Origin: a virus
Virus record (IMG/VR): IMGVR_UViG_3300043773_002546
Coordinates: 1-64,000 of that record
DNA: 64,000 nucleotides
Reading direction: 5' to 3' (one strand)
Shown: positions 1 through 64,000 of the stretch, one piece after another
Numbering within the stretch: position 1 is the first letter of the stretch
Layout: each line of letters begins with the position of its first letter
Translations under genes and position numbers: made by a program
The notes under the pieces: generated by a model
What the model was told of the DNA's origin: nothing
Seen by the model: the letters and a program-made list of their open reading frames with translations, nothing else
Database searches by the model: none

Positions 1-1568
<1,568 letters not shown>

Positions 1569-1569
1569 C

Positions 1570-2025
1570 ATGAGCACGACTGTCAATATCGGCGCGTGCG
1601 CGTGCTGCAGCGACCAGCAGTGCGGCACACTGCTCATTACGTATGACTGGAGCGGTACAGGTCAAAACGACTTAGACACCGGCACAACTTTTTTGGGCGT
1701 TAAAGTTGGTTACTCGTGCGGTTTTAGCGGCCCATACATTTCATGGGGCGGCGATAATACAAGCGTGAACGCGACTGAAAGGGTTGAAATACGCTGGCTG
1801 CAGGCGCTTATCGACAATCAATGGTCCGGCAGCGTAAATGTAGATCTTGCCGCGGGCTGGTTCATTCCTGCCGAAGGCAGCGGGCCGTGCACGGTGCGCG
1901 TGCGCTGCCTTGAGGGCGGGCCAGAGCAATCAAAAACCATTTATCCGGGAGAGCAAAGCAGTTGCGCGTCCGAAAATGTCGGCTACATTACCATCGACGA
2001 CAACGGCACGTTTACGTTGTATTGA
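1570..2025 (+). CDS. Small beta-rich protein downstream of the fibre
   Basis: A 151-residue protein; the start is the ATG 2 bp after the fibre stop, since the upstream TTG overlaps the fibre gene. The N-terminus is cysteine-rich (ACACC), and the rest alternates short strand-like stretches with Gly, Ser and Asn turns. There is no signal peptide or membrane segment. Its position suggests a fibre partner, cap or chaperone, but no family is recognised. Confidence 0.75.
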   Translation: MSTTVNIGACACCSDQQCGTLLITYDWSGTGQNDLDTGTTFLGVKVGYSCGFSGPYISWGGDNTSVNATERVEIRWLQALIDNQWSGSVNVDLAAGWFIPAEGSGPCTVRVRCLEGGPEQSKTIYPGEQSSCASENVGYITIDDNGTFTLY

Positions 2026-2032
2026 TGGGCAT

Positions 2033-3925
2033 ATGACCGCTTCTCGTCGCCTGATTCTGATTCACAAGCGCGCGCCAGGTGACACGGTCGTAATGACGGG
2101 CCTGGTCCGAGACATCGCCCTAGCGCGCCCCGGCGAGTTCGAGATCGCCGTGGACACGCACGCCCCGGAGATGTGGGAAAACAATCCGCACATCGTGCCG
2201 CTCAAAGATATGAAACAGCGTGGCCCGGTTGAGCACATTAAGCTCACCTACGGCAAAGGTTTGCGCGACCAGACGCACGAGACGGTTCACTTCTTAAGCT
2301 ACTTCCACCGGGACTTTGAGGTTCAGACACGCGTACGCGTTCCGCTAACACTTCCCTACCCAGACCTGCACCTGAGCGAAGAAGAAAAGTCCCGGCGAAT
2401 CGTGGAAGGACGTTACTGGGTGTTCCTATCTGGCGGAAAAACCGACTTTACCGCCAAGGTCTGGGGCGCTGCCGCCTGGCAAGAAACTATCCGGCAGCTG
2501 ACTGCCCTGGGCATCCCCTGCGTTCAGATTGGCGGCTCCCATAAAACGCACTGGCACCCGGAGGTCCCTGGGGCGTTAAACCTCATAGGCCGGACTAGCA
2601 TGCGCGACTGGCTGCGGCTGATCGCCCAGGCCGACGGTGTTATTTGCGGGGTCACCGGCGCCATGCACATCGCCGCCGCGCTACAGCGCCCGTGCGTCGT
2701 TTTGGCGGGCGGCAGGGAAGCCTGGTGGTGGGAAGCCTATGTCCGAGAGAACCGGGGCCTGGGCGACGCTGAGGTGGCCCAAAAGCTGGCCGTTCCGCAC
2801 AGGTTTCTGCACACCATCGGCCTCCTAGACTGTTGCCAGCGCCACGGTTGCTGGAAGAACAAAGTCGTGCCCTTGAACAACGACCCGTCGGTCTGCAAAT
2901 ACCCCATTGTGACGCCCGGCCAGGCCGTGCCTAAGTGCCTGAATATGATCACCCCAGAACACGTCGTCGAGGCGGTAATGAGCTACTACGAAGACAAGAC
3001 CCTGCCCCCGATCAAGCCCCTAGACCAAGTGCACCGTTTCGCAGCTCTAGAGTGTACCGTTTCGCAGGTGCCCGCCCTGACCAGCTCCGCCCAGCTGGCG
3101 CACGACGACCCGGCGCCCACCGCGACCGTGCCGCCGACCAGTGTTAAAGACAATGATATCTTTGAGCACCCCGTCTTCGGCGGCAAAGCCACGGTGTTCG
3201 TGCTGCTTTACGGCGGCAGCGAATACCACGCCATGCACATGCGCTGCCTGAACAGCATTATCTCCACGACCCCGGCCGGGCGGATCGAGCTGCGGGTGGG
3301 ATCCAACGCCCTGTGTCCGGAAACGCGCGACGTCATAAATCGTTTGGTAGCCCACGGAGTCATCAAAAAGCATTACGAGCACCCGCAAAACAGTTACAAA
3401 TACCCTGTCATGCGCAAAATGTTTTACGACCCAGAGTCACCGATCACCACGAACTACCTGCTGTGGTTCGACGATGACTCAATTTGCGACCGCAATCAGC
3501 ACTGGTTCCTGCTCTTGGCGAAACACCTGATCGCTAACCCGGCTTCCGCACTGGTTGGCGCCGACATGGTGCTGCGGCTGTCACCTGACCAACTGGCGCT
3601 CTACAAGTCGCGTCCCTGGTATCGCGGCAAACCTTTTCGGCTCAAAAACGGCCAGCCTGCGCCAAACGGGAACTACACCAAGTTCGTCGCCGGGGGCTTC
3701 TTTGCCCTAAAGACCGACGCCATGCGGGCGGCCGATATTCCGGACGCGGCGCTTACGCACAACGGCGGAGACTACACAATTGGCGAGCAGCTTTACCAGG
3801 CGGGCTATGCCGTCTCCGGCTGGAATCGGCAAAAGCAGTTCGTGCACACATCTAGCGTGCCCAGGCGCGGCGAGAGCCAGCCGCACTTTGGCACCGCTAA
3901 CTGGCAGAAGCAGTACCAGCCATGA
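2033..3925 (+). CDS. Two-domain glycosyltransferase (GT9-like + GT-A-like)
   Basis: A 630-residue protein. The ATG at 2033 is chosen because it lies just after the previous stop; an upstream in-frame ATG (1847) would overlap the whole end of that gene. Residues about 8-330 resemble GT9 (ADP-heptose transferases): an N-terminal LILIHKRAPGDTVVMTG Rossmann start and the late motif GVTGAMHIAAALQRPCVVL. Residues about 385-630 look like a GT-A transferase, with the metal-binding acidic motif WFDDDS and a downstream FVAGGFFALK. Two active sites in one chain suggest successive sugar additions. Placed beside the collagen-like fibre and in a genome encoding HldE and HldD, it may add heptose to the fibre or a host glycan (inference). 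Confidence 0.75.
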   Translation: MTASRRLILIHKRAPGDTVVMTGLVRDIALARPGEFEIAVDTHAPEMWENNPHIVPLKDMKQRGPVEHIKLTYGKGLRDQTHETVHFLSYFHRDFEVQTRVRVPLTLPYPDLHLSEEEKSRRIVEGRYWVFLSGGKTDFTAKVWGAAAWQETIRQLTALGIPCVQIGGSHKTHWHPEVPGALNLIGRTSMRDWLRLIAQADGVICGVTGAMHIAAALQRPCVVLAGGREAWWWEAYVRENRGLGDAEVAQKLAVPHRFLHTIGLLDCCQRHGCWKNKVVPLNNDPSVCKYPIVTPGQAVPKCLNMITPEHVVEAVMSYYEDKTLPPIKPLDQVHRFAALECTVSQVPALTSSAQLAHDDPAPTATVPPTSVKDNDIFEHPVFGGKATVFVLLYGGSEYHAMHMRCLNSIISTTPAGRIELRVGSNALCPETRDVINRLVAHGVIKKHYEHPQNSYKYPVMRKMFYDPESPITTNYLLWFDDDSICDRNQHWFLLLAKHLIANPASALVGADMVLRLSPDQLALYKSRPWYRGKPFRLKNGQPAPNGNYTKFVAGGFFALKTDAMRAADIPDAALTHNGGDYTIGEQLYQAGYAVSGWNRQKQFVHTSSVPRRGESQPHFGTANWQKQYQP

Positions 3926-4275
3926 GCAGTCTAACCCTGGGCCGCGACGACCTGATGCGCCTCGCCTTCGAGGAAGATTTCTTCGACGCTAACCCGGCTC
4001 TGGCCGAGCTGCGCGAGGAAGTGCGAACATGCCGCGCGGCTTACCAGAGCGACGCTGCCTCCAGCCGCTGCCGCTGTGGCGGAGATCCGAGGTTAATCCT
4101 GGGCTGCCTGGGCGCCTTGTTAACGCGCCTGGAAAGCCTACGCACCGAGGATCACGCGGCCCTGGCGCAGTTCTTCGCGTATGTCGGGGCCAAGCGCAAC
4201 AAAAATGTCAGCTCCGTTACAATATACTATCGCGGTACGTCGCAAACCCCGCTGCGAAAGATCCGGCTTCCATGA
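3922..4275 (+). CDS. Unknown protein, 117 aa
   Basis: Starts inside the glycosyltransferase stop (ATGA overlap), so it is translationally coupled. The N-terminal half is acidic and helical. A cysteine cluster (CRCGG plus nearby Cys) could bind metal, and the C-terminus is basic. No family recognised. Confidence 0.75.
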   Translation: MSSLTLGRDDLMRLAFEEDFFDANPALAELREEVRTCRAAYQSDAASSRCRCGGDPRLILGCLGALLTRLESLRTEDHAALAQFFAYVGAKRNKNVSSVTIYYRGTSQTPLRKIRLP

Positions 4276-4550
4276 GCACCGTCAGCCCCGTCACATCGAA
4301 ACTTTTCTACGGCACCGGCTCGCAGGCGGTGGCCGACGGCGTAGCTTCGCTGCCGGTGAAGGTCCGCCTCCGCGACAGCCTGCTGCGCCCCGTGGCGGGC
4401 GTAGCAGTCGAGCTGGTGGCCGACCGAACGGGCGTCACAATCGAGCAGCCGGGCCTCACGGACGCCGCCGGATTGGCCATCGGTTTCGTGCGGGCCACGA
4501 CGCCCGGCCCTGTTAACATCAGCTGCCTGGTGCCGCAGGCCGAAGAATAG
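4272..4550 (+). CDS. Single Ig-like (Big-1 type) domain protein
   Basis: A 92-residue protein coupled by ATGA overlap. The pattern (VKVRLRDSLLRPVAGVAVEL, then VTIEQPGLTDAAGLAIGFVRA and a final strand) matches a bacterial Ig-like fold of the Big-1/invasin type. Such domains decorate phage capsids and tails and bind surface carbohydrate. It has no signal peptide, so a virion accessory protein is more likely than a secreted one. Confidence 0.7.
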   Translation: MSTVSPVTSKLFYGTGSQAVADGVASLPVKVRLRDSLLRPVAGVAVELVADRTGVTIEQPGLTDAAGLAIGFVRATTPGPVNISCLVPQAEE

Positions 4551-4574
4551 CACCACGCCGCCAAGGAGGGCGCC

Positions 4575-5117
4575 ATGAGCAGTTGCGAGAATCCGTCGTC
4601 GTACGAAGGCTTAGTCGAGCTGGACGGCCGTCTTGGGCTGAACTTCTACAGCCCCGAGCTTATCCCCGAACCGCCCACAGGCAACGGCCGCCGGATCCAC
4701 CTGGTCTGGTCCGTCTCGCGTTACAACTACCACGACACAGACGGCATCCGGGTGCGGATCACGGCCCAGGACGCCGAAGGCATGCCCGACAAGGTCTTTG
4801 CCTATTTGCTGTTGCCGATGAAGCCCGGGGCTGGAGAACGGGTGGGAGAGTTTAGCCACGTTTGCTCGCCCGTAGACCTAGAAGAGTACCCCGAAGACGA
4901 GCCCGTCGCCGGACAGCGCCCCGAGTGGTTCCGCCTGAACTACGTCGACGTGCTCCTGCGCTCGCGCACCGAGGTCCACGAGTTCATCAAGGAAGTGTGC
5001 GGCGACGTGAATCGCCTCAAGAGCACGCTGGACCTTATGGACACGCTGCTGCCTGGCGGCGAGTTATGGGTTGGCGGCGCGCCGGAAGCCGAGTCTTCCT
5101 CATCCGAAGGAGTCTGA
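4575..5117 (+). CDS. Unknown protein, 180 aa
   Basis: Preceded by a strong Shine-Dalgarno sequence (AAGGAGG, 12 bp before the ATG). The first 120 residues alternate strands and acidic loops, a helical stretch follows (residues 120-160), and the C-terminus ends in Ser/Glu. No motif recognised. It may belong with the preceding virion-type genes. Confidence 0.75.
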   Translation: MSSCENPSSYEGLVELDGRLGLNFYSPELIPEPPTGNGRRIHLVWSVSRYNYHDTDGIRVRITAQDAEGMPDKVFAYLLLPMKPGAGERVGEFSHVCSPVDLEEYPEDEPVAGQRPEWFRLNYVDVLLRSRTEVHEFIKEVCGDVNRLKSTLDLMDTLLPGGELWVGGAPEAESSSSEGV

Positions 5118-5119
5118 CA

Positions 5120-5422
5120 ATGGCCGAACTGGTTGTGCTGGAAGATAGCACCATACTGACGATGATCAACGACAAGAAGTTTGCCCAGACCATTCCTTGT
5201 CTGTTCAACAAGGCAGTTATATTTACGCAGCAAGGCGGCGGTTGCGGCGCCTGTCGCCGTAAGCGCGAACAACGTATGCGTGAGGAAATGGCGCGCATCA
5301 AGTCCTGCCTTGGCTCCTTAGACGTTACTAAGAAGAACGAGCTTAAAGCGCTGCTGGGCGCCAAAAAGATTCGCGTGACATTTACGCGCCCGGGCGGCGA
5401 AGTCGTCCAGCTAACCTTCTAG
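5120..5422 (+). CDS. Unknown basic protein with CxxC motif, 100 aa
   Basis: Starts 2 bp after the upstream stop. The central GGGCGACRRKREQRMREE places a CxxC next to a charged helix, and a short beta segment closes the protein. One CxxC alone is weak evidence for zinc binding. Last gene before a 222-bp non-coding gap. Confidence 0.75.
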   Translation: MAELVVLEDSTILTMINDKKFAQTIPCLFNKAVIFTQQGGGCGACRRKREQRMREEMARIKSCLGSLDVTKKNELKALLGAKKIRVTFTRPGGEVVQLTF

Positions 5423-5476
5423 CCGCACCTGCCACGCGTAGGCTGCGATCTTCCGCCGCTCTGTTCCAACCGAATG

Positions 5477-5493
5477 CCTGCGTACCACGCAGG
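5477..5493 (+). terminator. Small hairpin after the 5120-5422 gene
   Basis: Perfect 7-bp stem CCTGCGT/ACGCAGG with a 3-base loop, 55 bp after the stop. No T-run follows, so termination is uncertain; it may be an RNA 3'-end stabiliser. Confidence 0.35.
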
Positions 5494-5578
5494 TCAGGCT
5501 GCGCGCCAGTAGGTTGGGCGGGGCGGCGGTTGTATTTTGCGTTGCTAAATTTGCGCAAAAATAGCGGCATATTCAATG

Positions 5579-5622
5579 TTCTATGTACTGCTATCAACAC
5601 GGGAGTGTTGAAGTACATAGAA
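5579..5622 (+). promoter_or_regulatory. 5'-UTR stem-loop with GGGA loop (possible CsrA target)
   Basis: An 11-bp perfect outer stem (TTCTATGTACT/AGTACATAGAA) encloses a 6-bp inner stem (CAACAC/GTGTTG) with loop GGGA. The structure ends about 6 bases before the Shine-Dalgarno AAGGAGG of the next gene. A GGA in a hairpin loop flanked by ACA…UGU resembles the known CsrA/RsmA consensus, and this phage encodes CsrA (8048-8245). Alternatively it is a 5' stabilising hairpin, as seen before highly expressed phage genes. Confidence 0.7.
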
Positions 5623-5644
5623 ATTATCAAGGAGGCGTTTCGCC

Positions 5645-6043
5645 ATGTTCCTTTCTCTTTTGGCTGATCACGATCTCGATGATGTCCGCAGCTCGGACGA
5701 CACCCACCGGGCTATCACCGCGCGCATCGACCGCGAAGTTAACGACGGCACGCTGGTGCCCGAGTTTGTGCAAAAGCAGATTGACGACGTGACCGAGCAA
5801 ATCGGCCACCTGGTCATGGCGGAGTTTCCGGACAAGAAAGATGCAACCCCAGAAGAGCAGGAAGAGATGCGCTACCTGCGCGTTCATGCCTACTACCTGG
5901 AGTTCATTCGCAGCATCGAAAAGTCCCAGCGGGCCCAGGCCACGCGGGAGTTTGATGAGTACTTTGGCGTGCTGATCCGCAACGCCAACGAGCCGATGTA
6001 CACCGTCGGCGTCGACTCCAACGGCGAAGTCTTCGCCGCTTAA
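5645..6043 (+). CDS. Unknown helical protein, 132 aa, likely abundant
   Basis: An excellent ribosome site (AAGGAGG, 9 bp spacing) behind a stable 5' hairpin, and a long hairpin directly after the stop, make this look like a separately controlled, strongly expressed transcript. The protein is acidic and mostly helical with a short C-terminal beta stretch. No family recognised; an abundant structural or DNA-associated protein is possible. Confidence 0.8.
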   Translation: MFLSLLADHDLDDVRSSDDTHRAITARIDREVNDGTLVPEFVQKQIDDVTEQIGHLVMAEFPDKKDATPEEQEEMRYLRVHAYYLEFIRSIEKSQRAQATREFDEYFGVLIRNANEPMYTVGVDSNGEVFAA

Positions 6044-6050
6044 CCCCATC

Positions 6051-6115
6051 GCTGCAGCCTTGAGGCTGGGCACTCACATCCCAAAGATGTAAGTGACCCA
6101 GCCTCAAGGTGCAGC
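6051..6115 (+). terminator. Long hairpin after the 5645-6043 gene
   Basis: Stem arms CCTTGAGGCTGGG/CCCAGCCTCAAGG (13 bp perfect), extended outward by GCTGCA/TGCAGC past one bulge and inward by nine near-perfect pairs, with loop CCCAAAG. No clean T-run follows. It may terminate or protect the upstream message, or be an RNA-processing site. Confidence 0.65.
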
Positions 6116-6157
6116 CTACGACTTAGCTCTCACGTTTTCCTTAGCTATCGGAGAATC

Positions 6158-6661
6158 ATGAGCAAAAAGAAAAAGCTCTCCCGGACCCTGGACCCCCAGC
6201 CCCGCAAGCGTCGCGCGAAGTTCGTCATGGCCCGGCCCAACGACGACATCGACGCCTACGGCTGGTCGCTGAAAAACGTCCGTACGCCGACCGAAGACAA
6301 AGACATCGCGGGGCGCCCCGTGTTCCACGTTCCCGTCAGCATCGAGGACATCCGCCGCTACGGCACCGAGGTGCAGTTCCTCTGCCCCGAGTACGTGCAG
6401 ATGCAGCTGGACAATTGCCCAAGCGTCACCGGCGCCTTGGAAAAAGCGAAGGCCGCGAGCTGGACGCCCGAGGCCCTCAAGAAACTGCAGGACGCAGTGA
6501 TTAAAGTTTTCAGCGAGAAAGTGCTTGTCGACGTGGCCGGGCACTTCTACGCGATCGCCCCGGTGGTTGCCGAGTTTCTCGCCGCGCGCGCTGCCCATCG
6601 CGACATGTTTGGTCACGAGGACGAAGAGGACGAGGAAGAAACTACAGCGAAGCCAAAATGA
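6158..6661 (+). CDS. Unknown protein, 167 aa
   Basis: Starts about 40 bp after the long hairpin. Basic N-terminus (KKKK) and strongly acidic C-terminus (DEEDEEE); the middle is mixed and ends in helices. Its last 20 bp overlap the end of the convergent minus-strand gene. No family recognised. Confidence 0.75.
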   Translation: MSKKKKLSRTLDPQPRKRRAKFVMARPNDDIDAYGWSLKNVRTPTEDKDIAGRPVFHVPVSIEDIRRYGTEVQFLCPEYVQMQLDNCPSVTGALEKAKAASWTPEALKKLQDAVIKVFSEKVLVDVAGHFYAIAPVVAEFLAARAAHRDMFGHEDEEDEEETTAKPK

Positions 6662-6917
6662 CAAAGTCGCGCCGGTAGCCCATAACAGGGCCGCGTTTAC
6701 CAAGGAGCAAGTCGTCATCGGTCTTGCCGTCGGCGTCGACAGGGTAGGGCCCGCTGGCGTTAGACACGCCGGGACGGTTCAGGCCCAGCTCCGCTGCTTT
6801 CTGGAGTACCATGTTGCTCGTCGCCGCGGCCATGAGCTCCTCGATGCCTTTCCCGGCTACCGTGAACTCCGCCCGACCGCTTGCCACCTTCGACATGTTA
6901 TCGAGAATGGAAACCAT
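6642..6917 (-). CDS. Minus-strand unknown protein, 91 aa
   Basis: A lone minus-strand gene inside a plus-strand block. The ATG (6917-6915) is preceded on its strand by AGGAG with 8 bp spacing, which decides the start. The protein is Ala-rich and helical (…GKGIEELMAAATSNMV…). Its start codon shares a CATG with the plus-strand ATG at 6916, so the two genes are head-to-head with no intergenic space and its promoter must lie inside the neighbour. The plus strand has no credible gene here. Function unknown. Confidence 0.65.
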   Translation of the reverse strand: MVSILDNMSKVASGRAEFTVAGKGIEELMAAATSNMVLQKAAELGLNRPGVSNASGPYPVDADGKTDDDLLLGKRGPVMGYRRDFVILASL

Positions 6918-7407
6918 GAAAAAAACTCCTAGTGATGCTGAACCGGTCACAACCCTGGCCAGTTTAGCGCCGATCTTAAAGCTCGACAAGCTACAAATTA
7001 AGAGCGTTTTGCGGTCCTACAACTACACTGATGACCCGTCGCCGTTGCCGCGCTACGTTACGCTGCACCTGCTTTTGGCGGACATCTTAGAGCGACTGGC
7101 ATTTCTCAAGCCCAGTCAGCGCCAGGCAATTGCCGACGCCTACGACGCGGAGATCGCAGCCAACATGCCGCAGTGGCAAACCCTGGCATTTGCCGACGGT
7201 AACTGGTGCACCTGGACCGGCCGCACGGGCTGGCTGGACCTGACAAGCGGCGACACCATTGATGTGCTGCCCGCGCCTCCAGTGGAGACGATCGGGTACA
7301 ATTTGGTCGTGCTCTATGACCGCGCTATCGCCCAGATCCAGAAGCGAGCTCAACATGCCCAAGAACATCCTGCAGGAAGCCCTGACGAGCCGGGAGACGT
7401 TTGCTAG
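6916..7407 (+). CDS. Unknown protein, 163 aa
   Basis: Start taken at ATG 6916 (an in-frame ATG at 6907 is possible). It shares CATG with the divergent minus-strand gene. Largely helical with a Trp-rich beta patch near residues 95-115 (NWCTWTGRTGW). The last 53 bp overlap the next gene in another frame. No family recognised. Confidence 0.7.
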   Translation: MKKTPSDAEPVTTLASLAPILKLDKLQIKSVLRSYNYTDDPSPLPRYVTLHLLLADILERLAFLKPSQRQAIADAYDAEIAANMPQWQTLAFADGNWCTWTGRTGWLDLTSGDTIDVLPAPPVETIGYNLVVLYDRAIAQIQKRAQHAQEHPAGSPDEPGDVC

Positions 7408-8029
7408 CGTTCTTCTGACGTTGTTCCTGGATCGATTTGGCATGGAGGCGCTGGAGTGGGATCCGGCCACGATCACCCTGGAGCTCGAGGAGGAGTTTGA
7501 TATCAAACTTCCCCAATTAACTCTGGACAAGCTCCTGGTGGCGATCCAGATCCTCACCACCGACAGCTTCTTCAAGTCAGCGCCCGACTTCATCGACTTT
7601 TGCAATGTCCTTTCCGGCGCCACATACCGGCCCGATATGTGGGACCCTGCGGACGCTGAAGAGGTCGCGTGGGGTCTCACCGAAGCGTTGCTGATTTCGC
7701 CGCCCGACGAAGGTGACCAAGAGCCGTTCACCGACGAAATTCGCGCCTACATCGGCTCTGTGCTTGACTCCGAGGGGCTAATCAACCCGCCGGACATTCT
7801 ACGCATAGCATTGCGGCAGGTGCGCGTCTCGCCAGCAATCGAGGACTTCTCCGACGACCCGGAAATGTTCGCCTCAATTTACGAGGTAGAGCGCGGCAAG
7901 ACCGAAGACATTAATCAGACAATTGTTACCAAGACGCAGCTCTTAGCCGCGCAACTTGCGGCGCTGGATCTGAAAAACGGTAGCGCAAAAAACGTAGCAC
8001 AAATGCTGCAGGCGTCCCTGCAGCGTTAA
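7355..8029 (+). CDS. Unknown helical protein, 224 aa
   Basis: Starts within the end of the preceding gene (53-bp overlap), suggesting coupling. Acidic and helical throughout, with no membrane segment or catalytic motif. It contains a TTTGATATCAAA site at 7496-7507. Followed 18 bp later by csrA. Confidence 0.75.
   Translation: MPKNILQEALTSRETFASVLLTLFLDRFGMEALEWDPATITLELEEEFDIKLPQLTLDKLLVAIQILTTDSFFKSAPDFIDFCNVLSGATYRPDMWDPADAEEVAWGLTEALLISPPDEGDQEPFTDEIRAYIGSVLDSEGLINPPDILRIALRQVRVSPAIEDFSDDPEMFASIYEVERGKTEDINQTIVTKTQLLAAQLAALDLKNGSAKNVAQMLQASLQR
7496..7507. repeat. GATATC-palindrome site 1 (in gene)
   Basis: TTTGATATCAAA, a perfect palindrome containing the exact core TTGATATCAA, read as Phe-Asp-Ile-Lys. 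Confidence 0.7.
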
Positions 8030-8047
8030 GCTGCAGAAAGACAGTCA

Positions 8048-8245
8048 ATGCTTGTGCTCTCGCGTAGCCTCAATGAGGCTATTAAAATCGGCGACAACGT
8101 AACCATTACGATTGTCGAGATTCTTAAAGACCGCGTAAAGTTGGGCATTACCGCACCGCCAAACATCCGTGTTTTTCGCGCGGAGCTTTTGCGGCAGCCA
8201 CCCAAGGAGAAAAACAGCCATGGGCTGGAACGACCGAATGGGTGA
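8048..8245 (+). CDS. csrA: CsrA/RsmA RNA-binding regulator
   Basis: A 65-residue protein with the full CsrA pattern: start MLVLSRSLNEAIKIGDNVTI, then VKLGITAPPNIRVFRAEL, about the usual length. CsrA dimers bind GGA motifs in mRNA 5' leaders and block or stabilise translation. The phage copy may act on host carbon or motility messages, or on phage leaders such as the GGGA-loop hairpin at 5579-5622. The last 26 bp overlap the next start. Confidence 0.92.
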   Translation: MLVLSRSLNEAIKIGDNVTITIVEILKDRVKLGITAPPNIRVFRAELLRQPPKEKNSHGLERPNG

Positions 8246-8591
8246 CGACCCGTACGGGCCAACCGAAGATGAGCGCCAGTCGTATTTTGACTGGCTGGAA
8301 TACAACGATTACCTCCTGCGACTTGACGCCGCATTAAACGAAGAGGAAAAACAAAATGAGTCAAAGCAAAATCAAAGCGCCCCAGCTGAAGATCAACCCG
8401 GATGCACTGGTAAAAGATCAAGCGCTGCTCGACAGCATTTCCTTGGTCACGGCGATCTTTGCGCACGCGAAGAGGCGCCCGGCTGTCCGCGCCGCGTTTT
8501 TCGCGATTCTCAGGGGCACGGCGACGCTGCTGATGGCCGAGGACAAGAAGTTCCCGACCGCGCTGCAGCTGATGGACAAGGACGCGGTTGA
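8220..8591 (+). CDS. Small acidic protein with long out-of-frame overlap
   Basis: A good Shine-Dalgarno (AAGGAGA, 9 bp before ATG 8220) supports the start. The first 45 residues (MGWNDRMGDD… then a Trp/Tyr/Leu helix) look genuine. After about base 8356 the frame runs to 8591 but reads as a low-quality shadow of the better gene in the next frame. Either it has an overprinted tail, or ribosomes shift by +1 near the A-rich stretch at 8343-8356 to make a fusion, or a stop has been lost. The first 45 codons are more certain than the rest. Confidence 0.5.
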   Translation: MGWNDRMGDDPYGPTEDERQSYFDWLEYNDYLLRLDAALNEEEKQNESKQNQSAPAEDQPGCTGKRSSAARQHFLGHGDLCAREEAPGCPRRVFRDSQGHGDAADGRGQEVPDRAAADGQGRG

Positions 8592-8664
8592 GGAAGGCTA
8601 CGGCGAATCTGTACTGGTTAAAAAGAAGACAGCGAAAAGAAAAGGAGCGTTACGTGGCAAGTAA
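8356..8664 (+). CDS. Unknown basic protein, 102 aa
   Basis: ATG start after an A-rich stretch with a weak GAGGA upstream. Helical, with a hydrophobic centre and a Lys/Arg-rich C-terminus (KKKTAKRKGALRGK), which would suit nucleic-acid binding. Overlaps the preceding frame by 236 bp and the next gene by 11 bp. Confidence 0.7.
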   Translation: MSQSKIKAPQLKINPDALVKDQALLDSISLVTAIFAHAKRRPAVRAAFFAILRGTATLLMAEDKKFPTALQLMDKDAVEEGYGESVLVKKKTAKRKGALRGK

Positions 8665-8932
8665 AAAAGAAACGCGAATTCGTACGCGCTGTTTAAACAA
8701 TATCTGGGCCGATTTGGAAAAACTGCACGAACAGCTAATAAGTAACAAAGTAGAACGCATCCCGTCGTGGGATCTGCGCGCAATCCAGCAGCTTACCAGC
8801 GGGTTAAAAGCGGCTGTCAATCACTACGTTGGTTTGCCAGATCGTTTTGACACGTTAGCCCGCCATGTCGCCATCCAGCGCGAGCATATAAAGCTGCTCG
8901 AGCGGAAGAAGGCTGTCACCCGCCGACGCTGA
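8654..8932 (+). CDS. Unknown protein, 92 aa (GTG start)
   Basis: GTG start with AAAGGAG 6 bp upstream. Basic, helical, with a C-terminal Arg/Lys cluster. Its last 78 bp are shared with the 3' end of the convergent minus-strand gene, an unusually long tail-to-tail overlap in which both frames look coding. Confidence 0.7.
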   Translation: MASKKETRIRTRCLNNIWADLEKLHEQLISNKVERIPSWDLRAIQQLTSGLKAAVNHYVGLPDRFDTLARHVAIQREHIKLLERKKAVTRRR

Positions 8933-10051
8933 CTTCACCGCAGGTTCGGCGCCCTTCTCGGTCAGGAGCCGGTCGAGCGTGCCAGCCATGCCGCGGTCAA
9001 GCGTGGGGACGATCGCCGCGAGCTTATCGCGGTCGAGGTACACGCCACCGGCGGTTACAGCGTCGGCGAACTCGTCGCCCAGCCAAGCCCGGTACTCGTC
9101 CACCGCCACCTTCTCCAGGTCGTCCAGGTGGTAGACATTGCCCGTCGTGGTCTCGACGTGCGCGGCCATGAAGTCCGCGGCCACCTTCTCAGTGATCGCA
9201 AAGAGGACCTCTTCGGCCCGCGCCAGTCCGCCCTCGTCGTAAAGGCGGCAAAGGTGGGTGCTGCGGTCGATGTTGTCGACCACGCTGGCCAGCTTTAGCC
9301 GGGTCTCTTCCGTGCGGGCGTCGTCCGGGTTGGCATCGACCATCTCGGCCAGCTTGACCAGCTCGCCAGCCAGTTCGGCGTGGTTGCGGCGCAGAAGCTC
9401 GGCACGGCCGCGGATCATCTCCGAAGCCACCTTGGCAGCGCAGGCCCCGCGGCCCGCCGCCAGGTCGAGCGTGCCCTCAGCCGGGCTCACGTCTGCGGCG
9501 TACTCCAGGGCCTTATCGAGAATTTTTGTGGCGATCTTGTGCCGGTCCTCGAAGGCAAACTCGTCGCGGTACTTCTTAAAGTGCGCCGAGGCGTACTTAA
9601 CTTCCGTGGCGTTACGGAGCGGCCAGTGCCGCTCGACGGCGCCAGTGTCCGTGCGCCAGACGATAGCAAAATCCTCGTCAGGCAGCGTTGTCAGGTCGCT
9701 CCCGGCGGCAGCGGATTGTTTCTCCCACAGTTCGTTTACAAGCCCAGCGATGCCAAAATAGTTAGCAGCGGCTTTAATACGCTCTTTGATGCTGGCAGCT
9801 GCGGCGTTATCAAACGCGGCCCGCTTGTCGCCAAAGAACAGGGCTGACATGTAGGTTGCGGGTGCGGAGTGGCACGGATAAAGTTTAGTAGCGAGGTCTG
9901 CGTACACGTGGCGCGGCAGCGCTTCGGCGTCACCGTGCAGCCGCTCGTGGCTGGCCGACTTCACGAAATCGGGCAGCGGATAAAGGCTCGTCAGCCGGTG
10001 AGTTTCGCGGCCGGAAATGTCGCGCGTGTGATCCAGAGGATTGTTTGACAT
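8855..10051 (-). CDS. Minus-strand unknown protein, 398 aa (possible structural)
   Basis: Start ATG at 10051-10049, preceded on its strand by AGGAAG; the upstream in-frame extension is a shadow of the plus-strand gene. It contains an aromatic/His/Cys segment (LYPCHSAPATYMSALFF, residue about 65) and a long Ala/Glu-rich helical remainder. It is oriented like the terminase, so a late virion or head-assembly protein is plausible, but this is inference. It shares CATG with the plus-strand start at 10050. Confidence 0.75.
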   Translation of the reverse strand: MSNNPLDHTRDISGRETHRLTSLYPLPDFVKSASHERLHGDAEALPRHVYADLATKLYPCHSAPATYMSALFFGDKRAAFDNAAAASIKERIKAAANYFGIAGLVNELWEKQSAAAGSDLTTLPDEDFAIVWRTDTGAVERHWPLRNATEVKYASAHFKKYRDEFAFEDRHKIATKILDKALEYAADVSPAEGTLDLAAGRGACAAKVASEMIRGRAELLRRNHAELAGELVKLAEMVDANPDDARTEETRLKLASVVDNIDRSTHLCRLYDEGGLARAEEVLFAITEKVAADFMAAHVETTTGNVYHLDDLEKVAVDEYRAWLGDEFADAVTAGGVYLDRDKLAAIVPTLDRGMAGTLDRLLTEKGAEPAVKSASAGDSLLPLEQLYMLALDGDMAG

Positions 10052-12689
10052 GGGGCTTCCTACCTCGCTAGTTCGCCGCCATAACCACATGAACGCCCTG
10101 GCGGCATTGGGCGTGGCGCCGGAAAAACCTACGTTTCCGGCGGTGGTGGGATGTCCATTATGCCATGCTGAGACGCTATACCTGTTCGACGATCTGGGGA
10201 CCGACGGCATCTGGATGCACTGCGAAAACTGCCGTGCCCATGGAGATATCATAACCTTTGGCGCGCAAATCTGGAACACAAGCCTGGCCAGCGCTTTAAC
10301 GCGTTTTGCCGAGCTTGGCGCCATCGTCCGCAACGAGGGCGAGCGGGCTGCCGGAGAGTATTCCAGGGCGCTAAACCGCATGACAGCGGCCGAAACCTTT
10401 TGGGAAGAGACCCAAGGCCAGCTGTGGAACCACCATGATGATATTGTCGCCTGTCGGCTCCGCGAGCTGGGCCTAGATAAAGACCTAGCAGCTTGCCGCG
10501 GCCTCATTGGCGTAGCGCACCCGGACCAGATTGCCGCCTTCTGTAGCGAGATCGGGCGCGCTAGTCCCTCCCGCGCCCGTGAACACGGCCCCAGTCTCGT
10601 GTTGCCGTTCTACGACTTACCCGGCCGCATGACAGGCGCGCTGTTGGTGCAATACACAGAATCGTTTCAGTCGCGACGCACGTTCATCCCTCTGACAAAT
10701 TACAAACGCCGCAAGCCGGACGCCGGGTACTACTTTCTGCAAACAGCCCTTATGCCGGTGCCTAAAACCTTGCGCGACAGCTACTTTGTAGTAGACGACC
10801 CCTTCTGGGCGTTGAAAGCTCAAACAGCGCAACTGAAGTCCGGCGCGGGCCTTTTGCCCATAGCCGCCAGCTACCACGGCCCCGACGCCTTGAGTTACGG
10901 TAACACCTGGGCGTCTTTTCCCCATACACCGCGGTTTTTCCAGGGCGCCGTGTGCAGTCCCGAGCTTGTCTCCCAAGCCGCCGCCGCCCGGGGCTACGTC
11001 TGCGTCACGCCCCACGAGAGCATCGAGCGAGCTGCCACGCCGACGAGGACTATTCACCGCCTAGCCGAAATCCGCCGCGCTGCGCAGACCTGGCAACAGG
11101 CCCTGGAAGAGTTTTTTAGCGCCAGCAGTGAGCTAATGGCACAAGCTTTTGCTACTAAGCTGGCCGTACCACATGACAAATTGCACCTGTTCTTCAAAGC
11201 CCAAGAAAAAAAGTTCTCACCGGAATTCGCCGGACGGGTCATGGCTCGAGTAGCGGCGCCGCCGGTGGTCCCCACCAAGGTTCATCGCCGCTGGGTGGTT
11301 ATCGAGCGCGACGGCGGCTGGTGGAGTCACACTGGCACGCATGTCTGCAGCGCCCTGGTCCGCATTGAAAGAATTGTCCATGTTCGCGACGGCAACAAGT
11401 TCTACAGCGGCACAATCACGACGCCGGACGGTGAATTAACTTTCACCGACAGCGCCAAAAAGATCGAGAAGATGGGGCTACTGGCTTACGCCCAGCAGCA
11501 CGCCGCCGCGGAGGGCATTCTCCTTCGATACGATCCGGCCTGGAATGTGCGGTCGCATTTGATATCAATGACTCTTCACGAGCCTGAGCTGCTAACCGTC
11601 TCAGGAGCTCTGGGCTGGGACGACCAGTCGAGCCGTTTCTGCTTCTACGGCTACTCGCTGGCTAACGATGGCGCGGTGGTCCCCGACCCGGTGCCTGGCG
11701 TCCGCGCCAGCCGCCAAGGCGATTTTCCGCTGCCGGACATCGTAGCGCCCTTATCGCTGCGAAATCTACTGACCGTCTCCGAGGACAACGCTTTCCTGTG
11801 GGCCATGTTCGCCGCCACTGCCGCCGACCTGCTAGCGCCGGTTCTGGGCAAACCCGCGCCGATCGTGGCCTTGGATCCCGCCAGCTTCGAAGCCGCCCAA
11901 AAAATCGGCGCCGCTCTGGACTGCGGCTGGGACAAAATCCCGGCCCGTTCCTACCGGCACGTCATGGACAGCGTCGTGGCGTCGGTAAACACCGCGCCCT
12001 GGCCGGTGTTTGTGTCCCACGCCTACAACGACACCTTTTGCAGCCCGGCCGTGCCCCGTTGCATAGCCGGGCCTGGGTTCGTCCGCCTGGAACCGACCTG
12101 CGCCGCAGCCGCGCCAAGCTACGGGTGGCACCACTGTACGTTACGGCCGCCAGTACAACCGCCCGACGCCACGCCCCTGCGGTACGTCCTGCCGGTCTAC
12201 ATTCAGGCTGCCCTGCGGGGCCGGTTAACGTTTTTAACCGCTGCAGGCTCGCCCTGGCTGGCCGTCCTGGAACACCTGGCGGGGTGGCTTGATGAAACTT
12301 ACGGCGGCACGTTTAATATGGCCCTTGCCCGAAACCGGGTGATGCCGCCCAACCGCGCCCACGAGGCGTTGATGGGCGCTATCAACCAGGCCTTAGCTGG
12401 CGGGCATCTTGATATACTTCCACGACCACGCCGAAAAGATCAACCTAAAAATTACTTGCTGCGAAATAAACAGCACTGGTGGTTGAATCAACACGCCATA
12501 GATCGCTATTTTTATAGCGTCGGAAAACTCGCGCCAAATTGGCTGGCGGTCCAAGAATTACTCGAAACGAATCGCCTGTTCTGCGGAACAAACACAGTAC
12601 ACAACATGCCTGGAATTCTCGTTCATCGTGAATGGGGCGATCGTTTCTGGAGTGATTACCGGCCTGATCAGGCCAAAGACTTGGGTTAG
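10050..12689 (+). CDS. Primase-like zinc-finger protein, 879 aa
   Basis: Start ATG 10050 has GAGGA 9 bp upstream; ATG 10089 is an alternative. The N-terminus carries a CHC2-like zinc ribbon (C35-x2-C38 … C58-x2-C61, followed by AHGDIITF) as in DnaG-type and phage primases. The middle (about residues 190-310) could be a degenerate TOPRIM-like region. The second half (about 410-600) recalls DUF927-type ATPase regions, but no clean Walker A is visible. A role in phage DNA replication, perhaps primase without its own helicase activity, is inferred. Contains palindrome site 2. Confidence 0.6.
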   Translation: MGLPTSLVRRHNHMNALAALGVAPEKPTFPAVVGCPLCHAETLYLFDDLGTDGIWMHCENCRAHGDIITFGAQIWNTSLASALTRFAELGAIVRNEGERAAGEYSRALNRMTAAETFWEETQGQLWNHHDDIVACRLRELGLDKDLAACRGLIGVAHPDQIAAFCSEIGRASPSRAREHGPSLVLPFYDLPGRMTGALLVQYTESFQSRRTFIPLTNYKRRKPDAGYYFLQTALMPVPKTLRDSYFVVDDPFWALKAQTAQLKSGAGLLPIAASYHGPDALSYGNTWASFPHTPRFFQGAVCSPELVSQAAAARGYVCVTPHESIERAATPTRTIHRLAEIRRAAQTWQQALEEFFSASSELMAQAFATKLAVPHDKLHLFFKAQEKKFSPEFAGRVMARVAAPPVVPTKVHRRWVVIERDGGWWSHTGTHVCSALVRIERIVHVRDGNKFYSGTITTPDGELTFTDSAKKIEKMGLLAYAQQHAAAEGILLRYDPAWNVRSHLISMTLHEPELLTVSGALGWDDQSSRFCFYGYSLANDGAVVPDPVPGVRASRQGDFPLPDIVAPLSLRNLLTVSEDNAFLWAMFAATAADLLAPVLGKPAPIVALDPASFEAAQKIGAALDCGWDKIPARSYRHVMDSVVASVNTAPWPVFVSHAYNDTFCSPAVPRCIAGPGFVRLEPTCAAAAPSYGWHHCTLRPPVQPPDATPLRYVLPVYIQAALRGRLTFLTAAGSPWLAVLEHLAGWLDETYGGTFNMALARNRVMPPNRAHEALMGAINQALAGGHLDILPRPRRKDQPKNYLLRNKQHWWLNQHAIDRYFYSVGKLAPNWLAVQELLETNRLFCGTNTVHNMPGILVHREWGDRFWSDYRPDQAKDLG
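11559..11571. repeat. GATATC-palindrome site 2 (in gene)
   Basis: TTGATATCAATGA, exact core. The only in-gene site read in a different frame (Leu-Ile-Ser-Met). Confidence 0.6.
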
Positions 12690-12695
12690 ACAATT

Positions 12696-13037
12696 ATGGC
12701 GCCAATGTGGTTTGAATCTCCGGACGACGACGTTCGCGTCCGACGGCACGACGACGGCCTGGACGGCGACTTCATCGAGGAAGAGTGGCAATTTGTCCAC
12801 GACGACGATGACGACGATGAAGACGAGGACGACGACCTCCTCTTAACGCCCAGGCCAACGTTCTACATCGACGAGGAAGAAGACGACGACGACTCCATCG
12901 ATTGGGCCGACGACGACAAGGCGTGGAGCGAAGACGACGACGAAGAAGAAGATGACGAGGACGACGAAGACCTCGATGAATGGTTCTCCGAAGAAGAGGA
13001 GGACGACGACGAATACGCCGACGAAAACGAGGAATAA
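12696..13037 (+). CDS. Extremely acidic protein, 113 aa
   Basis: About 63 of 113 residues are Asp or Glu, in long runs broken by Trp, Phe and Tyr. The start follows the primase-like gene by 6 bp. Such a charge pattern fits a DNA-mimic (as in anti-restriction or nucleoid-targeting phage proteins), a chaperone for basic proteins, or a disordered tail; none is provable here. The GAC/GAA/GAG codons make a low-complexity tract at 12795-13035. Confidence 0.7.
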   Translation: MAPMWFESPDDDVRVRRHDDGLDGDFIEEEWQFVHDDDDDDEDEDDDLLLTPRPTFYIDEEEDDDDSIDWADDDKAWSEDDDEEEDDEDDEDLDEWFSEEEEDDDEYADENEE

Positions 13038-13492
13038 ACATCCAAACTTTTTTGCCGTACGCCAAATTTAACAAATGCGCGTACTGCTTGGATAAGAAAA
13101 GGCTTTTTAAACAAGCCGTCGAAAGCAAGCAGTTGCTATTAGCGCTCGGCGTATCTGTCGGCGCCCACAAGCCAACCAAATCTAGAGCTTGGCAAAATCA
13201 CCCCGCGGCCCGCATGTGGCGCGGACACGAGCTGGCCCTGGCGATCTACTCGGCGCACATCGCGCGGGAATGCCTGCGCCGCAAGATAAAGACCAAGTTG
13301 CTCAACGAGTTTCTGGACGTCGTGCGGCGGCTGCGCAAACAAGGCCAGCCAGCGCGGTATCCGCCATGGATGCGCGACTGGTCGATCATGACCAGCCACC
13401 GAAGCAATTTGCTGCGCAAAGACAAAGACTGGTACAGTCGGTTCGGTTGGCTGGTCAAACCCGATCTTCCTTATAAGTGGCCCATACCATGA
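13034..13492 (+). CDS. Pyrimidine-dimer DNA glycosylase-like protein (MSMEG_6728 type)
   Basis: About 152 residues matching the Pyr_excise/MSMEG_6728 pattern: N-terminal NIQTFLPYAKFNKCAYCLD, then RAWQNHPAARMWRGHELAL, HRSNLLRKDKDWY and a final LPYKWP. Relatives include T4 endonuclease V, which repairs UV-induced pyrimidine dimers. There is no ATG at the homologous start. The first family residue falls on ATA 13034 (overlapping the upstream stop as ATAA) or ATC 13040 with GAGGA 6 bp upstream. The only upstream ATG (12980) would add an Arg-rich shadow of the acidic gene. Confidence 0.8.
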   Translation: MNIQTFLPYAKFNKCAYCLDKKRLFKQAVESKQLLLALGVSVGAHKPTKSRAWQNHPAARMWRGHELALAIYSAHIARECLRRKIKTKLLNEFLDVVRRLRKQGQPARYPPWMRDWSIMTSHRSNLLRKDKDWYSRFGWLVKPDLPYKWPIP

Positions 13493-14007
13493 GCTGGTTT
13501 GTAGTTGACGTAGAAAGTGACGGGCCAATCCCGCCAGAGTTCAGCATGATCTGTTTCGGCGCTGTGCTTGTAGAGCCCGGCCTAAACCGAACTTTCTACG
13601 GCGAGGTGGCGCCGATCTCCGCGCGCACAAACCTAGCCGCAGCCGCGATTAGCGGCATCTGCCGCGCGCAGCACGAGACGTTTGAAGACCCGGCCGTGGT
13701 CATGGCCCGGTTTGCTGAATGGGTGCAGGCAAACACTAAGGGGCGCCCCGTGCTGCTCTCGGATAATCCGGCGTTTGATTGGCAGTGGATTAACTACTAC
13801 TTCCACAAATATCTAGACAAGAATCCGTTCGGCTATTCGGCGCGACGCATCGGCGACCTGTACTGCGGCCTGACCAAAAACGCCTACGCCCAGTGGAAAC
13901 ACTTGCGCAAAACTAAGCACGACCACAATCCAGTTAACGACGCCAAGGGTAACGCCGAAGCGCTGCTAGCTATGCGCGACATGGGATTGCAGGTGACATT
14001 TCAATGA
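13489..14007 (+). CDS. DEDD 3'-5' exonuclease, RNase T-like
   Basis: A 172-residue protein starting MSWFVVDVESDGP, where Asp-x-Glu is ExoI. SDNPAFDWQWIN is ExoII and HDHNPVNDAKGNAEALL is ExoIII with His/Asp. It could degrade RNA or ssDNA ends in repair or nucleotide recycling. Its start overlaps the glycosylase stop by 4 bp, so the two DNA-metabolism genes are coupled. Confidence 0.85.
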   Translation: MSWFVVDVESDGPIPPEFSMICFGAVLVEPGLNRTFYGEVAPISARTNLAAAAISGICRAQHETFEDPAVVMARFAEWVQANTKGRPVLLSDNPAFDWQWINYYFHKYLDKNPFGYSARRIGDLYCGLTKNAYAQWKHLRKTKHDHNPVNDAKGNAEALLAMRDMGLQVTFQ

Positions 14008-14327
14008 ATACTGTAACGCACGATGAGTACCAGGTCTCAGCCCGTGTAGTGCTGCGCAAAGGCGACGTTTTCCGCGCAAACGGCGGGCCGTATTACGTTA
14101 TGCAAGACGAGAACGGCAAAAGAGTAAAATCGTCTATGGCGGCCAAAGGGCCCTTTCGGTTTCGCGCCTATTGCGAGCGCGGGCGCAAGAAATGGATCGA
14201 AGCGACCAGTATCAAAGAGGGCGGGTTCGTGATACTACCGCTGACGAAGTGGCGCACGATCGATCTGACCAACTTTGTGAATCGTCCATACAAAATTCTT
14301 GGCAAGAAACGGGAGAAAAAGCGATGA
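14004..14327 (+). CDS. Unknown basic protein, 107 aa
   Basis: ATGA-coupled to the exonuclease. Small beta-rich protein with a Lys-rich C-terminus (KKREKKR). The spacing of strands around GDVFRANGGPYYVM suggests a small barrel, but no family is recognised. Confidence 0.75.
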   Translation: MNTVTHDEYQVSARVVLRKGDVFRANGGPYYVMQDENGKRVKSSMAAKGPFRFRAYCERGRKKWIEATSIKEGGFVILPLTKWRTIDLTNFVNRPYKILGKKREKKR

Positions 14328-14488
14328 GCCGCACCCGCAAGCGTCCATACACCAAGTCCAAGCGTTTCGATACGAGCTGCCGTTGCCATGGCAGCTGCAG
14401 CTATTGCCGTAACAACCGCCTGCATACGGAACGCAATCGCAAGGTTGTCGCCGAAGAACAGCTTCGCGAGTACACGCTCGACAGTTGA
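14324..14488 (+). CDS. Small four-cysteine basic protein, 54 aa
   Basis: ATGA-coupled. Begins MSRTRKRPYTKSKRFDTSC and has Cys at about 19, 21, 25 and 28 in a CRCHGSCSYC pattern, so a zinc knuckle is likely. Near-identical short proteins occur in many phages and genomes with unknown function (from memory). Confidence 0.8.
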   Translation: MSRTRKRPYTKSKRFDTSCRCHGSCSYCRNNRLHTERNRKVVAEEQLREYTLDS

Positions 14489-14508
14489 GCGGCGCACTGG
14501 AGGTTGTT

Positions 14509-14952
14509 ATGGAAATCTCGATCCGGCTCAAAGATATCAATGAGCTTGGCCTAATCGACGTCACGGCGATCATGACGCGGCTGTCTTGGTCAGACTCCGG
14601 CAGCGACAGCTCGATTCAGAAGGAACTCGACAAGCGTTACATCCACATCCGGCCCGGACCGCACCCCAATATGCGCCTGGCGCTGATCTGGCTGGACGAC
14701 ATTCTCGTCGGTTGGGTTGGCACCCGGCCGTGGCCTGAAAAGTTCAAAGGAAAGCCCATTACGGCGCAGACCGTGGAGTGCTTTATCGACCCCGAGTATC
14801 GCCGCCAGGGCTTCGCCCGACTCGGCCTGCAGGCGCTGATCAGTGCTGGCTTTCTCGACCGAGACAAGCCGGTGTCGGTCTACGCCCCCGAGGTTGTCGG
14901 CACGGCGCGCAGCTGCGGCTGCAAAACAGTTATTCTTTGCGAGAGCACCTAA
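14509..14952 (+). CDS. GNAT-family acetyltransferase
   Basis: A 147-residue protein with the GNAT core: strand VECFIDPEYRRQGFARLGLQALI, in which RRQGFAR is the acetyl-CoA pyrophosphate loop. GGAGG lies 6 bp before the start. The target is unknown; phage GNATs may modify host proteins or antibiotic-like molecules. Contains palindrome site 3 near its start. Confidence 0.75.
   Translation: MEISIRLKDINELGLIDVTAIMTRLSWSDSGSDSSIQKELDKRYIHIRPGPHPNMRLALIWLDDILVGWVGTRPWPEKFKGKPITAQTVECFIDPEYRRQGFARLGLQALISAGFLDRDKPVSVYAPEVVGTARSCGCKTVILCEST
14527..14544. repeat. GATATC-palindrome site 3 (in gene)
   Basis: CTCAAAGATATCAATGAG, two mismatches to the 18-bp consensus, with both outer arms intact. Encodes Leu-Lys-Asp-Ile-Asn-Glu, 19 bp inside the GNAT gene. 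Confidence 0.65.
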
Positions 14953-15188
14953 TGAAACGCTACCACGAAGAAAAGCACATCAGCGAACATCGCGTAAAGA
15001 TATACAAGCAGCTGGGCGGTTATATGGACCCAGAGGACGCGCAGTACGTCCCAAACACGGGCAAGTTTCGTAAAACGCTGCGCTGCTCCGGCTGTGGGCG
15101 AGCGCGCTGTCAACTCTGCCACCCCGAAAAATACCCCAAGCGCATTCCGACCCGACAGGAGCGGCAGGACTATTGCGACGACGAATGA
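14952..15188 (+). CDS. Small zinc-ribbon-like protein, 78 aa
   Basis: TAATG overlap with the GNAT gene. The C-terminal half has CSGCGRARCQLCHPEKYPKR, a Cys4 cluster likely to bind zinc; the N-terminus is charged and helical. Function unknown. Confidence 0.8.
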   Translation: MKRYHEEKHISEHRVKIYKQLGGYMDPEDAQYVPNTGKFRKTLRCSGCGRARCQLCHPEKYPKRIPTRQERQDYCDDE

Positions 15189-15601
15189 CAGTTGAAACGG
15201 ACAACACGTTTGAGCAATGCAAGCGCGAAAACATCGACAACCTGAATTTCCAACGGATTATCACGGCTATTCGCGCGACCAGTTTCGGCTGGGGCGGGGC
15301 CAACGCTGACAAGCCCGCCGACTGGTTTTTGCAGCGTTGCATCGCGTTTGCCGTTGACGTCATGGACAGCGCGTACAACCACGCGCTAGAGTGCAACGAG
15401 GAATCGTTTTGCGAGTGCGGCGGCTTTCGCGCTATCGCCCGGCCTAATGGCGTTGTGATGCTGCAGTTCGTGATTGATTCGTGGTGGCCCGAAGCCTGGG
15501 AAGAAGACGACGGCCCCGGCCTGGCGCAACAGACGACCCACGCCGACGGCCCGTTTATCGTGGGCCCGCGGCGTATTCTTAAACTTCACAAGGAGCAGTA
15601 A
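15185..15601 (+). CDS. Unknown protein, 138 aa
   Basis: ATGA-coupled. Mixed alpha/beta with a Trp-rich stretch (DSWWPEAWEE) and several Cys in the middle (ECNEESFCECGGF). No family recognised. Confidence 0.75.
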   Translation: MTVETDNTFEQCKRENIDNLNFQRIITAIRATSFGWGGANADKPADWFLQRCIAFAVDVMDSAYNHALECNEESFCECGGFRAIARPNGVVMLQFVIDSWWPEAWEEDDGPGLAQQTTHADGPFIVGPRRILKLHKEQ

Positions 15602-16350
15602 TGGGTTCGTGTTTCAACGAACAGGTCTGGGAAGGCACCCTGACCGACACACAAGTAGCCGAAGAATATCGAAAGTATGTTGAGCGGTGCGAAATTGAAT
15701 ACGGCACTGATGCCTATAACGGGACCTTTAGCACGTTGCCGAACATCCAAATCGAGAAAAGGGTGTTTAATAACCACGAAGAAGCCCGCGTTCACGTCAT
15801 GAACAATACCCGCAAATGGGAAAACGCCCTGGCGGTGAAGTACAAGGACGTGCGCAAGGAAAACACCAAAGAGCCCACGTTCGGCGGCAAAACCTGGAAA
15901 GAGAAGACGCGCTACCACGTCGTCTTGGGCGGCAACACGGAGCTCGATCAGCCCCGCGACGTGCACAACTGCCGTGCTGTGATGACTGATTTTGACCGCG
16001 ACACCCGCGCGACCACCGTGCTAATAGCAGACCAGCTGACTGGCGCGCAGAAGGCCAAGCTGGTCAAGCTATATAACGAATGGTCGGCCCGTAGCGCCGC
16101 GCACCAAAAAATCGCTACCGACCTGGTCGCCCTGTGCGAACGCATCAGGCAAGTGCGCGAGACAGTCGAGCCCGCGGACTTCGCGCAGCTCAAGAAACTC
16201 TACACCCAGCGAAAGAAAGCCTGGGCGGCCTTGGGCAAAGCCTCTGTCAAGCTTCGCGATTTGGATCTGAAACTCAGCGCCAGGCTGTACAAAACCGAAG
16301 AGGTCGATCACGGCCTCAAGTGGTTTGTCGGCGGCTGGTGCGCAGAATAA
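15601..16350 (+). CDS. Unknown protein, 249 aa
   Basis: AAGGAG upstream and a TAATG overlap. The first half is mixed; residues about 120-235 are predicted coiled-coil-like helices rich in Lys, Ala and Leu. There is no catalytic motif. It may be a scaffold or assembly factor, but this is a guess. Confidence 0.75.
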   Translation: MGSCFNEQVWEGTLTDTQVAEEYRKYVERCEIEYGTDAYNGTFSTLPNIQIEKRVFNNHEEARVHVMNNTRKWENALAVKYKDVRKENTKEPTFGGKTWKEKTRYHVVLGGNTELDQPRDVHNCRAVMTDFDRDTRATTVLIADQLTGAQKAKLVKLYNEWSARSAAHQKIATDLVALCERIRQVRETVEPADFAQLKKLYTQRKKAWAALGKASVKLRDLDLKLSARLYKTEEVDHGLKWFVGGWCAE

Positions 16351-16358
16351 GGAAAAGT

Positions 16359-16688
16359 ATGGGAGACCCTGTCCCTTTTGCGCTGCGAGTTGCTAACAGT
16401 AACCCGCGCAGCCTGTTTTCTCAATTCGAGATTGTTAGCGTAATCGAGTGTGAGCATCCGCGCTTTGACGGGCCATATATCGAGACTGTCAACGATCTCG
16501 AGGAACTAGCAGAGCATCCGTACGCGCACAGCCCGCCGTTTTATATTTTGTACGGCCGATACGCTGATGCCGTGCACCCGGAGTACGGCGCCGCGCGCGA
16601 GATCCGGCGTTTTGAGCATCTCAAAGACGCCAAAGAACTGTTGGTCGAGCTTAACGGCTCTATCGAAGAAGACCAAGACGATGAATAA
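16359..16688 (+). CDS. Unknown acidic protein, 109 aa
   Basis: Start ATG 16359 chosen for the AAGGAAAA site 5 bp upstream; longer in-frame ATGs lie inside the previous gene. Acidic C-terminus (EEDQDDE). No family recognised. Confidence 0.75.
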   Translation: MGDPVPFALRVANSNPRSLFSQFEIVSVIECEHPRFDGPYIETVNDLEELAEHPYAHSPPFYILYGRYADAVHPEYGAAREIRRFEHLKDAKELLVELNGSIEEDQDDE

Positions 16689-16719
16689 CAAGTACGCCAT
16701 TTCAAACAAAGGAAAAAAC

Positions 16720-17034
16720 ATGAATCCTGCTCAAGACATTCTTGACCGCGGCACTGAGCTGGCCGTCGCCGTAACCCGCGAGACCACGCTGGAGAACGGT
16801 CGCCACGCCGTCAAGCTCGCCGCCATTGAACGCATCATGAAGAGCGGCGACAACCCGATGACCGGCAAGCCGCATAGCTTCTCGAGCGCCGAGGCCGCCG
16901 TGTCCCTGGACAGCCAGTACTCCAATTACCTGGATGACCTGGCGCAGGCGCAGCACGAGCGGATTATGGCCCGCGCACGCTACGACGCGGCGATTGCGGC
17001 CGCGCGGTTGGCGTGCGGAGAAATGGCGGTATGA
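16720..17034 (+). CDS. Helical phage protein, 104 aa
   Basis: Start ATG 16720 has AAAGGAAA upstream; the in-frame ATG 16681 overlaps the previous stop. The sequence (HAVKLAAIERIMKSGDNPMTGKPHS… RARYDAAIAAARLA) recalls small helical phage proteins found near recombination genes, but function is not established. Confidence 0.75.
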   Translation: MNPAQDILDRGTELAVAVTRETTLENGRHAVKLAAIERIMKSGDNPMTGKPHSFSSAEAAVSLDSQYSNYLDDLAQAQHERIMARARYDAAIAAARLACGEMAV

Positions 17035-17375
17035 CCGAAACCACACCAGAAACCGGAACGCTTGAGGCTGTAAAAGCCGCAATACGTAATTTCGAGGTCA
17101 CGCAGACCAAGTATCGTGATTACGGCGCACACGACACCGAGCCGGACTGTATTTTCCAGCACATTCTCTGGAAAGTGATCAACGACGAAGACACCAGTAT
17201 CCCTATGTCTGGCGCGGGCTGGGAACTGTACGCCAATAGCATGGACTGCGACGAAGCGGCCAACGCCCTGCACCTGGCGTGCCTGGGCGCCGTGCAGCAA
17301 CTCTTTGCCTGCCCGATAGCCGAGCGCAAAAAGCTGCGCGCTTATCTCAAAGACTATTGCTGGCGGTACAACTAA
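17031..17375 (+). CDS. Unknown protein, 114 aa
   Basis: ATGA-coupled. Helical with conserved-looking Trp/Cys positions (DCIFQHILWK, YCWRYN). Last plus-strand gene before the convergent terminase; palindrome site 4 follows its stop by 5 bp. Confidence 0.75.
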   Translation: MTETTPETGTLEAVKAAIRNFEVTQTKYRDYGAHDTEPDCIFQHILWKVINDEDTSIPMSGAGWELYANSMDCDEAANALHLACLGAVQQLFACPIAERKKLRAYLKDYCWRYN

Positions 17376-17380
17376 CCGGT

Positions 17381-17395
17381 CATTGATATCAAACC
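17381..17395. repeat. GATATC-palindrome site 4 (between convergent genes)
   Basis: CATTGATATCAAACC, exact core, in the 35-bp gap between the stops of a plus-strand gene and the terminase. Confidence 0.75.
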
Positions 17396-17410
17396 GTTAA
17401 CGCCCGGCGA

Positions 17411-19342
17411 CTAGAAGAACCGGCCGCCGATACCGCCGCCCATGTCGTCGTCAATCCAGTTGTCAGGGTTCTGCGAATCGGCAAACTGCTGGCTCACTCG
17501 GCCCAGTCCGGCCAACTGCGCAAAGTTTGGCCAGGCCTGGTTGGTGTGCCACAACGCCGCGCAGCCGATATTCACCGCCTGCGCGAAGTCGTCGCTTAAC
17601 AGTACGTTGCGCTGGATCGTATAGATGTCGCTGCCGCTGCGCGAGTCGGCCTTGTTCTCGATGAGGGCAAGGAAATCGGAGATCAGGCCCGGGTTCTCCT
17701 GGCTCTCCCAGTCGTACTGGAAGAACCGCACCTGGATGAGCTTGATGGCTTGGCAAGTGTAAAGCAGGCTGCGTGTCTTATCGAGCGAGTAGTGCGCGCG
17801 GTGATTGATCTGTGTGGGCGGCTTGTAGACCATGAGATCTTGGCTGGCGCTGCGCACCAACCGCACGGCCATGACGCGGTCCAAATTAAACCCGGCCTGG
17901 ACCATAACCGTCTCGCGCACCGTCCCGGCGCCGGTGTAGTCATGCGCGACCAAGTCGCACTTAAACTTGTTGGCAATCCGCATGCACTCCTTGGCCTCCT
18001 GGAGGTGGTCGCCGCCGATAATCAAGCGCCGCGCCCACAGGCAGTCGATCGTGCCGTCCGGCCTAAACCCAAGCACCGCCGCCACGGTGAAGGAGATGCC
18101 CTCCTCGCCACCACCGCCCCAGTCGACCGCTAAGATGCGGTTTTTGTAATCGTGCAGATTCTTCAAACAAGCCGGGTCAGGTTCTTTCTTGTTCGCCCAC
18201 GGTAGGATCGCAGCGTTGCGGAGTTCGGTCTCTGACACAAGCTTCTGCCCGGCGTCGATACTTTCGCCCAGCACCTCGTTGTAGAACTGCGCCTGGGTCA
18301 TGTTGCCCCAGCCTTCGCGCTTGAGTAACAGCGTGTTCCACTTTTCAGGGTCGCCGTAGTGCAGCGGCAACAAGAGCTGCGGCACGTGATATCCGGCAAA
18401 CTGCCAGCGGCGGTCGGGGTGGCGGTGGACCCAACGGCCCAGGCGCGGGTTAACTGGCTTTTGGCATTTTGCGCAAACCGTGCCGGGAGACGCTTCGGAA
18501 ATGTCGTCTCGATACGGCCCGATCATCGCGTCAAGGTCGTGCTCGCGGGAAGGAATGTTCCAATGTTTACATCCAGGCGTCTGACACGGAATAAACCATT
18601 CTGCGGATGAACTACGGCGATACAATCCTTCGAGGGGGTTGTCCAAACTTTTAGGGGTCCCCGTGAAATGGCTCATCGCAAAGCGCGAGTAAGACATGGT
18701 TTCCTGAATGATTGGAATAAACTCCGGATCCATGTCTTGCACCTCGTCGATGCACATCCGGTCGGCGCTTACACCTCGGACCCGGTCTGCGTCGAGCATT
18801 GCAAAGCTAAAGAGCATCATGCTCTTGTTTTTAAAGCTGCGTTGCAGCACGTTGTTCTCAGTGTCAGTGCCAGACCACTGCGATTTCACCGGCGACTGCT
18901 CAATGAAGCTTCGCACGTAGTTGTTACTGAAACGACGAATCTGTTCAAACAACGGCGTTACATACAGCGTCTTAAAAAACGGGAGGCTGTTTGCTACCAC
19001 CACGCCGTGAGCCGCCAACGACGTGGACTTGCTCAACTGGCGGCCCGTTTTCCACACCTGGTTCTTCGGCATTAACACGCGGAAGAGGGGCGAAAATGGA
19101 AAATGGTCGTGAATACCATACGGCCTGCCATTCAGCCGCAACACCAGCGGCAGAATGGGTTCAAGAGACGGAAACGCCTTCTGCTCGGCCAGAGCCTTCA
19201 ACAAAACAACTTTGGCTTCGGCTGAGTGCTGGTCTTTTACGTCGATCGTCGATAATTCTTCCAGCAGCGCGCGAACGCCAACGTGAGCTTCCGCGGCTGC
19301 TAATTCCTGCAGGCTCCCACCCTGCTCTATTGTTGAGGGCAT
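17411..19342 (-). CDS. terL: Terminase large subunit
   Basis: A 643-residue packaging motor. ATPase: degenerate Walker A GRQLSKST (100-107), Walker B MCIDEVQD with catalytic Glu (196-203) and the following TGTPKS coupling motif. An inserted zinc site has CQTPGC (253-258) and CAKC (290-293). Nuclease domain: AVDWGGGGEEG (Asp407) and LVAHDYTG (Asp468), an RNase H fold. It cuts concatemers and pumps DNA into the prohead. It lies on the minus strand, head-to-head with a tiny plus-strand gene 4 bp away. No small subunit is identifiable nearby. Confidence 0.93.
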   Translation of the reverse strand: MPSTIEQGGSLQELAAAEAHVGVRALLEELSTIDVKDQHSAEAKVVLLKALAEQKAFPSLEPILPLVLRLNGRPYGIHDHFPFSPLFRVLMPKNQVWKTGRQLSKSTSLAAHGVVVANSLPFFKTLYVTPLFEQIRRFSNNYVRSFIEQSPVKSQWSGTDTENNVLQRSFKNKSMMLFSFAMLDADRVRGVSADRMCIDEVQDMDPEFIPIIQETMSYSRFAMSHFTGTPKSLDNPLEGLYRRSSSAEWFIPCQTPGCKHWNIPSREHDLDAMIGPYRDDISEASPGTVCAKCQKPVNPRLGRWVHRHPDRRWQFAGYHVPQLLLPLHYGDPEKWNTLLLKREGWGNMTQAQFYNEVLGESIDAGQKLVSETELRNAAILPWANKKEPDPACLKNLHDYKNRILAVDWGGGGEEGISFTVAAVLGFRPDGTIDCLWARRLIIGGDHLQEAKECMRIANKFKCDLVAHDYTGAGTVRETVMVQAGFNLDRVMAVRLVRSASQDLMVYKPPTQINHRAHYSLDKTRSLLYTCQAIKLIQVRFFQYDWESQENPGLISDFLALIENKADSRSGSDIYTIQRNVLLSDDFAQAVNIGCAALWHTNQAWPNFAQLAGLGRVSQQFADSQNPDNWIDDDMGGGIGGRFF

Positions 19343-19346
19343 ATCT

Positions 19347-19484
19347 ATGTCTCGCTATCGTCGAGATCAAAAAGACGAACCAGAGCTGCAATGGCTGGAG
19401 GACGGGATTAACATCCTAATCAACTCCTTTTGCCTAAGCGTTTCTATGTTCGTCAAAGGCGTGCGCGCCATGTTTCGTGGCTGA
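19347..19484 (+). CDS. Hidden small protein, 45 aa
   Basis: ATG at 19347 with GAGGG upstream, stop TGA 19482-19484. Sequence begins MSRYRRDQKDEPELQ and continues with an amphipathic or membrane-prone stretch (INILINSFCLSVSMFV) and a basic end. The charged N-terminus plus hydrophobic helix suggests a peripheral or single-pass membrane peptide. Its start is 4 bp from the terminase start. Confidence 0.5.
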   Translation: MSRYRRDQKDEPELQWLEDGINILINSFCLSVSMFVKGVRAMFRG

Positions 19485-19554
19485 TCGCCGCAACCGCAGG
19501 AGAGTATACTAGACGGTGACTCTCTGTGGTTGTTTGCCTTCAAGGAACCGACAC

Positions 19555-19788
19555 ATGCCCACCGTGGGACGCTCCGCCAAACTGTACCAAGAAAGGCGCC
19601 AACCTTATCTGCGCGCCACCCTCCGCGGCCCAGGTCCGCATCTAAACATTGAGGACAACGCCGTGCATGAACTGCCACTTGAGCCGCCACTGCCGTCGCC
19701 TCCGCTTGTTCAGCCGCAGGATTGCGCGCCCGCTAACGATTCTGGCCAGACTCAATACTGGCCGCATGGAGACAACACCGCGCCGTGA
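19555..19788 (+). CDS. Proline-rich unknown protein, 77 aa
   Basis: ATG 19555 with CAAGGAA upstream is preferred to the in-frame 19516. Basic first half, then a Pro-rich stretch (ELPLEPPLPSPPLVQP), likely disordered. No family recognised. Confidence 0.6.
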   Translation: MPTVGRSAKLYQERRQPYLRATLRGPGPHLNIEDNAVHELPLEPPLPSPPLVQPQDCAPANDSGQTQYWPHGDNTAP

Positions 19789-19964
19789 GTAACAATGATT
19801 TCCCTCTTTTCTTCACAATTGCTGTTCCGCTATTAGTTTCCGGCCTGATCGGCATTTTTGCCGGAATTATCCCCTGGCACATCTTTGTAGCGCTGTTGAT
19901 TGCGCTGTACGTAATTCTCTGCGTTGCCAACTCTATGGACGACAGCAAGCGGAGATATAAATGA
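19785..19964 (+). CDS. Hidden two-helix membrane protein, 59 aa
   Basis: GTG start overlapping the previous stop (GTGA) and ending in an ATGA overlap with the next gene. Two hydrophobic segments (about residues 10-30 and 32-52) separated by a short IPW turn, and a basic tail (DSKRRYK). By position it could be part of a membrane module with the next gene; a lysis or superinfection-exclusion role is possible but unproven. Confidence 0.7.
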   Translation: MSNNDFPLFFTIAVPLLVSGLIGIFAGIIPWHIFVALLIALYVILCVANSMDDSKRRYK

Positions 19965-20338
19965 GCCTGTTTGATTTCCTGGCCGTGGTGCTCGCCAGCG
20001 GCGCCGTAATCCAGGTCTGGCATCAAGGTTCAATCTTCGCCAGCTGGCGCGCTTATCTGCAGGCCGTGCAGGACGTTACGGATCCCGACACACTCAAAGG
20101 CAAGCTTTTAGAGTTGGTCATGTGCCCGTTCTGCAAGAGCTACCATGTTCCCCTGTACTTGTTTCTGCTGATCTTGGCAGGCGATTGGATTAGCGCTACC
20201 ATCGGGACTGGCGTGCGTGTAGTGGTCTATTCTCTCGCCGCCACCCGGCTTGGCAACATCATTGACGGCCTGTTGCCGCCAAATTTGCGCTATGACCCAC
20301 CCATCGGAGGACAGCATGACTCAGGACAGCACGAATGA
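19961..20338 (+). CDS. Membrane protein with CPFC motif, 125 aa
   Basis: An N-terminal hydrophobic segment, the motif MCPFCKSYH, then hydrophobic helices at about residues 63-80 and 82-100. This resembles DUF1360-type small membrane proteins with a CPFC site at a membrane face. Its final part overlaps the next gene by 23 bp. Function unknown. Confidence 0.75.
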   Translation: MSLFDFLAVVLASGAVIQVWHQGSIFASWRAYLQAVQDVTDPDTLKGKLLELVMCPFCKSYHVPLYLFLLILAGDWISATIGTGVRVVVYSLAATRLGNIIDGLLPPNLRYDPPIGGQHDSGQHE

Positions 20339-20711
20339 CCAAACCGTCGAAGCCAAACGCCCGCCCTTCGATGTTCAGTTCTTTCAGGCCGCCCACGAAT
20401 TTACGACCGGCGCGTTAGAAAACGTCCCTGAACTGCATGGCGTGGCGATTGTGCCGCTTTGGCAAACCCAACCGGAAAACACGCCTTCCGGGCTGTTGCG
20501 GCTCCGAAATCCGCAGCCGCCGTTTATTGCGAGCTTGCTCATGCTATTGCAGAAGCTGACGGCATTTAGCGTGGAAGCGCACCGCGACATGGTCAAGCAA
20601 TTGCAGATGTTCGACGGGTATGCTTCCGAGTTGGCTTCGCAAATAAAGGCTCGGCGTGACGAACTCGCCGGGCTGCCCAACAACAACACCGACACAACAC
20701 CCGATGCCTGA
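20316..20711 (+). CDS. Unknown protein, 131 aa
   Basis: CGGAGG 5 bp before ATG 20316 sets the start. Two halves: a mixed N-terminus and a long helical C-terminus (SLLMLLQKLTAFSVEAHRDM…). No family recognised. Confidence 0.75.
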   Translation: MTQDSTNDQTVEAKRPPFDVQFFQAAHEFTTGALENVPELHGVAIVPLWQTQPENTPSGLLRLRNPQPPFIASLLMLLQKLTAFSVEAHRDMVKQLQMFDGYASELASQIKARRDELAGLPNNNTDTTPDA

Positions 20712-21000
20712 CACAGCCGGACTGACCACAGAGATTTCTATTCCCGCAAATGACGCGGTACTCGCGGATTTGCTGCATGACCGGTATAGCCGGATGGAAC
20801 GCGGAGAAGTCCGCATTGAGCTCGAAGAGCTTTACGGCAAGGTTTGGGACGAAGAAGAGCTGCAGCAGCAGTTTCAGGTCGACCGGCACGAAGCACCCTA
20901 CGCGCATCTCGTCCGCAAAGAAGACGGCAAGCAGTGTACGCTAGCCTACACAGAAACCCCGCGATTCTATTTTTTGCTCCACGAGGAAGCCCATGACTGA
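20704..21000 (+). CDS. Unknown acidic protein, 98 aa
   Basis: Overlaps the previous gene by 8 bp. Acidic, helix-rich middle (IELEELYGKVWDEEELQQQF), C-terminal strands. No family recognised. Confidence 0.75.
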   Translation: MPDTAGLTTEISIPANDAVLADLLHDRYSRMERGEVRIELEELYGKVWDEEELQQQFQVDRHEAPYAHLVRKEDGKQCTLAYTETPRFYFLLHEEAHD

Positions 21001-21418
21001 CCGTCACTACGACACCGGCGCAAGCCGCAACGGCGACTGCGAAGACGTGCGCTACGACTTGATTTCGCCGATTGGGTTAGAGGCGCTGGCCCGTACGTAC
21101 GCCGAAGGCGCTGCTAAGCGTGGGCGCAACAACTGGGAAAACGGCATGCCCGTCAATGACTTGCTCAATCACGCCTTGGCACACATCTACAAGTTTCTTG
21201 GCGGCTGTCGTGCAGAGGATCACCTTGCTCACGCCGCATGGAACGTGCTGGGCGCTATCCATAGCCTCAAGCTTTGGCCAGAGCTCAACGACGGCACGCT
21301 TCGCGGCGCGGATTGCGCCTGCCCAGAAAACGCAAATGTGGTCGCCAAAATGCCCGCCGTCGCCGATGACGTCAAGACGCGATTGGCCGCGTTGACTGGG
21401 ACAAAAGCGGCGTCTTAA
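20993..21418 (+). CDS. dATP/dGTP diphosphohydrolase-like protein (DUF5664)
   Basis: A 141-residue helical protein with the DUF5664 pattern: RYDLISPIGLEALARTYAEGAAKRG, then NNWENGMPVNDLLNHALAHIYKFLGG, RAEDHLAHAAWNVLGAIH. The acidic/His helices match the all-alpha MazG-type pyrophosphatase fold. In phages with 2-aminoadenine DNA the homologue (MazZ) cleans the purine dNTP pool, but the family is also found without that modification. No PurZ is in this window. Confidence 0.75.
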   Translation: MTDRHYDTGASRNGDCEDVRYDLISPIGLEALARTYAEGAAKRGRNNWENGMPVNDLLNHALAHIYKFLGGCRAEDHLAHAAWNVLGAIHSLKLWPELNDGTLRGADCACPENANVVAKMPAVADDVKTRLAALTGTKAAS

Positions 21419-21636
21419 TTCTTTCGCTCGCAATATCGAGCCGCGCCGCTTTGCGCAATTTGCCCAGCAGCGCCGCTGCCTGAACAGCGCCAAAGACTTG
21501 CGGCTGCAACTGGCGGCGGTTGTTGGCTCGTTTTACCGGGCCTAATTTCTCGAGCTTTGCGGTCTTATTTGCCGCGCTCTTGATTTCCGTTTTTCACGCG
21601 GTAGTGTGAAATACACACCCATCAAGAGACCCATCT
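21419..21636. other. Non-coding gap before the 21637 gene
   Basis: 218 bp with no convincing gene. A 48-codon frame without a start codon lies at 21396-21542. Near the end, TTCAC (21593-21597) and GTGAA (21606-21610) form a short dyad that could be an operator just upstream of the next gene. No clear sigma-70 promoter was found. Confidence 0.4.
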
Positions 21637-22422
21637 ATGCCACGCGAAAAATCACGCGCTGCAGCTGCCGTGTCCCGCGTCTGGGACGAGGACGACAGAG
21701 ACGCGGCAGACTTTTCTCCAGGGACGACCGACACCAGCACGGAAGCTGCGATTCGCTCAGCCACCGACGACCCTCAGCCAACCGAAGAACTCGGCGAGCT
21801 AATCGACGGCGGCGAGGACGAGATTACCGACGACTTTGAGGAGCGGATCAATCCGGCTCCGGTCGCCGTCGCTGTTGACGGCGTCGATCATCCCCAAGCG
21901 GCGGACCGCCTCGCGGCCGACGCTATGAAGAAAGAAGTTTCTCCCATGCCCAGCAACAAAGACATGACCAAGGCTGATCACGTTCGCGCCGAAATTGAAC
22001 GGCGGCAGAAATCCGGCGAGTCGATGAGGCCCAAAGATATCATTGAGGCGCTGGCCAAGAAGGGCGTGAAAGTCACTCCGCCCCAGGTCTCAGTGCTTGT
22101 GAAAAAGCTTGTCGGCCCGGCGTCAAAGCTTGCCCCCACCGATCAGACCCCGGCCCAGAAAGCCAAAGCGGCGATCAACCGTTTGACCCGTGCGGCTTCA
22201 GCCGTCAAGAAGCCAATCTCGGCAGCTCCGGTTGCTAAGAAACCGGTCACGGCGCCGTCGGCGGCACGGTCGGCGGGCAAGACAAAGGCAGCGCCACAAA
22301 GCAGCGACAGCGAGTACTCAACGCTGTTCGCGGCGGCTAATTTTGTGGGCGCCTGCGGCGATCTTGCCGCGGCCCGCAAAACGCTGGAAGCCTACGAACG
22401 GCTCACCGCCGCCCGCGCGTAA
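21637..22422 (+). CDS. Putative DNA-binding protein with winged-helix-like segment
   Basis: A 261-residue protein in three parts: an acidic disordered N-terminus (1-100); a helix-turn-helix-like segment at about 110-165 (ADHVRAEIERRQKSGE…MRPKDIIEALAKKGVKV); then a basic Ala/Lys/Pro linker. A C-terminal helical module follows (LFAAANFVGACGDLAAARKT). This combination recalls abundant planctomycete proteins of unknown function (from memory). A host-derived transcription or nucleoid factor is inferred. Confidence 0.7.
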   Translation: MPREKSRAAAAVSRVWDEDDRDAADFSPGTTDTSTEAAIRSATDDPQPTEELGELIDGGEDEITDDFEERINPAPVAVAVDGVDHPQAADRLAADAMKKEVSPMPSNKDMTKADHVRAEIERRQKSGESMRPKDIIEALAKKGVKVTPPQVSVLVKKLVGPASKLAPTDQTPAQKAKAAINRLTRAASAVKKPISAAPVAKKPVTAPSAARSAGKTKAAPQSSDSEYSTLFAAANFVGACGDLAAARKTLEAYERLTAARA

Positions 22423-22441
22423 AGAATTAGGGAACCCGGTC

Positions 22442-22475
22442 GGTCCGGCGGCGTGGGAAACTGCGCCGCCGGACC
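22442..22475 (+). terminator. GC-rich hairpin after the 21637-22422 gene
   Basis: Perfect 12-bp stem GGTCCGGCGGCG/CGCCGCCGGACC with loop TGGGAAACTG, 19 bp after the stop. There is no T-run, so it may be an attenuator or RNA stabiliser. The loop carries GGGA, so CsrA binding is also conceivable. Confidence 0.55.
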
Positions 22476-22530
22476 CGCCATGCTTATCGGGATGTTCGCG
22501 CGGCTATCCCGCCCGCGCGCGGAGAAACTC

Positions 22531-22809
22531 ATGCCCACATTATGTCCGGTCACGGAGGACGCGACGGAAAAACTCGTCATGCCCGCCGGGACGCTTAAAC
22601 GCATACACGTGCACCAGCAAGTCGTTCGCAACAACGTCAAACACAACACCGATATTCCGGCGGTCACCGTGCAGTGGCGCGGCAAAAGCTACAAAGCTCG
22701 CGACGTTCAGATTCGCGGCCCGAGCACCGTCATGCAACGAATGCACGAGCCGCTCTCTTGCGGCGCACGCATCTGGATTGAAACTACACAAGAAGTCGAG
22801 ATCTCATGA
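22531..22809 (+). CDS. Conserved small phage protein, 92 aa
   Basis: Start ATG 22531 with CGGAGAAA upstream; earlier in-frame ATGs lie in the hairpin region. The pattern RIHVHQQVVRNN…PAVTVQWRGKSYKARDVQIRGPS…PLSCGARIWIET is a familiar beta-rich protein in many phages and plasmids with no known function. Confidence 0.8.
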   Translation: MPTLCPVTEDATEKLVMPAGTLKRIHVHQQVVRNNVKHNTDIPAVTVQWRGKSYKARDVQIRGPSTVMQRMHEPLSCGARIWIETTQEVEIS

Positions 22810-23117
22810 GCCGCTACCACGAAGACCAGCGCGACGAAGACAAAAACAAAATTGACGACGCCATCGCGCAGTTTGAGTCGCTTCGCGCCGCCTACAGCGA
22901 CCTCGTCGCAATTCCTGAAATCGTGACGCTCCACGACGTCTGCGGCATAGCCCTTGACACAACCAAAGGGCCGCAACAAGTCGGCGACGTCTGCTCTCGC
23001 GAGGAAATCGTCGCTGTCCTCAAAGCCATTGAAGACAATCCCTGCGGTGATATCGCCCTGATCGCGCAGCTCACATTAAACGACTATCGCCAGACCAAAA
23101 CCACCAACCAGGAGTAA
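22806..23117 (+). CDS. Unknown acidic protein, 103 aa
   Basis: ATGA-coupled. Helical and acidic; its position directly before the Ycf35/DUF2997/Ycf46 cluster suggests co-transcription. No family recognised. Confidence 0.75.
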   Translation: MSRYHEDQRDEDKNKIDDAIAQFESLRAAYSDLVAIPEIVTLHDVCGIALDTTKGPQQVGDVCSREEIVAVLKAIEDNPCGDIALIAQLTLNDYRQTKTTNQE

Positions 23118-23120
23118 TCC

Positions 23121-23483
23121 ATGTCACACATCGTGACCGTAAAGACTGAGGTGCGGGACGAAATGGCGGTCCGCGCCGCCTGCCTGCGCCTGCATTGGGA
23201 ACAGCCGACTTTCGGCGACTTCCGCGTGTTCAGCGTCAACAAGACCGGCCTGGGCGTCAAGGCGCCCGGCTGGCAGTTTCCCATCGTCTGCAATCTCTCC
23301 ACCGGCGCGGTGGACTATGACAACTACAACGGCCACTGGGGCGAGCAGAAGCGGCTCGACGAGTTCTTCCAGGCCTACACCGTAGAGCGCGCCAAGCTCG
23401 AAGCCCAGAAGAACGGCTACAGCGTCTTCGAGGAGACGATGTCCGACGGTTCCATCAAGCTCTCTGTCACCGTGGAGGCCTAA
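23121..23483 (+). CDS. DUF1257 (Ycf35-like) protein
   Basis: A 120-residue protein starting MSHIVTVKTEVRDEMAVRAA, then a conserved FGDFRVFSVNKTGLGVKAPGW stretch and a C-terminal DUF1257-type tail. In cyanobacteria, plastids and some planctomycetes this family travels with DUF2997 and an AAA protein of the Ycf46 type, exactly the order here. Biochemical role unknown. Confidence 0.85.
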   Translation: MSHIVTVKTEVRDEMAVRAACLRLHWEQPTFGDFRVFSVNKTGLGVKAPGWQFPIVCNLSTGAVDYDNYNGHWGEQKRLDEFFQAYTVERAKLEAQKNGYSVFEETMSDGSIKLSVTVEA

Positions 23484-23488
23484 AGCAC

Positions 23489-23680
23489 ATGAGCAAGATC
23501 ATCGAAATCATCGTCAGCCCCAAGGGCGAGAGCAAGATCGAGACCAAGGGCTTCGCCGGTAGCGGCTGTCAGTCCGCCAGCGCCGCCTTCGAGGCCGCGC
23601 TCGGCGCCAAGACCAATGAGCAGCTCACCTCCGAGTATTACGCGGAGACCGAACAGAACCAGAACTACACCCAGAACTAG
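23489..23680 (+). CDS. DUF2997 protein, 63 aa
   Basis: The pattern MSKIIEIIVSPKGESKIETKG…GFAGSGCQSAS is that of DUF2997. It sits between the Ycf35-like and Ycf46-like genes with 5-8 bp gaps, so the three form one operon. Confidence 0.85.
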   Translation: MSKIIEIIVSPKGESKIETKGFAGSGCQSASAAFEAALGAKTNEQLTSEYYAETEQNQNYTQN

Positions 23681-23688
23681 GAGCGAGC

Positions 23689-25179
23689 ATGTCACTGGTT
23701 AACAAGATCAAGGAACTCATCTGCGCGGGTTTTTCGGGCATCTGGGTCGATTCCCAGGAGACCGACGACGCCGTTGCGGCGCTGAAGAAGCTCGCCGAGG
23801 AGCGGGACTGGGGCATGGAGGTCTGGGACATCGATCGCCAGCTCTACCAGCACCCCGGAATCGCTCCGGGCCCGGTCCAGGCGCTGCGCTGGCTCGACAC
23901 GCCCGAGGCGCGAGCCAAGAGCACGCAGCTGCTGGTGCTCAAGAACTTTCACAAGTACCTGCCTAACCCCGAGGTCATGCAGGTCCTGGCCAACCGCGTG
24001 GTCAACGGCAAGGCTATCGGCCAGCACGTGGTCGTAGTCTCGCCGGTCCTGCAGTTGCAGCCGGAGATTGAAAAGCTCTTCACGATCGTGCACCACGAGC
24101 TGCCGGATCGCAGCCAGCTGTCGACGATCGCCAACGAGCTGTTCACCGGTGAGGGCAACGGCTTCGCCAAGCCCGCCGAAGACGTGATCGCCACGGTCGT
24201 CGACGCCGCTAGCGGCATGACCCGCGCCGAGGCCGAGAACGCTTTCGCCCTGTCACTGGTCCGCCACAACACGCTCCTGCCGGACGTGGTGTGGAACCTC
24301 AAAGCCGGTAACCTCGAAAAGGCTGGCACACTGCAGCTCTACCGCGGCGACGCCAGCTTCAACGGCTTGGGCGGCTTGGAGAACCTGAAGTCATTCTGCC
24401 TGCGCGCCATGAAGCGTCAGGGCGAAACTGATCCTGAGAAGCGCCCCCGCGGCGTGCTCCTGCTCTCGCCCCCGGGCTGCGGCAAGTCGCAGTTCGCCAA
24501 GGCGTTGGGCAACGAGGTCGGCCGCCCCACGGTGATTCTCGACATCGGCGCAATGATGGGCAAGTTTGTCGGCGAGTCCGAGGGCAACCTGCGCCGCGCG
24601 CTGGCTACAATCGACGCCATGGCGCCCTGCGTCTTGTTTGTCGACGAGATCGAGAAAGCCTTGGCAGGCACCTCGACCTCTGGCCAGACGGACAGCGGCG
24701 TCACGGCCCGCCTCTTCGGCACGCTCCTGACGTGGCTCAACGACCACAAGAGCGACGTGTTCTTCGTCGGCACCTGCAACGACGCCAGCAAGCTCCCGCC
24801 GGAGTTCACTCGCGCCGAACGCTTTGACGGCGTGTTCTTTGTGGATCTGCCGAACGATGATGCACGGCAGTACATTTGGAACCTCTATCTCGAGAAGTTC
24901 AAGCTTGATAAGAAGCAGGCCCGGCCCGACGACAGCCAGTGGACCGGCGCCGAGATCAAGTCCTGCTGCCGCCTGGCGGCGCTTCTGGACGTGTCGCTCA
25001 CCGAGGCCGCGCAGAACGTCGTCCCAGTCGCGGTCACGAACGCCGAGGCCATCGAAAACCTCCGCCTCTGGGCGGACGGTCGCTGCCTCTCGGCAGATTT
25101 CAAGGGCTTTTTCAAGCGCTCTGTGGCCCAGCAAAAAGGCGGCACGCGGCGAAAGCTGTCCTCGCCGAGCCAGAATTAA
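23689..25179 (+). CDS. AAA+ ATPase, Ycf46-like
   Basis: A 496-residue protein preceded by AGGAG. Residues 1-200 are the Ycf46-type N-terminal domain, which resembles an inactive ATPase fold. The C-terminal AAA module has Walker A PPGCGKSQ (261-268), Walker B LFVDE (316-320), a sensor-like GTCNDASKLPPEF and the Arg-finger region FTRAERFDGVFF. Cyanobacterial Ycf46 has been linked to control of CO2 use; in a phage it may remodel a host or phage complex together with the two upstream proteins. Palindrome site 5 begins 2 bp after its stop. Confidence 0.9.
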   Translation: MSLVNKIKELICAGFSGIWVDSQETDDAVAALKKLAEERDWGMEVWDIDRQLYQHPGIAPGPVQALRWLDTPEARAKSTQLLVLKNFHKYLPNPEVMQVLANRVVNGKAIGQHVVVVSPVLQLQPEIEKLFTIVHHELPDRSQLSTIANELFTGEGNGFAKPAEDVIATVVDAASGMTRAEAENAFALSLVRHNTLLPDVVWNLKAGNLEKAGTLQLYRGDASFNGLGGLENLKSFCLRAMKRQGETDPEKRPRGVLLLSPPGCGKSQFAKALGNEVGRPTVILDIGAMMGKFVGESEGNLRRALATIDAMAPCVLFVDEIEKALAGTSTSGQTDSGVTARLFGTLLTWLNDHKSDVFFVGTCNDASKLPPEFTRAERFDGVFFVDLPNDDARQYIWNLYLEKFKLDKKQARPDDSQWTGAEIKSCCRLAALLDVSLTEAAQNVVPVAVTNAEAIENLRLWADGRCLSADFKGFFKRSVAQQKGGTRRKLSSPSQN

Positions 25180-25181
25180 GT

Positions 25182-25198
25182 CTCATTGATATTAAACC
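25182..25198. repeat. GATATC-palindrome site 5 (after stop)
   Basis: CTCATTGATATTAAACC, one change in the core (ATT for ATC), between the AAA gene and the next gene. Confidence 0.7.
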
Positions 25199-25240
25199 TG
25201 TTACCGGCGCGCCTGCGAAGGCGGCCTGAAGAGAAACCGC

Positions 25241-25735
25241 ATGGGCTACACGACTGATTTCTCCGGCGAGTTCACGCTTGACCGGCCCCTCACGCCCGAG
25301 CACAAGGCGTACCTCACAAAATTTAACGAGACGCGCCGTATGCGGCGCGACCCGCAAATCGCCGCCACGCTCCCCGACCCCGTTCGTGAAGCCGTCGGTT
25401 TGCCGGTCGGGCCCGAAGGCGATTATTTCGTCGGCGGGCCGGGCTTCATGGGCCAGAATGACGACCCCAGCGTGGTCGAGCACAATTCGCCGCCAAACAG
25501 TCAGCCGGGCTTGTGGTGCCAATGGACGCCGAACGAAGAAGGTACGGCGATCGTGTGGGACGAGGGCGAAAAATTCTACGAGTACACCGAATGGCTTTGG
25601 TATTTAATCGAAAATTTTCTGAAGCCCTGGGGCTATGTCCTCAACGGCACCGTGCGCTGGCAAGGCGAAGACAGTAACGACTGCGGCGCAATCAAAGTTA
25701 AAAACAACGACATCTCCACGAGGGCGCGGGCTTGA
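25241..25735 (+). CDS. Conserved protein, 164 aa
   Basis: Begins MGYTTDFSGEFTLDRPLTPEH and has LTKFNETRRMRR, a Gly/Pro-rich centre and a Trp/Tyr-rich segment (YEYTEWLWYLIENFLKPWGY). Homologous proteins are widespread in phages and bacteria (from memory) but uncharacterised. Confidence 0.8.
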   Translation: MGYTTDFSGEFTLDRPLTPEHKAYLTKFNETRRMRRDPQIAATLPDPVREAVGLPVGPEGDYFVGGPGFMGQNDDPSVVEHNSPPNSQPGLWCQWTPNEEGTAIVWDEGEKFYEYTEWLWYLIENFLKPWGYVLNGTVRWQGEDSNDCGAIKVKNNDISTRARA

Positions 25736-26676
25736 GCACCGTCACCGAAACGACTAATACCGTTACTCCGATCACAGAAGCCGCTCGCGATATTCGCGAG
25801 AACATGGGTGCCGTCAAAGTTTCTTTCAGCTGGCTGGGAACACAGCGAAGCCTTTCCGATGCCCAGACCCGGCAAGCAGCCAACCAGTTCGACGCCGACG
25901 CCGAGCTTGTTTCGGCCTACAAGAAGCTCATCGATACAAAGCACCCGGCCTTCAAAGCGGTCAACGCTATCAAGAGCCGTGTCGTCAGCTACTGGCGCGG
26001 GCTCACCATGCCCTATCCAACCGACGGTGTTCGCCTCATCAAGCGCGACGACATCGACGGCTTCAACCGGCGCATGGAAGAGTTCCGCGACGAGCTTCGC
26101 GCGGCGGTCGCAAACCTCCAGCTGGAGTACGAAACGCTCAAAGACCGCGCGCGTGAAAACCTGGGCGCACTTTACGATCCGGCTGATTACCCAGCGTCCC
26201 TGGAAAACTCGTTCGCAATCTCTTGGGAGTATCCGCCAGTCGAGCCGCCGCGGTATTTGATGAACTTTAACCCTGAGCTCTACGCGCAAGAGCAGGCCCG
26301 CATCCAGCAGCGGTTCGAGCAGGCTGTGACCATGGCTGAAGACGCTTTTGCTGAGCAGCTTCAGGAACTGGTCAGCCATCTTATCGAGCGCCTGACGGAC
26401 AAGAGCGACGGCACGTCGAAGACCTTTCGCAACACGACCGTGGAAAACTTCCGCGAGTTCTATGAGCAGTTCAAGCGGCTCAACGTCCGCGGCAACACCG
26501 AACTGGACGCCCTGATCAACCGGGCAAACGACCTGGTAGCCGGTGTCGACCCTCAAGACCTCCGCGACAGCGCCGCACGGCGGCAGGAACTGCGCGAGCA
26601 GATGGGCGAGGTCCGCAACACTCTCGACGATCTGCTGGCCAACCAGCCGCGCCGTCGCGTCATGCGGATGGACTAA
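25732..26676 (+). CDS. DUF3150-like protein, 314 aa (TTG start)
   Basis: TTG start overlapping the previous stop (TTGA). Mostly long helices; residues about 55-170 (KKLIDTKHPAFKAV… YWRGLTMPYPTDGVRLI) resemble DUF3150, a family often near AAA and VWA genes in phages. The last residues, RRRVMRMD, closely match the end of the next protein (RQRRLMRMEDA), suggesting a shared C-terminal tag. Confidence 0.7.
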   Translation: MSTVTETTNTVTPITEAARDIRENMGAVKVSFSWLGTQRSLSDAQTRQAANQFDADAELVSAYKKLIDTKHPAFKAVNAIKSRVVSYWRGLTMPYPTDGVRLIKRDDIDGFNRRMEEFRDELRAAVANLQLEYETLKDRARENLGALYDPADYPASLENSFAISWEYPPVEPPRYLMNFNPELYAQEQARIQQRFEQAVTMAEDAFAEQLQELVSHLIERLTDKSDGTSKTFRNTTVENFREFYEQFKRLNVRGNTELDALINRANDLVAGVDPQDLRDSAARRQELREQMGEVRNTLDDLLANQPRRRVMRMD

Positions 26677-27701
26677 TGGGCGACGTCAACGACCTTCTGC
26701 CGGATCTGGCGACGCCTGCGAATGCGCGTCGGATTCGCGCGCCCAAACACGACTTCAAAAATGGCGAGGGCCGGGTATTTGCCCACCGGCACAGCAACGG
26801 CAACGGCTGGGTCGCCGACACGGCCCACGTCGCCGAATCAGTCTTGGTGACCAGCAGTGCCGGAGTCTACGGTTATGCCCGTGTGACTGACGGCGTGCAG
26901 CTGACGGCTCGAGCCCGAGTAGGCGATTACGCGCGGGTTATGCACCGCGTCAAGCTTTCCGGTGACGTTCACGTTCGCGGGACGGCTCTTGTGCGCGACG
27001 GAGTCAACTTAACCGGCAACGTGTTTGTCTGCGGGCAGGCAGAACTCTCCGGCGGCACCACGGCCGACGGCAAAGCGCACATCTCTGATTGGGCCTTAGT
27101 TCATAACACCCGGCTCAACGGCCCCAAAGTAGCCTACACGCTGGAAATCCAAGGCAACGCGAAGATCTTCGACAGCACGCTCTATGGTCCGTGTAAGGTC
27201 AGCGACTCGGCGCTGTTGCAGAACTCCACGCTCAATTACGGTCGCTGCACCGGGGCGGGAAAACTCCTCAACTCCACGGCCAACACTAGCATCGACCAAG
27301 AGTTGGTGCCGTGGATTCACGGCTACGGCAGACGGCGGCGGCGGGCAAACAGCGCGCTGGACCTTTCGCGGGCTCCGAGCCTGGAAGGCCGCATGATTGC
27401 CGTCCAAGGCATCTTAATCAACAGTTGCCTTACAATGCGGCCCTGTGCGATCGCAGCCGGTGCGTGCCTGGTGAACTGTAATCTCTCGCTTTACAACCAG
27501 GACCTCGCGCAGCTATTTCCGGAGTTTCCCGACGGTGTGCTCGCGGATTTCAGAACTGCCAACCTCGGCATGCTGATCGCGCGTTACCGCCCTGCAGAAG
27601 TCGCGGCCGCCGCGCCCATTCCGGTCATCGCCGCGGTGGGCGTCGTGCCGAGCTTTGACCAGCCCCGCCAACGGCGCCTGATGCGCATGGAGGACGCATG
27701 A
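26676..27701 (+). CDS. Beta-helix (hexapeptide-like repeat) protein
   Basis: A 341-residue protein with many short repeats of the type A-x-V-x-x-x-A-x-V (VLVTSSAGVYGYARVTDGVQ and similar), predicting a parallel beta-helix over about residues 50-230, as in YdcK-type proteins. No acyltransferase catalytic signature is evident. A virion spike or a scaffold is possible. It ends in the same RR-x-MRM motif as the upstream protein and starts in its stop (TAATG). Confidence 0.75.
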   Translation: MGDVNDLLPDLATPANARRIRAPKHDFKNGEGRVFAHRHSNGNGWVADTAHVAESVLVTSSAGVYGYARVTDGVQLTARARVGDYARVMHRVKLSGDVHVRGTALVRDGVNLTGNVFVCGQAELSGGTTADGKAHISDWALVHNTRLNGPKVAYTLEIQGNAKIFDSTLYGPCKVSDSALLQNSTLNYGRCTGAGKLLNSTANTSIDQELVPWIHGYGRRRRRANSALDLSRAPSLEGRMIAVQGILINSCLTMRPCAIAAGACLVNCNLSLYNQDLAQLFPEFPDGVLADFRTANLGMLIARYRPAEVAAAAPIPVIAAVGVVPSFDQPRQRRLMRMEDA

Positions 27702-27970
27702 ACCTCTACGTGCGACCCAACGGCACACTGCAGGCGATCTACGATGAGGCCGTAGACCTGCAGCAGATCGGCGGCGTAAACATCAAACGCGCTAGTCATG
27801 TCGAGCCCGCAACAGATCGGCCAGGGCAGTGGACTGCGGATCTCCAACCGGTCGGAGGCCCCGTATTGGGGCCCTTCGCCACGCGCCGCGAGGCGCTGGA
27901 CGCCGAGATCGCTTGGCTTGACGCTCAACTTGCGCGCGGGCCAGTCACCATTGTGGAGGCCGCGCCATGA
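27698..27970 (+). CDS. Small conserved phage protein, 90 aa
   Basis: ATGA-coupled. Pattern MNLYVRPNGTLQAIYDEAVDL… RASHVEP… PVLGPFATRREALDAEIAWL is common in phages and plasmids, beta then helix; function unknown. Confidence 0.8.
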   Translation: MNLYVRPNGTLQAIYDEAVDLQQIGGVNIKRASHVEPATDRPGQWTADLQPVGGPVLGPFATRREALDAEIAWLDAQLARGPVTIVEAAP

Positions 27971-28332
27971 GCAGTTGCCTGCACTGGGCGATCGAAGACG
28001 AACAAGGAGACAATCCAACCACGCGCGCCGGTGACTTCGAGTTCCGCGTCTGGTACGAAATTAATCCCGGTTGTTCCGGTGTCATGTACACCAGTAATGG
28101 CGATGGCGACCCAGGTTACCCACCTTCCGTAAATTTAATCAGCGCGGATTGCACGGAAGTTTATTTCGAAGATGAACAGCAGCGCCGCCCGCCCACAGAG
28201 AAAGAAAACGAACTCTTGGGCGAGTGGTGCCTGACGTATCTGGATACTGACGCAAAAGAACACAGCGCGGTTTGCGACCGCGCGTTAGAATACAGCTACA
28301 TCGAACCTGATTATGATGATCGGGAAGACTGA
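27967..28332 (+). CDS. Unknown acidic protein, 121 aa
   Basis: ATGA-coupled. Beta-rich, acidic, ending in EPDYDDRED. Followed by a hairpin and a separately translated secreted protein. No family recognised. Confidence 0.75.
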   Translation: MSSCLHWAIEDEQGDNPTTRAGDFEFRVWYEINPGCSGVMYTSNGDGDPGYPPSVNLISADCTEVYFEDEQQRRPPTEKENELLGEWCLTYLDTDAKEHSAVCDRALEYSYIEPDYDDRED

Positions 28333-28342
28333 TGGTAGCTGG

Positions 28343-28364
28343 CCCGCACGACGGATCGTGCGGG
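28343..28364 (+). promoter_or_regulatory. Hairpin with CGGA loop upstream of the secreted protein
   Basis: Perfect 9-bp stem CCCGCACGA/TCGTGCGGG with loop CGGA, 31 bp before the Shine-Dalgarno of the next gene. ACGGAU in a loop resembles the CsrA core (ARGGAU). It could also be a weak terminator with delayed T-rich sequence (28380-28395). Confidence 0.55.
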
Positions 28365-28408
28365 CGCAGTGGATGATTGTTTTGTTTTACTTTTTAAGGA
28401 ATGACTCC

Positions 28409-28726
28409 ATGAAGACTCTTGTTGCCCTTTGTGCGATCCTGGCTGGCGGTGTTGTCCTGGCTGGCGAGCCGGTGAGCGTGCTCAACCACAGCGCGCCCGC
28501 GGCTGCGGCTCCCGTTGCCGCTCCGGCTCCGGCCGTGCAGACGGCCCCGGCGCCGACAACCAGCGGCCCGGCGATTATTGCCCTGCCGCGTCGCGGCGGT
28601 TGCCCGAACGGCCGCTGCCAGCTCTACAGCGTCGAAGAGCAGACCCGCGAAAGCACCCGGAACCGAGTGCTTGGCGGTCAGGTAATCCGCCGCGGCAACC
28701 GCACGGTGGTCCGTCCGGTTCGCTGA
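28409..28726 (+). CDS. Small secreted protein with CPNGRC motif
   Basis: A 105-residue protein; start ATG 28409 with AAGGA 8 bp upstream. Clear signal peptide: MKTLVALCAILAGGVVLAGEP, cleavage likely after LAG or LAGEP. Then an Ala/Pro-rich linker, the GGCPNGRCQLY motif and an Arg-rich C-terminus (RVLGGQVIRRGNR). Similar CPNGxC secreted peptides are common in planctomycetes (from memory). It is monocistronic, bounded by hairpins, so it may be an early host-directed factor. Confidence 0.8.
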   Translation: MKTLVALCAILAGGVVLAGEPVSVLNHSAPAAAAPVAAPAPAVQTAPAPTTSGPAIIALPRRGGCPNGRCQLYSVEEQTRESTRNRVLGGQVIRRGNRTVVRPVR

Positions 28727-28755
28727 ACCCGGATTAAAAAACACGTGTCTCTACG

Positions 28756-28795
28756 GAGGGCGCAGGGGCGTAAACCCCTGCGCCCTCTCTTTTTA
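28756..28795 (+). terminator. Rho-independent terminator
   Basis: Perfect 13-bp GC-rich stem GAGGGCGCAGGGG/CCCCTGCGCCCTC, 6-base loop, followed by TCTTTTT. It closes the secreted-protein transcript 30 bp after the stop. The clearest terminator in the window. Confidence 0.92.
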
Positions 28796-28809
28796 CCCCC
28801 AGGAAACTC

Positions 28810-30258
28810 ATGGCCCGACTGAGCCGCAAGCACAAGAACGCGATCATCAACGTTATCAGCAAATGGCGTGACGCCTTCGCGGGTATCAACCCCGTCAATC
28901 ACGATCGGATCCGCGAGCTTATCAACAGCGCGTACAGCAAAAAGACCAAGCAGGTGCGCGTCAAGAGCAAGCGCAGCCGCCAACTCTGGAAGACAGTCAA
29001 GCTCGACGCCCCCACGATCCACTTCCTGCGCTCACCGGTGGCCTTCGACATCGCCCAGGCTGTGCTCCGCGGCAGATTGGCCAAGAAAGACGCCGAAGTG
29101 CTCTGTGTCAGCTACGGCATCGACAAGTCGTTCGTGAAAGAGCTGCACCGCGACGTCATGACCAGTTCTTTTGGTCATCATCACTGGCACCGCGGCACGT
29201 CAGCACTGACGGACGTTTGGGAAGCAACGCTGGAGACGGCGGTCGACGGCGCGCAGAGCGCCGCGTTCAACCCGGAACCGGACGGCGACGGGTCCGCAGC
29301 CATGCGCGAAGCGGCGCGGCGTCACAAGCAGTTTGCACCCGCGTTTCCAGATATGCCGGGGTTGTCGCGCAACGCGAGGATTCGCGAGATCCAGAACAAC
29401 GATTTTGGCCTGACCAAAGGCCTGCACAAAACGATTGGCGCCGTTGCGATCCAAGTCATGAAGGCATTTAGCTGCCGCGAACCTGCTCACAGCTTTAATC
29501 AGCAACTGCTGCAAATTCCTTGGAGCAGTAGCGCCAACTCCGCCACGTTGTCTCGCTGTGAACGTGCGTCGGTCGGCGGCTGGGGCAGCAACTACATGGA
29601 CGCCGAAATTGTCTACGAACTGATGGGCATCAAAGACGTCAACCAGACCTGGGCTTACGAGCTGATGCGCGAGGCACACCTGGTGATGTTTTTCCAGAAC
29701 CAGGTTCTCGTCCTAGCCGAGCGACCCACGGTGCACACCAACGCCGACGGCGAGTTGCACAACGACGAAGGCCCTGCAGTTCATTGGGCCGACGGCGCCA
29801 AGCAGTACTACATTGACGGCCACGAACTGGGGCATCTCGGCGAGCTAATCGTCGATCATCCCGAGCAGCTGACTCTGGAGCACATCAACGGCGAGGAAAA
29901 CGAAGAGGTCAAGCGCCTGGCGATTGAGCAATACGGCTGGGGCCGTTACCTCGAAGAAATTGGCGCTCGCGTGGTTGACCGGCGCGACAACGCCGTTGAC
30001 AACACGATCGAGGCTCTGGTCTCCGTCCGGCAAAAGATTTGGCGGCGACAGTGGGGGTGGCGTTCCACGCCCGAAGAGCAAACCATCGAGCAGCGCAAGC
30101 TGATTCTGTCATGTCGATCCACCGCGCGGCAGTATTTTCTGGCCGTGCCCGAGACCGTGAGGAATTGCGAAGAAGGGCAGCACTGGATGGCTGAAGGCGC
30201 CAACACCAGGCATGTCGCCGCCCTGCGTCATCCCGTGCGCGTTATCGGCGCGTCCTGA
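28810..30258 (+). CDS. DUF6745-domain protein, 482 aa
   Basis: Basic N-terminal 60 residues (SRKHKNAIINVISKWRDAF, then KSKRSRQLWK), a His-rich patch (FGHHHWHRG), and at about 315-345 the DUF6745 signature LHNDEGPAVHWADGAKQYY…DGHEL. The GPA-x-x-W-x-DG repeat recalls MORN-like or leucine-rich-neighbour modules of unknown role. GGAAAC precedes the start. The function is unknown. Confidence 0.8.
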   Translation: MARLSRKHKNAIINVISKWRDAFAGINPVNHDRIRELINSAYSKKTKQVRVKSKRSRQLWKTVKLDAPTIHFLRSPVAFDIAQAVLRGRLAKKDAEVLCVSYGIDKSFVKELHRDVMTSSFGHHHWHRGTSALTDVWEATLETAVDGAQSAAFNPEPDGDGSAAMREAARRHKQFAPAFPDMPGLSRNARIREIQNNDFGLTKGLHKTIGAVAIQVMKAFSCREPAHSFNQQLLQIPWSSSANSATLSRCERASVGGWGSNYMDAEIVYELMGIKDVNQTWAYELMREAHLVMFFQNQVLVLAERPTVHTNADGELHNDEGPAVHWADGAKQYYIDGHELGHLGELIVDHPEQLTLEHINGEENEEVKRLAIEQYGWGRYLEEIGARVVDRRDNAVDNTIEALVSVRQKIWRRQWGWRSTPEEQTIEQRKLILSCRSTARQYFLAVPETVRNCEEGQHWMAEGANTRHVAALRHPVRVIGAS

Positions 30259-30284
30259 AACTCCCCGTACAAGGAACTAAAACC

Positions 30285-30857
30285 ATGGCTACTGCCACTG
30301 CCTCTAAGAACGTGACCGTTTCCAAGACTCTCTCCGACATTTCCGCCGCCGTCGAGGCGATCAAGAACGACGGCCTGCAGCACTTCCCCGAAGCCGCCAG
30401 CATCGGTGACGCCGTCCGCCAGGGCGACGTCTATATCCAGCTTATCGAAGAGGCCGATGTCGCGGCCGCTGGTCCCCTGTTCAAAAAGCTGGCCGAGCCG
30501 GTGCTCCAGCTCGCGCCGGGCAACACCAAGGGCAGCCGTCACTGTCTCGACAGCGCCGAGGGCGTTGAGATGTGGGAGCCGACGCTCACCGACGAAAGCG
30601 TGCTCAAGTACGTCTTCGCCAAGAACAACGCGCCGCTGCCGAAGAACTACCAGCAAACGTATATCGGCGAGCACCGCGACGAGCGCCAAGAAGTGGCCAG
30701 CGCCATCAATATGGCCGGGCCGATCTTCAAGCTCTCTAAGCCAAATACCCTCGTCCACCCCGAGCACGGCGACTGGGCCTTGCCTTGCGGCACCTACCGT
30801 GTGATCTTTCAGCGTACGGTTGACGAGGCCGACCGGGTCCGTCGCGTTCTCGACTGA
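30285..30857 (+). CDS. Conserved protein found near DUF6745, 190 aa
   Basis: Pattern AVRQGDVYIQLI, LQLAPGNTKGSRHCLD and VHPEHGDWALPCGTYRVIFQR: a beta-rich protein that in other genomes often neighbours DUF6745 (from memory). AAGGA lies upstream of the start. Function unknown. Palindrome site 6 begins 4 bp after its stop. Confidence 0.8.
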   Translation: MATATASKNVTVSKTLSDISAAVEAIKNDGLQHFPEAASIGDAVRQGDVYIQLIEEADVAAAGPLFKKLAEPVLQLAPGNTKGSRHCLDSAEGVEMWEPTLTDESVLKYVFAKNNAPLPKNYQQTYIGEHRDERQEVASAINMAGPIFKLSKPNTLVHPEHGDWALPCGTYRVIFQRTVDEADRVRRVLD

Positions 30858-30860
30858 TTT

Positions 30861-30875
30861 CATTGATATCAAATC
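30861..30875. repeat. GATATC-palindrome site 6 (after stop)
   Basis: CATTGATATCAAATC, exact core, in the short gap before two membrane peptides. Confidence 0.75.
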
Positions 30876-30921
30876 GGGGATGCGCGCTAAGTAGCGCCGT
30901 CCTTACTTTGGAGACTAGCAT

Positions 30922-31002
30922 TTGCTACGACTTTTAATCGCTGCCGGATTCACGCTGTACCTTTGGTCTGCGCTGAATCCATCTCAAAGAAAGCGCTGTT
31001 GA
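30922..31002 (+). CDS. Hidden 26-aa membrane peptide
   Basis: TTG start with GGAG 8 bp upstream. Sequence LLIAAGFTLYLWSAL forms one short hydrophobic helix, then a basic end (QRKRC). It is coupled to the next peptide by TGATG. Too short for confident calling by composition alone. Confidence 0.45.
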   Translation: MLRLLIAAGFTLYLWSALNPSQRKRC

Positions 31003-31100
31003 TGTTGCGTTTCGTATATCCGTTGGAAATTATCCTGCTCGTCACCGGCGCCTTGCTATTCGCATATACGATGGACTGGATTGAACGTTTACGCAAATAG
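31002..31100 (+). CDS. Hidden 32-aa membrane peptide
   Basis: ATG overlapping the previous stop (TGATG). One strong hydrophobic segment (LEIILLVTGALLFAYTM) and a basic C-terminus (ERLRK), as in small single-pass phage proteins. With its 26-aa partner it could form a two-part membrane unit. Confidence 0.5.
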   Translation: MLRFVYPLEIILLVTGALLFAYTMDWIERLRK

Positions 31101-31108
31101 GAAAACCC

Positions 31109-31633
31109 ATGGGTATTGACGTTTACCTGAAGTGGAAAAACATGAATCAAGATGAAAAGAAGCAGCAGATTACGGGCTTCTCAATCACAGCGGGCGGCCA
31201 GGGATATCTTCGCGAGGCCTATCACGGCGGCCCCTACGCCACCCGAATACTCTGCCGCGAAGCTTTTGAGAGCGAGACCTCTGAGGCGCCGATCCCGGCC
31301 GCCGTGCTCCGCGAACGGCTCACTAACGTTACCGAACCCGCCCGGGGCGTTGAAGGCGGTGATTTGGCTGCCATGCTGATTACAGCGCTATTTGGTTCTA
31401 TGACAGACGAGAACGGCAATTTGCCTGATGGCGCCCATGTCCAGGGCGGCCACACCGGCGATCCGACGACCGAACCAATGACCGTAGAGGAAGCCGTCAT
31501 TCTGCGAAACGAGCGACTCTACGGCGGCGATGGCGCCGAAGAGGCGCTCCAGTCATTCCGGGATTTTGTGGCCCTAGCCGAGCGCAAAGAGCGCGAGACC
31601 GGCGAACCCTGCACGATTTACGCGAGTTACTAG
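31109..31633 (+). CDS. Conserved protein, 174 aa
   Basis: Begins MGIDVYLKWKNMNQDEK and has GFSITAGGQGYLREAYHGGPYATR, then an acidic helical C-terminus with VALAERKERETGEP. Relatives occur widely in phages and bacteria without known function. AAAACC lies upstream; start by position after the membrane peptides. Confidence 0.8.
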   Translation: MGIDVYLKWKNMNQDEKKQQITGFSITAGGQGYLREAYHGGPYATRILCREAFESETSEAPIPAAVLRERLTNVTEPARGVEGGDLAAMLITALFGSMTDENGNLPDGAHVQGGHTGDPTTEPMTVEEAVILRNERLYGGDGAEEALQSFRDFVALAERKERETGEPCTIYASY

Positions 31634-31642
31634 GACGCACAC

Positions 31643-32104
31643 ATGAGCGAAGACAACACAACGCCACCGCCGTCTTATGGCACGCCTGAATGGTGGGTGC
31701 AGCAGGCACGCAAAGAAGCAGAAACACGGGCCCACGGAGTAGACGGGCTGAAAGAAGCCCTCCCATTCTTAGCCCGGACGGGCATCACCACGCTCACGAT
31801 GAGCTACAACGGCGAAGGCGACAGCGGTGACATCGAGGATATCGAAATTCAAGGCGCTGAAACCGCGCCTAAGACCGGCGAAGCGCTGGACGAGGCACTA
31901 AAGATGTTTCCGGAGGAAACCAACGCCTACGCCCGGTTCTGCGTCGAGGAGCTTAAGGACCGCGCGTTCGAGATCCTCCCGGCGGGCTTCGAGATCAACG
32001 AGGGCGGCTACGGCCAAATCGTTCTGGATTGTGAAAACAACAAGGTCCGGATCGAACACAACGAGCGAATCATGGAGATCCGATACGACGAACAGGAGTG
32101 GTAA
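31643..32104 (+). CDS. DUF6878-like protein, 153 aa
   Basis: Has the characteristic TMSYNGEGDSGDIEDI and GFEINEGGYGQIVLD segments of DUF6878. Acidic, alpha/beta. Stop overlaps the next start (TAATG), and the next gene is DUF6915-like, a pair commonly seen together (from memory). Confidence 0.8.
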   Translation: MSEDNTTPPPSYGTPEWWVQQARKEAETRAHGVDGLKEALPFLARTGITTLTMSYNGEGDSGDIEDIEIQGAETAPKTGEALDEALKMFPEETNAYARFCVEELKDRAFEILPAGFEINEGGYGQIVLDCENNKVRIEHNERIMEIRYDEQEW

Positions 32105-32529
32105 TGGCACACCCATACCATCACGCGGTCAGCTCGGCGCGGCGCTTCGGCGGCGTGCCCGAGGACTACATCAAGTATCACGACTGGTTTGACGGTTCAA
32201 AAGCCCACGTCGCCGACTTTCGCCATCGAGCCCTTCGCCATCACACGGAGGGTATTTTCATGCTGGAGCAAATTTTTGGCGCCACCATGACCAATTCGGA
32301 CGGACGCGTTGTACCCGTTCGATATATCGGCGAACAGCACGTCCAAGAAGATCTTGGCCGTATTCCAACCGTAGCAGAATGGCTCGAGCGCATCGAGCCC
32401 GCGCGCTGGATGTTAGGCCGCGGCAAAGATCTGGCACGAGAACTTGAAAAGGAGCAACCCGATGGGATTGTGCGTATTTCCGACAGCCGACCTGCTGCGC
32501 CTGACGCTGCATGCGATCTTGGCACCTAA
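32104..32529 (+). CDS. DUF6915-like protein, 141 aa
   Basis: ATG 32104 preferred over GTG 32098. Signature MAHPYHHAVSSARRFGG, then YHDWFDGSKAHVADFRHRA and HHTEGIFMLEQIFG, rich in His and Asp that could form a metal site. Function unknown. Its end overlaps the next gene by 68 bp. Confidence 0.82.
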   Translation: MAHPYHHAVSSARRFGGVPEDYIKYHDWFDGSKAHVADFRHRALRHHTEGIFMLEQIFGATMTNSDGRVVPVRYIGEQHVQEDLGRIPTVAEWLERIEPARWMLGRGKDLARELEKEQPDGIVRISDSRPAAPDAACDLGT

Positions 32530-32926
32530 TCACCGCATGGGCTACGAATCCGACGCGCCGCCAGCGCCCGGCTTGTTGCTCGTGCACGACCAGGGCGTCT
32601 ATCTGATGTCCAACGGCCTACCAGCCGACACAGCAGCCGCCGAGACCGGCCAGCACGTCGTGTATGCCGACGGTTGTAACCCAAACATTGGCTCGTTTGA
32701 CGAATGGTACGACACCAGCCGAGAGCTTGTAGGCGGTGACGATTTCGTCGAGGTTTTGCCGTTTGGCGATCCGCAAGAGTTTGTGACGAACTGCACAAAT
32801 TACCACGAGTTTTGCGTTGACCTGACTGACAACCAGCTGGAAGCGTTCTTTCGCGAATCCAAAGCCCGCCCCAGCACAGCCCGCAGAGGTAACGGCAATG
32901 CCCGCCGCTCGAGTCCGGCTAACTGA
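32462..32926 (+). CDS. DUF3085-like protein, 154 aa
   Basis: GGAG upstream of ATG 32462. The central pattern LLVHDQGVYLMSNG, YADGCNPN and ELVGGDDFVEVLPF resembles DUF3085. The C-terminal 25 residues are basic. Overlaps both neighbours (68 and 29 bp), part of a compressed block. Confidence 0.7.
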   Translation: MGLCVFPTADLLRLTLHAILAPNHRMGYESDAPPAPGLLLVHDQGVYLMSNGLPADTAAAETGQHVVYADGCNPNIGSFDEWYDTSRELVGGDDFVEVLPFGDPQEFVTNCTNYHEFCVDLTDNQLEAFFRESKARPSTARRGNGNARRSSPAN

Positions 32927-33182
32927 AGACGATCTCAAAGATATCAAACCCGGCAGTGAACTTTATCGCCGAGCTGCAGACACGCTGAAAGACAACCAAG
33001 ACGGCGCGGCGTATCTCGAGTACGCCCGAGACCGGCTTCATTGCGACGGCGAGTTGGAATTTGATGACGACGCCACAGTTAGCCTGGGCGCGGATGAAGG
33101 CGCTTACGTCATGGCCTGGGTGTGGGTGTCCGACGATACCATGCGCGCCGAAGGGTACCTAGAGAAAGAAGAAGATGTTTGA
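32898..33182 (+). CDS. Unknown acidic protein, 94 aa
   Basis: Starts MPAARVRLTEDDLKDIKPGS; palindrome site 7 encodes LKDIKP here. Acidic alpha/beta. Overlaps the DUF3085-like gene by 29 bp and the next gene by 8 bp. Confidence 0.7.
   Translation: MPAARVRLTEDDLKDIKPGSELYRRAADTLKDNQDGAAYLEYARDRLHCDGELEFDDDATVSLGADEGAYVMAWVWVSDDTMRAEGYLEKEEDV
32934..32950. repeat. GATATC-palindrome site 7 (near gene start)
   Basis: CTCAAAGATATCAAACC: outer arm and right side match the intergenic form, with two mismatches in the core. 36 bp inside the gene starting at 32898. Confidence 0.6.
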
Positions 33183-33570
33183 AAAAAGTAAAATCCGTAA
33201 AGAGTTTGAACGCCTGGCCGAAGACAACGAAATTCCTATGGCGACAATTGTTAATACGCAAATGTCGCTGCGAACAATCGGCGGCGGCAATTCTGTCGGC
33301 GACGTTGAATCAAGAAACACAGCTGAGCAATTCGTTTGGACGAGCGAGTCAGCTTCTTTAGGCTGGTGTCTAGGCGGCCGCGCGTTTGAGATGCTGCAGC
33401 AGCTGCTATCTAGGCCAAAAGAAATCGAAGACTGCAAAGACGGTTTTTTAGACGCGGCAGATGGGTATTTCAGTCAGCTGCGCGACGAACTCGACGAAAT
33501 TGACCCGGGAATTAAAAAGCCGAGTAACGACGGGAGCAGCGATGACGACAAAGACACAGACGAAAACTAA
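33175..33570 (+). CDS. Unknown acidic protein, 131 aa
   Basis: 8-bp overlap with the previous gene. Mixed N-terminus, helical centre, and a disordered acidic end (DDDKDTDEN). No family recognised. Confidence 0.7.
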   Translation: MFEKSKIRKEFERLAEDNEIPMATIVNTQMSLRTIGGGNSVGDVESRNTAEQFVWTSESASLGWCLGGRAFEMLQQLLSRPKEIEDCKDGFLDAADGYFSQLRDELDEIDPGIKKPSNDGSSDDDKDTDEN

Positions 33571-33796
33571 CCCCAAGCGCGTTGTGGTGTTTGTCGAGGG
33601 CGGCCTGGCCGAGGCCAGCATGGACGAAGGCGTGTCCTGGGAGCTTATCGACTGGGACAACATCAAAGATGGTCATGACCACTGGACAACCGAAGAAATT
33701 GACACGTTTGCCGCCTGGAGCAAAGGCTTGATTAGCCCCAAAACTATCGCGCGTTTACGCGAATACGCCAAGGAGCACGACGATGCCGAAGATTAA
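33542..33796 (+). CDS. Unknown protein, 84 aa
   Basis: ATG 33542 in the tail of the previous gene (29-bp overlap). Basic start (TKTQTKTNPKR), then acidic with several Trp. No family recognised. Confidence 0.7.
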   Translation: MTTKTQTKTNPKRVVVFVEGGLAEASMDEGVSWELIDWDNIKDGHDHWTTEEIDTFAAWSKGLISPKTIARLREYAKEHDDAED

Positions 33797-34007
33797 TCAA
33801 CCAATCAAAATTATCAAAAACGACTTGATCACGATCCTGGAATTTATCCGGGTCGCTGTAACGGAATTTCCAAAAGCGACTGACCATATTTTAACTCATA
33901 TGGATTTATCCGACGAGGCGTTCAAGGAAACGTACGTCATGGTGGCCAGCGCGGTCGACTTCGACTTTGACGACGACGGAGACAACGACGATGGCAGCGA
34001 CAGTTGA
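33783..34007 (+). CDS. Unknown small acidic-tailed protein, 74 aa
   Basis: Overlaps by 14 bp. Hydrophobic helical centre and the acidic tail DFDFDDDGDNDDGSDS, typical of this run of tiny genes. No family recognised. Confidence 0.65.
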   Translation: MPKINQPIKIIKNDLITILEFIRVAVTEFPKATDHILTHMDLSDEAFKETYVMVASAVDFDFDDDGDNDDGSDS

Positions 34008-34155
34008 AACGCTCCGCGACTGGCTCAACACTTTTCCGCCAACTTGGACTGTTTATGTCGACGAGGGCGGCTTAACGCTTGTAGCGCGGGCAAACAAAAA
34101 AAGCGTCAAGTACGAATATGAACTTGGCGGAGAACCGGAGAACGACGATGAGTGA
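33991..34155 (+). CDS. Unknown protein, 54 aa
   Basis: ATG 33991 in the tail of the previous gene (17-bp overlap). Pattern ETLRDWLNTFPPTWTVYVDEGGLTLVA is seen in other small phage proteins (helix, then two strands); function unknown. Confidence 0.65.
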   Translation: MAATVETLRDWLNTFPPTWTVYVDEGGLTLVARANKKSVKYEYELGGEPENDDE

Positions 34156-34486
34156 AATCGTAGAAGTCAGCGGCGACACAATTTACGTAATTGACCGCCG
34201 CGTTGACCTGTCCGCAGAAGAGCGCCCGTTTCTGTATGACACAATCGACTGGCTCGCCCTGGCCAAGCAAAAAAGAGAACTGGTGGGCGTTATCAGCTTA
34301 GAAAACGGCCACGCTTTTGATGACGCGCCAGCTCACCCGCTGGACGGGCTGCTCGGCCTAATTGACCATGTCCAGGACGACGCCGAAGCCATGGGTTATC
34401 CGGTCGTCTATGGCTACGACTTGGAAATGTACAAAGAAGACCACCCCAACACGGAAATCCCAGATGGCGAAGAAAAAGCCACGTAG
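34148..34486 (+). CDS. Unknown acidic protein, 112 aa
   Basis: ATG 34148, 8-bp overlap. Mixed alpha/beta, acidic, with a final Asp/Glu-rich stretch. No family recognised. Confidence 0.7.
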   Translation: MSEIVEVSGDTIYVIDRRVDLSAEERPFLYDTIDWLALAKQKRELVGVISLENGHAFDDAPAHPLDGLLGLIDHVQDDAEAMGYPVVYGYDLEMYKEDHPNTEIPDGEEKAT

Positions 34487-34841
34487 CGTAGACATCGACC
34501 GGTTTGAGACGACCGAGCCAAACAAGTTCATTGAAATCAGCGTCGGCTACAGCGAGGGCGGGTCAATGTGGGGCGTACAAAACGCCCGCGCCTATTATCT
34601 GCACTGCACGCCGATCAAAATCGAGCAGCACAACGGGTACGCAACCAGATCGTACATGCTGTTTCACGGGCGCAAAGCCAAGCTTGAAGACGCCGCGCGT
34701 TTCAGTCAGAAAAAGCTTGACACGTTGGCTGAGACAGCGCGAAAAGCCTGTGCCGCACGGGATGAAGAAATTATGCGGCTTGTTAACGCCGTGCTGACAG
34801 AAGAAAACCTGACGCTGGCTGACGCTATGGTGACCGCATGA
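34464..34841 (+). CDS. Unknown protein, 125 aa
   Basis: ATG 34464, 23-bp overlap. Basic start (AKKKPR), central beta region with EISVGYSEGGSMWG, then helices. No family recognised. Confidence 0.7.
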   Translation: MAKKKPRSVDIDRFETTEPNKFIEISVGYSEGGSMWGVQNARAYYLHCTPIKIEQHNGYATRSYMLFHGRKAKLEDAARFSQKKLDTLAETARKACAARDEEIMRLVNAVLTEENLTLADAMVTA

Positions 34842-35128
34842 GCGATGATGACATTCTTTGGATTTGGGACGTGTGGGGCAGCAAAGAAGAGCTGTACGAC
34901 GAGTTTCTTAAAGGCCCGGACAAATGGAGCGACACTTTTCGGTATTGGGTGCTGCGCCACGTTGCCGACGGGCTGCTGGACAACTGGCTGGAAACGCACG
35001 ATGACACCGACCTGATTCGCGAGGCGGCCGAATTCATGGAGTGCGAAGCCATGAACGAAGTCGGCGACCCGGACGTTGACCAAATGGTTGAACTGTGTCA
35101 AAGAACGCAACATGACCAAAAAAACTGA
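34838..35128 (+). CDS. Unknown acidic protein, 96 aa
   Basis: ATGA-coupled. Trp/Asp-rich N-terminus (DDDILWIWDVWGSKEEL), helical remainder. No family recognised. Confidence 0.7.
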   Translation: MSDDDILWIWDVWGSKEELYDEFLKGPDKWSDTFRYWVLRHVADGLLDNWLETHDDTDLIREAAEFMECEAMNEVGDPDVDQMVELCQRTQHDQKN

Positions 35129-35462
35129 CAAATACGCGCCGTTCTGCAAAACAAAACGGTTTGACATTTTTCATCATCGCGTAGTGCGCAACCCCGACCT
35201 GGGCGTGCCGCGCGACATGTATACGGCTTGGCACCACAGCGACGATATGCCGCGCCCAATGTGCGTCGTCACTGTCTATCCGGACTACAAAAACTGGGTT
35301 GAGTGGATCGAAGTTGCTGACGACTATCGTCGCGAAGGCATCGCTACCGAAGTATGCGCGGCGCTGAGTGAAAAACTTGGCGGTTTAAACATGGGCGGCG
35401 CCACCAGTGTTGGCGAAGCGTTTGTCGCAGCATGGGAGAAACACACAAATGCTACGAATTGA
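35112..35462 (+). CDS. GNAT-like acetyltransferase fragment-sized protein, 116 aa
   Basis: The segment NWVEWIEVADDYRREGIATEVCAAL matches the GNAT acetyl-CoA loop (RREGIA) and following helix. The protein is shorter than typical GNATs (about 150 aa), so it may be a minimal or degraded domain. Target unknown. Confidence 0.65.
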   Translation: MTKKTDKYAPFCKTKRFDIFHHRVVRNPDLGVPRDMYTAWHHSDDMPRPMCVVTVYPDYKNWVEWIEVADDYRREGIATEVCAALSEKLGGLNMGGATSVGEAFVAAWEKHTNATN

Positions 35463-35619
35463 ATTTGAGTACGGGTACGACGGCGAATTGATTCACAACA
35501 TCGTTGACGACAAAACTGATGAGCTGGTAGCGATGGTTTTTGCCGGGCAGGAAACCGCCGAACAGATGATCGAAAGCCTAGACAACGCGCGCGCACTTGC
35601 CGTACTGGAAAAAATGTGA
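35449..35619 (+). CDS. Unknown protein, 56 aa
   Basis: ATG 35449 inside the end of the previous gene (14-bp overlap). Beta then helical (AEQMIESLDNARALAVLEKM). No family recognised. Confidence 0.65.
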   Translation: MLRIEFEYGYDGELIHNIVDDKTDELVAMVFAGQETAEQMIESLDNARALAVLEKM

Positions 35620-35834
35620 GCGCAAACGACAAGTACTACGCAGACCTGCGCTGGGCGCCAGAAGACATTCAAACGCTGCGCCCAGATTGGTCGCTTGAGC
35701 GTTGTGAAGAATGGCTCATAGCCAACCAAAAGTACATTAGAGACCGGCTATGTGAACTTGGTTGGGACGTTATTGAAATGATGATACACACCGACGACAT
35801 GGGAATAACACATGAGCCACGTGAGCCAGACTGA
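35616..35834 (+). CDS. Unknown protein, 72 aa (GTG start)
   Basis: GTG overlapping the previous stop (GTGA). The stretch LRWAPEDIQTLRPDWSLERCEEWL is a pattern seen in other small phage and plasmid proteins, with unknown function. The end overlaps the next hidden gene by 23 bp. Confidence 0.7.
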   Translation: MSANDKYYADLRWAPEDIQTLRPDWSLERCEEWLIANQKYIRDRLCELGWDVIEMMIHTDDMGITHEPREPD

Positions 35835-35973
35835 GCATGTTTGGGAATTCACGTTTATGGTGGTGCAGGCAGCAGAGACATACGAAGCCGCACTAGAAGC
35901 GGCGCATGACTATCTAGCCGAATACGCCGACAAAAGAGAACTGGAGCCGGTGCAATCCCGGATTATTGAATGA
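35812..35973 (+). CDS. Hidden protein, 53 aa
   Basis: ATG 35812 inside the previous gene's end; stop overlaps the next start (ATGA). Strand (EHVWEFTFMVVQA), then a helix (ETYEAALEAAHDYL). Compact and plausible; function unknown. Confidence 0.65.
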   Translation: MSHVSQTEHVWEFTFMVVQAAETYEAALEAAHDYLAEYADKRELEPVQSRIIE

Positions 35974-36431
35974 CCGCCAAACTTGCCTACCTAATGCGGC
36001 ACGACAACGAATTCGATCCCGAGCACATGCGCGAGATCATCTATGACCTGTTTGCGGGCTCATTCGAGAGCGACTGCGGCAGCACCGACGAGATCATCGA
36101 CACGCTGTGCATGGCGATCTTCAAATACCGCTGCGCCACGGAAGACGACCTCGACGTTGACCGGGTGTTTATCTCCGACAAGAAACTGGCCGAGTGCTAC
36201 TTCTGCGACAACGTTGAAAAAATCCTTGTTGCGCACGGTTTTGACAAGGAAAACGCCGCAGAGTACGCCTCTTGGCCTGAGACCCTTCCGGTTGATGCAA
36301 CCTGGGAAAAAGAAGCCCTGCGCGAGCTGGCGCTAATTCAGGCTGGTCACGACCTAGTAGTCCGCGACCAACTCAAGCAGCTCTGGGCCGAAGAGAAAGC
36401 CAAAAAGGAGGCCGCCGAAAAGGTGGTTTGA
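35970..36431 (+). CDS. Unknown helical acidic protein, 153 aa
   Basis: ATGA-coupled. Helical with a Lys/Glu-rich C-terminus (EEKAKKEAAEK). Its stop codon TGA is part of palindrome site 8. Confidence 0.75.
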   Translation: MTAKLAYLMRHDNEFDPEHMREIIYDLFAGSFESDCGSTDEIIDTLCMAIFKYRCATEDDLDVDRVFISDKKLAECYFCDNVEKILVAHGFDKENAAEYASWPETLPVDATWEKEALRELALIQAGHDLVVRDQLKQLWAEEKAKKEAAEKVV

Positions 36432-36440
36432 TATCAATGG
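36425..36440. repeat. GATATC-palindrome site 8 (spans stop and start)
   Basis: GGTTTGATATCAATGG, exact core. It contains the TGA stop of the upstream gene and the ATG start of the downstream gene, so a bound protein would sit on the translation junction DNA. Confidence 0.75.
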
Positions 36441-36763
36441 AACCGCGAGTGTTCACAAAGGGCGTTTTGAAAAGCGTCAACACCATGGCGCACGTCCAAG
36501 GTTATAACCGCATCGTGGACGAAAAGTTTCTCGACCGGCTGCCCGATGAGAAGTTCTACGTGCCGAATTTTGTGCTGCTGCACGAGCACAAAGCGGGCAA
36601 GCTCTGCGATCCGCACGTTCGGTGCGTGTTTGATCACGAAGGTGACTATTTTATCATCGACGTGGAGATGGGCTGCTGGGAAAAGCTGCCTACAGCCAGC
36701 GAAATGGCCCGCATGATTCGTCACGTAGAGACCCGCAGGGCTGAAGGAGACGTCTACGTATGA
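36437..36763 (+). CDS. Unknown protein, 108 aa
   Basis: ATG 36437 lies inside palindrome site 8; the in-frame TTG 36428 is less likely. Alpha/beta with VRCVFDHEGDYFIIDVEMG. No family recognised. Confidence 0.7.
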   Translation: MEPRVFTKGVLKSVNTMAHVQGYNRIVDEKFLDRLPDEKFYVPNFVLLHEHKAGKLCDPHVRCVFDHEGDYFIIDVEMGCWEKLPTASEMARMIRHVETRRAEGDVYV

Positions 36764-37206
36764 GCATCGACCTGATCCGCGAAAAGCAGCGGCAGATTCT
36801 TGCGGCCAAAGAAGCGGCCAAGAAAGCGGCTGAAGAACGCTCTAAAGCGGCAAAAAAGGCCTTTGACGAAACTGGCATTCCGGCCATGTGGGCGGCCATC
36901 AAAGACATCAAAGTCCCGCATTGGCGCGGCAACGGCAGCCGAGAAAACAACCCGCTCGTCGAGATTCCGCTGTCCGAACACGTTAAGTCAATTAACGACG
37001 TGAGCATCTGGTTGCTCGACCACGACGGCGGCATCAAGATCAGCTGGTACGCCGAGAGTACGGACAAAGGCGCCCTGTGGTTGCGCGTCGGCGGCCGAGA
37101 AGGCCGCACCGGCGATAGTTACACTGCCGAGAGTCTTCGAGACCATTTTGTGGACTACATGGCCAAGCTGTTGCCGCCCCTGGAGAATACAAATGCCAAA
37201 GTTTAA
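36760..37206 (+). CDS. Unknown protein, 148 aa
   Basis: ATGA-coupled. N-terminal charged helix rich in Lys/Ala/Glu (EAAKKAAEERSKAAKKAF), likely coiled coil, then a beta-rich domain. No family recognised. Confidence 0.75.
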   Translation: MSIDLIREKQRQILAAKEAAKKAAEERSKAAKKAFDETGIPAMWAAIKDIKVPHWRGNGSRENNPLVEIPLSEHVKSINDVSIWLLDHDGGIKISWYAESTDKGALWLRVGGREGRTGDSYTAESLRDHFVDYMAKLLPPLENTNAKV

Positions 37207-37384
37207 TCACGCCTATACGTTGTCGTTTGAGATCACGAGCAATCACGAAGAAGGCGAGGATCTCACCGGCCTTGATTTGCGCAAAGCGCTGCTTAAGCGA
37301 CTGGACAATCTAAGCGACGATGACATGCTTGAAGCGTGCGAACCATTCGACACGTTTGAAATCGAAGACGACGAGGAGGATTAA
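37193..37384 (+). CDS. Unknown small acidic protein, 63 aa
   Basis: 14-bp overlap with the previous gene; TAATG overlap with hldD. One strand then a helix, ending EIEDDEED. It resembles other small phage proteins of the FEITSNHEEGED type; function unknown. Confidence 0.7.
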   Translation: MPKFNHAYTLSFEITSNHEEGEDLTGLDLRKALLKRLDNLSDDDMLEACEPFDTFEIEDDEED

Positions 37385-38319
37385 TGATTTTGCTCACTGG
37401 GGCCGCGGGCTTTATTGGCTCAAACGTGCTCCAAGCCCTGAACGACCAGGGCCGAGACGATATCATCTGTGTAGATGACCTGACCAACGGCGCCAAGTGC
37501 CGCAACCTAGTCGGAAAAAAATTCTGGCGGTACGTTGACCGTCGCGCCGTGTTTGGCTTAGACCGCGCGCTGTTTAGTGAAATCATCCATTTAGGCGCCA
37601 ATGTCGACACAACTTGCACTGACGGTCGCGCAATGGTTCGCGACAACTACGACGTCTCGTTTGAGCTCTACAAGCATTTTGTACTCGACAATCCCGAGTG
37701 CACATTTGTTTACGCCTCAACCGCCGGAGTCTACGGCTTAAACGACAAAACGGCCGCGGCGGGTTTCCGCGAAACGCCCGAATGCGAGGATCCGCACTCG
37801 CCGTATGCGTTCAGCAAGTGGCTGTTTGACAGCTACATGCGCATTGAATTAGGCGCGCTGCATACCATGTCGATCACGGGCCTGAGATTCTTTAACGTCT
37901 ACGGCCCCGGCGAGCAGCACAAAAAACGCATGCGCTCGGCTATCGGCAACATGATCAATGATATCAATGAGGGCAGACGGCCCGTGCTTTTTGACGGTAG
38001 CGAATGGATCATGCGAGATTTCGTCTGGGTCGGCGACGCGGTCAATACCGTGCTCTGGGCCTTAGACAGCCGCCCGCGTGGGATCTTCAACGTCGGTAGT
38101 GGGGTAGCCAGATCCTTCCTAGACGCCTACAACGCTGTAGCCGACGCCGCCGCGTACGACGGTCACCCTCAGTACGTAGACTTCCCTAAAGACTTGCGTC
38201 ACTATCAGTGTTTTACGCAAGCTGATCTGACTAATCTGCGCGCCGCTGGTTTTACCCATAAGTTTGCGACGCTTGAAGAAGGCGTAAAACAGTACGTTGC
38301 GCAGTATCACAGGAGTTAA
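37384..38319 (+). CDS. hldD: ADP-glyceromanno-heptose 6-epimerase (HldD)
   Basis: A 311-residue short-chain epimerase with NAD motif TGAAGFIGSN (5-14), the catalytic Tyr-x3-Lys PYAFSK (Tyr141, Lys145), the GLRFFNVYGPGEQHK substrate loop and a C-terminal FTQADLTNLRAAGF. These match E. coli HldD closely. It converts ADP-D-glycero- to ADP-L-glycero-mannoheptose, the donor for LPS core heptose. Together with HldE at 49431 it forms most of an ADP-heptose pathway. Palindrome site 9 lies inside it. Confidence 0.9.
   Translation: MILLTGAAGFIGSNVLQALNDQGRDDIICVDDLTNGAKCRNLVGKKFWRYVDRRAVFGLDRALFSEIIHLGANVDTTCTDGRAMVRDNYDVSFELYKHFVLDNPECTFVYASTAGVYGLNDKTAAAGFRETPECEDPHSPYAFSKWLFDSYMRIELGALHTMSITGLRFFNVYGPGEQHKKRMRSAIGNMINDINEGRRPVLFDGSEWIMRDFVWVGDAVNTVLWALDSRPRGIFNVGSGVARSFLDAYNAVADAAAYDGHPQYVDFPKDLRHYQCFTQADLTNLRAAGFTHKFATLEEGVKQYVAQYHRS
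37954..37971. repeat. GATATC-palindrome site 9 (in hldD)
   Basis: ATCAATGATATCAATGAG; right half matches the consensus fully. Encodes Ile-Asn-Asp-Ile-Asn-Glu. Confidence 0.7.
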
Positions 38320-38321
38320 AC

Positions 38322-38687
38322 ATGTGCGCGCGCAGGACGCCGCGCTTGTTGCGTTCGCCGCAAGCTGTTATGACCTTCAAAAAAATGCCTTTGGAGGAAT
38401 GGCTCGCCCTGCCAGAGTGCCCAATGCACGAAGCAGATAGCGAACGCGCCAAGACCGAACAGAAAGTTAAAAACAATCGGCATTTACGGCGGTTGCACCC
38501 ACTGCACCTGGGGGTGTTTGTCGCCGAGACCCGCGATGGCCGCCAGTTTCGCATCAACGGTTATTCGCGGGCTTATGTCTGGGAGCACTCGCTTTCAGAC
38601 AAGACTCCCAAAACTGTCGACGTTAACATTTTGCACGTGCGTAACGTGGAAGAAGTTAACGCGCGATATCAAACGTTTTACTCGTGA
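38322..38687 (+). CDS. ParB-like small protein, 121 aa
   Basis: The first 15 residues are Arg-rich. The core LHLGVFVAETRDGRQFRINGYSRAYVWE has the ParB-like fold hallmark (nucleotide-binding loop GxxR near DG/NG). Such phage ParB-like proteins may be CTP-dependent DNA clamps, nucleases or adaptors. It starts 2 bp after the hldD stop. Confidence 0.65.
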   Translation: MCARRTPRLLRSPQAVMTFKKMPLEEWLALPECPMHEADSERAKTEQKVKNNRHLRRLHPLHLGVFVAETRDGRQFRINGYSRAYVWEHSLSDKTPKTVDVNILHVRNVEEVNARYQTFYS

Positions 38688-38726
38688 GCGTCGTGTTGGC
38701 GCTCGTTTCCCTAGAAGGACTCTACC

Positions 38727-40049
38727 ATGACGACTCGAAACCAGACCGATAATAACAACGCCGCTACCCCTTGTGCGCGCAGAAGTCGTAATTTTCAAGG
38801 TCTGGTTGGAATTGATAAAAGAACGCGCACTCGCGTGTTCATGAACCATCTTACGCCTGCAATGGTTGAGGGCGTGCCTGCCGAGTTTGCAGAAACGCCC
38901 GCAACGCGGTTGCAGCTGTATGCCGCAATCACTGCGCGCCACGAAGAAGAGATGACCGATCCGCTGTGCGTAACAACAGCGTCGGTTGGGTTTAAGATGC
39001 CCTGGAACGTGCTGACGCGCAACGCTGCGTATCAGCGCGACGAGTTTCTCAAGAAAAACAAGGTTGCGCGGATAGTCAACAATTGGCGTCCAGCCAAGTT
39101 TCAGTCGTTGCGCGTGGCGATGATCCCAGTTTACGACGACAATGGCACAATGATCGACGTGCGTTTCGAAGTTGCCGACGGGTGGCATCGTCGCAGCGCG
39201 CTTGTCCAGCTGCAAATGACCGCAGGAAACACGTTGTTTACGATCTCCTGCGAAATCACGCCGTGTCGCAATCAGGCAGAAGCCGCGTCGATCTTTTCGG
39301 CGTCCAACAATCCTGACGAGCGCGCGCCGACGTCTTCTAAAGAGCAGTGGAAGGCTGCTTTTGTCGAAGGGCAAACAGACGTCGTTGGCGTCGTCGAGCT
39401 GTGCGACGAATACGGCCTCAACGCGCGCTGCACGAGTCGAACACGGCGTTGGCCGTACGTTGACTTCGGCTTCGCAATCCGAAACGCCATCAGCGACCCG
39501 CGTATCGGCCTGGAAGGCATGCACCGCGGGTTGCAGATCTACGGCAACGCGCAGCTTTTTGGGTTGCGCGCTCCCAAGCTCGAGCACGTGCCACATGCGC
39601 TGTCAGCGCAGATGTTCATCGGCGTATGCCGGTTTATCGCGCTGTTCGAAATGCCCGGGTACGCGCATGACGTTGTGATTCAGCGAATGTTCGCAGATCC
39701 GTCGTTCTTGCACCGTATGCGTTACCACCTCGAGACAATGTCGCTGGAAGACATCGCTGACGCGATTGGTTTTTCAGTGTCGCGTCATAACGAGCAGCAC
39801 ATTCGGCAGTGGAAAATTACTGCCTCACTTGTGCGAATCTACGAGGAGTACGTGACCAAGCCCCGATCGAGCAAGCAGAGCCTCTGGCCTGAGTGCCCCG
39901 TCGAGCTGCGTACGTTGTTCCACTCGATCCGGCATGAAGAAGACGAGCAGCGCCGTGCGCAGCGTGTCGCGCAGATGCACCGGACCCTGGTTCGGATGAA
40001 TCTGCCGCCGCGCTTCGAGGTTTGCGTTGTGCGGCCTATCACCCGCTAA
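38727..40049 (+). CDS. ParB-like domain protein, 440 aa
   Basis: GAAGGA precedes ATG 38727. Residues about 115-190 carry the ParB/Srx-like signature (KVARIVNNWRPAKFQSLRVA, then RFEVADGWHRRSALVQL). The remaining C-terminal 250 residues are helical and may contain a DNA-binding HTH (about 345-370, MSLEDIADAIGFSVSRH). With the neighbouring 121-aa ParB-like gene and the repeat-rich region just downstream, a partition or replication-control role is plausible. Confidence 0.75.
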   Translation: MTTRNQTDNNNAATPCARRSRNFQGLVGIDKRTRTRVFMNHLTPAMVEGVPAEFAETPATRLQLYAAITARHEEEMTDPLCVTTASVGFKMPWNVLTRNAAYQRDEFLKKNKVARIVNNWRPAKFQSLRVAMIPVYDDNGTMIDVRFEVADGWHRRSALVQLQMTAGNTLFTISCEITPCRNQAEAASIFSASNNPDERAPTSSKEQWKAAFVEGQTDVVGVVELCDEYGLNARCTSRTRRWPYVDFGFAIRNAISDPRIGLEGMHRGLQIYGNAQLFGLRAPKLEHVPHALSAQMFIGVCRFIALFEMPGYAHDVVIQRMFADPSFLHRMRYHLETMSLEDIADAIGFSVSRHNEQHIRQWKITASLVRIYEEYVTKPRSSKQSLWPECPVELRTLFHSIRHEEDEQRRAQRVAQMHRTLVRMNLPPRFEVCVVRPITR

Positions 40050-40267
40050 AGCTTCCCGGACTAGCCGGTCGGCCTCCGCGACCGTCTGAGAGGCTGTGCG
40101 GGGCCCTGAGAAGGGCCCGCCAGCTCTGTCCGGAATCAAAATTTCTTTAACCTGGTCTTCCTTCGGAAGACATTAGGTCAGCCTAAATCGGACAAACTGA
40201 CCTTAAGTGCTTGTCCGGCTTTGACTTCCAGCTTGCGTTTTTAAACCTGACAAGGCGGCATTTGGAG

Positions 40268-40356
40268 GCATTTGTCGTAAGTCGTTTATTTGCAACACCT
40301 TACGACGCGCAGGTATTCCGCATTTGTCGTAAGTTGTTTGCTAGCAACACTTTACG
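40268..40356 (+). repeat. Two 37-bp direct repeats with internal dyads
   Basis: Units begin GCATTTGTCGTAAGT at 40268 and 40320 (period 52 bp). Unit 1 contains the 8-bp dyad GTCGTAAG/CTTACGAC (40274-40281, 40299-40306). Unit 2 has a partial dyad and is followed by T10, so it may also act as a terminator. Confidence 0.85.
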
Positions 40357-40443
40357 CGTTTTTTTTTTGTTGCTGGCTGTCACAGAAAGGACCCCGCGCT
40401 GCTTGGATACGGCGCTACCACGCACCGACAACCCGTATCGAAT

Positions 40444-40460
40444 CTCATTGATATCAAACC
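40444..40460. repeat. GATATC-palindrome site 10 (before start)
   Basis: CTCATTGATATCAAACC, exact core, ending 8 bp before the ATG of the next gene. Confidence 0.8.
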
Positions 40461-40468
40461 GCCCGCGA

Positions 40469-41242
40469 ATGGTGCGGCGGAATCGCGATGGCATTGTGCC
40501 CGGCTGTGTCTTGTACCGCGGCCAGAGCCCATTTCTAGAAGGCGCTGCGGGCAGGTACGTCGTGGTCATGACCATGTTCGCTGATAACACCAAGACCGGC
40601 GACATGCCGCAGATCTGGATTCTCTGCGAGCACGCGCATCCGCTCGAGGCTAAAGCGCTGGGCCATCACGTCGCTGTGTGCGGCGGCTGCCCGATTACGC
40701 AGCTTTGCTACGTGAACCTGGCCAAACGCCCACGCAGCGTCCACGAGCAGTACCAGGCTGGAATGTATACCGCCGACCCTCATGCCTACGACAACATCGT
40801 GCGCGTCAATGGCGTCAGATTTGGCGCCTACGGCGACCCGGTGTTAATTCCATTGCCGCTCGTGGACCACTTGGCCACCTTGGACGTGAACCACAAACGC
40901 TGGACGGGCTATACCCACCAGTGGCAGCTGGCGCAGTACCAGGACTACCGCAAGTATTTCATGGCCAGCGTGCACACCCTCGAGGAAATGCACCAAGCTT
41001 GGAGTATGGGCTGGCGGACGTTTCGGGTGGGCAAGATGAGCGAGCAAGCTACCGCGGGCGAGATTCACTGCCCGGCGCAGACAGCACAAGACTTGCAGTG
41101 CATTGACTGCTTTGCCTGCAATGGCAACGATCGCGACCAGAGCCTGCCCATGGCGCGGAGCGTATTCGCGCAACCACATGGCCTGCAAGCTGAGTCACGT
41201 TGGAACAAGTTTATGGGAGGCTACGACAATGCCCAGGATTGA
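40469..41242 (+). CDS. Cysteine-rich phage protein (gp88/DUF7227-like), 257 aa
   Basis: Start ATG 40469 assumed; no strong Shine-Dalgarno. Cys/His clusters (CEHAHPLE, VCGGCPITQLCYVN and CIDCFACNG) bracket an alpha/beta core, suggesting metal or Fe-S binding. The layout resembles the gp88/DUF7227-type phage family, a weak assignment. Its final 14 bp overlap the next gene. Confidence 0.65.
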   Translation: MVRRNRDGIVPGCVLYRGQSPFLEGAAGRYVVVMTMFADNTKTGDMPQIWILCEHAHPLEAKALGHHVAVCGGCPITQLCYVNLAKRPRSVHEQYQAGMYTADPHAYDNIVRVNGVRFGAYGDPVLIPLPLVDHLATLDVNHKRWTGYTHQWQLAQYQDYRKYFMASVHTLEEMHQAWSMGWRTFRVGKMSEQATAGEIHCPAQTAQDLQCIDCFACNGNDRDQSLPMARSVFAQPHGLQAESRWNKFMGGYDNAQD

Positions 41243-41384
41243 CGACGAGTACGAAGACACGAGCGACGACGGCTATGACGCCGCTAAAGATCTCTGGCTC
41301 ACGGATGGAGTGCCCTACAACGACAAGACCCGCGAGATAGCGCAGGAAGAACTGCGCATGCAGCGCGAAGCGGAGGGCCGATGA
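41229..41384 (+). CDS. Unknown small acidic protein, 51 aa
   Basis: GGGAGG 9 bp before ATG 41229. Acidic N-terminus (DDEYEDTSDDGYDAAKD) and helical C-terminus. Similar short proteins occur in other phages; function unknown. Confidence 0.65.
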   Translation: MPRIDDEYEDTSDDGYDAAKDLWLTDGVPYNDKTREIAQEELRMQREAEGR

Positions 41385-41653
41385 TTATCAAGTGCGTGGT
41401 GGCCTGCATGCGCACCGAGGGCGCTGATTTCTATTTCTGCAAAATTCAGTGCGCTCAATACGAGTACGACAACGGCACGCATTACGACATGGCTGAAATG
41501 GCCGCAGACACAGACGGCTACGACAGCCCCATGGTGACGTTCGACGAGAACGACGGGCCTGATTGGCTGTTCGAGCATTTCGTCTGGGACTCGGCCACGG
41601 TGATTTCTAGCGAAGACGGCGAAGCCGAAGACGACAAAGACAACGACGCTTGA
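41381..41653 (+). CDS. Unknown acidic protein, 90 aa
   Basis: ATGA-coupled. Beta-rich first half with three Cys, acidic tail (EAEDDKDNDA). No family recognised. Confidence 0.7.
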   Translation: MIIKCVVACMRTEGADFYFCKIQCAQYEYDNGTHYDMAEMAADTDGYDSPMVTFDENDGPDWLFEHFVWDSATVISSEDGEAEDDKDNDA

Positions 41654-41688
41654 CGCGCACTTTTAGCCCAGTAGGATAACGCCCCGCT

Positions 41689-41964
41689 ATGAGCAAGGAC
41701 GCAGCTTTCCGCGAACGAATCTCGGATCTCATTGATATCAATCCGGACGCCCTATTGGCGGACGGCCTCGAGGATGCCTACATCGGGCACACGGTCAATC
41801 ACCACTACAATCACGTGGCGGTGTACGACTACGAGAAGTGCATCAATATTCTGGTCGAGCGCGACGGCATGGACTACGACGGCGCCGACGAGTTTTTGCA
41901 GTTCAACACCTTGGGCGCCTACGTCGGCCCCGACGGTCCGTTGTTTATTTGGAGCGCGTCATGA
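41689..41964 (+). CDS. Unknown acidic protein, 91 aa
   Basis: Palindrome site 11 encodes its LIDINP segment. It contains VAVYDYEKCINILVERDGMDYDGADEFLQF, a pattern common in small phage and plasmid proteins of unknown function. Stop overlaps the SEC-C gene start (ATGA). Confidence 0.75.
   Translation: MSKDAAFRERISDLIDINPDALLADGLEDAYIGHTVNHHYNHVAVYDYEKCINILVERDGMDYDGADEFLQFNTLGAYVGPDGPLFIWSAS
41728..41745. repeat. GATATC-palindrome site 11 (in gene)
   Basis: CTCATTGATATCAATCCG, exact core. Encodes Leu-Ile-Asp-Ile-Asn-Pro. Confidence 0.75.
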
Positions 41965-42503
41965 CGACGATTCGCAATAACCCGCACTATGCCAAGCGCA
42001 ACGACCCGTGCCCCTGCGGAAGCGGCCAAAAGTACAAGAAGTGCTGCAGCGAGCAGCTGCCTGCGCCTAAGCCGCAGCGCCAGGTCTACATCGATTCCGG
42101 CGAAGACGCGATTCGCTGGGTTATCACCGACGCAACGGGCCGGGCGTTTTTCTCTGACAAAGACAACCGCGTGCTGGTTTTCACGGACCGAGCGGTAGCT
42201 GTAGCGCTGGCGTCGCTGGCAGATTTTGAATCGCAGCTGCCCAACGAGATTAACATCGCTGGCGTCGGCCCCAGCAAGTTCGAGCATTTGAAAGAGATCA
42301 TGCCTTATGTGGAGATCTCTGATATCGACACCGCCGCCGCGCTGGTTCGCGAACGGATCGCGGTGAAGACAGCGGAACTCCAAACCAACGAAGGAACTAC
42401 TGATGGCAACCAAGACCAAGAAGCCGGTGCGCAAAGCCAAGAAGGCGACGGCAACACCGGTCAAGAAGAAGCCGCTGACCAAGGCCCAGAAGCTCAAACG
42501 TGA
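41961..42503 (+). CDS. SEC-C zinc-motif protein, 180 aa
   Basis: ATG 41961. An N-terminal SEC-C motif NDPCPCGSGQKYKKCC, as at the end of SecA and in many small proteins, binds zinc. The middle is alpha/beta; the C-terminal 35 residues are Gln/Glu/Gly-rich and disordered. That tail overlaps by 101 bp, in another frame, with the start of the next gene, whose product there is Lys-rich. Confidence 0.8.
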   Translation: MTTIRNNPHYAKRNDPCPCGSGQKYKKCCSEQLPAPKPQRQVYIDSGEDAIRWVITDATGRAFFSDKDNRVLVFTDRAVAVALASLADFESQLPNEINIAGVGPSKFEHLKEIMPYVEISDIDTAAALVRERIAVKTAELQTNEGTTDGNQDQEAGAQSQEGDGNTGQEEAADQGPEAQT

Positions 42504-43080
42504 GATCGCCAAGCGGAACAAGCTGTTCGCCGCAGCCGACCATGCCGAGAAGCGCGTCCTGATCGCCAAGGACGTCATCGCCCAGATTAAGCTGGGCCGC
42601 TTCAAAGCAGCGACGCAGACCTGGGTGACGCCCAACGTGCTCCGCAAGCCGGGCGCTGATCACAGCGGCGGCGTCGATCTTACCCGAGAGTTTGGCTACG
42701 ACGCGCCTGTACGCGAGCTGTTTCTGGACAAGAAGATCGCGTCCTGCGACTGCTGCGCGTTGGGCGCCATGTTTATGAGCTGCACGCTCTACAACAATAA
42801 CCAGACCGCGGAAGACTTTGAGGAGGAAGTTAATTGGGATTTTGACGGGCGCGTTGAAGGCTATCACGGCGGGTTTGCCAACGGGCTTGACAAGTTCTTT
42901 TCGCATTCGCAGCTCGCGTTGATCGAAGCTGCATATGAGGGCGGCGACGGCGCATTTAGCGCGCCAAAGTCTAAACAGACAGCCGTCTATGACTGGATAG
43001 GCAGCCTGCCAAACGCCGAGAAACGACTGGTGGCGATTATGGAAAACATCATTGAAAACAACGGGAAGTTTGTGCCATGA
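42403..43080 (+). CDS. Protein with Lys-rich histone-like N-terminus, 225 aa
   Basis: GGAAC precedes ATG 42403. Residues 1-40 are Lys/Ala/Pro-rich (KKPVRKAKKATATPVKKKP), like a histone H1 tail. The remainder is a compact domain with ASCDCCALGAMFMSC (a Cys cluster) and FSHSQLALIEAAYEGG. DNA or RNA binding is inferred from the tail only. Confidence 0.75.
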   Translation: MATKTKKPVRKAKKATATPVKKKPLTKAQKLKREIAKRNKLFAAADHAEKRVLIAKDVIAQIKLGRFKAATQTWVTPNVLRKPGADHSGGVDLTREFGYDAPVRELFLDKKIASCDCCALGAMFMSCTLYNNNQTAEDFEEEVNWDFDGRVEGYHGGFANGLDKFFSHSQLALIEAAYEGGDGAFSAPKSKQTAVYDWIGSLPNAEKRLVAIMENIIENNGKFVP

Positions 43081-43340
43081 GCAACAGTAACAACGGTATT
43101 TCGCCGTTTGGGTGGCTGATCATTTTTGCCGTAGCGTGTGCTGTGCTTGGGCAGTTTTTTGGCAGCAACAACGGCGGGACATCAAGCGCGCCTACGGCTA
43201 CCAGCAGCTCCAGTTCTGCCGAGCGCCGTTACGTTGAACAGCGGTTCAAGCAAGAAGGCTATAGCTCAAGCGACGCGGCTACGGCTGCTGAGGCCGTATT
43301 GAAATTTCAGCGCGCTCAAGATGCGCGCCGCAATCGGTAA
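43077..43340 (+). CDS. Small membrane-anchored protein, 87 aa
   Basis: ATGA-coupled. One N-terminal transmembrane helix (WLIIFAVACAVLGQFFG, residues about 14-30), then a Ser/Thr/Gly linker and a charged helix (YVEQRFKQEGYSSSDAATAA). The bulk is probably on one side of the membrane. Function unknown. Confidence 0.75.
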   Translation: MSNSNNGISPFGWLIIFAVACAVLGQFFGSNNGGTSSAPTATSSSSSAERRYVEQRFKQEGYSSSDAATAAEAVLKFQRAQDARRNR

Positions 43341-43353
43341 AGGCGCGAACGCA

Positions 43354-43602
43354 ATGGGGTGCATCACATCGCGCGGCTACGATTGGCCGCCAAAACCCTA
43401 CAAGCGAATCGTCGTGCGCGACATGCTTGTAGACCAAATCGAAAACGGCGAAGTGAAAAAAGTTCGCGTGTCAGTGGAAGATTACGTCTGGGTGCGCCCG
43501 GGTTGTGAAATTCCCAACGGCGGCGGAGGATCGGGCGCGTCATATGACGACGACGCCAGCCCCGGCCAAGAGACCGCAATACGAAACATGGAGGACAGCT
43601 GA
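43354..43602 (+). CDS. Unknown protein, 82 aa
   Basis: ATG 43354 chosen; the in-frame ATG 43321 would overlap the previous gene by 20 bp. Beta-rich with a Gly-rich acidic C-terminus. No family recognised. Confidence 0.6.
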   Translation: MGCITSRGYDWPPKPYKRIVVRDMLVDQIENGEVKKVRVSVEDYVWVRPGCEIPNGGGGSGASYDDDASPGQETAIRNMEDS

Positions 43603-44006
43603 TGGACTGGATTAACGTCAAGACGCAGCTTCCGGAAGAGGGCCAAGAGCTCTACTATTTCAGCCCAATCTTGGGCATATGGCGCGGCAAGTACACCTAT
43701 AAGCCGTTCACGCATGCCGTGTGGTACGACGAGAACAATCAGCCGCACGAAGAGGAGACGTCGGAGGCTTTGCGCAACGCCGTCAGCCCGCACGTGTTTT
43801 ACTGCGGCGCTGGCAACTGCGACACCGACGAGGTGACGCACTGGCGGCCGTATGACGAGGCGCGCGCAGCTGAAGGTTTGATTCCGCTGCCGCCGATGTA
43901 CAACCCGCCAGAGATGGGCGTGTTGCGCGAGTTTCATGACGACGGCGAAGCAGAGTTTATCCGGCAGAACCAGGTGGTCATCCGAGAAATGCAGGTCAAG
44001 TCATGA
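43602..44006 (+). CDS. DUF551-like protein, 134 aa (copy 1)
   Basis: Signature MDWINVKTQLPEEGQELYYF and DTDEVTHWRPYDE, IPLPPMYNPPEM, as in DUF551. Nearly identical in layout to the protein starting at 44306, so the pair arose by duplication. Function unknown. Confidence 0.8.
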   Translation: MDWINVKTQLPEEGQELYYFSPILGIWRGKYTYKPFTHAVWYDENNQPHEEETSEALRNAVSPHVFYCGAGNCDTDEVTHWRPYDEARAAEGLIPLPPMYNPPEMGVLREFHDDGEAEFIRQNQVVIREMQVKS

Positions 44007-44272
44007 CCGGCGTAACGATTACCGCTGAGCTATATGCCATCGCCGCTAGGCAGCGGGAAGGCGCACCGGACGGCGCAACTTTGGCGCTTGCCGACGACTG
44101 CGAACGGCTGGCCGAAGAGGTCGCCAAACTGGCACTGTGGGCGATTGATTTGGAAGAAACGTTGCGCATGATTGCTACGCCCAGGCGCCCCGACGGCACT
44201 TATAACCTGTGCCGCGAGGCTTGCGAGCAGCTAGCCCGAGAAACGCTAACAAAAAGACGGAACGATGAGTGA
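44003..44272 (+). CDS. Unknown helical protein, 89 aa
   Basis: ATGA-coupled and flanked by the two DUF551 copies. Helical (YAIAARQREGAPDGATLALA). No family recognised. Confidence 0.7.
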   Translation: MTGVTITAELYAIAARQREGAPDGATLALADDCERLAEEVAKLALWAIDLEETLRMIATPRRPDGTYNLCREACEQLARETLTKRRNDE

Positions 44273-44305
44273 CATCGTTGAGCAGCTTAACGCGAAGGAA
44301 CCAGC

Positions 44306-45019
44306 ATGGACTGGATCAATGTCAAGACGCAGCTTCCGGTGGACGGCCAGGAGCTGTATTACTTCAGCCCGATTCTGGGTCTGTGGAAGGGCAAGTACAA
44401 GTACAGCCCGACGACGCACTCGGTGGATGCCGAGGGCAATCAGCACCCGATATCGGAGAAGCTCGCTGCGCTGATCAGTCCGCACGTATTCATCGGCGGA
44501 GGCGGGTGCTGCGACACGGACGAAGTAACGCACTGGCAGCCGTACGACGAGCAGCGCGCAGCGCAGGGGTGGGTGCCGCTGCCCCCGATGTACGCGCCGC
44601 CGGAGATGGAAGATCTGCGTGACTTTCACGACGACGGCGAGGCGGAGTTCGTACGGCAGAATCAGGTGACGCTCAAAGAGATGCAAGCGGCTACGCGCGC
44701 GGCGCAGGCAGATGACTACGTGATGTCGGAAGCTGAAGCGGCGGCGCTTTCGCCTGACGCGCCAAAGAATCGGCCGACGGTAGAACCTAAGAAACTGTGC
44801 GTTGCGCCGTCGCCGGATACATCTTGGTTAGATGCGCAGCAACTTATGGTTGATCCGCCGTCTGGTTGGCTTTACGGGTTTCCCAAAGTGTGGGACAAGC
44901 TCCAGCATCCCGATATGACGCAATGGCTCATCGACAACGGTTATCCGGAAGCAGAAGCCAAGAGCGGTCTGCCCGTGCGTTTTATGCCGGTATTGGAGAA
45001 CGAAAGTGGTCGCGTTTAA
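44306..45019 (+). CDS. DUF551-like protein, 237 aa (copy 2, extended)
   Basis: GAAGGA precedes ATG 44306. Residues 1-130 repeat the copy 1 sequence closely (MDWINVKTQLP…, DEVTHWQPYDE, PLPPMYAPPEM). About 105 extra residues at the C-terminus are unrelated, with a Pro/Ala linker and a helical end. Confidence 0.8.
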   Translation: MDWINVKTQLPVDGQELYYFSPILGLWKGKYKYSPTTHSVDAEGNQHPISEKLAALISPHVFIGGGGCCDTDEVTHWQPYDEQRAAQGWVPLPPMYAPPEMEDLRDFHDDGEAEFVRQNQVTLKEMQAATRAAQADDYVMSEAEAAALSPDAPKNRPTVEPKKLCVAPSPDTSWLDAQQLMVDPPSGWLYGFPKVWDKLQHPDMTQWLIDNGYPEAEAKSGLPVRFMPVLENESGRV

Positions 45020-45266
45020 CCACGACCAAAAACCCGAAGAACCCGTTTTGGAGTGGTGCCGCGAACTGGTGCGCGCCATGAAAGACGGCGGTGTATGGGG
45101 CATCCCGCGGTCTGGGACTGTGTTCCAGATGGATCAGAAGAACAAGCGGCTTATCTGCCGCAGTCTGGGCCCCGATAACGACGACGGCGATTTCCTGGCG
45201 ACGCAGCGCGTGTTTGCGCACATTGGCTGGGACGTCGTCATGGCAGACGAAGTGGAGGAAACATGA
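45006..45266 (+). CDS. Unknown protein, 86 aa (GTG start)
   Basis: GTG 45006 overlaps the end of the DUF551 copy 2 by 14 bp. Pattern LVRAMKDGGVWGIPRSGTVFQMDQKNKRLIC… is common in small phage proteins, with unknown function. Confidence 0.7.
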   Translation: MVAFNHDQKPEEPVLEWCRELVRAMKDGGVWGIPRSGTVFQMDQKNKRLICRSLGPDNDDGDFLATQRVFAHIGWDVVMADEVEET

Positions 45267-45733
45267 CTGACGACAAAAAAGATGAAGAGATTGCGCGGCT
45301 CAAAGAAGCCATCCGCCGCCTTGCAGACCAGGATGCCACGTTGTCGGTGGTTGGCGGGAACGTCATTGTTGAGATGGACGCGCTCACCGACGAGGAGCGG
45401 GAGGCGATCTCCAGGGTGTACGATTTGCTGTGCGACCGCTCCCGCGAACTGCAAAGCGCCACGCGGCTTGACGAGGCTCGCCCGCTGATTCAGTGGGCGA
45501 AGACACTGCAAGGTCTGTGGGAGCGGGTTTCCGGTACTACGGCGATTTCCGGTGCCGGAAAATCGGCCCCAGCAGCGAACACACCGCTCACGCTCACCGA
45601 CGAGGAGCGGGAGGCGGTGGAGACTTGCATTGCCGATGACGAGGCGATGACGCATCACTCGCGGGCCGCCACGCTGCGCGGCCTGCTGGAGCGTTTTCCC
45701 CCACTCATATCCGAAAAACACCGAAAACCGTAG
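45263..45733 (+). CDS. Unknown protein, 156 aa, with repeated LTDEEREA motif
   Basis: ATGA-coupled. LTDEEREAI occurs near residue 40 and LTDEEREAV near residue 112, each heading a helical unit, and the last is followed by AATLRGLLERF. This arrangement is familiar from planctomycete and phage proteins, function unknown. Confidence 0.75.
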   Translation: MTDDKKDEEIARLKEAIRRLADQDATLSVVGGNVIVEMDALTDEEREAISRVYDLLCDRSRELQSATRLDEARPLIQWAKTLQGLWERVSGTTAISGAGKSAPAANTPLTLTDEEREAVETCIADDEAMTHHSRAATLRGLLERFPPLISEKHRKP

Positions 45734-45758
45734 AGATTTCAATACGATTGGGGCGTAA

Positions 45759-46121
45759 ATGAGTGACAACGATAAGCGTCTTAAGGCGCTGGAAGCGCTG
45801 AGCGCGCTGGATCAGAAACTCGGTTTTGACGGGCTGCACTGGCCCAAGGACGTGGAAATCGACGGCCTGAAGCTTGTCTGCACTTGCGGCGCATGCCCGG
45901 AGCAATACTCCGTGTTCGGCGCGGACGGCAAACCGGTTGGATATCTTCGTTTGCGGCACGGGCATTTTCGCGCCGACGTGCCGCACTGTGGCGGCGCGAC
46001 GATCTATACAGCTCAACCCAAGGGCGACGGCATCTTTGCCAACGACGAGCGGCAGTATTACCTGACCAAGGCCGTTGCAGCGATTAAGAAATGGATGGCC
46101 AAACATGACACTGCCGTATGA
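45759..46121 (+). CDS. Unknown protein with CTCGAC motif, 120 aa
   Basis: ATG 45759. Contains VCTCGACPEQYSVFG with three Cys and a later HCGG, so a zinc site is likely. The C-terminal helix is basic. No family recognised. Confidence 0.75.
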   Translation: MSDNDKRLKALEALSALDQKLGFDGLHWPKDVEIDGLKLVCTCGACPEQYSVFGADGKPVGYLRLRHGHFRADVPHCGGATIYTAQPKGDGIFANDERQYYLTKAVAAIKKWMAKHDTAV

Positions 46122-46326
46122 GCGATACCGGGCGGTGAATAACGCCCGGGAGTTTATGTACGCCTTGCTGGACCCGAAGCAGACGCCCAAGGTTCCCAAG
46201 GCCGTGCGCCAGTGGGCGCATCGTGCGCTGCGCCATTACCCGCTTCCGTATGAAATGAAGATGGCGGCTGAAAAGGCGCCCGACCTATTTGAGGCACCAA
46301 ACGATGCAGTGGGTGGAGAGATATAA
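46105..46326 (+). CDS. BPSL0761-family-like protein, 73 aa
   Basis: 17-bp overlap with the previous gene. Signature MTLPYERYRAVNNAREFMYALLDP…VPKAVRQWAHRALRHYP matches the small BPSL0761-type family. Its role is unknown. Its end overlaps the next gene by 23 bp. Confidence 0.75.
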   Translation: MTLPYERYRAVNNAREFMYALLDPKQTPKVPKAVRQWAHRALRHYPLPYEMKMAAEKAPDLFEAPNDAVGGEI

Positions 46327-47296
46327 ACGAAACCGCTGGACCATCTCTCGCGTCAGCGGGCGGTGGGCGCATCGGTTTGCGATTTTCTACGTGATCATGG
46401 TGGCGGCGACAAAGAAGCGCGCTTGTTTTGCCACGGATCACGCTACGGTTGTGCGAAAGATTTATCAGGTGCGGTACTTGTGGTTTAAACGGGCCAAGGA
46501 GCTCATGGCTACCGGCCTGTGGCAGCCAGGCCACGGCATCACGCGGTCGTCGGCGGACTACACCGCTCGGCGCTGCCTGTTTTGCCGCCCGAGCTGCGTG
46601 TTTTACGCCCACGGCAACTCGAACAAGCTCCGGCCGTGTAAACAGTCCCGCATCTGCCCGTTCTGTTACGCCCGCACCGTGGCCTACATCTACTGGAACG
46701 TGCGGCAGTACCTGAACACTCGGCGCAAGCAGGCCGACAACGAGATCGTGACCTGCGTGGTCCAGAAAGAGTACCTGGCCGCAAAGGGCTTTACGCCCGA
46801 GACTGGCATGGTCGCTGGCATGCACAGCCCCAACGTCCGGCGGTTGCGGGCGGTTATTGAGAAACACGTGCAACGTTATGAGCGACAGGCCAAGACTATT
46901 CAGCGCCGCACCGATGGAGCCATGTGGTCGGTGATCGTCGAGCCCAAACGTCGCGGCTGGCGCATCGAGACTCGGCAGTACTTCGTGGCCCGCGCTGGCA
47001 CCAAGTTGCCGGTTGTGCGGCTCGTAGACGCCAAGACGGTCTACACCAAATCCGCAAAAATCCAAACTTTTGTGCGGTCCGGCAAGATCTTGGGTCGTTT
47101 CGTCCGCTATCCGGCGGGCATGTTGACGGCCTACGCGGATCTGGCCGGAATTGCCATGCAGGCTACCTACGGGCTGCGCTTGCGCCGCGGCACGGGTCGA
47201 TTTCGCACCTGCGGTAGCGGGCTGGCCGCGGCCTTCAAGCAAGCGAGCAAGAAAAATGAGCGAACGAAAACCCAAGAAAACGCCCAAGCGTCTTAA
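46304..47296 (+). CDS. Unknown zinc-cluster protein, 330 aa
   Basis: ATG 46304. Residues about 80-115 carry CLFCRPSCVFYAHGN and CKQSRICPFCYARTVAY, a double-Cys2 cluster. The body is basic and helical. It recalls zinc-binding plasmid or phage replication initiators, but no HUH motif or NTPase motif is visible. It overlaps the following HTH/DHS-like gene by 41 bp. Confidence 0.7.
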   Translation: MQWVERYKRNRWTISRVSGRWAHRFAIFYVIMVAATKKRACFATDHATVVRKIYQVRYLWFKRAKELMATGLWQPGHGITRSSADYTARRCLFCRPSCVFYAHGNSNKLRPCKQSRICPFCYARTVAYIYWNVRQYLNTRRKQADNEIVTCVVQKEYLAAKGFTPETGMVAGMHSPNVRRLRAVIEKHVQRYERQAKTIQRRTDGAMWSVIVEPKRRGWRIETRQYFVARAGTKLPVVRLVDAKTVYTKSAKIQTFVRSGKILGRFVRYPAGMLTAYADLAGIAMQATYGLRLRRGTGRFRTCGSGLAAAFKQASKKNERTKTQENAQAS

Positions 47297-48386
47297 GACG
47301 TCTTGCGCGATCAGGCAGCGGCTGCAGTTTGTTTTGCAGACGGTGTACAACGGCAAAATTACGTACTTCGCCAAGGCCGCTGGGATGGGCACCCAGCTGA
47401 CACACTTTTCCGAGGTTGTGCGCGGCGCCAAAACGCCCACGCCTAGGTTTATCGCCACGGTTGTCAATCAAGCGGGCATTAACGCCGAGTTTCTGCTCTG
47501 CGGCACCGGGCCGGTCATGGGCACCTCGCGGCTCGAGTACGCAGCCGAGAACCCGGCGCCAAACCTGGAACAGCTCTGGCCCCGCTTTGACACGACCACG
47601 ATGCAGTTCACGGCGAATGACGCCCGGTCGTGCCCGGAAACACAGCCAGGCGAACCGACCGAGCTTGCGTTGGCGCGCAAGATCCACGCGACTCGCGGAG
47701 CAGGCAAGCCAGTGATCGTGTATCTGACCGAGGCGTATGCGATGGCGGGCGCCTGTTCGCCGCTCGCGGAGATGCTGCGTAAACGGTACGTTACCGCCGT
47801 GGCTATGACGGGCGGCGCCGCCTACCGCGACGTTGAACTGGCCCGCTTTGCCGGTTGCGCGCTTAATCCGGCGTTCCCGCACGCGCTCATTGATATCAAT
47901 GAGGCGACTATCCTGGCCGCCAGCAGCGGCATCGGCTACGGCGAAGCCCTGGGACGTTGGTGCTACCCGCGACCCGAGACCCGCTGTACGAGCGTGATTG
48001 CCACTGCTTACGAGATTGGCTGCCCGGTGACCGTGCACACCACAATCGGCGAGAGCCCTAACCACTGGTTTCCCGTTTCACGCGCAGCGCAACTGGGCGC
48101 GGCAATCGGCGCGGCGACCTACACGGACATGCTTGTGCTGACTGAATATTTTAAGCGCTGTAGCGGGTCGCCTGGCGGCGTGTTTATTTCCAGCGACATT
48201 GCTGGGCTGGAGCTGTACCGGTACGCCGTGGCGGCTACGCAGCAAGACGCGCTTGCGCCGCGCGTCGAGGACGTGCAAACCCACTTATTGATTGGCGGGG
48301 AGTTCCGGCTCACCTTTCCCGCGTTATTGACTTCCTGTGACGCCGTATACGACGGAAGTGCAGACGATGGCAGACGCCACAAATGA
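47256..48386 (+). CDS. HTH + deoxyhypusine-synthase-like fusion, 376 aa
   Basis: ATG 47256. Residues about 15-90 look like a repressor-type HTH (RQRLQFVLQTVY… NAEFLLCGTGPVM, like the end of many XRE domains). Residues about 150-345 resemble deoxyhypusine synthase: VIVYLTEAYAMAGACSPLAEM, AVAMTGGAAYRDVELARFAG and TAYEIGCPVTVHTTIGESPN. The canonical catalytic Lys region is not evident and the C-terminus is short, so it may only bind NAD or a polyamine-like ligand. A ligand-controlled regulator is inferred. It contains the perfect copy of the dispersed palindrome (site 12). Confidence 0.7.
   Translation: MSERKPKKTPKRLKTSCAIRQRLQFVLQTVYNGKITYFAKAAGMGTQLTHFSEVVRGAKTPTPRFIATVVNQAGINAEFLLCGTGPVMGTSRLEYAAENPAPNLEQLWPRFDTTTMQFTANDARSCPETQPGEPTELALARKIHATRGAGKPVIVYLTEAYAMAGACSPLAEMLRKRYVTAVAMTGGAAYRDVELARFAGCALNPAFPHALIDINEATILAASSGIGYGEALGRWCYPRPETRCTSVIATAYEIGCPVTVHTTIGESPNHWFPVSRAAQLGAAIGAATYTDMLVLTEYFKRCSGSPGGVFISSDIAGLELYRYAVAATQQDALAPRVEDVQTHLLIGGEFRLTFPALLTSCDAVYDGSADDGRRHK
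47886..47903. repeat. GATATC-palindrome site 12 (perfect 18-bp)
   Basis: CTCATTGATATCAATGAG, the full symmetric consensus, inside the HTH/DHS-like gene, encoding Leu-Ile-Asp-Ile-Asn-Glu. Confidence 0.85.
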
Positions 48387-49431
48387 ACCTGTGCTAGAAG
48401 CGTCGGATCACATCACGAACTATTTTAAGACGGCCGCGCCCCTATTGGCCGACAACCAGCGCGTGAAGATCACTGCCGCTGTTATGGAGCTGCTCCGATT
48501 TACCTCCGGCGCCGCGGTCGTAGCCCAGTGCGATCCCGCCCTGGCCCGCATAGGCTTGATCGAACTGCTCGGCGAGCTCTGCGGCATCGAGTGGGAGAAG
48601 ATTCCTTTCTCGATCACCAAGACAGCGCTGGGCAGTCCCGATCCGACAAGCGACGTGTTTGAGGCTTTGAAGACTTTCGCCAACGTGATCCAGGCCGACG
48701 CGGCGCTGGGCACTGAGGAGGTTTTTCGGTCTCTTTTTACGGTAGCGGAGCAGCCCGCAGCTCCGCCTTTGCAACCCAAGCGGGCACCCAAGGTTGCAGC
48801 ATCGGCCGACGTGGCCAAAATTTTCACGCGGTCGCCTAAGTTTAAGCCAGATTGCGGCGTGGAGCTGCTCAACTGGCAAAGCGAGTATCCCAACGGCGGC
48901 ATGGGCCCGCAGTTGTGGGGTCTACGGTTTGCCGAAAACGAAGATCAAGTTCAGGTGCTGTTGGAAACCGGCGAGCTGGTTAATCTGCCCGCGCAAATTT
49001 TTACCTTGGCTCGCACGACGGAACCGGCGGATTTTTCTGCTGTTCCGCTGGAATTGCTGGCTGCGGCGCGTTCTTTCTGGCCAGGCAAAGAGGCGGAGCT
49101 GGACACGCAATTTGGGCAGTTTACGCGGCCGTTGTATTACTGCCCATACGGAGCGCAAGCTATCGCGGCGTTGCGAGACGTTGCGAATAACCCAGCGTCT
49201 TATCCGCCACCAAACGCAGCGGCGGTGACTTTAAGCGTTGACGGCACTCCATATTTCGTTACGCTGGAAACCCGCGCATCAAAAACTGGCGTTTACGTAA
49301 CGGCCAAACTTATTGACGCAGCCGAAAATATTGTTATGCGATTGGACAAACCCCGGCAGTTTTCTGACTTGGGCGTGTATTTGTTCCCGCTTCCCGACAT
49401 GGTGATCGCCTTGGCGGTAAAGGAGCGCTGA
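48367..49431 (+). CDS. Unknown protein, 354 aa
   Basis: Start ATG 48367 (an in-frame ATG at 48337 is possible). Helical first half with a Pro/Lys linker near residue 145, then a beta-rich second half. Its stop overlaps the hldE start (TGATG). No family recognised. Confidence 0.7.
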   Translation: MADATNEPVLEASDHITNYFKTAAPLLADNQRVKITAAVMELLRFTSGAAVVAQCDPALARIGLIELLGELCGIEWEKIPFSITKTALGSPDPTSDVFEALKTFANVIQADAALGTEEVFRSLFTVAEQPAAPPLQPKRAPKVAASADVAKIFTRSPKFKPDCGVELLNWQSEYPNGGMGPQLWGLRFAENEDQVQVLLETGELVNLPAQIFTLARTTEPADFSAVPLELLAAARSFWPGKEAELDTQFGQFTRPLYYCPYGAQAIAALRDVANNPASYPPPNAAAVTLSVDGTPYFVTLETRASKTGVYVTAKLIDAAENIVMRLDKPRQFSDLGVYLFPLPDMVIALAVKER

Positions 49432-50951
49432 TGTTTCGCAAGCCGCGGATTCTCTTGGTTGGCGACCTTCTTCTTGACGAGTGGGTGCACGTCAAAGCGC
49501 GCGCAGCAAATCCAGAAGGCGCGGCGGCAATTGTTAGCGGCACAGCCGACGACCGCGGCATGTCTTTGGGCGGCGTCGGAATCGCGGCTGCGCTTTTTAA
49601 ACGGCTTGGCGCCAGCGTCAAACTCATGTCGCGCCTGTCGAAGAACACGCACGGCTCGGTCGCGCACGCCCTGATGCACCGCGAACGAATCACGTGCAAG
49701 CACACAACGTTTGCCGACAACTGGACGATGCCACTTAAACGGCGTTACGTCAATGACGCAGGCGTGGTGATTTTTCGTTACGACGAGGAGCAACCGCTGG
49801 ATCAGATGCTGGAAACCGCGGGCACGCATTTTGACACAGCTCGCTATGACGAGCTTGTAAAACGTGCTGATTGCGTGCTGGTGCTTGATTACGACAAAGG
49901 TTACTTGAGCGGTTTTGGTCGTTACATGGTTGAGCGCGCCAGAGAAGCGAACACACCTATTCTGGTAGGCGCCAAACCAATCCGCCTGCGTGAGTATGCA
50001 GGCGCGGACCTGGTGAAGGTCAACGCGCACGAAGCTGCCGAGTTTCTTGACGCCGATTATGGAGACGTCACAGAGAATCTGCCCAAGGCCGCCGAATCTT
50101 TGTGCCACGCTGTATCTTCGCGTGCGGCGGTTATTACGGCCGGGTCATATGGCTCGGCTTGCGCGGTGATGACAAACAAGAACATCACCGCGTCTTTTTC
50201 GTTACCTGCGTTTCCTTGTTTTCCTGCAATTAAAAACTGTGTGGGAGCTGGCGACGCGTTTTTTGCGGGATTGACGATTGACTACGTCACGGCTCGCACA
50301 CGTTTGCGCGGTGCCGGGACGTTGCGCAACATGCGCGCGGCAATCACCGCGGCGGGCGCCGTTGCGGCCGTTTTTTTGGAGAGCGGCCCCGACGGCGTAT
50401 CGCCGCCGGTGCCTGTGCTGGCGCGCTACGATTTGCTGTGCGCTGAATCGCCAGACGCCAAGATCATGTCTCTCGACACCCTAGCCTGGCTTGCCCAGGC
50501 CTGGCGCAAGAACGAGGATGCCGTGGTTTTTACTAACGGCTGCTTTGATCTGCTACACGAGGGGCATTTGCATCTTTTGGACGAGGCCCACCGGCAAGGC
50601 ACACGCCTTATTGTCGCGGTTAACAGCGACGACAGTGTACGAACGTTGAAAGGAGAGGGACGACCAGTCCAACCATTTACGACGCGGGCCAAGCTGTTGG
50701 CGTCGTTGAGTTGCGTGGATGCGGTTGTCTCGTTGGATGAGGAGGATTTTGTTGGAAACACTGCGCTGCGCTCAATGCTTACGACCCTCCAGCCGGACGT
50801 TTTGGTCAAGGGCGACGAATACGCGGAAAGCGAAATCGTCGGCTGGGAAGAGATGGTCAAACGAGAGCCACCGGGGCGCGTGTGGCGCTGTCCCATGCTT
50901 TCCGGCCGCAGCACCACAAACGTTATACAGAAAGTCAAACACAACACATGA
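49431..50951 (+). CDS. hldE: Bifunctional heptose kinase/adenylyltransferase (HldE)
   Basis: A 506-residue protein. The N-terminal ribokinase-fold domain (about 1-330) has RILLVGDLLLDEW, MSLGGVGIAAALFKRLGA and GAGDAF with catalytic Asp (about residues 271-276). The C-terminal nucleotidyltransferase (about 355-506) has NGCFDLLHEGH and IVAVNSDDSVRTLKGEGRPV, ending SGRSTTNVIQKVK. In E. coli HldE phosphorylates heptose-7-phosphate and adenylylates heptose-1-phosphate. The GmhA and GmhB steps would have to come from the host. Confidence 0.93.
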   Translation: MFRKPRILLVGDLLLDEWVHVKARAANPEGAAAIVSGTADDRGMSLGGVGIAAALFKRLGASVKLMSRLSKNTHGSVAHALMHRERITCKHTTFADNWTMPLKRRYVNDAGVVIFRYDEEQPLDQMLETAGTHFDTARYDELVKRADCVLVLDYDKGYLSGFGRYMVERAREANTPILVGAKPIRLREYAGADLVKVNAHEAAEFLDADYGDVTENLPKAAESLCHAVSSRAAVITAGSYGSACAVMTNKNITASFSLPAFPCFPAIKNCVGAGDAFFAGLTIDYVTARTRLRGAGTLRNMRAAITAAGAVAAVFLESGPDGVSPPVPVLARYDLLCAESPDAKIMSLDTLAWLAQAWRKNEDAVVFTNGCFDLLHEGHLHLLDEAHRQGTRLIVAVNSDDSVRTLKGEGRPVQPFTTRAKLLASLSCVDAVVSLDEEDFVGNTALRSMLTTLQPDVLVKGDEYAESEIVGWEEMVKREPPGRVWRCPMLSGRSTTNVIQKVKHNT

Positions 50952-51205
50952 GTAATTTCGATTTCGGCAATTTTATTGACGACGATAACAAGTTCGAGGA
51001 GATGCCGTTGACCGACGCAGAAGAGAATTGCCTGTCGCCTTATGGAATTCTCAGCGCGATGCTGGGTCGGTTAAAAGCTCGGCGAGTTTACAATCGTCTG
51101 GTAAAAATTGCGCAACGAATTAGTGACGCCAAAGGCGGACGCCCTGCCATCCTCTTGGACGAAGATGGCGGCGAATTTGTGACCATTCATGAAGAGCATG
51201 TATGA
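50948..51205 (+). CDS. Unknown protein, 85 aa
   Basis: ATGA-coupled to hldE. Acidic N-terminus (FIDDDNKFEEM), helical centre, strand at the end. No family recognised. Confidence 0.7.
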   Translation: MSNFDFGNFIDDDNKFEEMPLTDAEENCLSPYGILSAMLGRLKARRVYNRLVKIAQRISDAKGGRPAILLDEDGGEFVTIHEEHV

Positions 51206-51942
51206 GCAACACCACCGAAACTCGAGTGGATATGCGGCAGCTGGCGCAGCGGATAAACCTGGGGAACCAGAACATGTCGCTGCAGTGGTTTGAGTTGTTG
51301 GCGGTGACCGACAATGGCGCCGCAGCTGGCCCGCAGACGGAGACGACGCTTTGCGAAAAGTACTGCCAGAAGTACAGGCCGCACATGACGACGTCGACGA
51401 CCAAAGGTTGGATGACCAACTGGCTAGACATCTTTCGCCGTAACGGCGTGGCCCAGAAGGTGGCAGCGGCGGAGTTTCAGAGCGAGACGCGCTGGGAGTT
51501 GACGCCGCTGGGGCGGCAGCTGTGGGCGCACTGCACGACGCCTTCTCCGGAAGAGAACGATACGGCCAATGCGGCGTTTCGGTCTCGGATGTGCAAGCTG
51601 GCGATCGACGGCGCGGCGCCCGTGATCAGGTCTTGTCTGGAACGACTGGACGAGGATATCGCCAACTTTAAGCGCGAAGCAGCCGCGTCTGGCACGCCGC
51701 TGAGCATGGCGCTGTACGTGCGGATTCCGCACCCCGAGCTGTCCACGCCCCGAGAGAACGACCGCCATACGGCTTACGTTTTGTCGATCGACCTCGACGG
51801 CAGCCTCCCGCCACAACCCCCGGGCGACACGGCGCGGCCAGTGACTAGGCAAGAGCGCAGCGGCCGTCGGCGGCGACGGCGCGCTTCGCAGGCCTCGAGC
51901 AATAATTTTTCGGTTTCAGTCATTTCTCACCGGCGGCGCTAG
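51202..51942 (+). CDS. Unknown protein, 246 aa
   Basis: ATGA-coupled. The first 120 residues may be a winged-helix-like domain (TRWELTPLGRQLWAHC). The C-terminus is strongly basic and probably disordered (RSGRRRRRRASQASS). A DNA-associated role is a guess from charge. Confidence 0.65.
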   Translation: MSNTTETRVDMRQLAQRINLGNQNMSLQWFELLAVTDNGAAAGPQTETTLCEKYCQKYRPHMTTSTTKGWMTNWLDIFRRNGVAQKVAAAEFQSETRWELTPLGRQLWAHCTTPSPEENDTANAAFRSRMCKLAIDGAAPVIRSCLERLDEDIANFKREAAASGTPLSMALYVRIPHPELSTPRENDRHTAYVLSIDLDGSLPPQPPGDTARPVTRQERSGRRRRRRASQASSNNFSVSVISHRRR

Positions 51943-51951
51943 GAGACAAGG

Positions 51952-52542
51952 ATGTACCTGTTTATTGACACGGAAACCGGCGGGCTGACGCCCGATTTTA
52001 GCCTGCTGACCGTTTCTGCAATCGTCGCCGACAAGGACTTTAACTTTCTTTGCGGCGGCAACGCGGACGACACGCTTTACATGGAGATTCGCCACGATAC
52101 CTATGTGGTGACTCCGGAGGCGTTGGCGATCAATAAACTGGACCTCATCCACCACAGCGCCAGAGGACTGAAGCCGGACCAGGCGCGGGGTAGGTTTATG
52201 GAATTTTTGACAAGTGCCTACCAACGCTGCGGCCAGAACAAACTTGTTCCAGCCGGGCACAACGTGACGTACGACTTAGATTTCCTGTGGCACCACCTGG
52301 TGCCGAAGGAGGACTGGCGGAAATTCTGTACCTACCCCGCCCTGGATACCGCAATCATCGCGCGGTTTTTGAACGCCGTGCACATCCTCGACGGGCAATA
52401 TAAACTAACGGAAGTGTGCGCCGCGTTTGGCGTGCATTTCGAAAACGCGCATCACGCCGAAGCCGATAACAAGGCAACCCTGGCGCTGGCCCGACAATAC
52501 GCGGCGATGATGCGAGCCCTGACCGAGGCGCCAACGAGCTGA
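51952..52542 (+). CDS. DnaQ-like 3'-5' exonuclease, 196 aa
   Basis: GGAGACAAGG precedes ATG 51952. ExoI FIDTETGG (Asp6, Glu8), ExoII GHNVTYDLDF (about 102-111, Asp109) and ExoIII HHAEADNKAT (His167, Asp172) give a DEDDh exonuclease. It may proofread the phage polymerase or act in repair. This is the second such exonuclease in the window (the other is at 13489). Confidence 0.9.
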   Translation: MYLFIDTETGGLTPDFSLLTVSAIVADKDFNFLCGGNADDTLYMEIRHDTYVVTPEALAINKLDLIHHSARGLKPDQARGRFMEFLTSAYQRCGQNKLVPAGHNVTYDLDFLWHHLVPKEDWRKFCTYPALDTAIIARFLNAVHILDGQYKLTEVCAAFGVHFENAHHAEADNKATLALARQYAAMMRALTEAPTS

Positions 52543-52564
52543 TTCGCAATACGAAAGGATGCGT

Positions 52565-53053
52565 ATGCGTAACGTATTTTCTCTGCTGTTGGACTGGCGG
52601 CAGGAAATCGGCTACCGGCTGGAGAGTCGGCACCGCTCCAATGATTGGGCCCCGCTCCGCGACGAGCACATGCGGGAGCATTCCGCGTGCATCGCTTGCG
52701 GCCGACGCGGCGAAGAGGTGCATCACGGCGTCCCCGTAAAATACTCTCCCGCGCGCGAGCTTGATCCGACAAACCTGTACACCTACTGCTGTAACGACCA
52801 CCGCGGCCTGGCGCATCTGGGGGACACGGCAACCCACAACCCGGAGCACGCGCTGCTGGCCAAGATCAAACGCGCCTGCGTGGCGCGTTACCGCGACGAG
52901 CTGCCGTCGCAGTTGAATTTGCAAGAAGGCGTGATTTACCGAACTGTGCTGGACGCCATGCACGAGGAATTTGAGACGCGCATGTCGGATCACGTTGCCA
53001 AAGCGTTGAAAACAGTGCAGCGGTTCGTGGACAAACAGCGCCCCCAGAAATGA
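52565..53053 (+). CDS. HNH-type nuclease-like protein, 162 aa
   Basis: ATG 52565 is preferred because AAAGG is 6 bp upstream; ATG 52559 is too close. The region HSACIACGRRGEEVHHGVPV and NLYTYCCNDHRGLAHLGDTATHNP shows a Cys2…His-His…Cys-x2-His layout of the HNH fold. A DNA nuclease or a phage HNH associated with packaging is possible. Confidence 0.75.
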   Translation: MRNVFSLLLDWRQEIGYRLESRHRSNDWAPLRDEHMREHSACIACGRRGEEVHHGVPVKYSPARELDPTNLYTYCCNDHRGLAHLGDTATHNPEHALLAKIKRACVARYRDELPSQLNLQEGVIYRTVLDAMHEEFETRMSDHVAKALKTVQRFVDKQRPQK

Positions 53054-53850
53054 GCCTCGCTCTTTTTACTATTTCTCAAGATGAAACTGACGCTTTGCAG
53101 TTGTGGCTAGCGCACCATCGCGCCCACGCGCCGACGGCCGAGCTGTACGTCTTGGATCACGAGTCCGCAGGTGACGCGGCGCTAGTTCTGCAGGACGAGC
53201 AGGCTAATGGCGTGACCGTAGTGCCCGTGCGCCACGACGTCAGTTTTGACTACGACTGGTTGACACGCACCGTCGAGGATTTTGCCGGGTTTCTCTTGCG
53301 AAGCTACGCGGCAGTCGGTTTTGCCGAGGTCGACGAATTGCTTTTGCCCACCGCGGCGAGCACTTTGGAGGCGCTGCTGTTGACTACGACGGAGCCGTTT
53401 GTTCGCGCCGAAGGCCGCTGCCTGGTGCACCATCATCCCGAGGAGCCGCCGTTGCGTTTGGATCAACCGCTGCTGGCGCAGCGCCGTCATTGGTATCGCT
53501 CGGAGCGTTACAGCAAGATCTGCCTGTTTCGCGAACGGGTGTATTGGAAAAACGGTTTTCATGCGGCCTATAACGTGCCCGCCACGCAACACGCCACTCC
53601 GGCGCTGATTAACCTGCACTTGCACCAGGCTGACTACGCCCAAGCCTTGCGGCGGCATCAGCGCAACGCTGGTCGACGCTGGGACCCGCGTTTTCGCCAG
53701 TCGGACCTTGGTGTGCACCAGCGGTTGGACAACCCCGACGAGCTTGCGCGCTACCTGCTAGCCAACCTTGACCGACCCCGCGAGTACGCCGAGCTGGAAG
53801 AGATTCCCGCTGCTTACCAGGAAAGTTACCGTGTATGTCTGCCCCGTTGA
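53050..53850 (+). CDS. Glycosyltransferase, GT2/GT92-like, 266 aa
   Basis: ATGA-coupled. The pattern GFAEVDELLLP (acidic metal motif), HHHPEEPPLRLDQPLLAQRRHWY and KICLFRERVYWKNGFH matches the glycosyltransferase 92/GT2-like family that transfers sugars onto glycans. Forms a pair with the next gene. Donor unknown. Confidence 0.75.
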   Translation: MSLALFTISQDETDALQLWLAHHRAHAPTAELYVLDHESAGDAALVLQDEQANGVTVVPVRHDVSFDYDWLTRTVEDFAGFLLRSYAAVGFAEVDELLLPTAASTLEALLLTTTEPFVRAEGRCLVHHHPEEPPLRLDQPLLAQRRHWYRSERYSKICLFRERVYWKNGFHAAYNVPATQHATPALINLHLHQADYAQALRRHQRNAGRRWDPRFRQSDLGVHQRLDNPDELARYLLANLDRPREYAELEEIPAAYQESYRVCLPR

Positions 53851-54629
53851 CTCTCTACGTGCTGCACAGCACACGAGCGCCAGAAATTGTTGCCGACGGC
53901 GTGACCGCGGCGCGCTGGGCCAGCCAATACCCGTGCCATGTCACGGTAGTCGTTGACGACGCGGCCGCCTATGCCGATTGTGGCGCGGACTTGATTGTCC
54001 CTAGCGCGGTGCCCGCAACGGGCCTGCTGGCCGACTGGCGGTTTTACGAAGGGCTTCAGGCCGCGATTGATCAGGGACTCGAGTTTGAGCAATCGATCTG
54101 TTTCCGAGACGACGCTTTGTTTTTGCAGAAAGGCCTGGATCGTTGGGCAGCGGAGACCTTCTACCGCGATGATGTGGCCTTGGCGGCAACCGCTGATCGG
54201 CATTACTACGCTGATAGTTTTTTGCGTGTGGCCGACCTGTTTTCGCGATGGCGCGTGCCGCATGAAATTTGGGATCGCGCACCGGCGGGGTTTACCGCGG
54301 TGAGTCAAGTGTTTTGCCTGCGGGCAACTTTAGCTAAGGAATTGTTTCATCGCCGCTTGCTGGTCCCGGAAGGTTTTAAAGAGTGGACGTTGCCGTTCTC
54401 TTGCTACGCTTCCTGGACCTGCCAGCTGCTAATGATGGCTTCGCGTTTGGTTGGCTCGCCTGACCGTCCGCAGGTGCCGTTTTATGTGAACGACGGCTGG
54501 GGCGGCATGTATAACGCTCCGCCATATCTGTTGCATGAAAATTTTCTGGTCTACTGGTCTGCGCGGCACGTTGCCGGATACAGCGAGGCGGACCTTCGCG
54601 ATTGGTGCAAAAAACGGAGGGACGCGTAA
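53835..54629 (+). CDS. Possible second glycosyltransferase, 264 aa
   Basis: ATG 53835, 16-bp overlap. The FRDDALF stretch resembles a DxD-type metal motif in a GT-A fold; the rest is Tyr/Trp-rich (FYVNDGWGGMYNAPP). Assignment is weak, but coupling to a clear glycosyltransferase supports it. Confidence 0.6.
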   Translation: MSAPLTLYVLHSTRAPEIVADGVTAARWASQYPCHVTVVVDDAAAYADCGADLIVPSAVPATGLLADWRFYEGLQAAIDQGLEFEQSICFRDDALFLQKGLDRWAAETFYRDDVALAATADRHYYADSFLRVADLFSRWRVPHEIWDRAPAGFTAVSQVFCLRATLAKELFHRRLLVPEGFKEWTLPFSCYASWTCQLLMMASRLVGSPDRPQVPFYVNDGWGGMYNAPPYLLHENFLVYWSARHVAGYSEADLRDWCKKRRDA

Positions 54630-55234
54630 TGAACGACCCGCGCATGTTGCAACTTTCGCCGCTGGAACGAAAGTTTTTTAAGCTTTACGTTGACGCGGTT
54701 AAGCGTGACTACCACGTGATGCAATCTGCCGTAGCGATGATGAACCCCAACGAACTGGGCGTTATTTGCCCAACGCACGCAACCCGCGTTGCCGACGGAA
54801 TTCAGGAATTCTATCTTGAATTTGACGAAGCGCTGACGCGCCTGAATTCTAAGCATCGTTTTACACGTCGCGCGATAACGCCGTCGCCCAGCGACAACGA
54901 GTTAATTGGCCTGACTACCGCAAGCTTTTTTAAATTAGTTGCCGTGGTCAAAACCGATTCGTCGCATTACGGCGATACTAAAGACGGCGGTTGGTTTAGC
55001 GGCGAGACAGAAAACTGGGAAAAGAATCTGGCTTCGCTCAAAAAATCTTTAACGCCGTCTGATAAACCGCCTCCGGTATCGCCTTTAGTTGCGGCAATGC
55101 TGCAATTATTTAACGCGCTGGTTAACAAAACCATGCCGTTTCAAATGTATTACCAACCGCCGCAAGCACAGGCAGAGGAAGAAGACTGGGAAGATCCCGA
55201 CGAAGATAACGCCGCGCCCGAAGATTTTGACTAA
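54629..55234 (+). CDS. Unknown protein, 201 aa
   Basis: ACGGAGGG precedes ATG 54629, which overlaps the previous stop (TAATG). Helical N-terminus, mixed centre, acidic disordered tail (EEEDWEDPDEDNAAPEDFD). It directly precedes the SbcD/SbcC genes, so a recombination-related adaptor is conceivable. Confidence 0.7.
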   Translation: MNDPRMLQLSPLERKFFKLYVDAVKRDYHVMQSAVAMMNPNELGVICPTHATRVADGIQEFYLEFDEALTRLNSKHRFTRRAITPSPSDNELIGLTTASFFKLVAVVKTDSSHYGDTKDGGWFSGETENWEKNLASLKKSLTPSDKPPPVSPLVAAMLQLFNALVNKTMPFQMYYQPPQAQAEEEDWEDPDEDNAAPEDFD

Positions 55235-55245
55235 GGGAGAAACCT

Positions 55246-56424
55246 GTGGAACCGTTGTTTGTATTTACCGCTGATTTGCATCTAGAGGACGGGGCTTGGT
55301 CGACCCGGCCCGGTATTTACGGCGACGCGTATTACAGCTTCGCCCAAATTATTGACTACTGCATCGAGCAGCAGCTGCCGTTGATCATGGGCGGCGACGT
55401 GCTCGAGAAAAAGAGCAACTCCGCGCGGCCAATCGCCAAGCTCTGCGAGGGCCTGTCCCGTATGCAGGCGGCGGGCGTGCCGGTGTACTACATCCAGGGC
55501 AACCACGAGTATGACCGAAATGCTCCCTGGCTTTCGGTTCACCCTTGGTCACAGCACATCCATCAACAGACCGTGGAGATCCAGGGCCACTCGATTTACG
55601 GGCTCGACTGGCTGCCCAAAGGCGAGATCCAGGAGGCTTTCAAGGCGATTCCCAGGGGCACGCACATTCTCGTCACACATCAGGTTTGGGAAGATCTCAT
55701 GAAGGGCGTGGGGCGGACCGAGTGCGCTATCGCCGACGTGCACAACACGCGCACGATTCTGGCGGGCGACTTTCACGTCACAACCACAATCGAGGGCGTC
55801 AACGCGGACGGCTTGCGCACAGAGATGCTTTCGCCTGGGTCGATTTGTATGCAGGACCTGGGCGAGAGTCCGGCAAAATGGTTTTTTGTGATCTGCCGCC
55901 ATCCCGAGGGCGGTTTTCATTTCGAACGCAAAACGCTCCAGACTCGATCGTTCGCCAAATTTGTGGTGAACGACCAGGAGTATCTCGACCAGCTTTGCGC
56001 TGGCGGTCTGGTCCAAGAGATCGAGTGCCTTGCCAAGCAAATTTCTACGGAAGCCAAAACCGCGGGCGTCGACAAGCCAATCGTACGAATCAAGTTTGAC
56101 AAGAACCTGCCCGACGCGTTTTTGCGGTTAACCACCGCGGCAGGCGACGCCTGCCACTTGTTCTGTGAGGCGCTGGCGGAACGCGGCCAAGCCGAGCGGC
56201 AGCAGACAACACGCAGCAGCGCTAAAAACGATCTTTTGGCGGCGCTAGCCGACTTGCTGGGCGATGAAACCCCGGCGTACAAATTAGCGGCCGCGTTGGT
56301 AACGGCCGAAGACCCGGCAAAAAAACTCGAAGGCGTTTTTGCAGAATTTCAAGAAGGGACAAGTCATGCAGTTGTTACGTTTGGAAGTCCGGAACTGGGT
56401 ACACCATCGACACCGGGTGTGTGA
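55246..56424 (+). CDS. sbcD: SbcD/gp47-like nuclease, 392 aa (GTG start)
   Basis: GTG 55246 with GGGAGAAA upstream. Metallophosphoesterase motifs in order: TADLHL (8-13), GGDVLE (49-54), GNHEYD (85-90), VTHQVW (143-148) and GDFHVT (174-179). It is the nuclease partner of SbcC, processing hairpins and DNA ends; T4 gp47 is the analogue. The last 59 bp overlap the sbcC start in another frame. Confidence 0.9.
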   Translation: MEPLFVFTADLHLEDGAWSTRPGIYGDAYYSFAQIIDYCIEQQLPLIMGGDVLEKKSNSARPIAKLCEGLSRMQAAGVPVYYIQGNHEYDRNAPWLSVHPWSQHIHQQTVEIQGHSIYGLDWLPKGEIQEAFKAIPRGTHILVTHQVWEDLMKGVGRTECAIADVHNTRTILAGDFHVTTTIEGVNADGLRTEMLSPGSICMQDLGESPAKWFFVICRHPEGGFHFERKTLQTRSFAKFVVNDQEYLDQLCAGGLVQEIECLAKQISTEAKTAGVDKPIVRIKFDKNLPDAFLRLTTAAGDACHLFCEALAERGQAERQQTTRSSAKNDLLAALADLLGDETPAYKLAAALVTAEDPAKKLEGVFAEFQEGTSHAVVTFGSPELGTPSTPGV

Positions 56425-58519
56425 ATTCACGCGCGGGTTGGTTGCCATTCTGGGCGAGAACGGCTCCGGCAAGAGCAGTCTCTTCGGCGCGCTGAAGTGG
56501 CTCCTGACCGGCGAGAACCCTAACTACGGCAGCAAGACTGACAACATCAGTCAGTACGCCAAAGAAGGCGAGCCGTCTTTCGCCAGCCTGGAGTTCGAAC
56601 ACTCCGGGCACATTGCCGTAGTGACCCGCCATCTTCTTCCTGAGAAGGAGCAAGCCACGCTTACCATTGACGGCGTGGAAGCAGGCCGGGGCGAGAAAGG
56701 CGTCACTGCCGGAATCGAAAAGCTCTTAGGCGTGGACGCCAAGTTTATCTCGCGTTTTATTATTGTCGGTCAAACGGAGATTTTCTCGTTTATCGACGAC
56801 AATCAGACCGACACAGATAAATTCTTCCAGCGGTTGTTTAACACCGCCAAGGCCGACAAGTGCCAGGACGTGATCGGCAAGAACATTTCCAAGATCCAGA
56901 TCCCCGAGGTGCTCAAGACTCCGGCGCAGCTGGACACGGAAATCCAGACTGCCAAGGACGCGCTGTCCGAAACGGACCGGCAGATTCACGGCTTGCCCGA
57001 CATGGCCGCCTTCCTGGCTGAGCAGAAAGAGCAGCAGAAGACGATTCAGGCCTGGCGGAACCGCGAAAAGGCCGCCGCTGAGCTGGCCAAGCTTGACGCC
57101 CAGCTCCAGACGGCCAACGCCCAATTAGAAACCGCAAAGGAAGACTCCGACCGCTACGAGTCAGACTTGGAGGCGCTCGAGGAGGCATCCCAGGGCCAAG
57201 AGGAGGCGATCACCGCCGCCCGCACGGCGCTGGGCCACTGGCAGAGCTACAAGAGCGTTGCCAAGTCGCGGGAGCAGCTTCAGACCACGCGTCAGGCGAT
57301 AGCCGCCTCGCGAGCCAAAGACCCCGAGCCGGAGAAGCCGGGAGCGCTTTCGGCGGAGGAACTAGCCAAGGACGCCCACAGCCGCCGTGAACGCATTAAA
57401 GAGATCAACGCGTTTATCCGTATGTTCGACGAGCATGGCGAGGCGGAGTGCCCGACCTGCCACACGCCGTCGAGCCAGCTGGCCGATCAGGTCGAGAAGC
57501 GCAAGGCGGAGCTGCTTGTCCGGCAGCAGGAAGAAACAGAACTGACCCTTGCGTACAGCGCGCAGTGGAAACTAGAAGAAGCCTGGAAACGTTGGGAGAG
57601 TCGCGAACGCGATCGGGCGCTTTCTGAACAGAAACTCGCCGCCGCCGAACAAAGCCTGCAAGACGTCCAGCCGCCGGTCTTGAGCGAAGCCGACCTGTCG
57701 CAGACGGTCACCGATTATGACTCGTTCCAGAAGGCCAAGCAGGACATCCTGCCGCTGGCGCAGGCGGCCAAGGTCCGCAATGCCCAGCTGGAGGGCGCGC
57801 TCGTGAGCCTGGCCGAACGGCGGAAGCAACTGCTCAATGATATCAATGAGGCAGAGGTTACCGAGGCCGACGCCACGCTGGCGCAGCAGCGGCTCAACCA
57901 TGTCCAAGAGCAATTTGCCCAGCGTACGAAGCTCGACACAGCTCGCGCTACGCTTGTGCATGCCCGCGACGCCCTTCAGGCCCAACGGGACGCCGCCGAG
58001 GCCGAAGTGACCTTGGCGGGTAGACTCAGGGAATGGACGCACGTCGCTGAAACAGCCCGCGAGGCCCTCAAGAATGCTCCGCGGCTGGTTGCTCAACGCA
58101 ACCTGCAACGGCTAGAAACAAGTATTAACGAACTGTTGCAGATTTTTCAGGTGAACTTCCAGGTGCGGGTTGCCGAGCGCGACACGCCTACGTTTATTGC
58201 GGAGTTCTACGATGGTCGCCGACAAGTTGCCCAGCGACTCTCCATCGGACAAAAAACTGTCTTGGCACTTGCGTTTCGAGTCGCCGTCAACGCCATGTTC
58301 GCCGAAGAAATCGGACTCTTGGCGCTGGATGAGCCAACTGCATCGCTGGATCAGCCGCGTATTCGGGCGCTAGCCCCGGTCCTGGAAAAGCTTCGAGAGC
58401 TTTCCACGGCTAAAGGGCTGCAATGTCTGCTTGTGACGCACGCGACGACCTTGTCGCACCTCTTTGAATCCGCTATTGAACTTGAACCCCCAGAGTTGCG
58501 TCATGCAAGCAGTAACTGA
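56366..58519 (+). CDS. sbcC: SbcC/gp46-like SMC-type ATPase, 717 aa
   Basis: ATG 56366 with AAGGGA upstream. Walker A GENGSGKSS (30-38), long coiled coils, a zinc hook ECPTCHTP near residue 361, a signature LSIGQKTVLALAF near 623 and Walker B LALDEPTASLD near 652. With SbcD it forms the Mre11-Rad50-type complex for recombination-dependent replication. Palindrome site 13 lies in the second coiled coil. Confidence 0.92.
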   Translation: MQLLRLEVRNWVHHRHRVCEFTRGLVAILGENGSGKSSLFGALKWLLTGENPNYGSKTDNISQYAKEGEPSFASLEFEHSGHIAVVTRHLLPEKEQATLTIDGVEAGRGEKGVTAGIEKLLGVDAKFISRFIIVGQTEIFSFIDDNQTDTDKFFQRLFNTAKADKCQDVIGKNISKIQIPEVLKTPAQLDTEIQTAKDALSETDRQIHGLPDMAAFLAEQKEQQKTIQAWRNREKAAAELAKLDAQLQTANAQLETAKEDSDRYESDLEALEEASQGQEEAITAARTALGHWQSYKSVAKSREQLQTTRQAIAASRAKDPEPEKPGALSAEELAKDAHSRRERIKEINAFIRMFDEHGEAECPTCHTPSSQLADQVEKRKAELLVRQQEETELTLAYSAQWKLEEAWKRWESRERDRALSEQKLAAAEQSLQDVQPPVLSEADLSQTVTDYDSFQKAKQDILPLAQAAKVRNAQLEGALVSLAERRKQLLNDINEAEVTEADATLAQQRLNHVQEQFAQRTKLDTARATLVHARDALQAQRDAAEAEVTLAGRLREWTHVAETAREALKNAPRLVAQRNLQRLETSINELLQIFQVNFQVRVAERDTPTFIAEFYDGRRQVAQRLSIGQKTVLALAFRVAVNAMFAEEIGLLALDEPTASLDQPRIRALAPVLEKLRELSTAKGLQCLLVTHATTLSHLFESAIELEPPELRHASSN
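57833..57850. repeat. GATATC-palindrome site 13 (in sbcC)
   Basis: CTCAATGATATCAATGAG, one mismatch to the 18-bp consensus. Encodes Leu-Asn-Asp-Ile-Asn-Glu. Confidence 0.8.

Positions 58520-64000: not shown

Follow-up and report, generated by a model that had tools for sequence, protein, structure and literature searches.

The 64-kb window analysed here (the whole 64,000-nucleotide stretch of DNA) belongs to a 197,309-bp virus record encoding a terminase large subunit, an SbcC-like protein, and a helicase, which identifies the source virus as a large tailed phage; its terminase shares 33% identity at best with those of named phages. The gene of interest is one uninterrupted frame of 376 codons starting from an ATG and encoding 376 aa, and it lies within a string of overlapping + strand genes at 46397-47296, 47256-48386, 48367-49431, 49431-50951, 50948-51205, and 51202-51942 (coordinates from gene calls made in the present analysis). 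The cysteine-rich gene overlapping its start (46397-47296, CRPCKQSRICPFCYARTVAYIYWNVRQYL) has no family match. The features on which the argument draws are the following:

1847..3925, + strand, GT9 (heptosyltransferase family) domain protein (PF01075, 49-52 bits, cut-off 22)
37384..38319, + strand, HldD, ADP-glyceromanno-heptose 6-epimerase (TIGR02197, 287 bits; curated cut-off 274.6)
47256..48386, + strand, fusion gene, predicted XRE-like HTH plus GSU2086-like (DHS-fold) domain (open frame, NF052581 E 1.5e-21, fold match)
47304..47525, + strand, likely XRE/434-type HTH region, residues ~17-90 (weak concordant matches, five helices at low confidence)
47574..48383, + strand, GSU2086-like domain with predicted DHS/LOR-SDH/ArgZ fold, residues ~107-376, HMM match 134-326 (NCBIfam, HMM, and fold)
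47886..47903, no strand, perfect 18-bp palindrome CTCATTGATATCAATGAG within the fusion gene, counted among the phage's 31 TGATATCA and 21 TTGATATCAA sites
48367..49431, + strand, functionally unassigned gene lying between the fusion gene and hldE, its start overlapping the former and its end the latter (weak match to a PHROG of unknown function)
49431..50951, + strand, HldE-like bifunctional heptose-7-phosphate kinase / heptose-1-phosphate adenylyltransferase (NF008454, PHROG 7878)

The original prediction described the gene as an HTH joined to a deoxyhypusine synthase (DHS)-like domain in one open reading frame, a description upheld by the open frame, a GSU2086-family match, a fold match, and concordant HTH matches; the stretches quoted there, NAEFLLCGTGPVM and TAYEIGCPVTVHTTIG, both occur in the 376-aa protein. 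The open reading frame is real, and the joining of an HTH to a GSU2086-like domain is very probably so. The N-terminal ~90 residues, regarded from the outset as a repressor-type HTH, had no Pfam match, the fusion protein matched no XRE (Cro/C1-type) profile significantly, and an HTH_3 search of the record returned nothing above the cut-off, the fusion protein included. The 434 repressor provided the top PDB matches of this part in phmmer (E 0.18-0.46), PHROG 3642 ('HTH DNA binding protein') matched it at E 0.015, its single phage match by tblastn was a 'transcriptional repressor' (E 0.3), and its ending, LLCGTGPVM, is similar to the usual XRE ending (434: LLNGT). Low-confidence AF2 models (pLDDT about 50) showed five N-terminal helices in the order expected of an XRE domain, and Foldseek ranked 434 Cro and the 434 repressor at the top without significance. 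Since these individually insignificant matches all agree on the 434/XRE type, the region is likely to be an XRE/434-type HTH, in support of the earlier assignment.

The C-terminal part had no significant Pfam match, and the DHS family (PF01916) was matched nowhere in the phage record, the fusion protein included. The route to the GSU2086 family (NF052581) was a weak tblastn match on a plasmid of Solidesulfovibrio; NCBIfam detected the family in this part at E 1.5e-21 and 77 bits, below the curated cut-off of 250 bits, so that the domain is homologous to the GSU2086 family yet outside its curated bounds. An HMM built from 79 bacterial GSU2086-type proteins aligned with phage residues 134-326 (59 bits), and a search with the phage protein of 395 genomes from the phylum of a Desulfovibrio MAG gave matches in 240 of them (E <= 0.01, best E 8e-17); the matches listed were all confined to residues ~122-342, and none of them covered the HTH part. 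Modelled from 73 sequences with AlphaFold, the fusion protein reached a pTM of 0.71, with much of the domain core at pLDDT 80-97. The best PDB fold matches of the C-terminal model were LOR/SDH (Foldseek E 4.5e-6), ArgZ (6.9e-6), and archaeal DHS (7cmc, 2.6e-5), the matches to LOR/SDH, ArgZ, and DHS structures spanning E 4.5e-6 to 1e-3 with modest TM-scores of 0.3-0.5, and AgrE with NAD was also among them. A bacterial GSU2086 member likewise weakly matched ArgZ-C, TIGR00300, and DHS, and a family-family comparison of GSU2086 with DHS (E 1e-4) is supportive only, as the DHS set held a few wrongly cut sequences. In the model, then, the domain adopts a deoxyhypusine-synthase/LOR-SDH/ArgZ fold. 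The DHS-like domain first proposed therefore stands as a fold and not as a family, the closest family by sequence being GSU2086, which has no assigned function, rather than DHS. Structure prediction, which had been suggested as a check, recovered the DHS-like fold, with the HTH helices at low confidence and the 434 ranks short of significance. As the protein qualifies as a member of neither DHS nor the curated GSU2086 family, the description that fits it best is that of a divergent GSU2086 relative fused to an HTH.

The domain has lost much of what defines its bacterial relatives. The 77 columns that are invariant among 17 bacterial members of the GSU2086 alignment fall to 23 once the phage domain is added, so the invariant residues of NF052581 are not retained as a set; what survives is chiefly glycine, with a small number of polar positions (D, E, N, T, H, E). 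Among the family's features, GxHxxR, TTE/GQFGxW, and the C-terminal RPWKT region have been lost or deleted, as have K235 and the NGxxxHD histidine. The catalytic lysine that DHS carries near its C-terminus is absent, as had been noted for the catalytic Lys region as a whole: the last 75 residues hold no lysine except the C-terminal one, and neither of the candidate GSU2086-family counterparts of the DHS lysine is present. DHS proper is ruled out by the missing PF01916 match and the lack of a lysine in place. We infer that the phage domain is no longer an enzyme.

The genomic context points towards heptose metabolism. The HldE-like gene, whose product matches NF008454 across its full length (E 1.9e-65, under the curated cut-off), sits two genes downstream of the fusion gene in what looks like an operon. 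Genes for HldD and for two proteins of the GT9 (heptosyltransferase) family are present elsewhere in the phage. Neither GmhA nor GmhB was found in the phage record, so the phage's heptose pathway is partial. Among 81 bacterial GSU2086 loci (the top 80 among 136 matches to a single query, with the query's own locus added, a sample that favours one subfamily), an HldE-like gene was found within ~6 kb in 70 and a GmhA-like gene in 48, many directly adjacent, in flanks fetched for up to about 6 kb per side and often shortened by contig ends. The closer relatives of the phage domain showed HldE- or GmhA-like genes in the short flanks of five out of six. In Geobacter sulfurreducens the order is hldE (GSU2085), GSU2086, and gmhA (GSU2087), and the three genes have similar mutant scores for electrode growth (PMC5585712). 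The link between the GSU2086 family and heptose genes holds in the phage too. The idea that GSU2086 takes the place of the GmhB phosphatase was ruled out, GmhB-like genes being present in 27 of 30 genomes, and a possible link to polyamines or DNA hypermodification found no supporting paper in the literature search and no sign among the genes examined. Beside the GT9 gene at 1847-3925 lies a gene for a collagen-like GETGPT repeat protein (282-1568), which could be a glycosylated fibre; the repeats enriched near position 640 belong to this coding repeat and were ruled out as guide repeats.

The reading favoured here, tentatively and at somewhat less than even confidence, is that of a phage one-component regulator whose GSU2086-derived domain senses a heptose-pathway metabolite and controls the hldE gene string. 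The N-terminal XRE/434-type HTH would bind DNA, and the GSU2086-derived domain at the C-terminus, stripped of most family-invariant polar residues, would serve as a ligand sensor. The most likely ligand would be a metabolite of the ADP-heptose pathway, part of which the phage encodes, either as an intermediate or as the product; binding of this ligand would switch the hldE gene string and perhaps further phage genes. A sensor is preferred over an enzyme because most family-invariant polar residues are lost and there is no DHS-type lysine, and a heptose-pathway ligand is proposed mainly because the link between GSU2086 and heptose genes recurs in the phage. The family and fold matches, the agreeing HTH matches, the heptose context, the fall from 77 to 23 invariant columns, and the confinement of the listed bacterial matches to the C-terminal part speak for a regulator; against it, the HTH depends on weak matches and a low-confidence model, the phage offers a single example, and its pathway is partial. 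In this reading the protein would be a sugar-sensing switch of a previously undescribed kind, and we know of no one-component regulator with a DHS-fold or GSU2086 domain.

Several other explanations were weighed against the regulator. The protein could still be a GSU2086-type heptose-pathway enzyme, possibly NAD-dependent, with the HTH serving oligomerisation or tethering, or it could be a bifunctional enzyme-regulator; the glycines and polar residues kept in the fold core and the retained HldE neighbourhood are consistent with this, whereas the loss or deletion of the motifs listed above, from GxHxxR to the RPWKT region, makes it unlikely. Sensing of NAD, spermidine, or another DHS-related ligand, as the original prediction had it, seems distinctly improbable: DHS is in the top fold matches and AgrE was matched with NAD bound, but sequence and gene context indicate the GSU2086/heptose family, with no PF01916 match in the phage and with a link to ADP-heptose genes in place of one to polyamines or hypusine, so that a heptose-pathway ligand is favoured instead. 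The frame might also be read as two proteins, either with the small HTH protein not made or with Met88 (47517) as an internal start, so that a GSU2086-like protein of 289 aa is produced in addition to the fusion; Met88 lies exactly at the domain border, but the frame runs from one part into the other without a stop and Met88 has no clear ribosome-binding site before it, and we consider this very unlikely. A captured, decaying gene without function, to which the loss of most invariant residues and its occurrence in one phage only (by peptide-based scans) would conform, is equally implausible given an intact frame with overlapping neighbours, a domain core modelled largely at pLDDT 80-97, and a retained heptose gene link.

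The search for the fusion in other phages, suggested at the outset, was carried out and found no viral relative, whether with the single protein, the alignment, or the motif, or through the neighbouring HldE and 48367-49431 genes; such scans need short conserved peptides, and distant relatives can escape them. A BFVD fold search also returned no viral relative of the fusion protein.

The perfect 18-bp palindrome reported inside the gene was located at 47886-47903. A single copy is unremarkable, as the chance expectation for perfect palindromes of at least 18 bp is a mean of 0.42 per 64 kb; the phage has four perfect 18-bp palindromes, all sharing ATTGATATCAAT. CTCATTGATATCAATGAG is an extended form of a palindrome whose core, TTGATATCAA, is found at 21 places in the 197-kb record where 0.05-0.38 would be expected (Markov orders 1-4), and most single-base variants of this core are absent, with ATGATATCAA and TTGATATCAT as the main exceptions. 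The form TGATATCA has 31 sites in the 197-kb record, those in the window being at 7498, 11560, 17384, 30864, 36429, 37959, 40449, 41733, 47891, 57838, and 59018. Non-coding DNA, 11% of the record, is touched by 13 of the 31 (binomial P 9e-6), 18 sites were observed in coding DNA against 1.3 after synonymous shuffling, and four (36429, 87945, 95768, and 108428) share bases with the stop codon of the gene before them. An origin as a coding artefact (LIDIN peptides) was ruled out by the synonymous shuffling, the multiple frames, and the sites touching non-coding DNA. A property of the phage group was rejected as well, since the 31 other viral contigs tested carry one or two TTGATATCAATGA places each and none of them shows the dispersed motif. 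The palindrome is a motif of the DNA itself, for which a dispersed protein-binding site is the simplest candidate explanation, and it points to a possible genome-wide DNA-binding system. Autoregulation through the copy in the gene, as first suggested, is possible and not specific, because, with 21 copies of the core spread over the phage, the site is not private to this gene. The only tie between the two is that the fusion protein is the sole XRE-like protein noticed, and it is quite unlikely that the protein acts as a phage-wide metabolite-responsive repressor, with its HTH on the dispersed TTGATATCAA and its DHS-fold domain reading an ADP-heptose-pathway metabolite, tuning expression to envelope-sugar supply.

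Outside the window, the intergenic palindromes at record positions 95768, 102980, and 163989 have a GCTAAAT ... GGGCATATnnAGT pattern in common downstream, perhaps a promoter or terminator element. Within the window, SbcD/Mre11-like and SbcC-like genes adjoin at 55246-58519, in a phage rich in short palindromes, and the gene at 58464-59435 was matched weakly by the NCBIfam model for the TIGR-Tas RNA-guided endonuclease (E 0.001; 19 bits, cut-off 100) and had no Pfam match.

If the favoured regulator is correct, the DHS-fold domain would join the enzyme folds reused as sensors, the widespread, uncharacterised GSU2086 family would gain a first lead on its recognition target, an ADP-heptose-pathway molecule, and the phage would couple gene control to envelope-sugar metabolism. 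Independently of the regulator, the strongly over-represented palindrome suggests a genome-wide DNA-binding system. Among known systems, the phage protein resembles the GSU2086 family (NF052581) in its homology over residues 134-326 and its nearby HldE gene, and differs in the added N-terminal HTH, a score of 77 against 250 bits, and the missing invariants and C-terminal RPWKT region. It shares its predicted fold with deoxyhypusine synthase (PF01916) and with the C-terminal domain of the LOR/SDH-ArgZ ornithine cyclodeaminases, and departs from DHS in having no PF01916 match, catalytic lysine, or visible polyamine context. One-component regulators with an enzyme-derived sensor include ROK, RpiR/SIS, Bacillus subtilis PurR, and BzdR, which the fusion resembles in joining an HTH to a domain derived from a metabolic-enzyme family. 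The dispersed palindrome, in turn, recalls in number and spread the stoperators of mycobacteriophage L5, of which more than 20 copies of a short asymmetric 13-mer are spread through the genome (PMC9283540); however, the phage site is a perfect palindrome with many intragenic copies and does not fit that asymmetric, transcription-oriented pattern.
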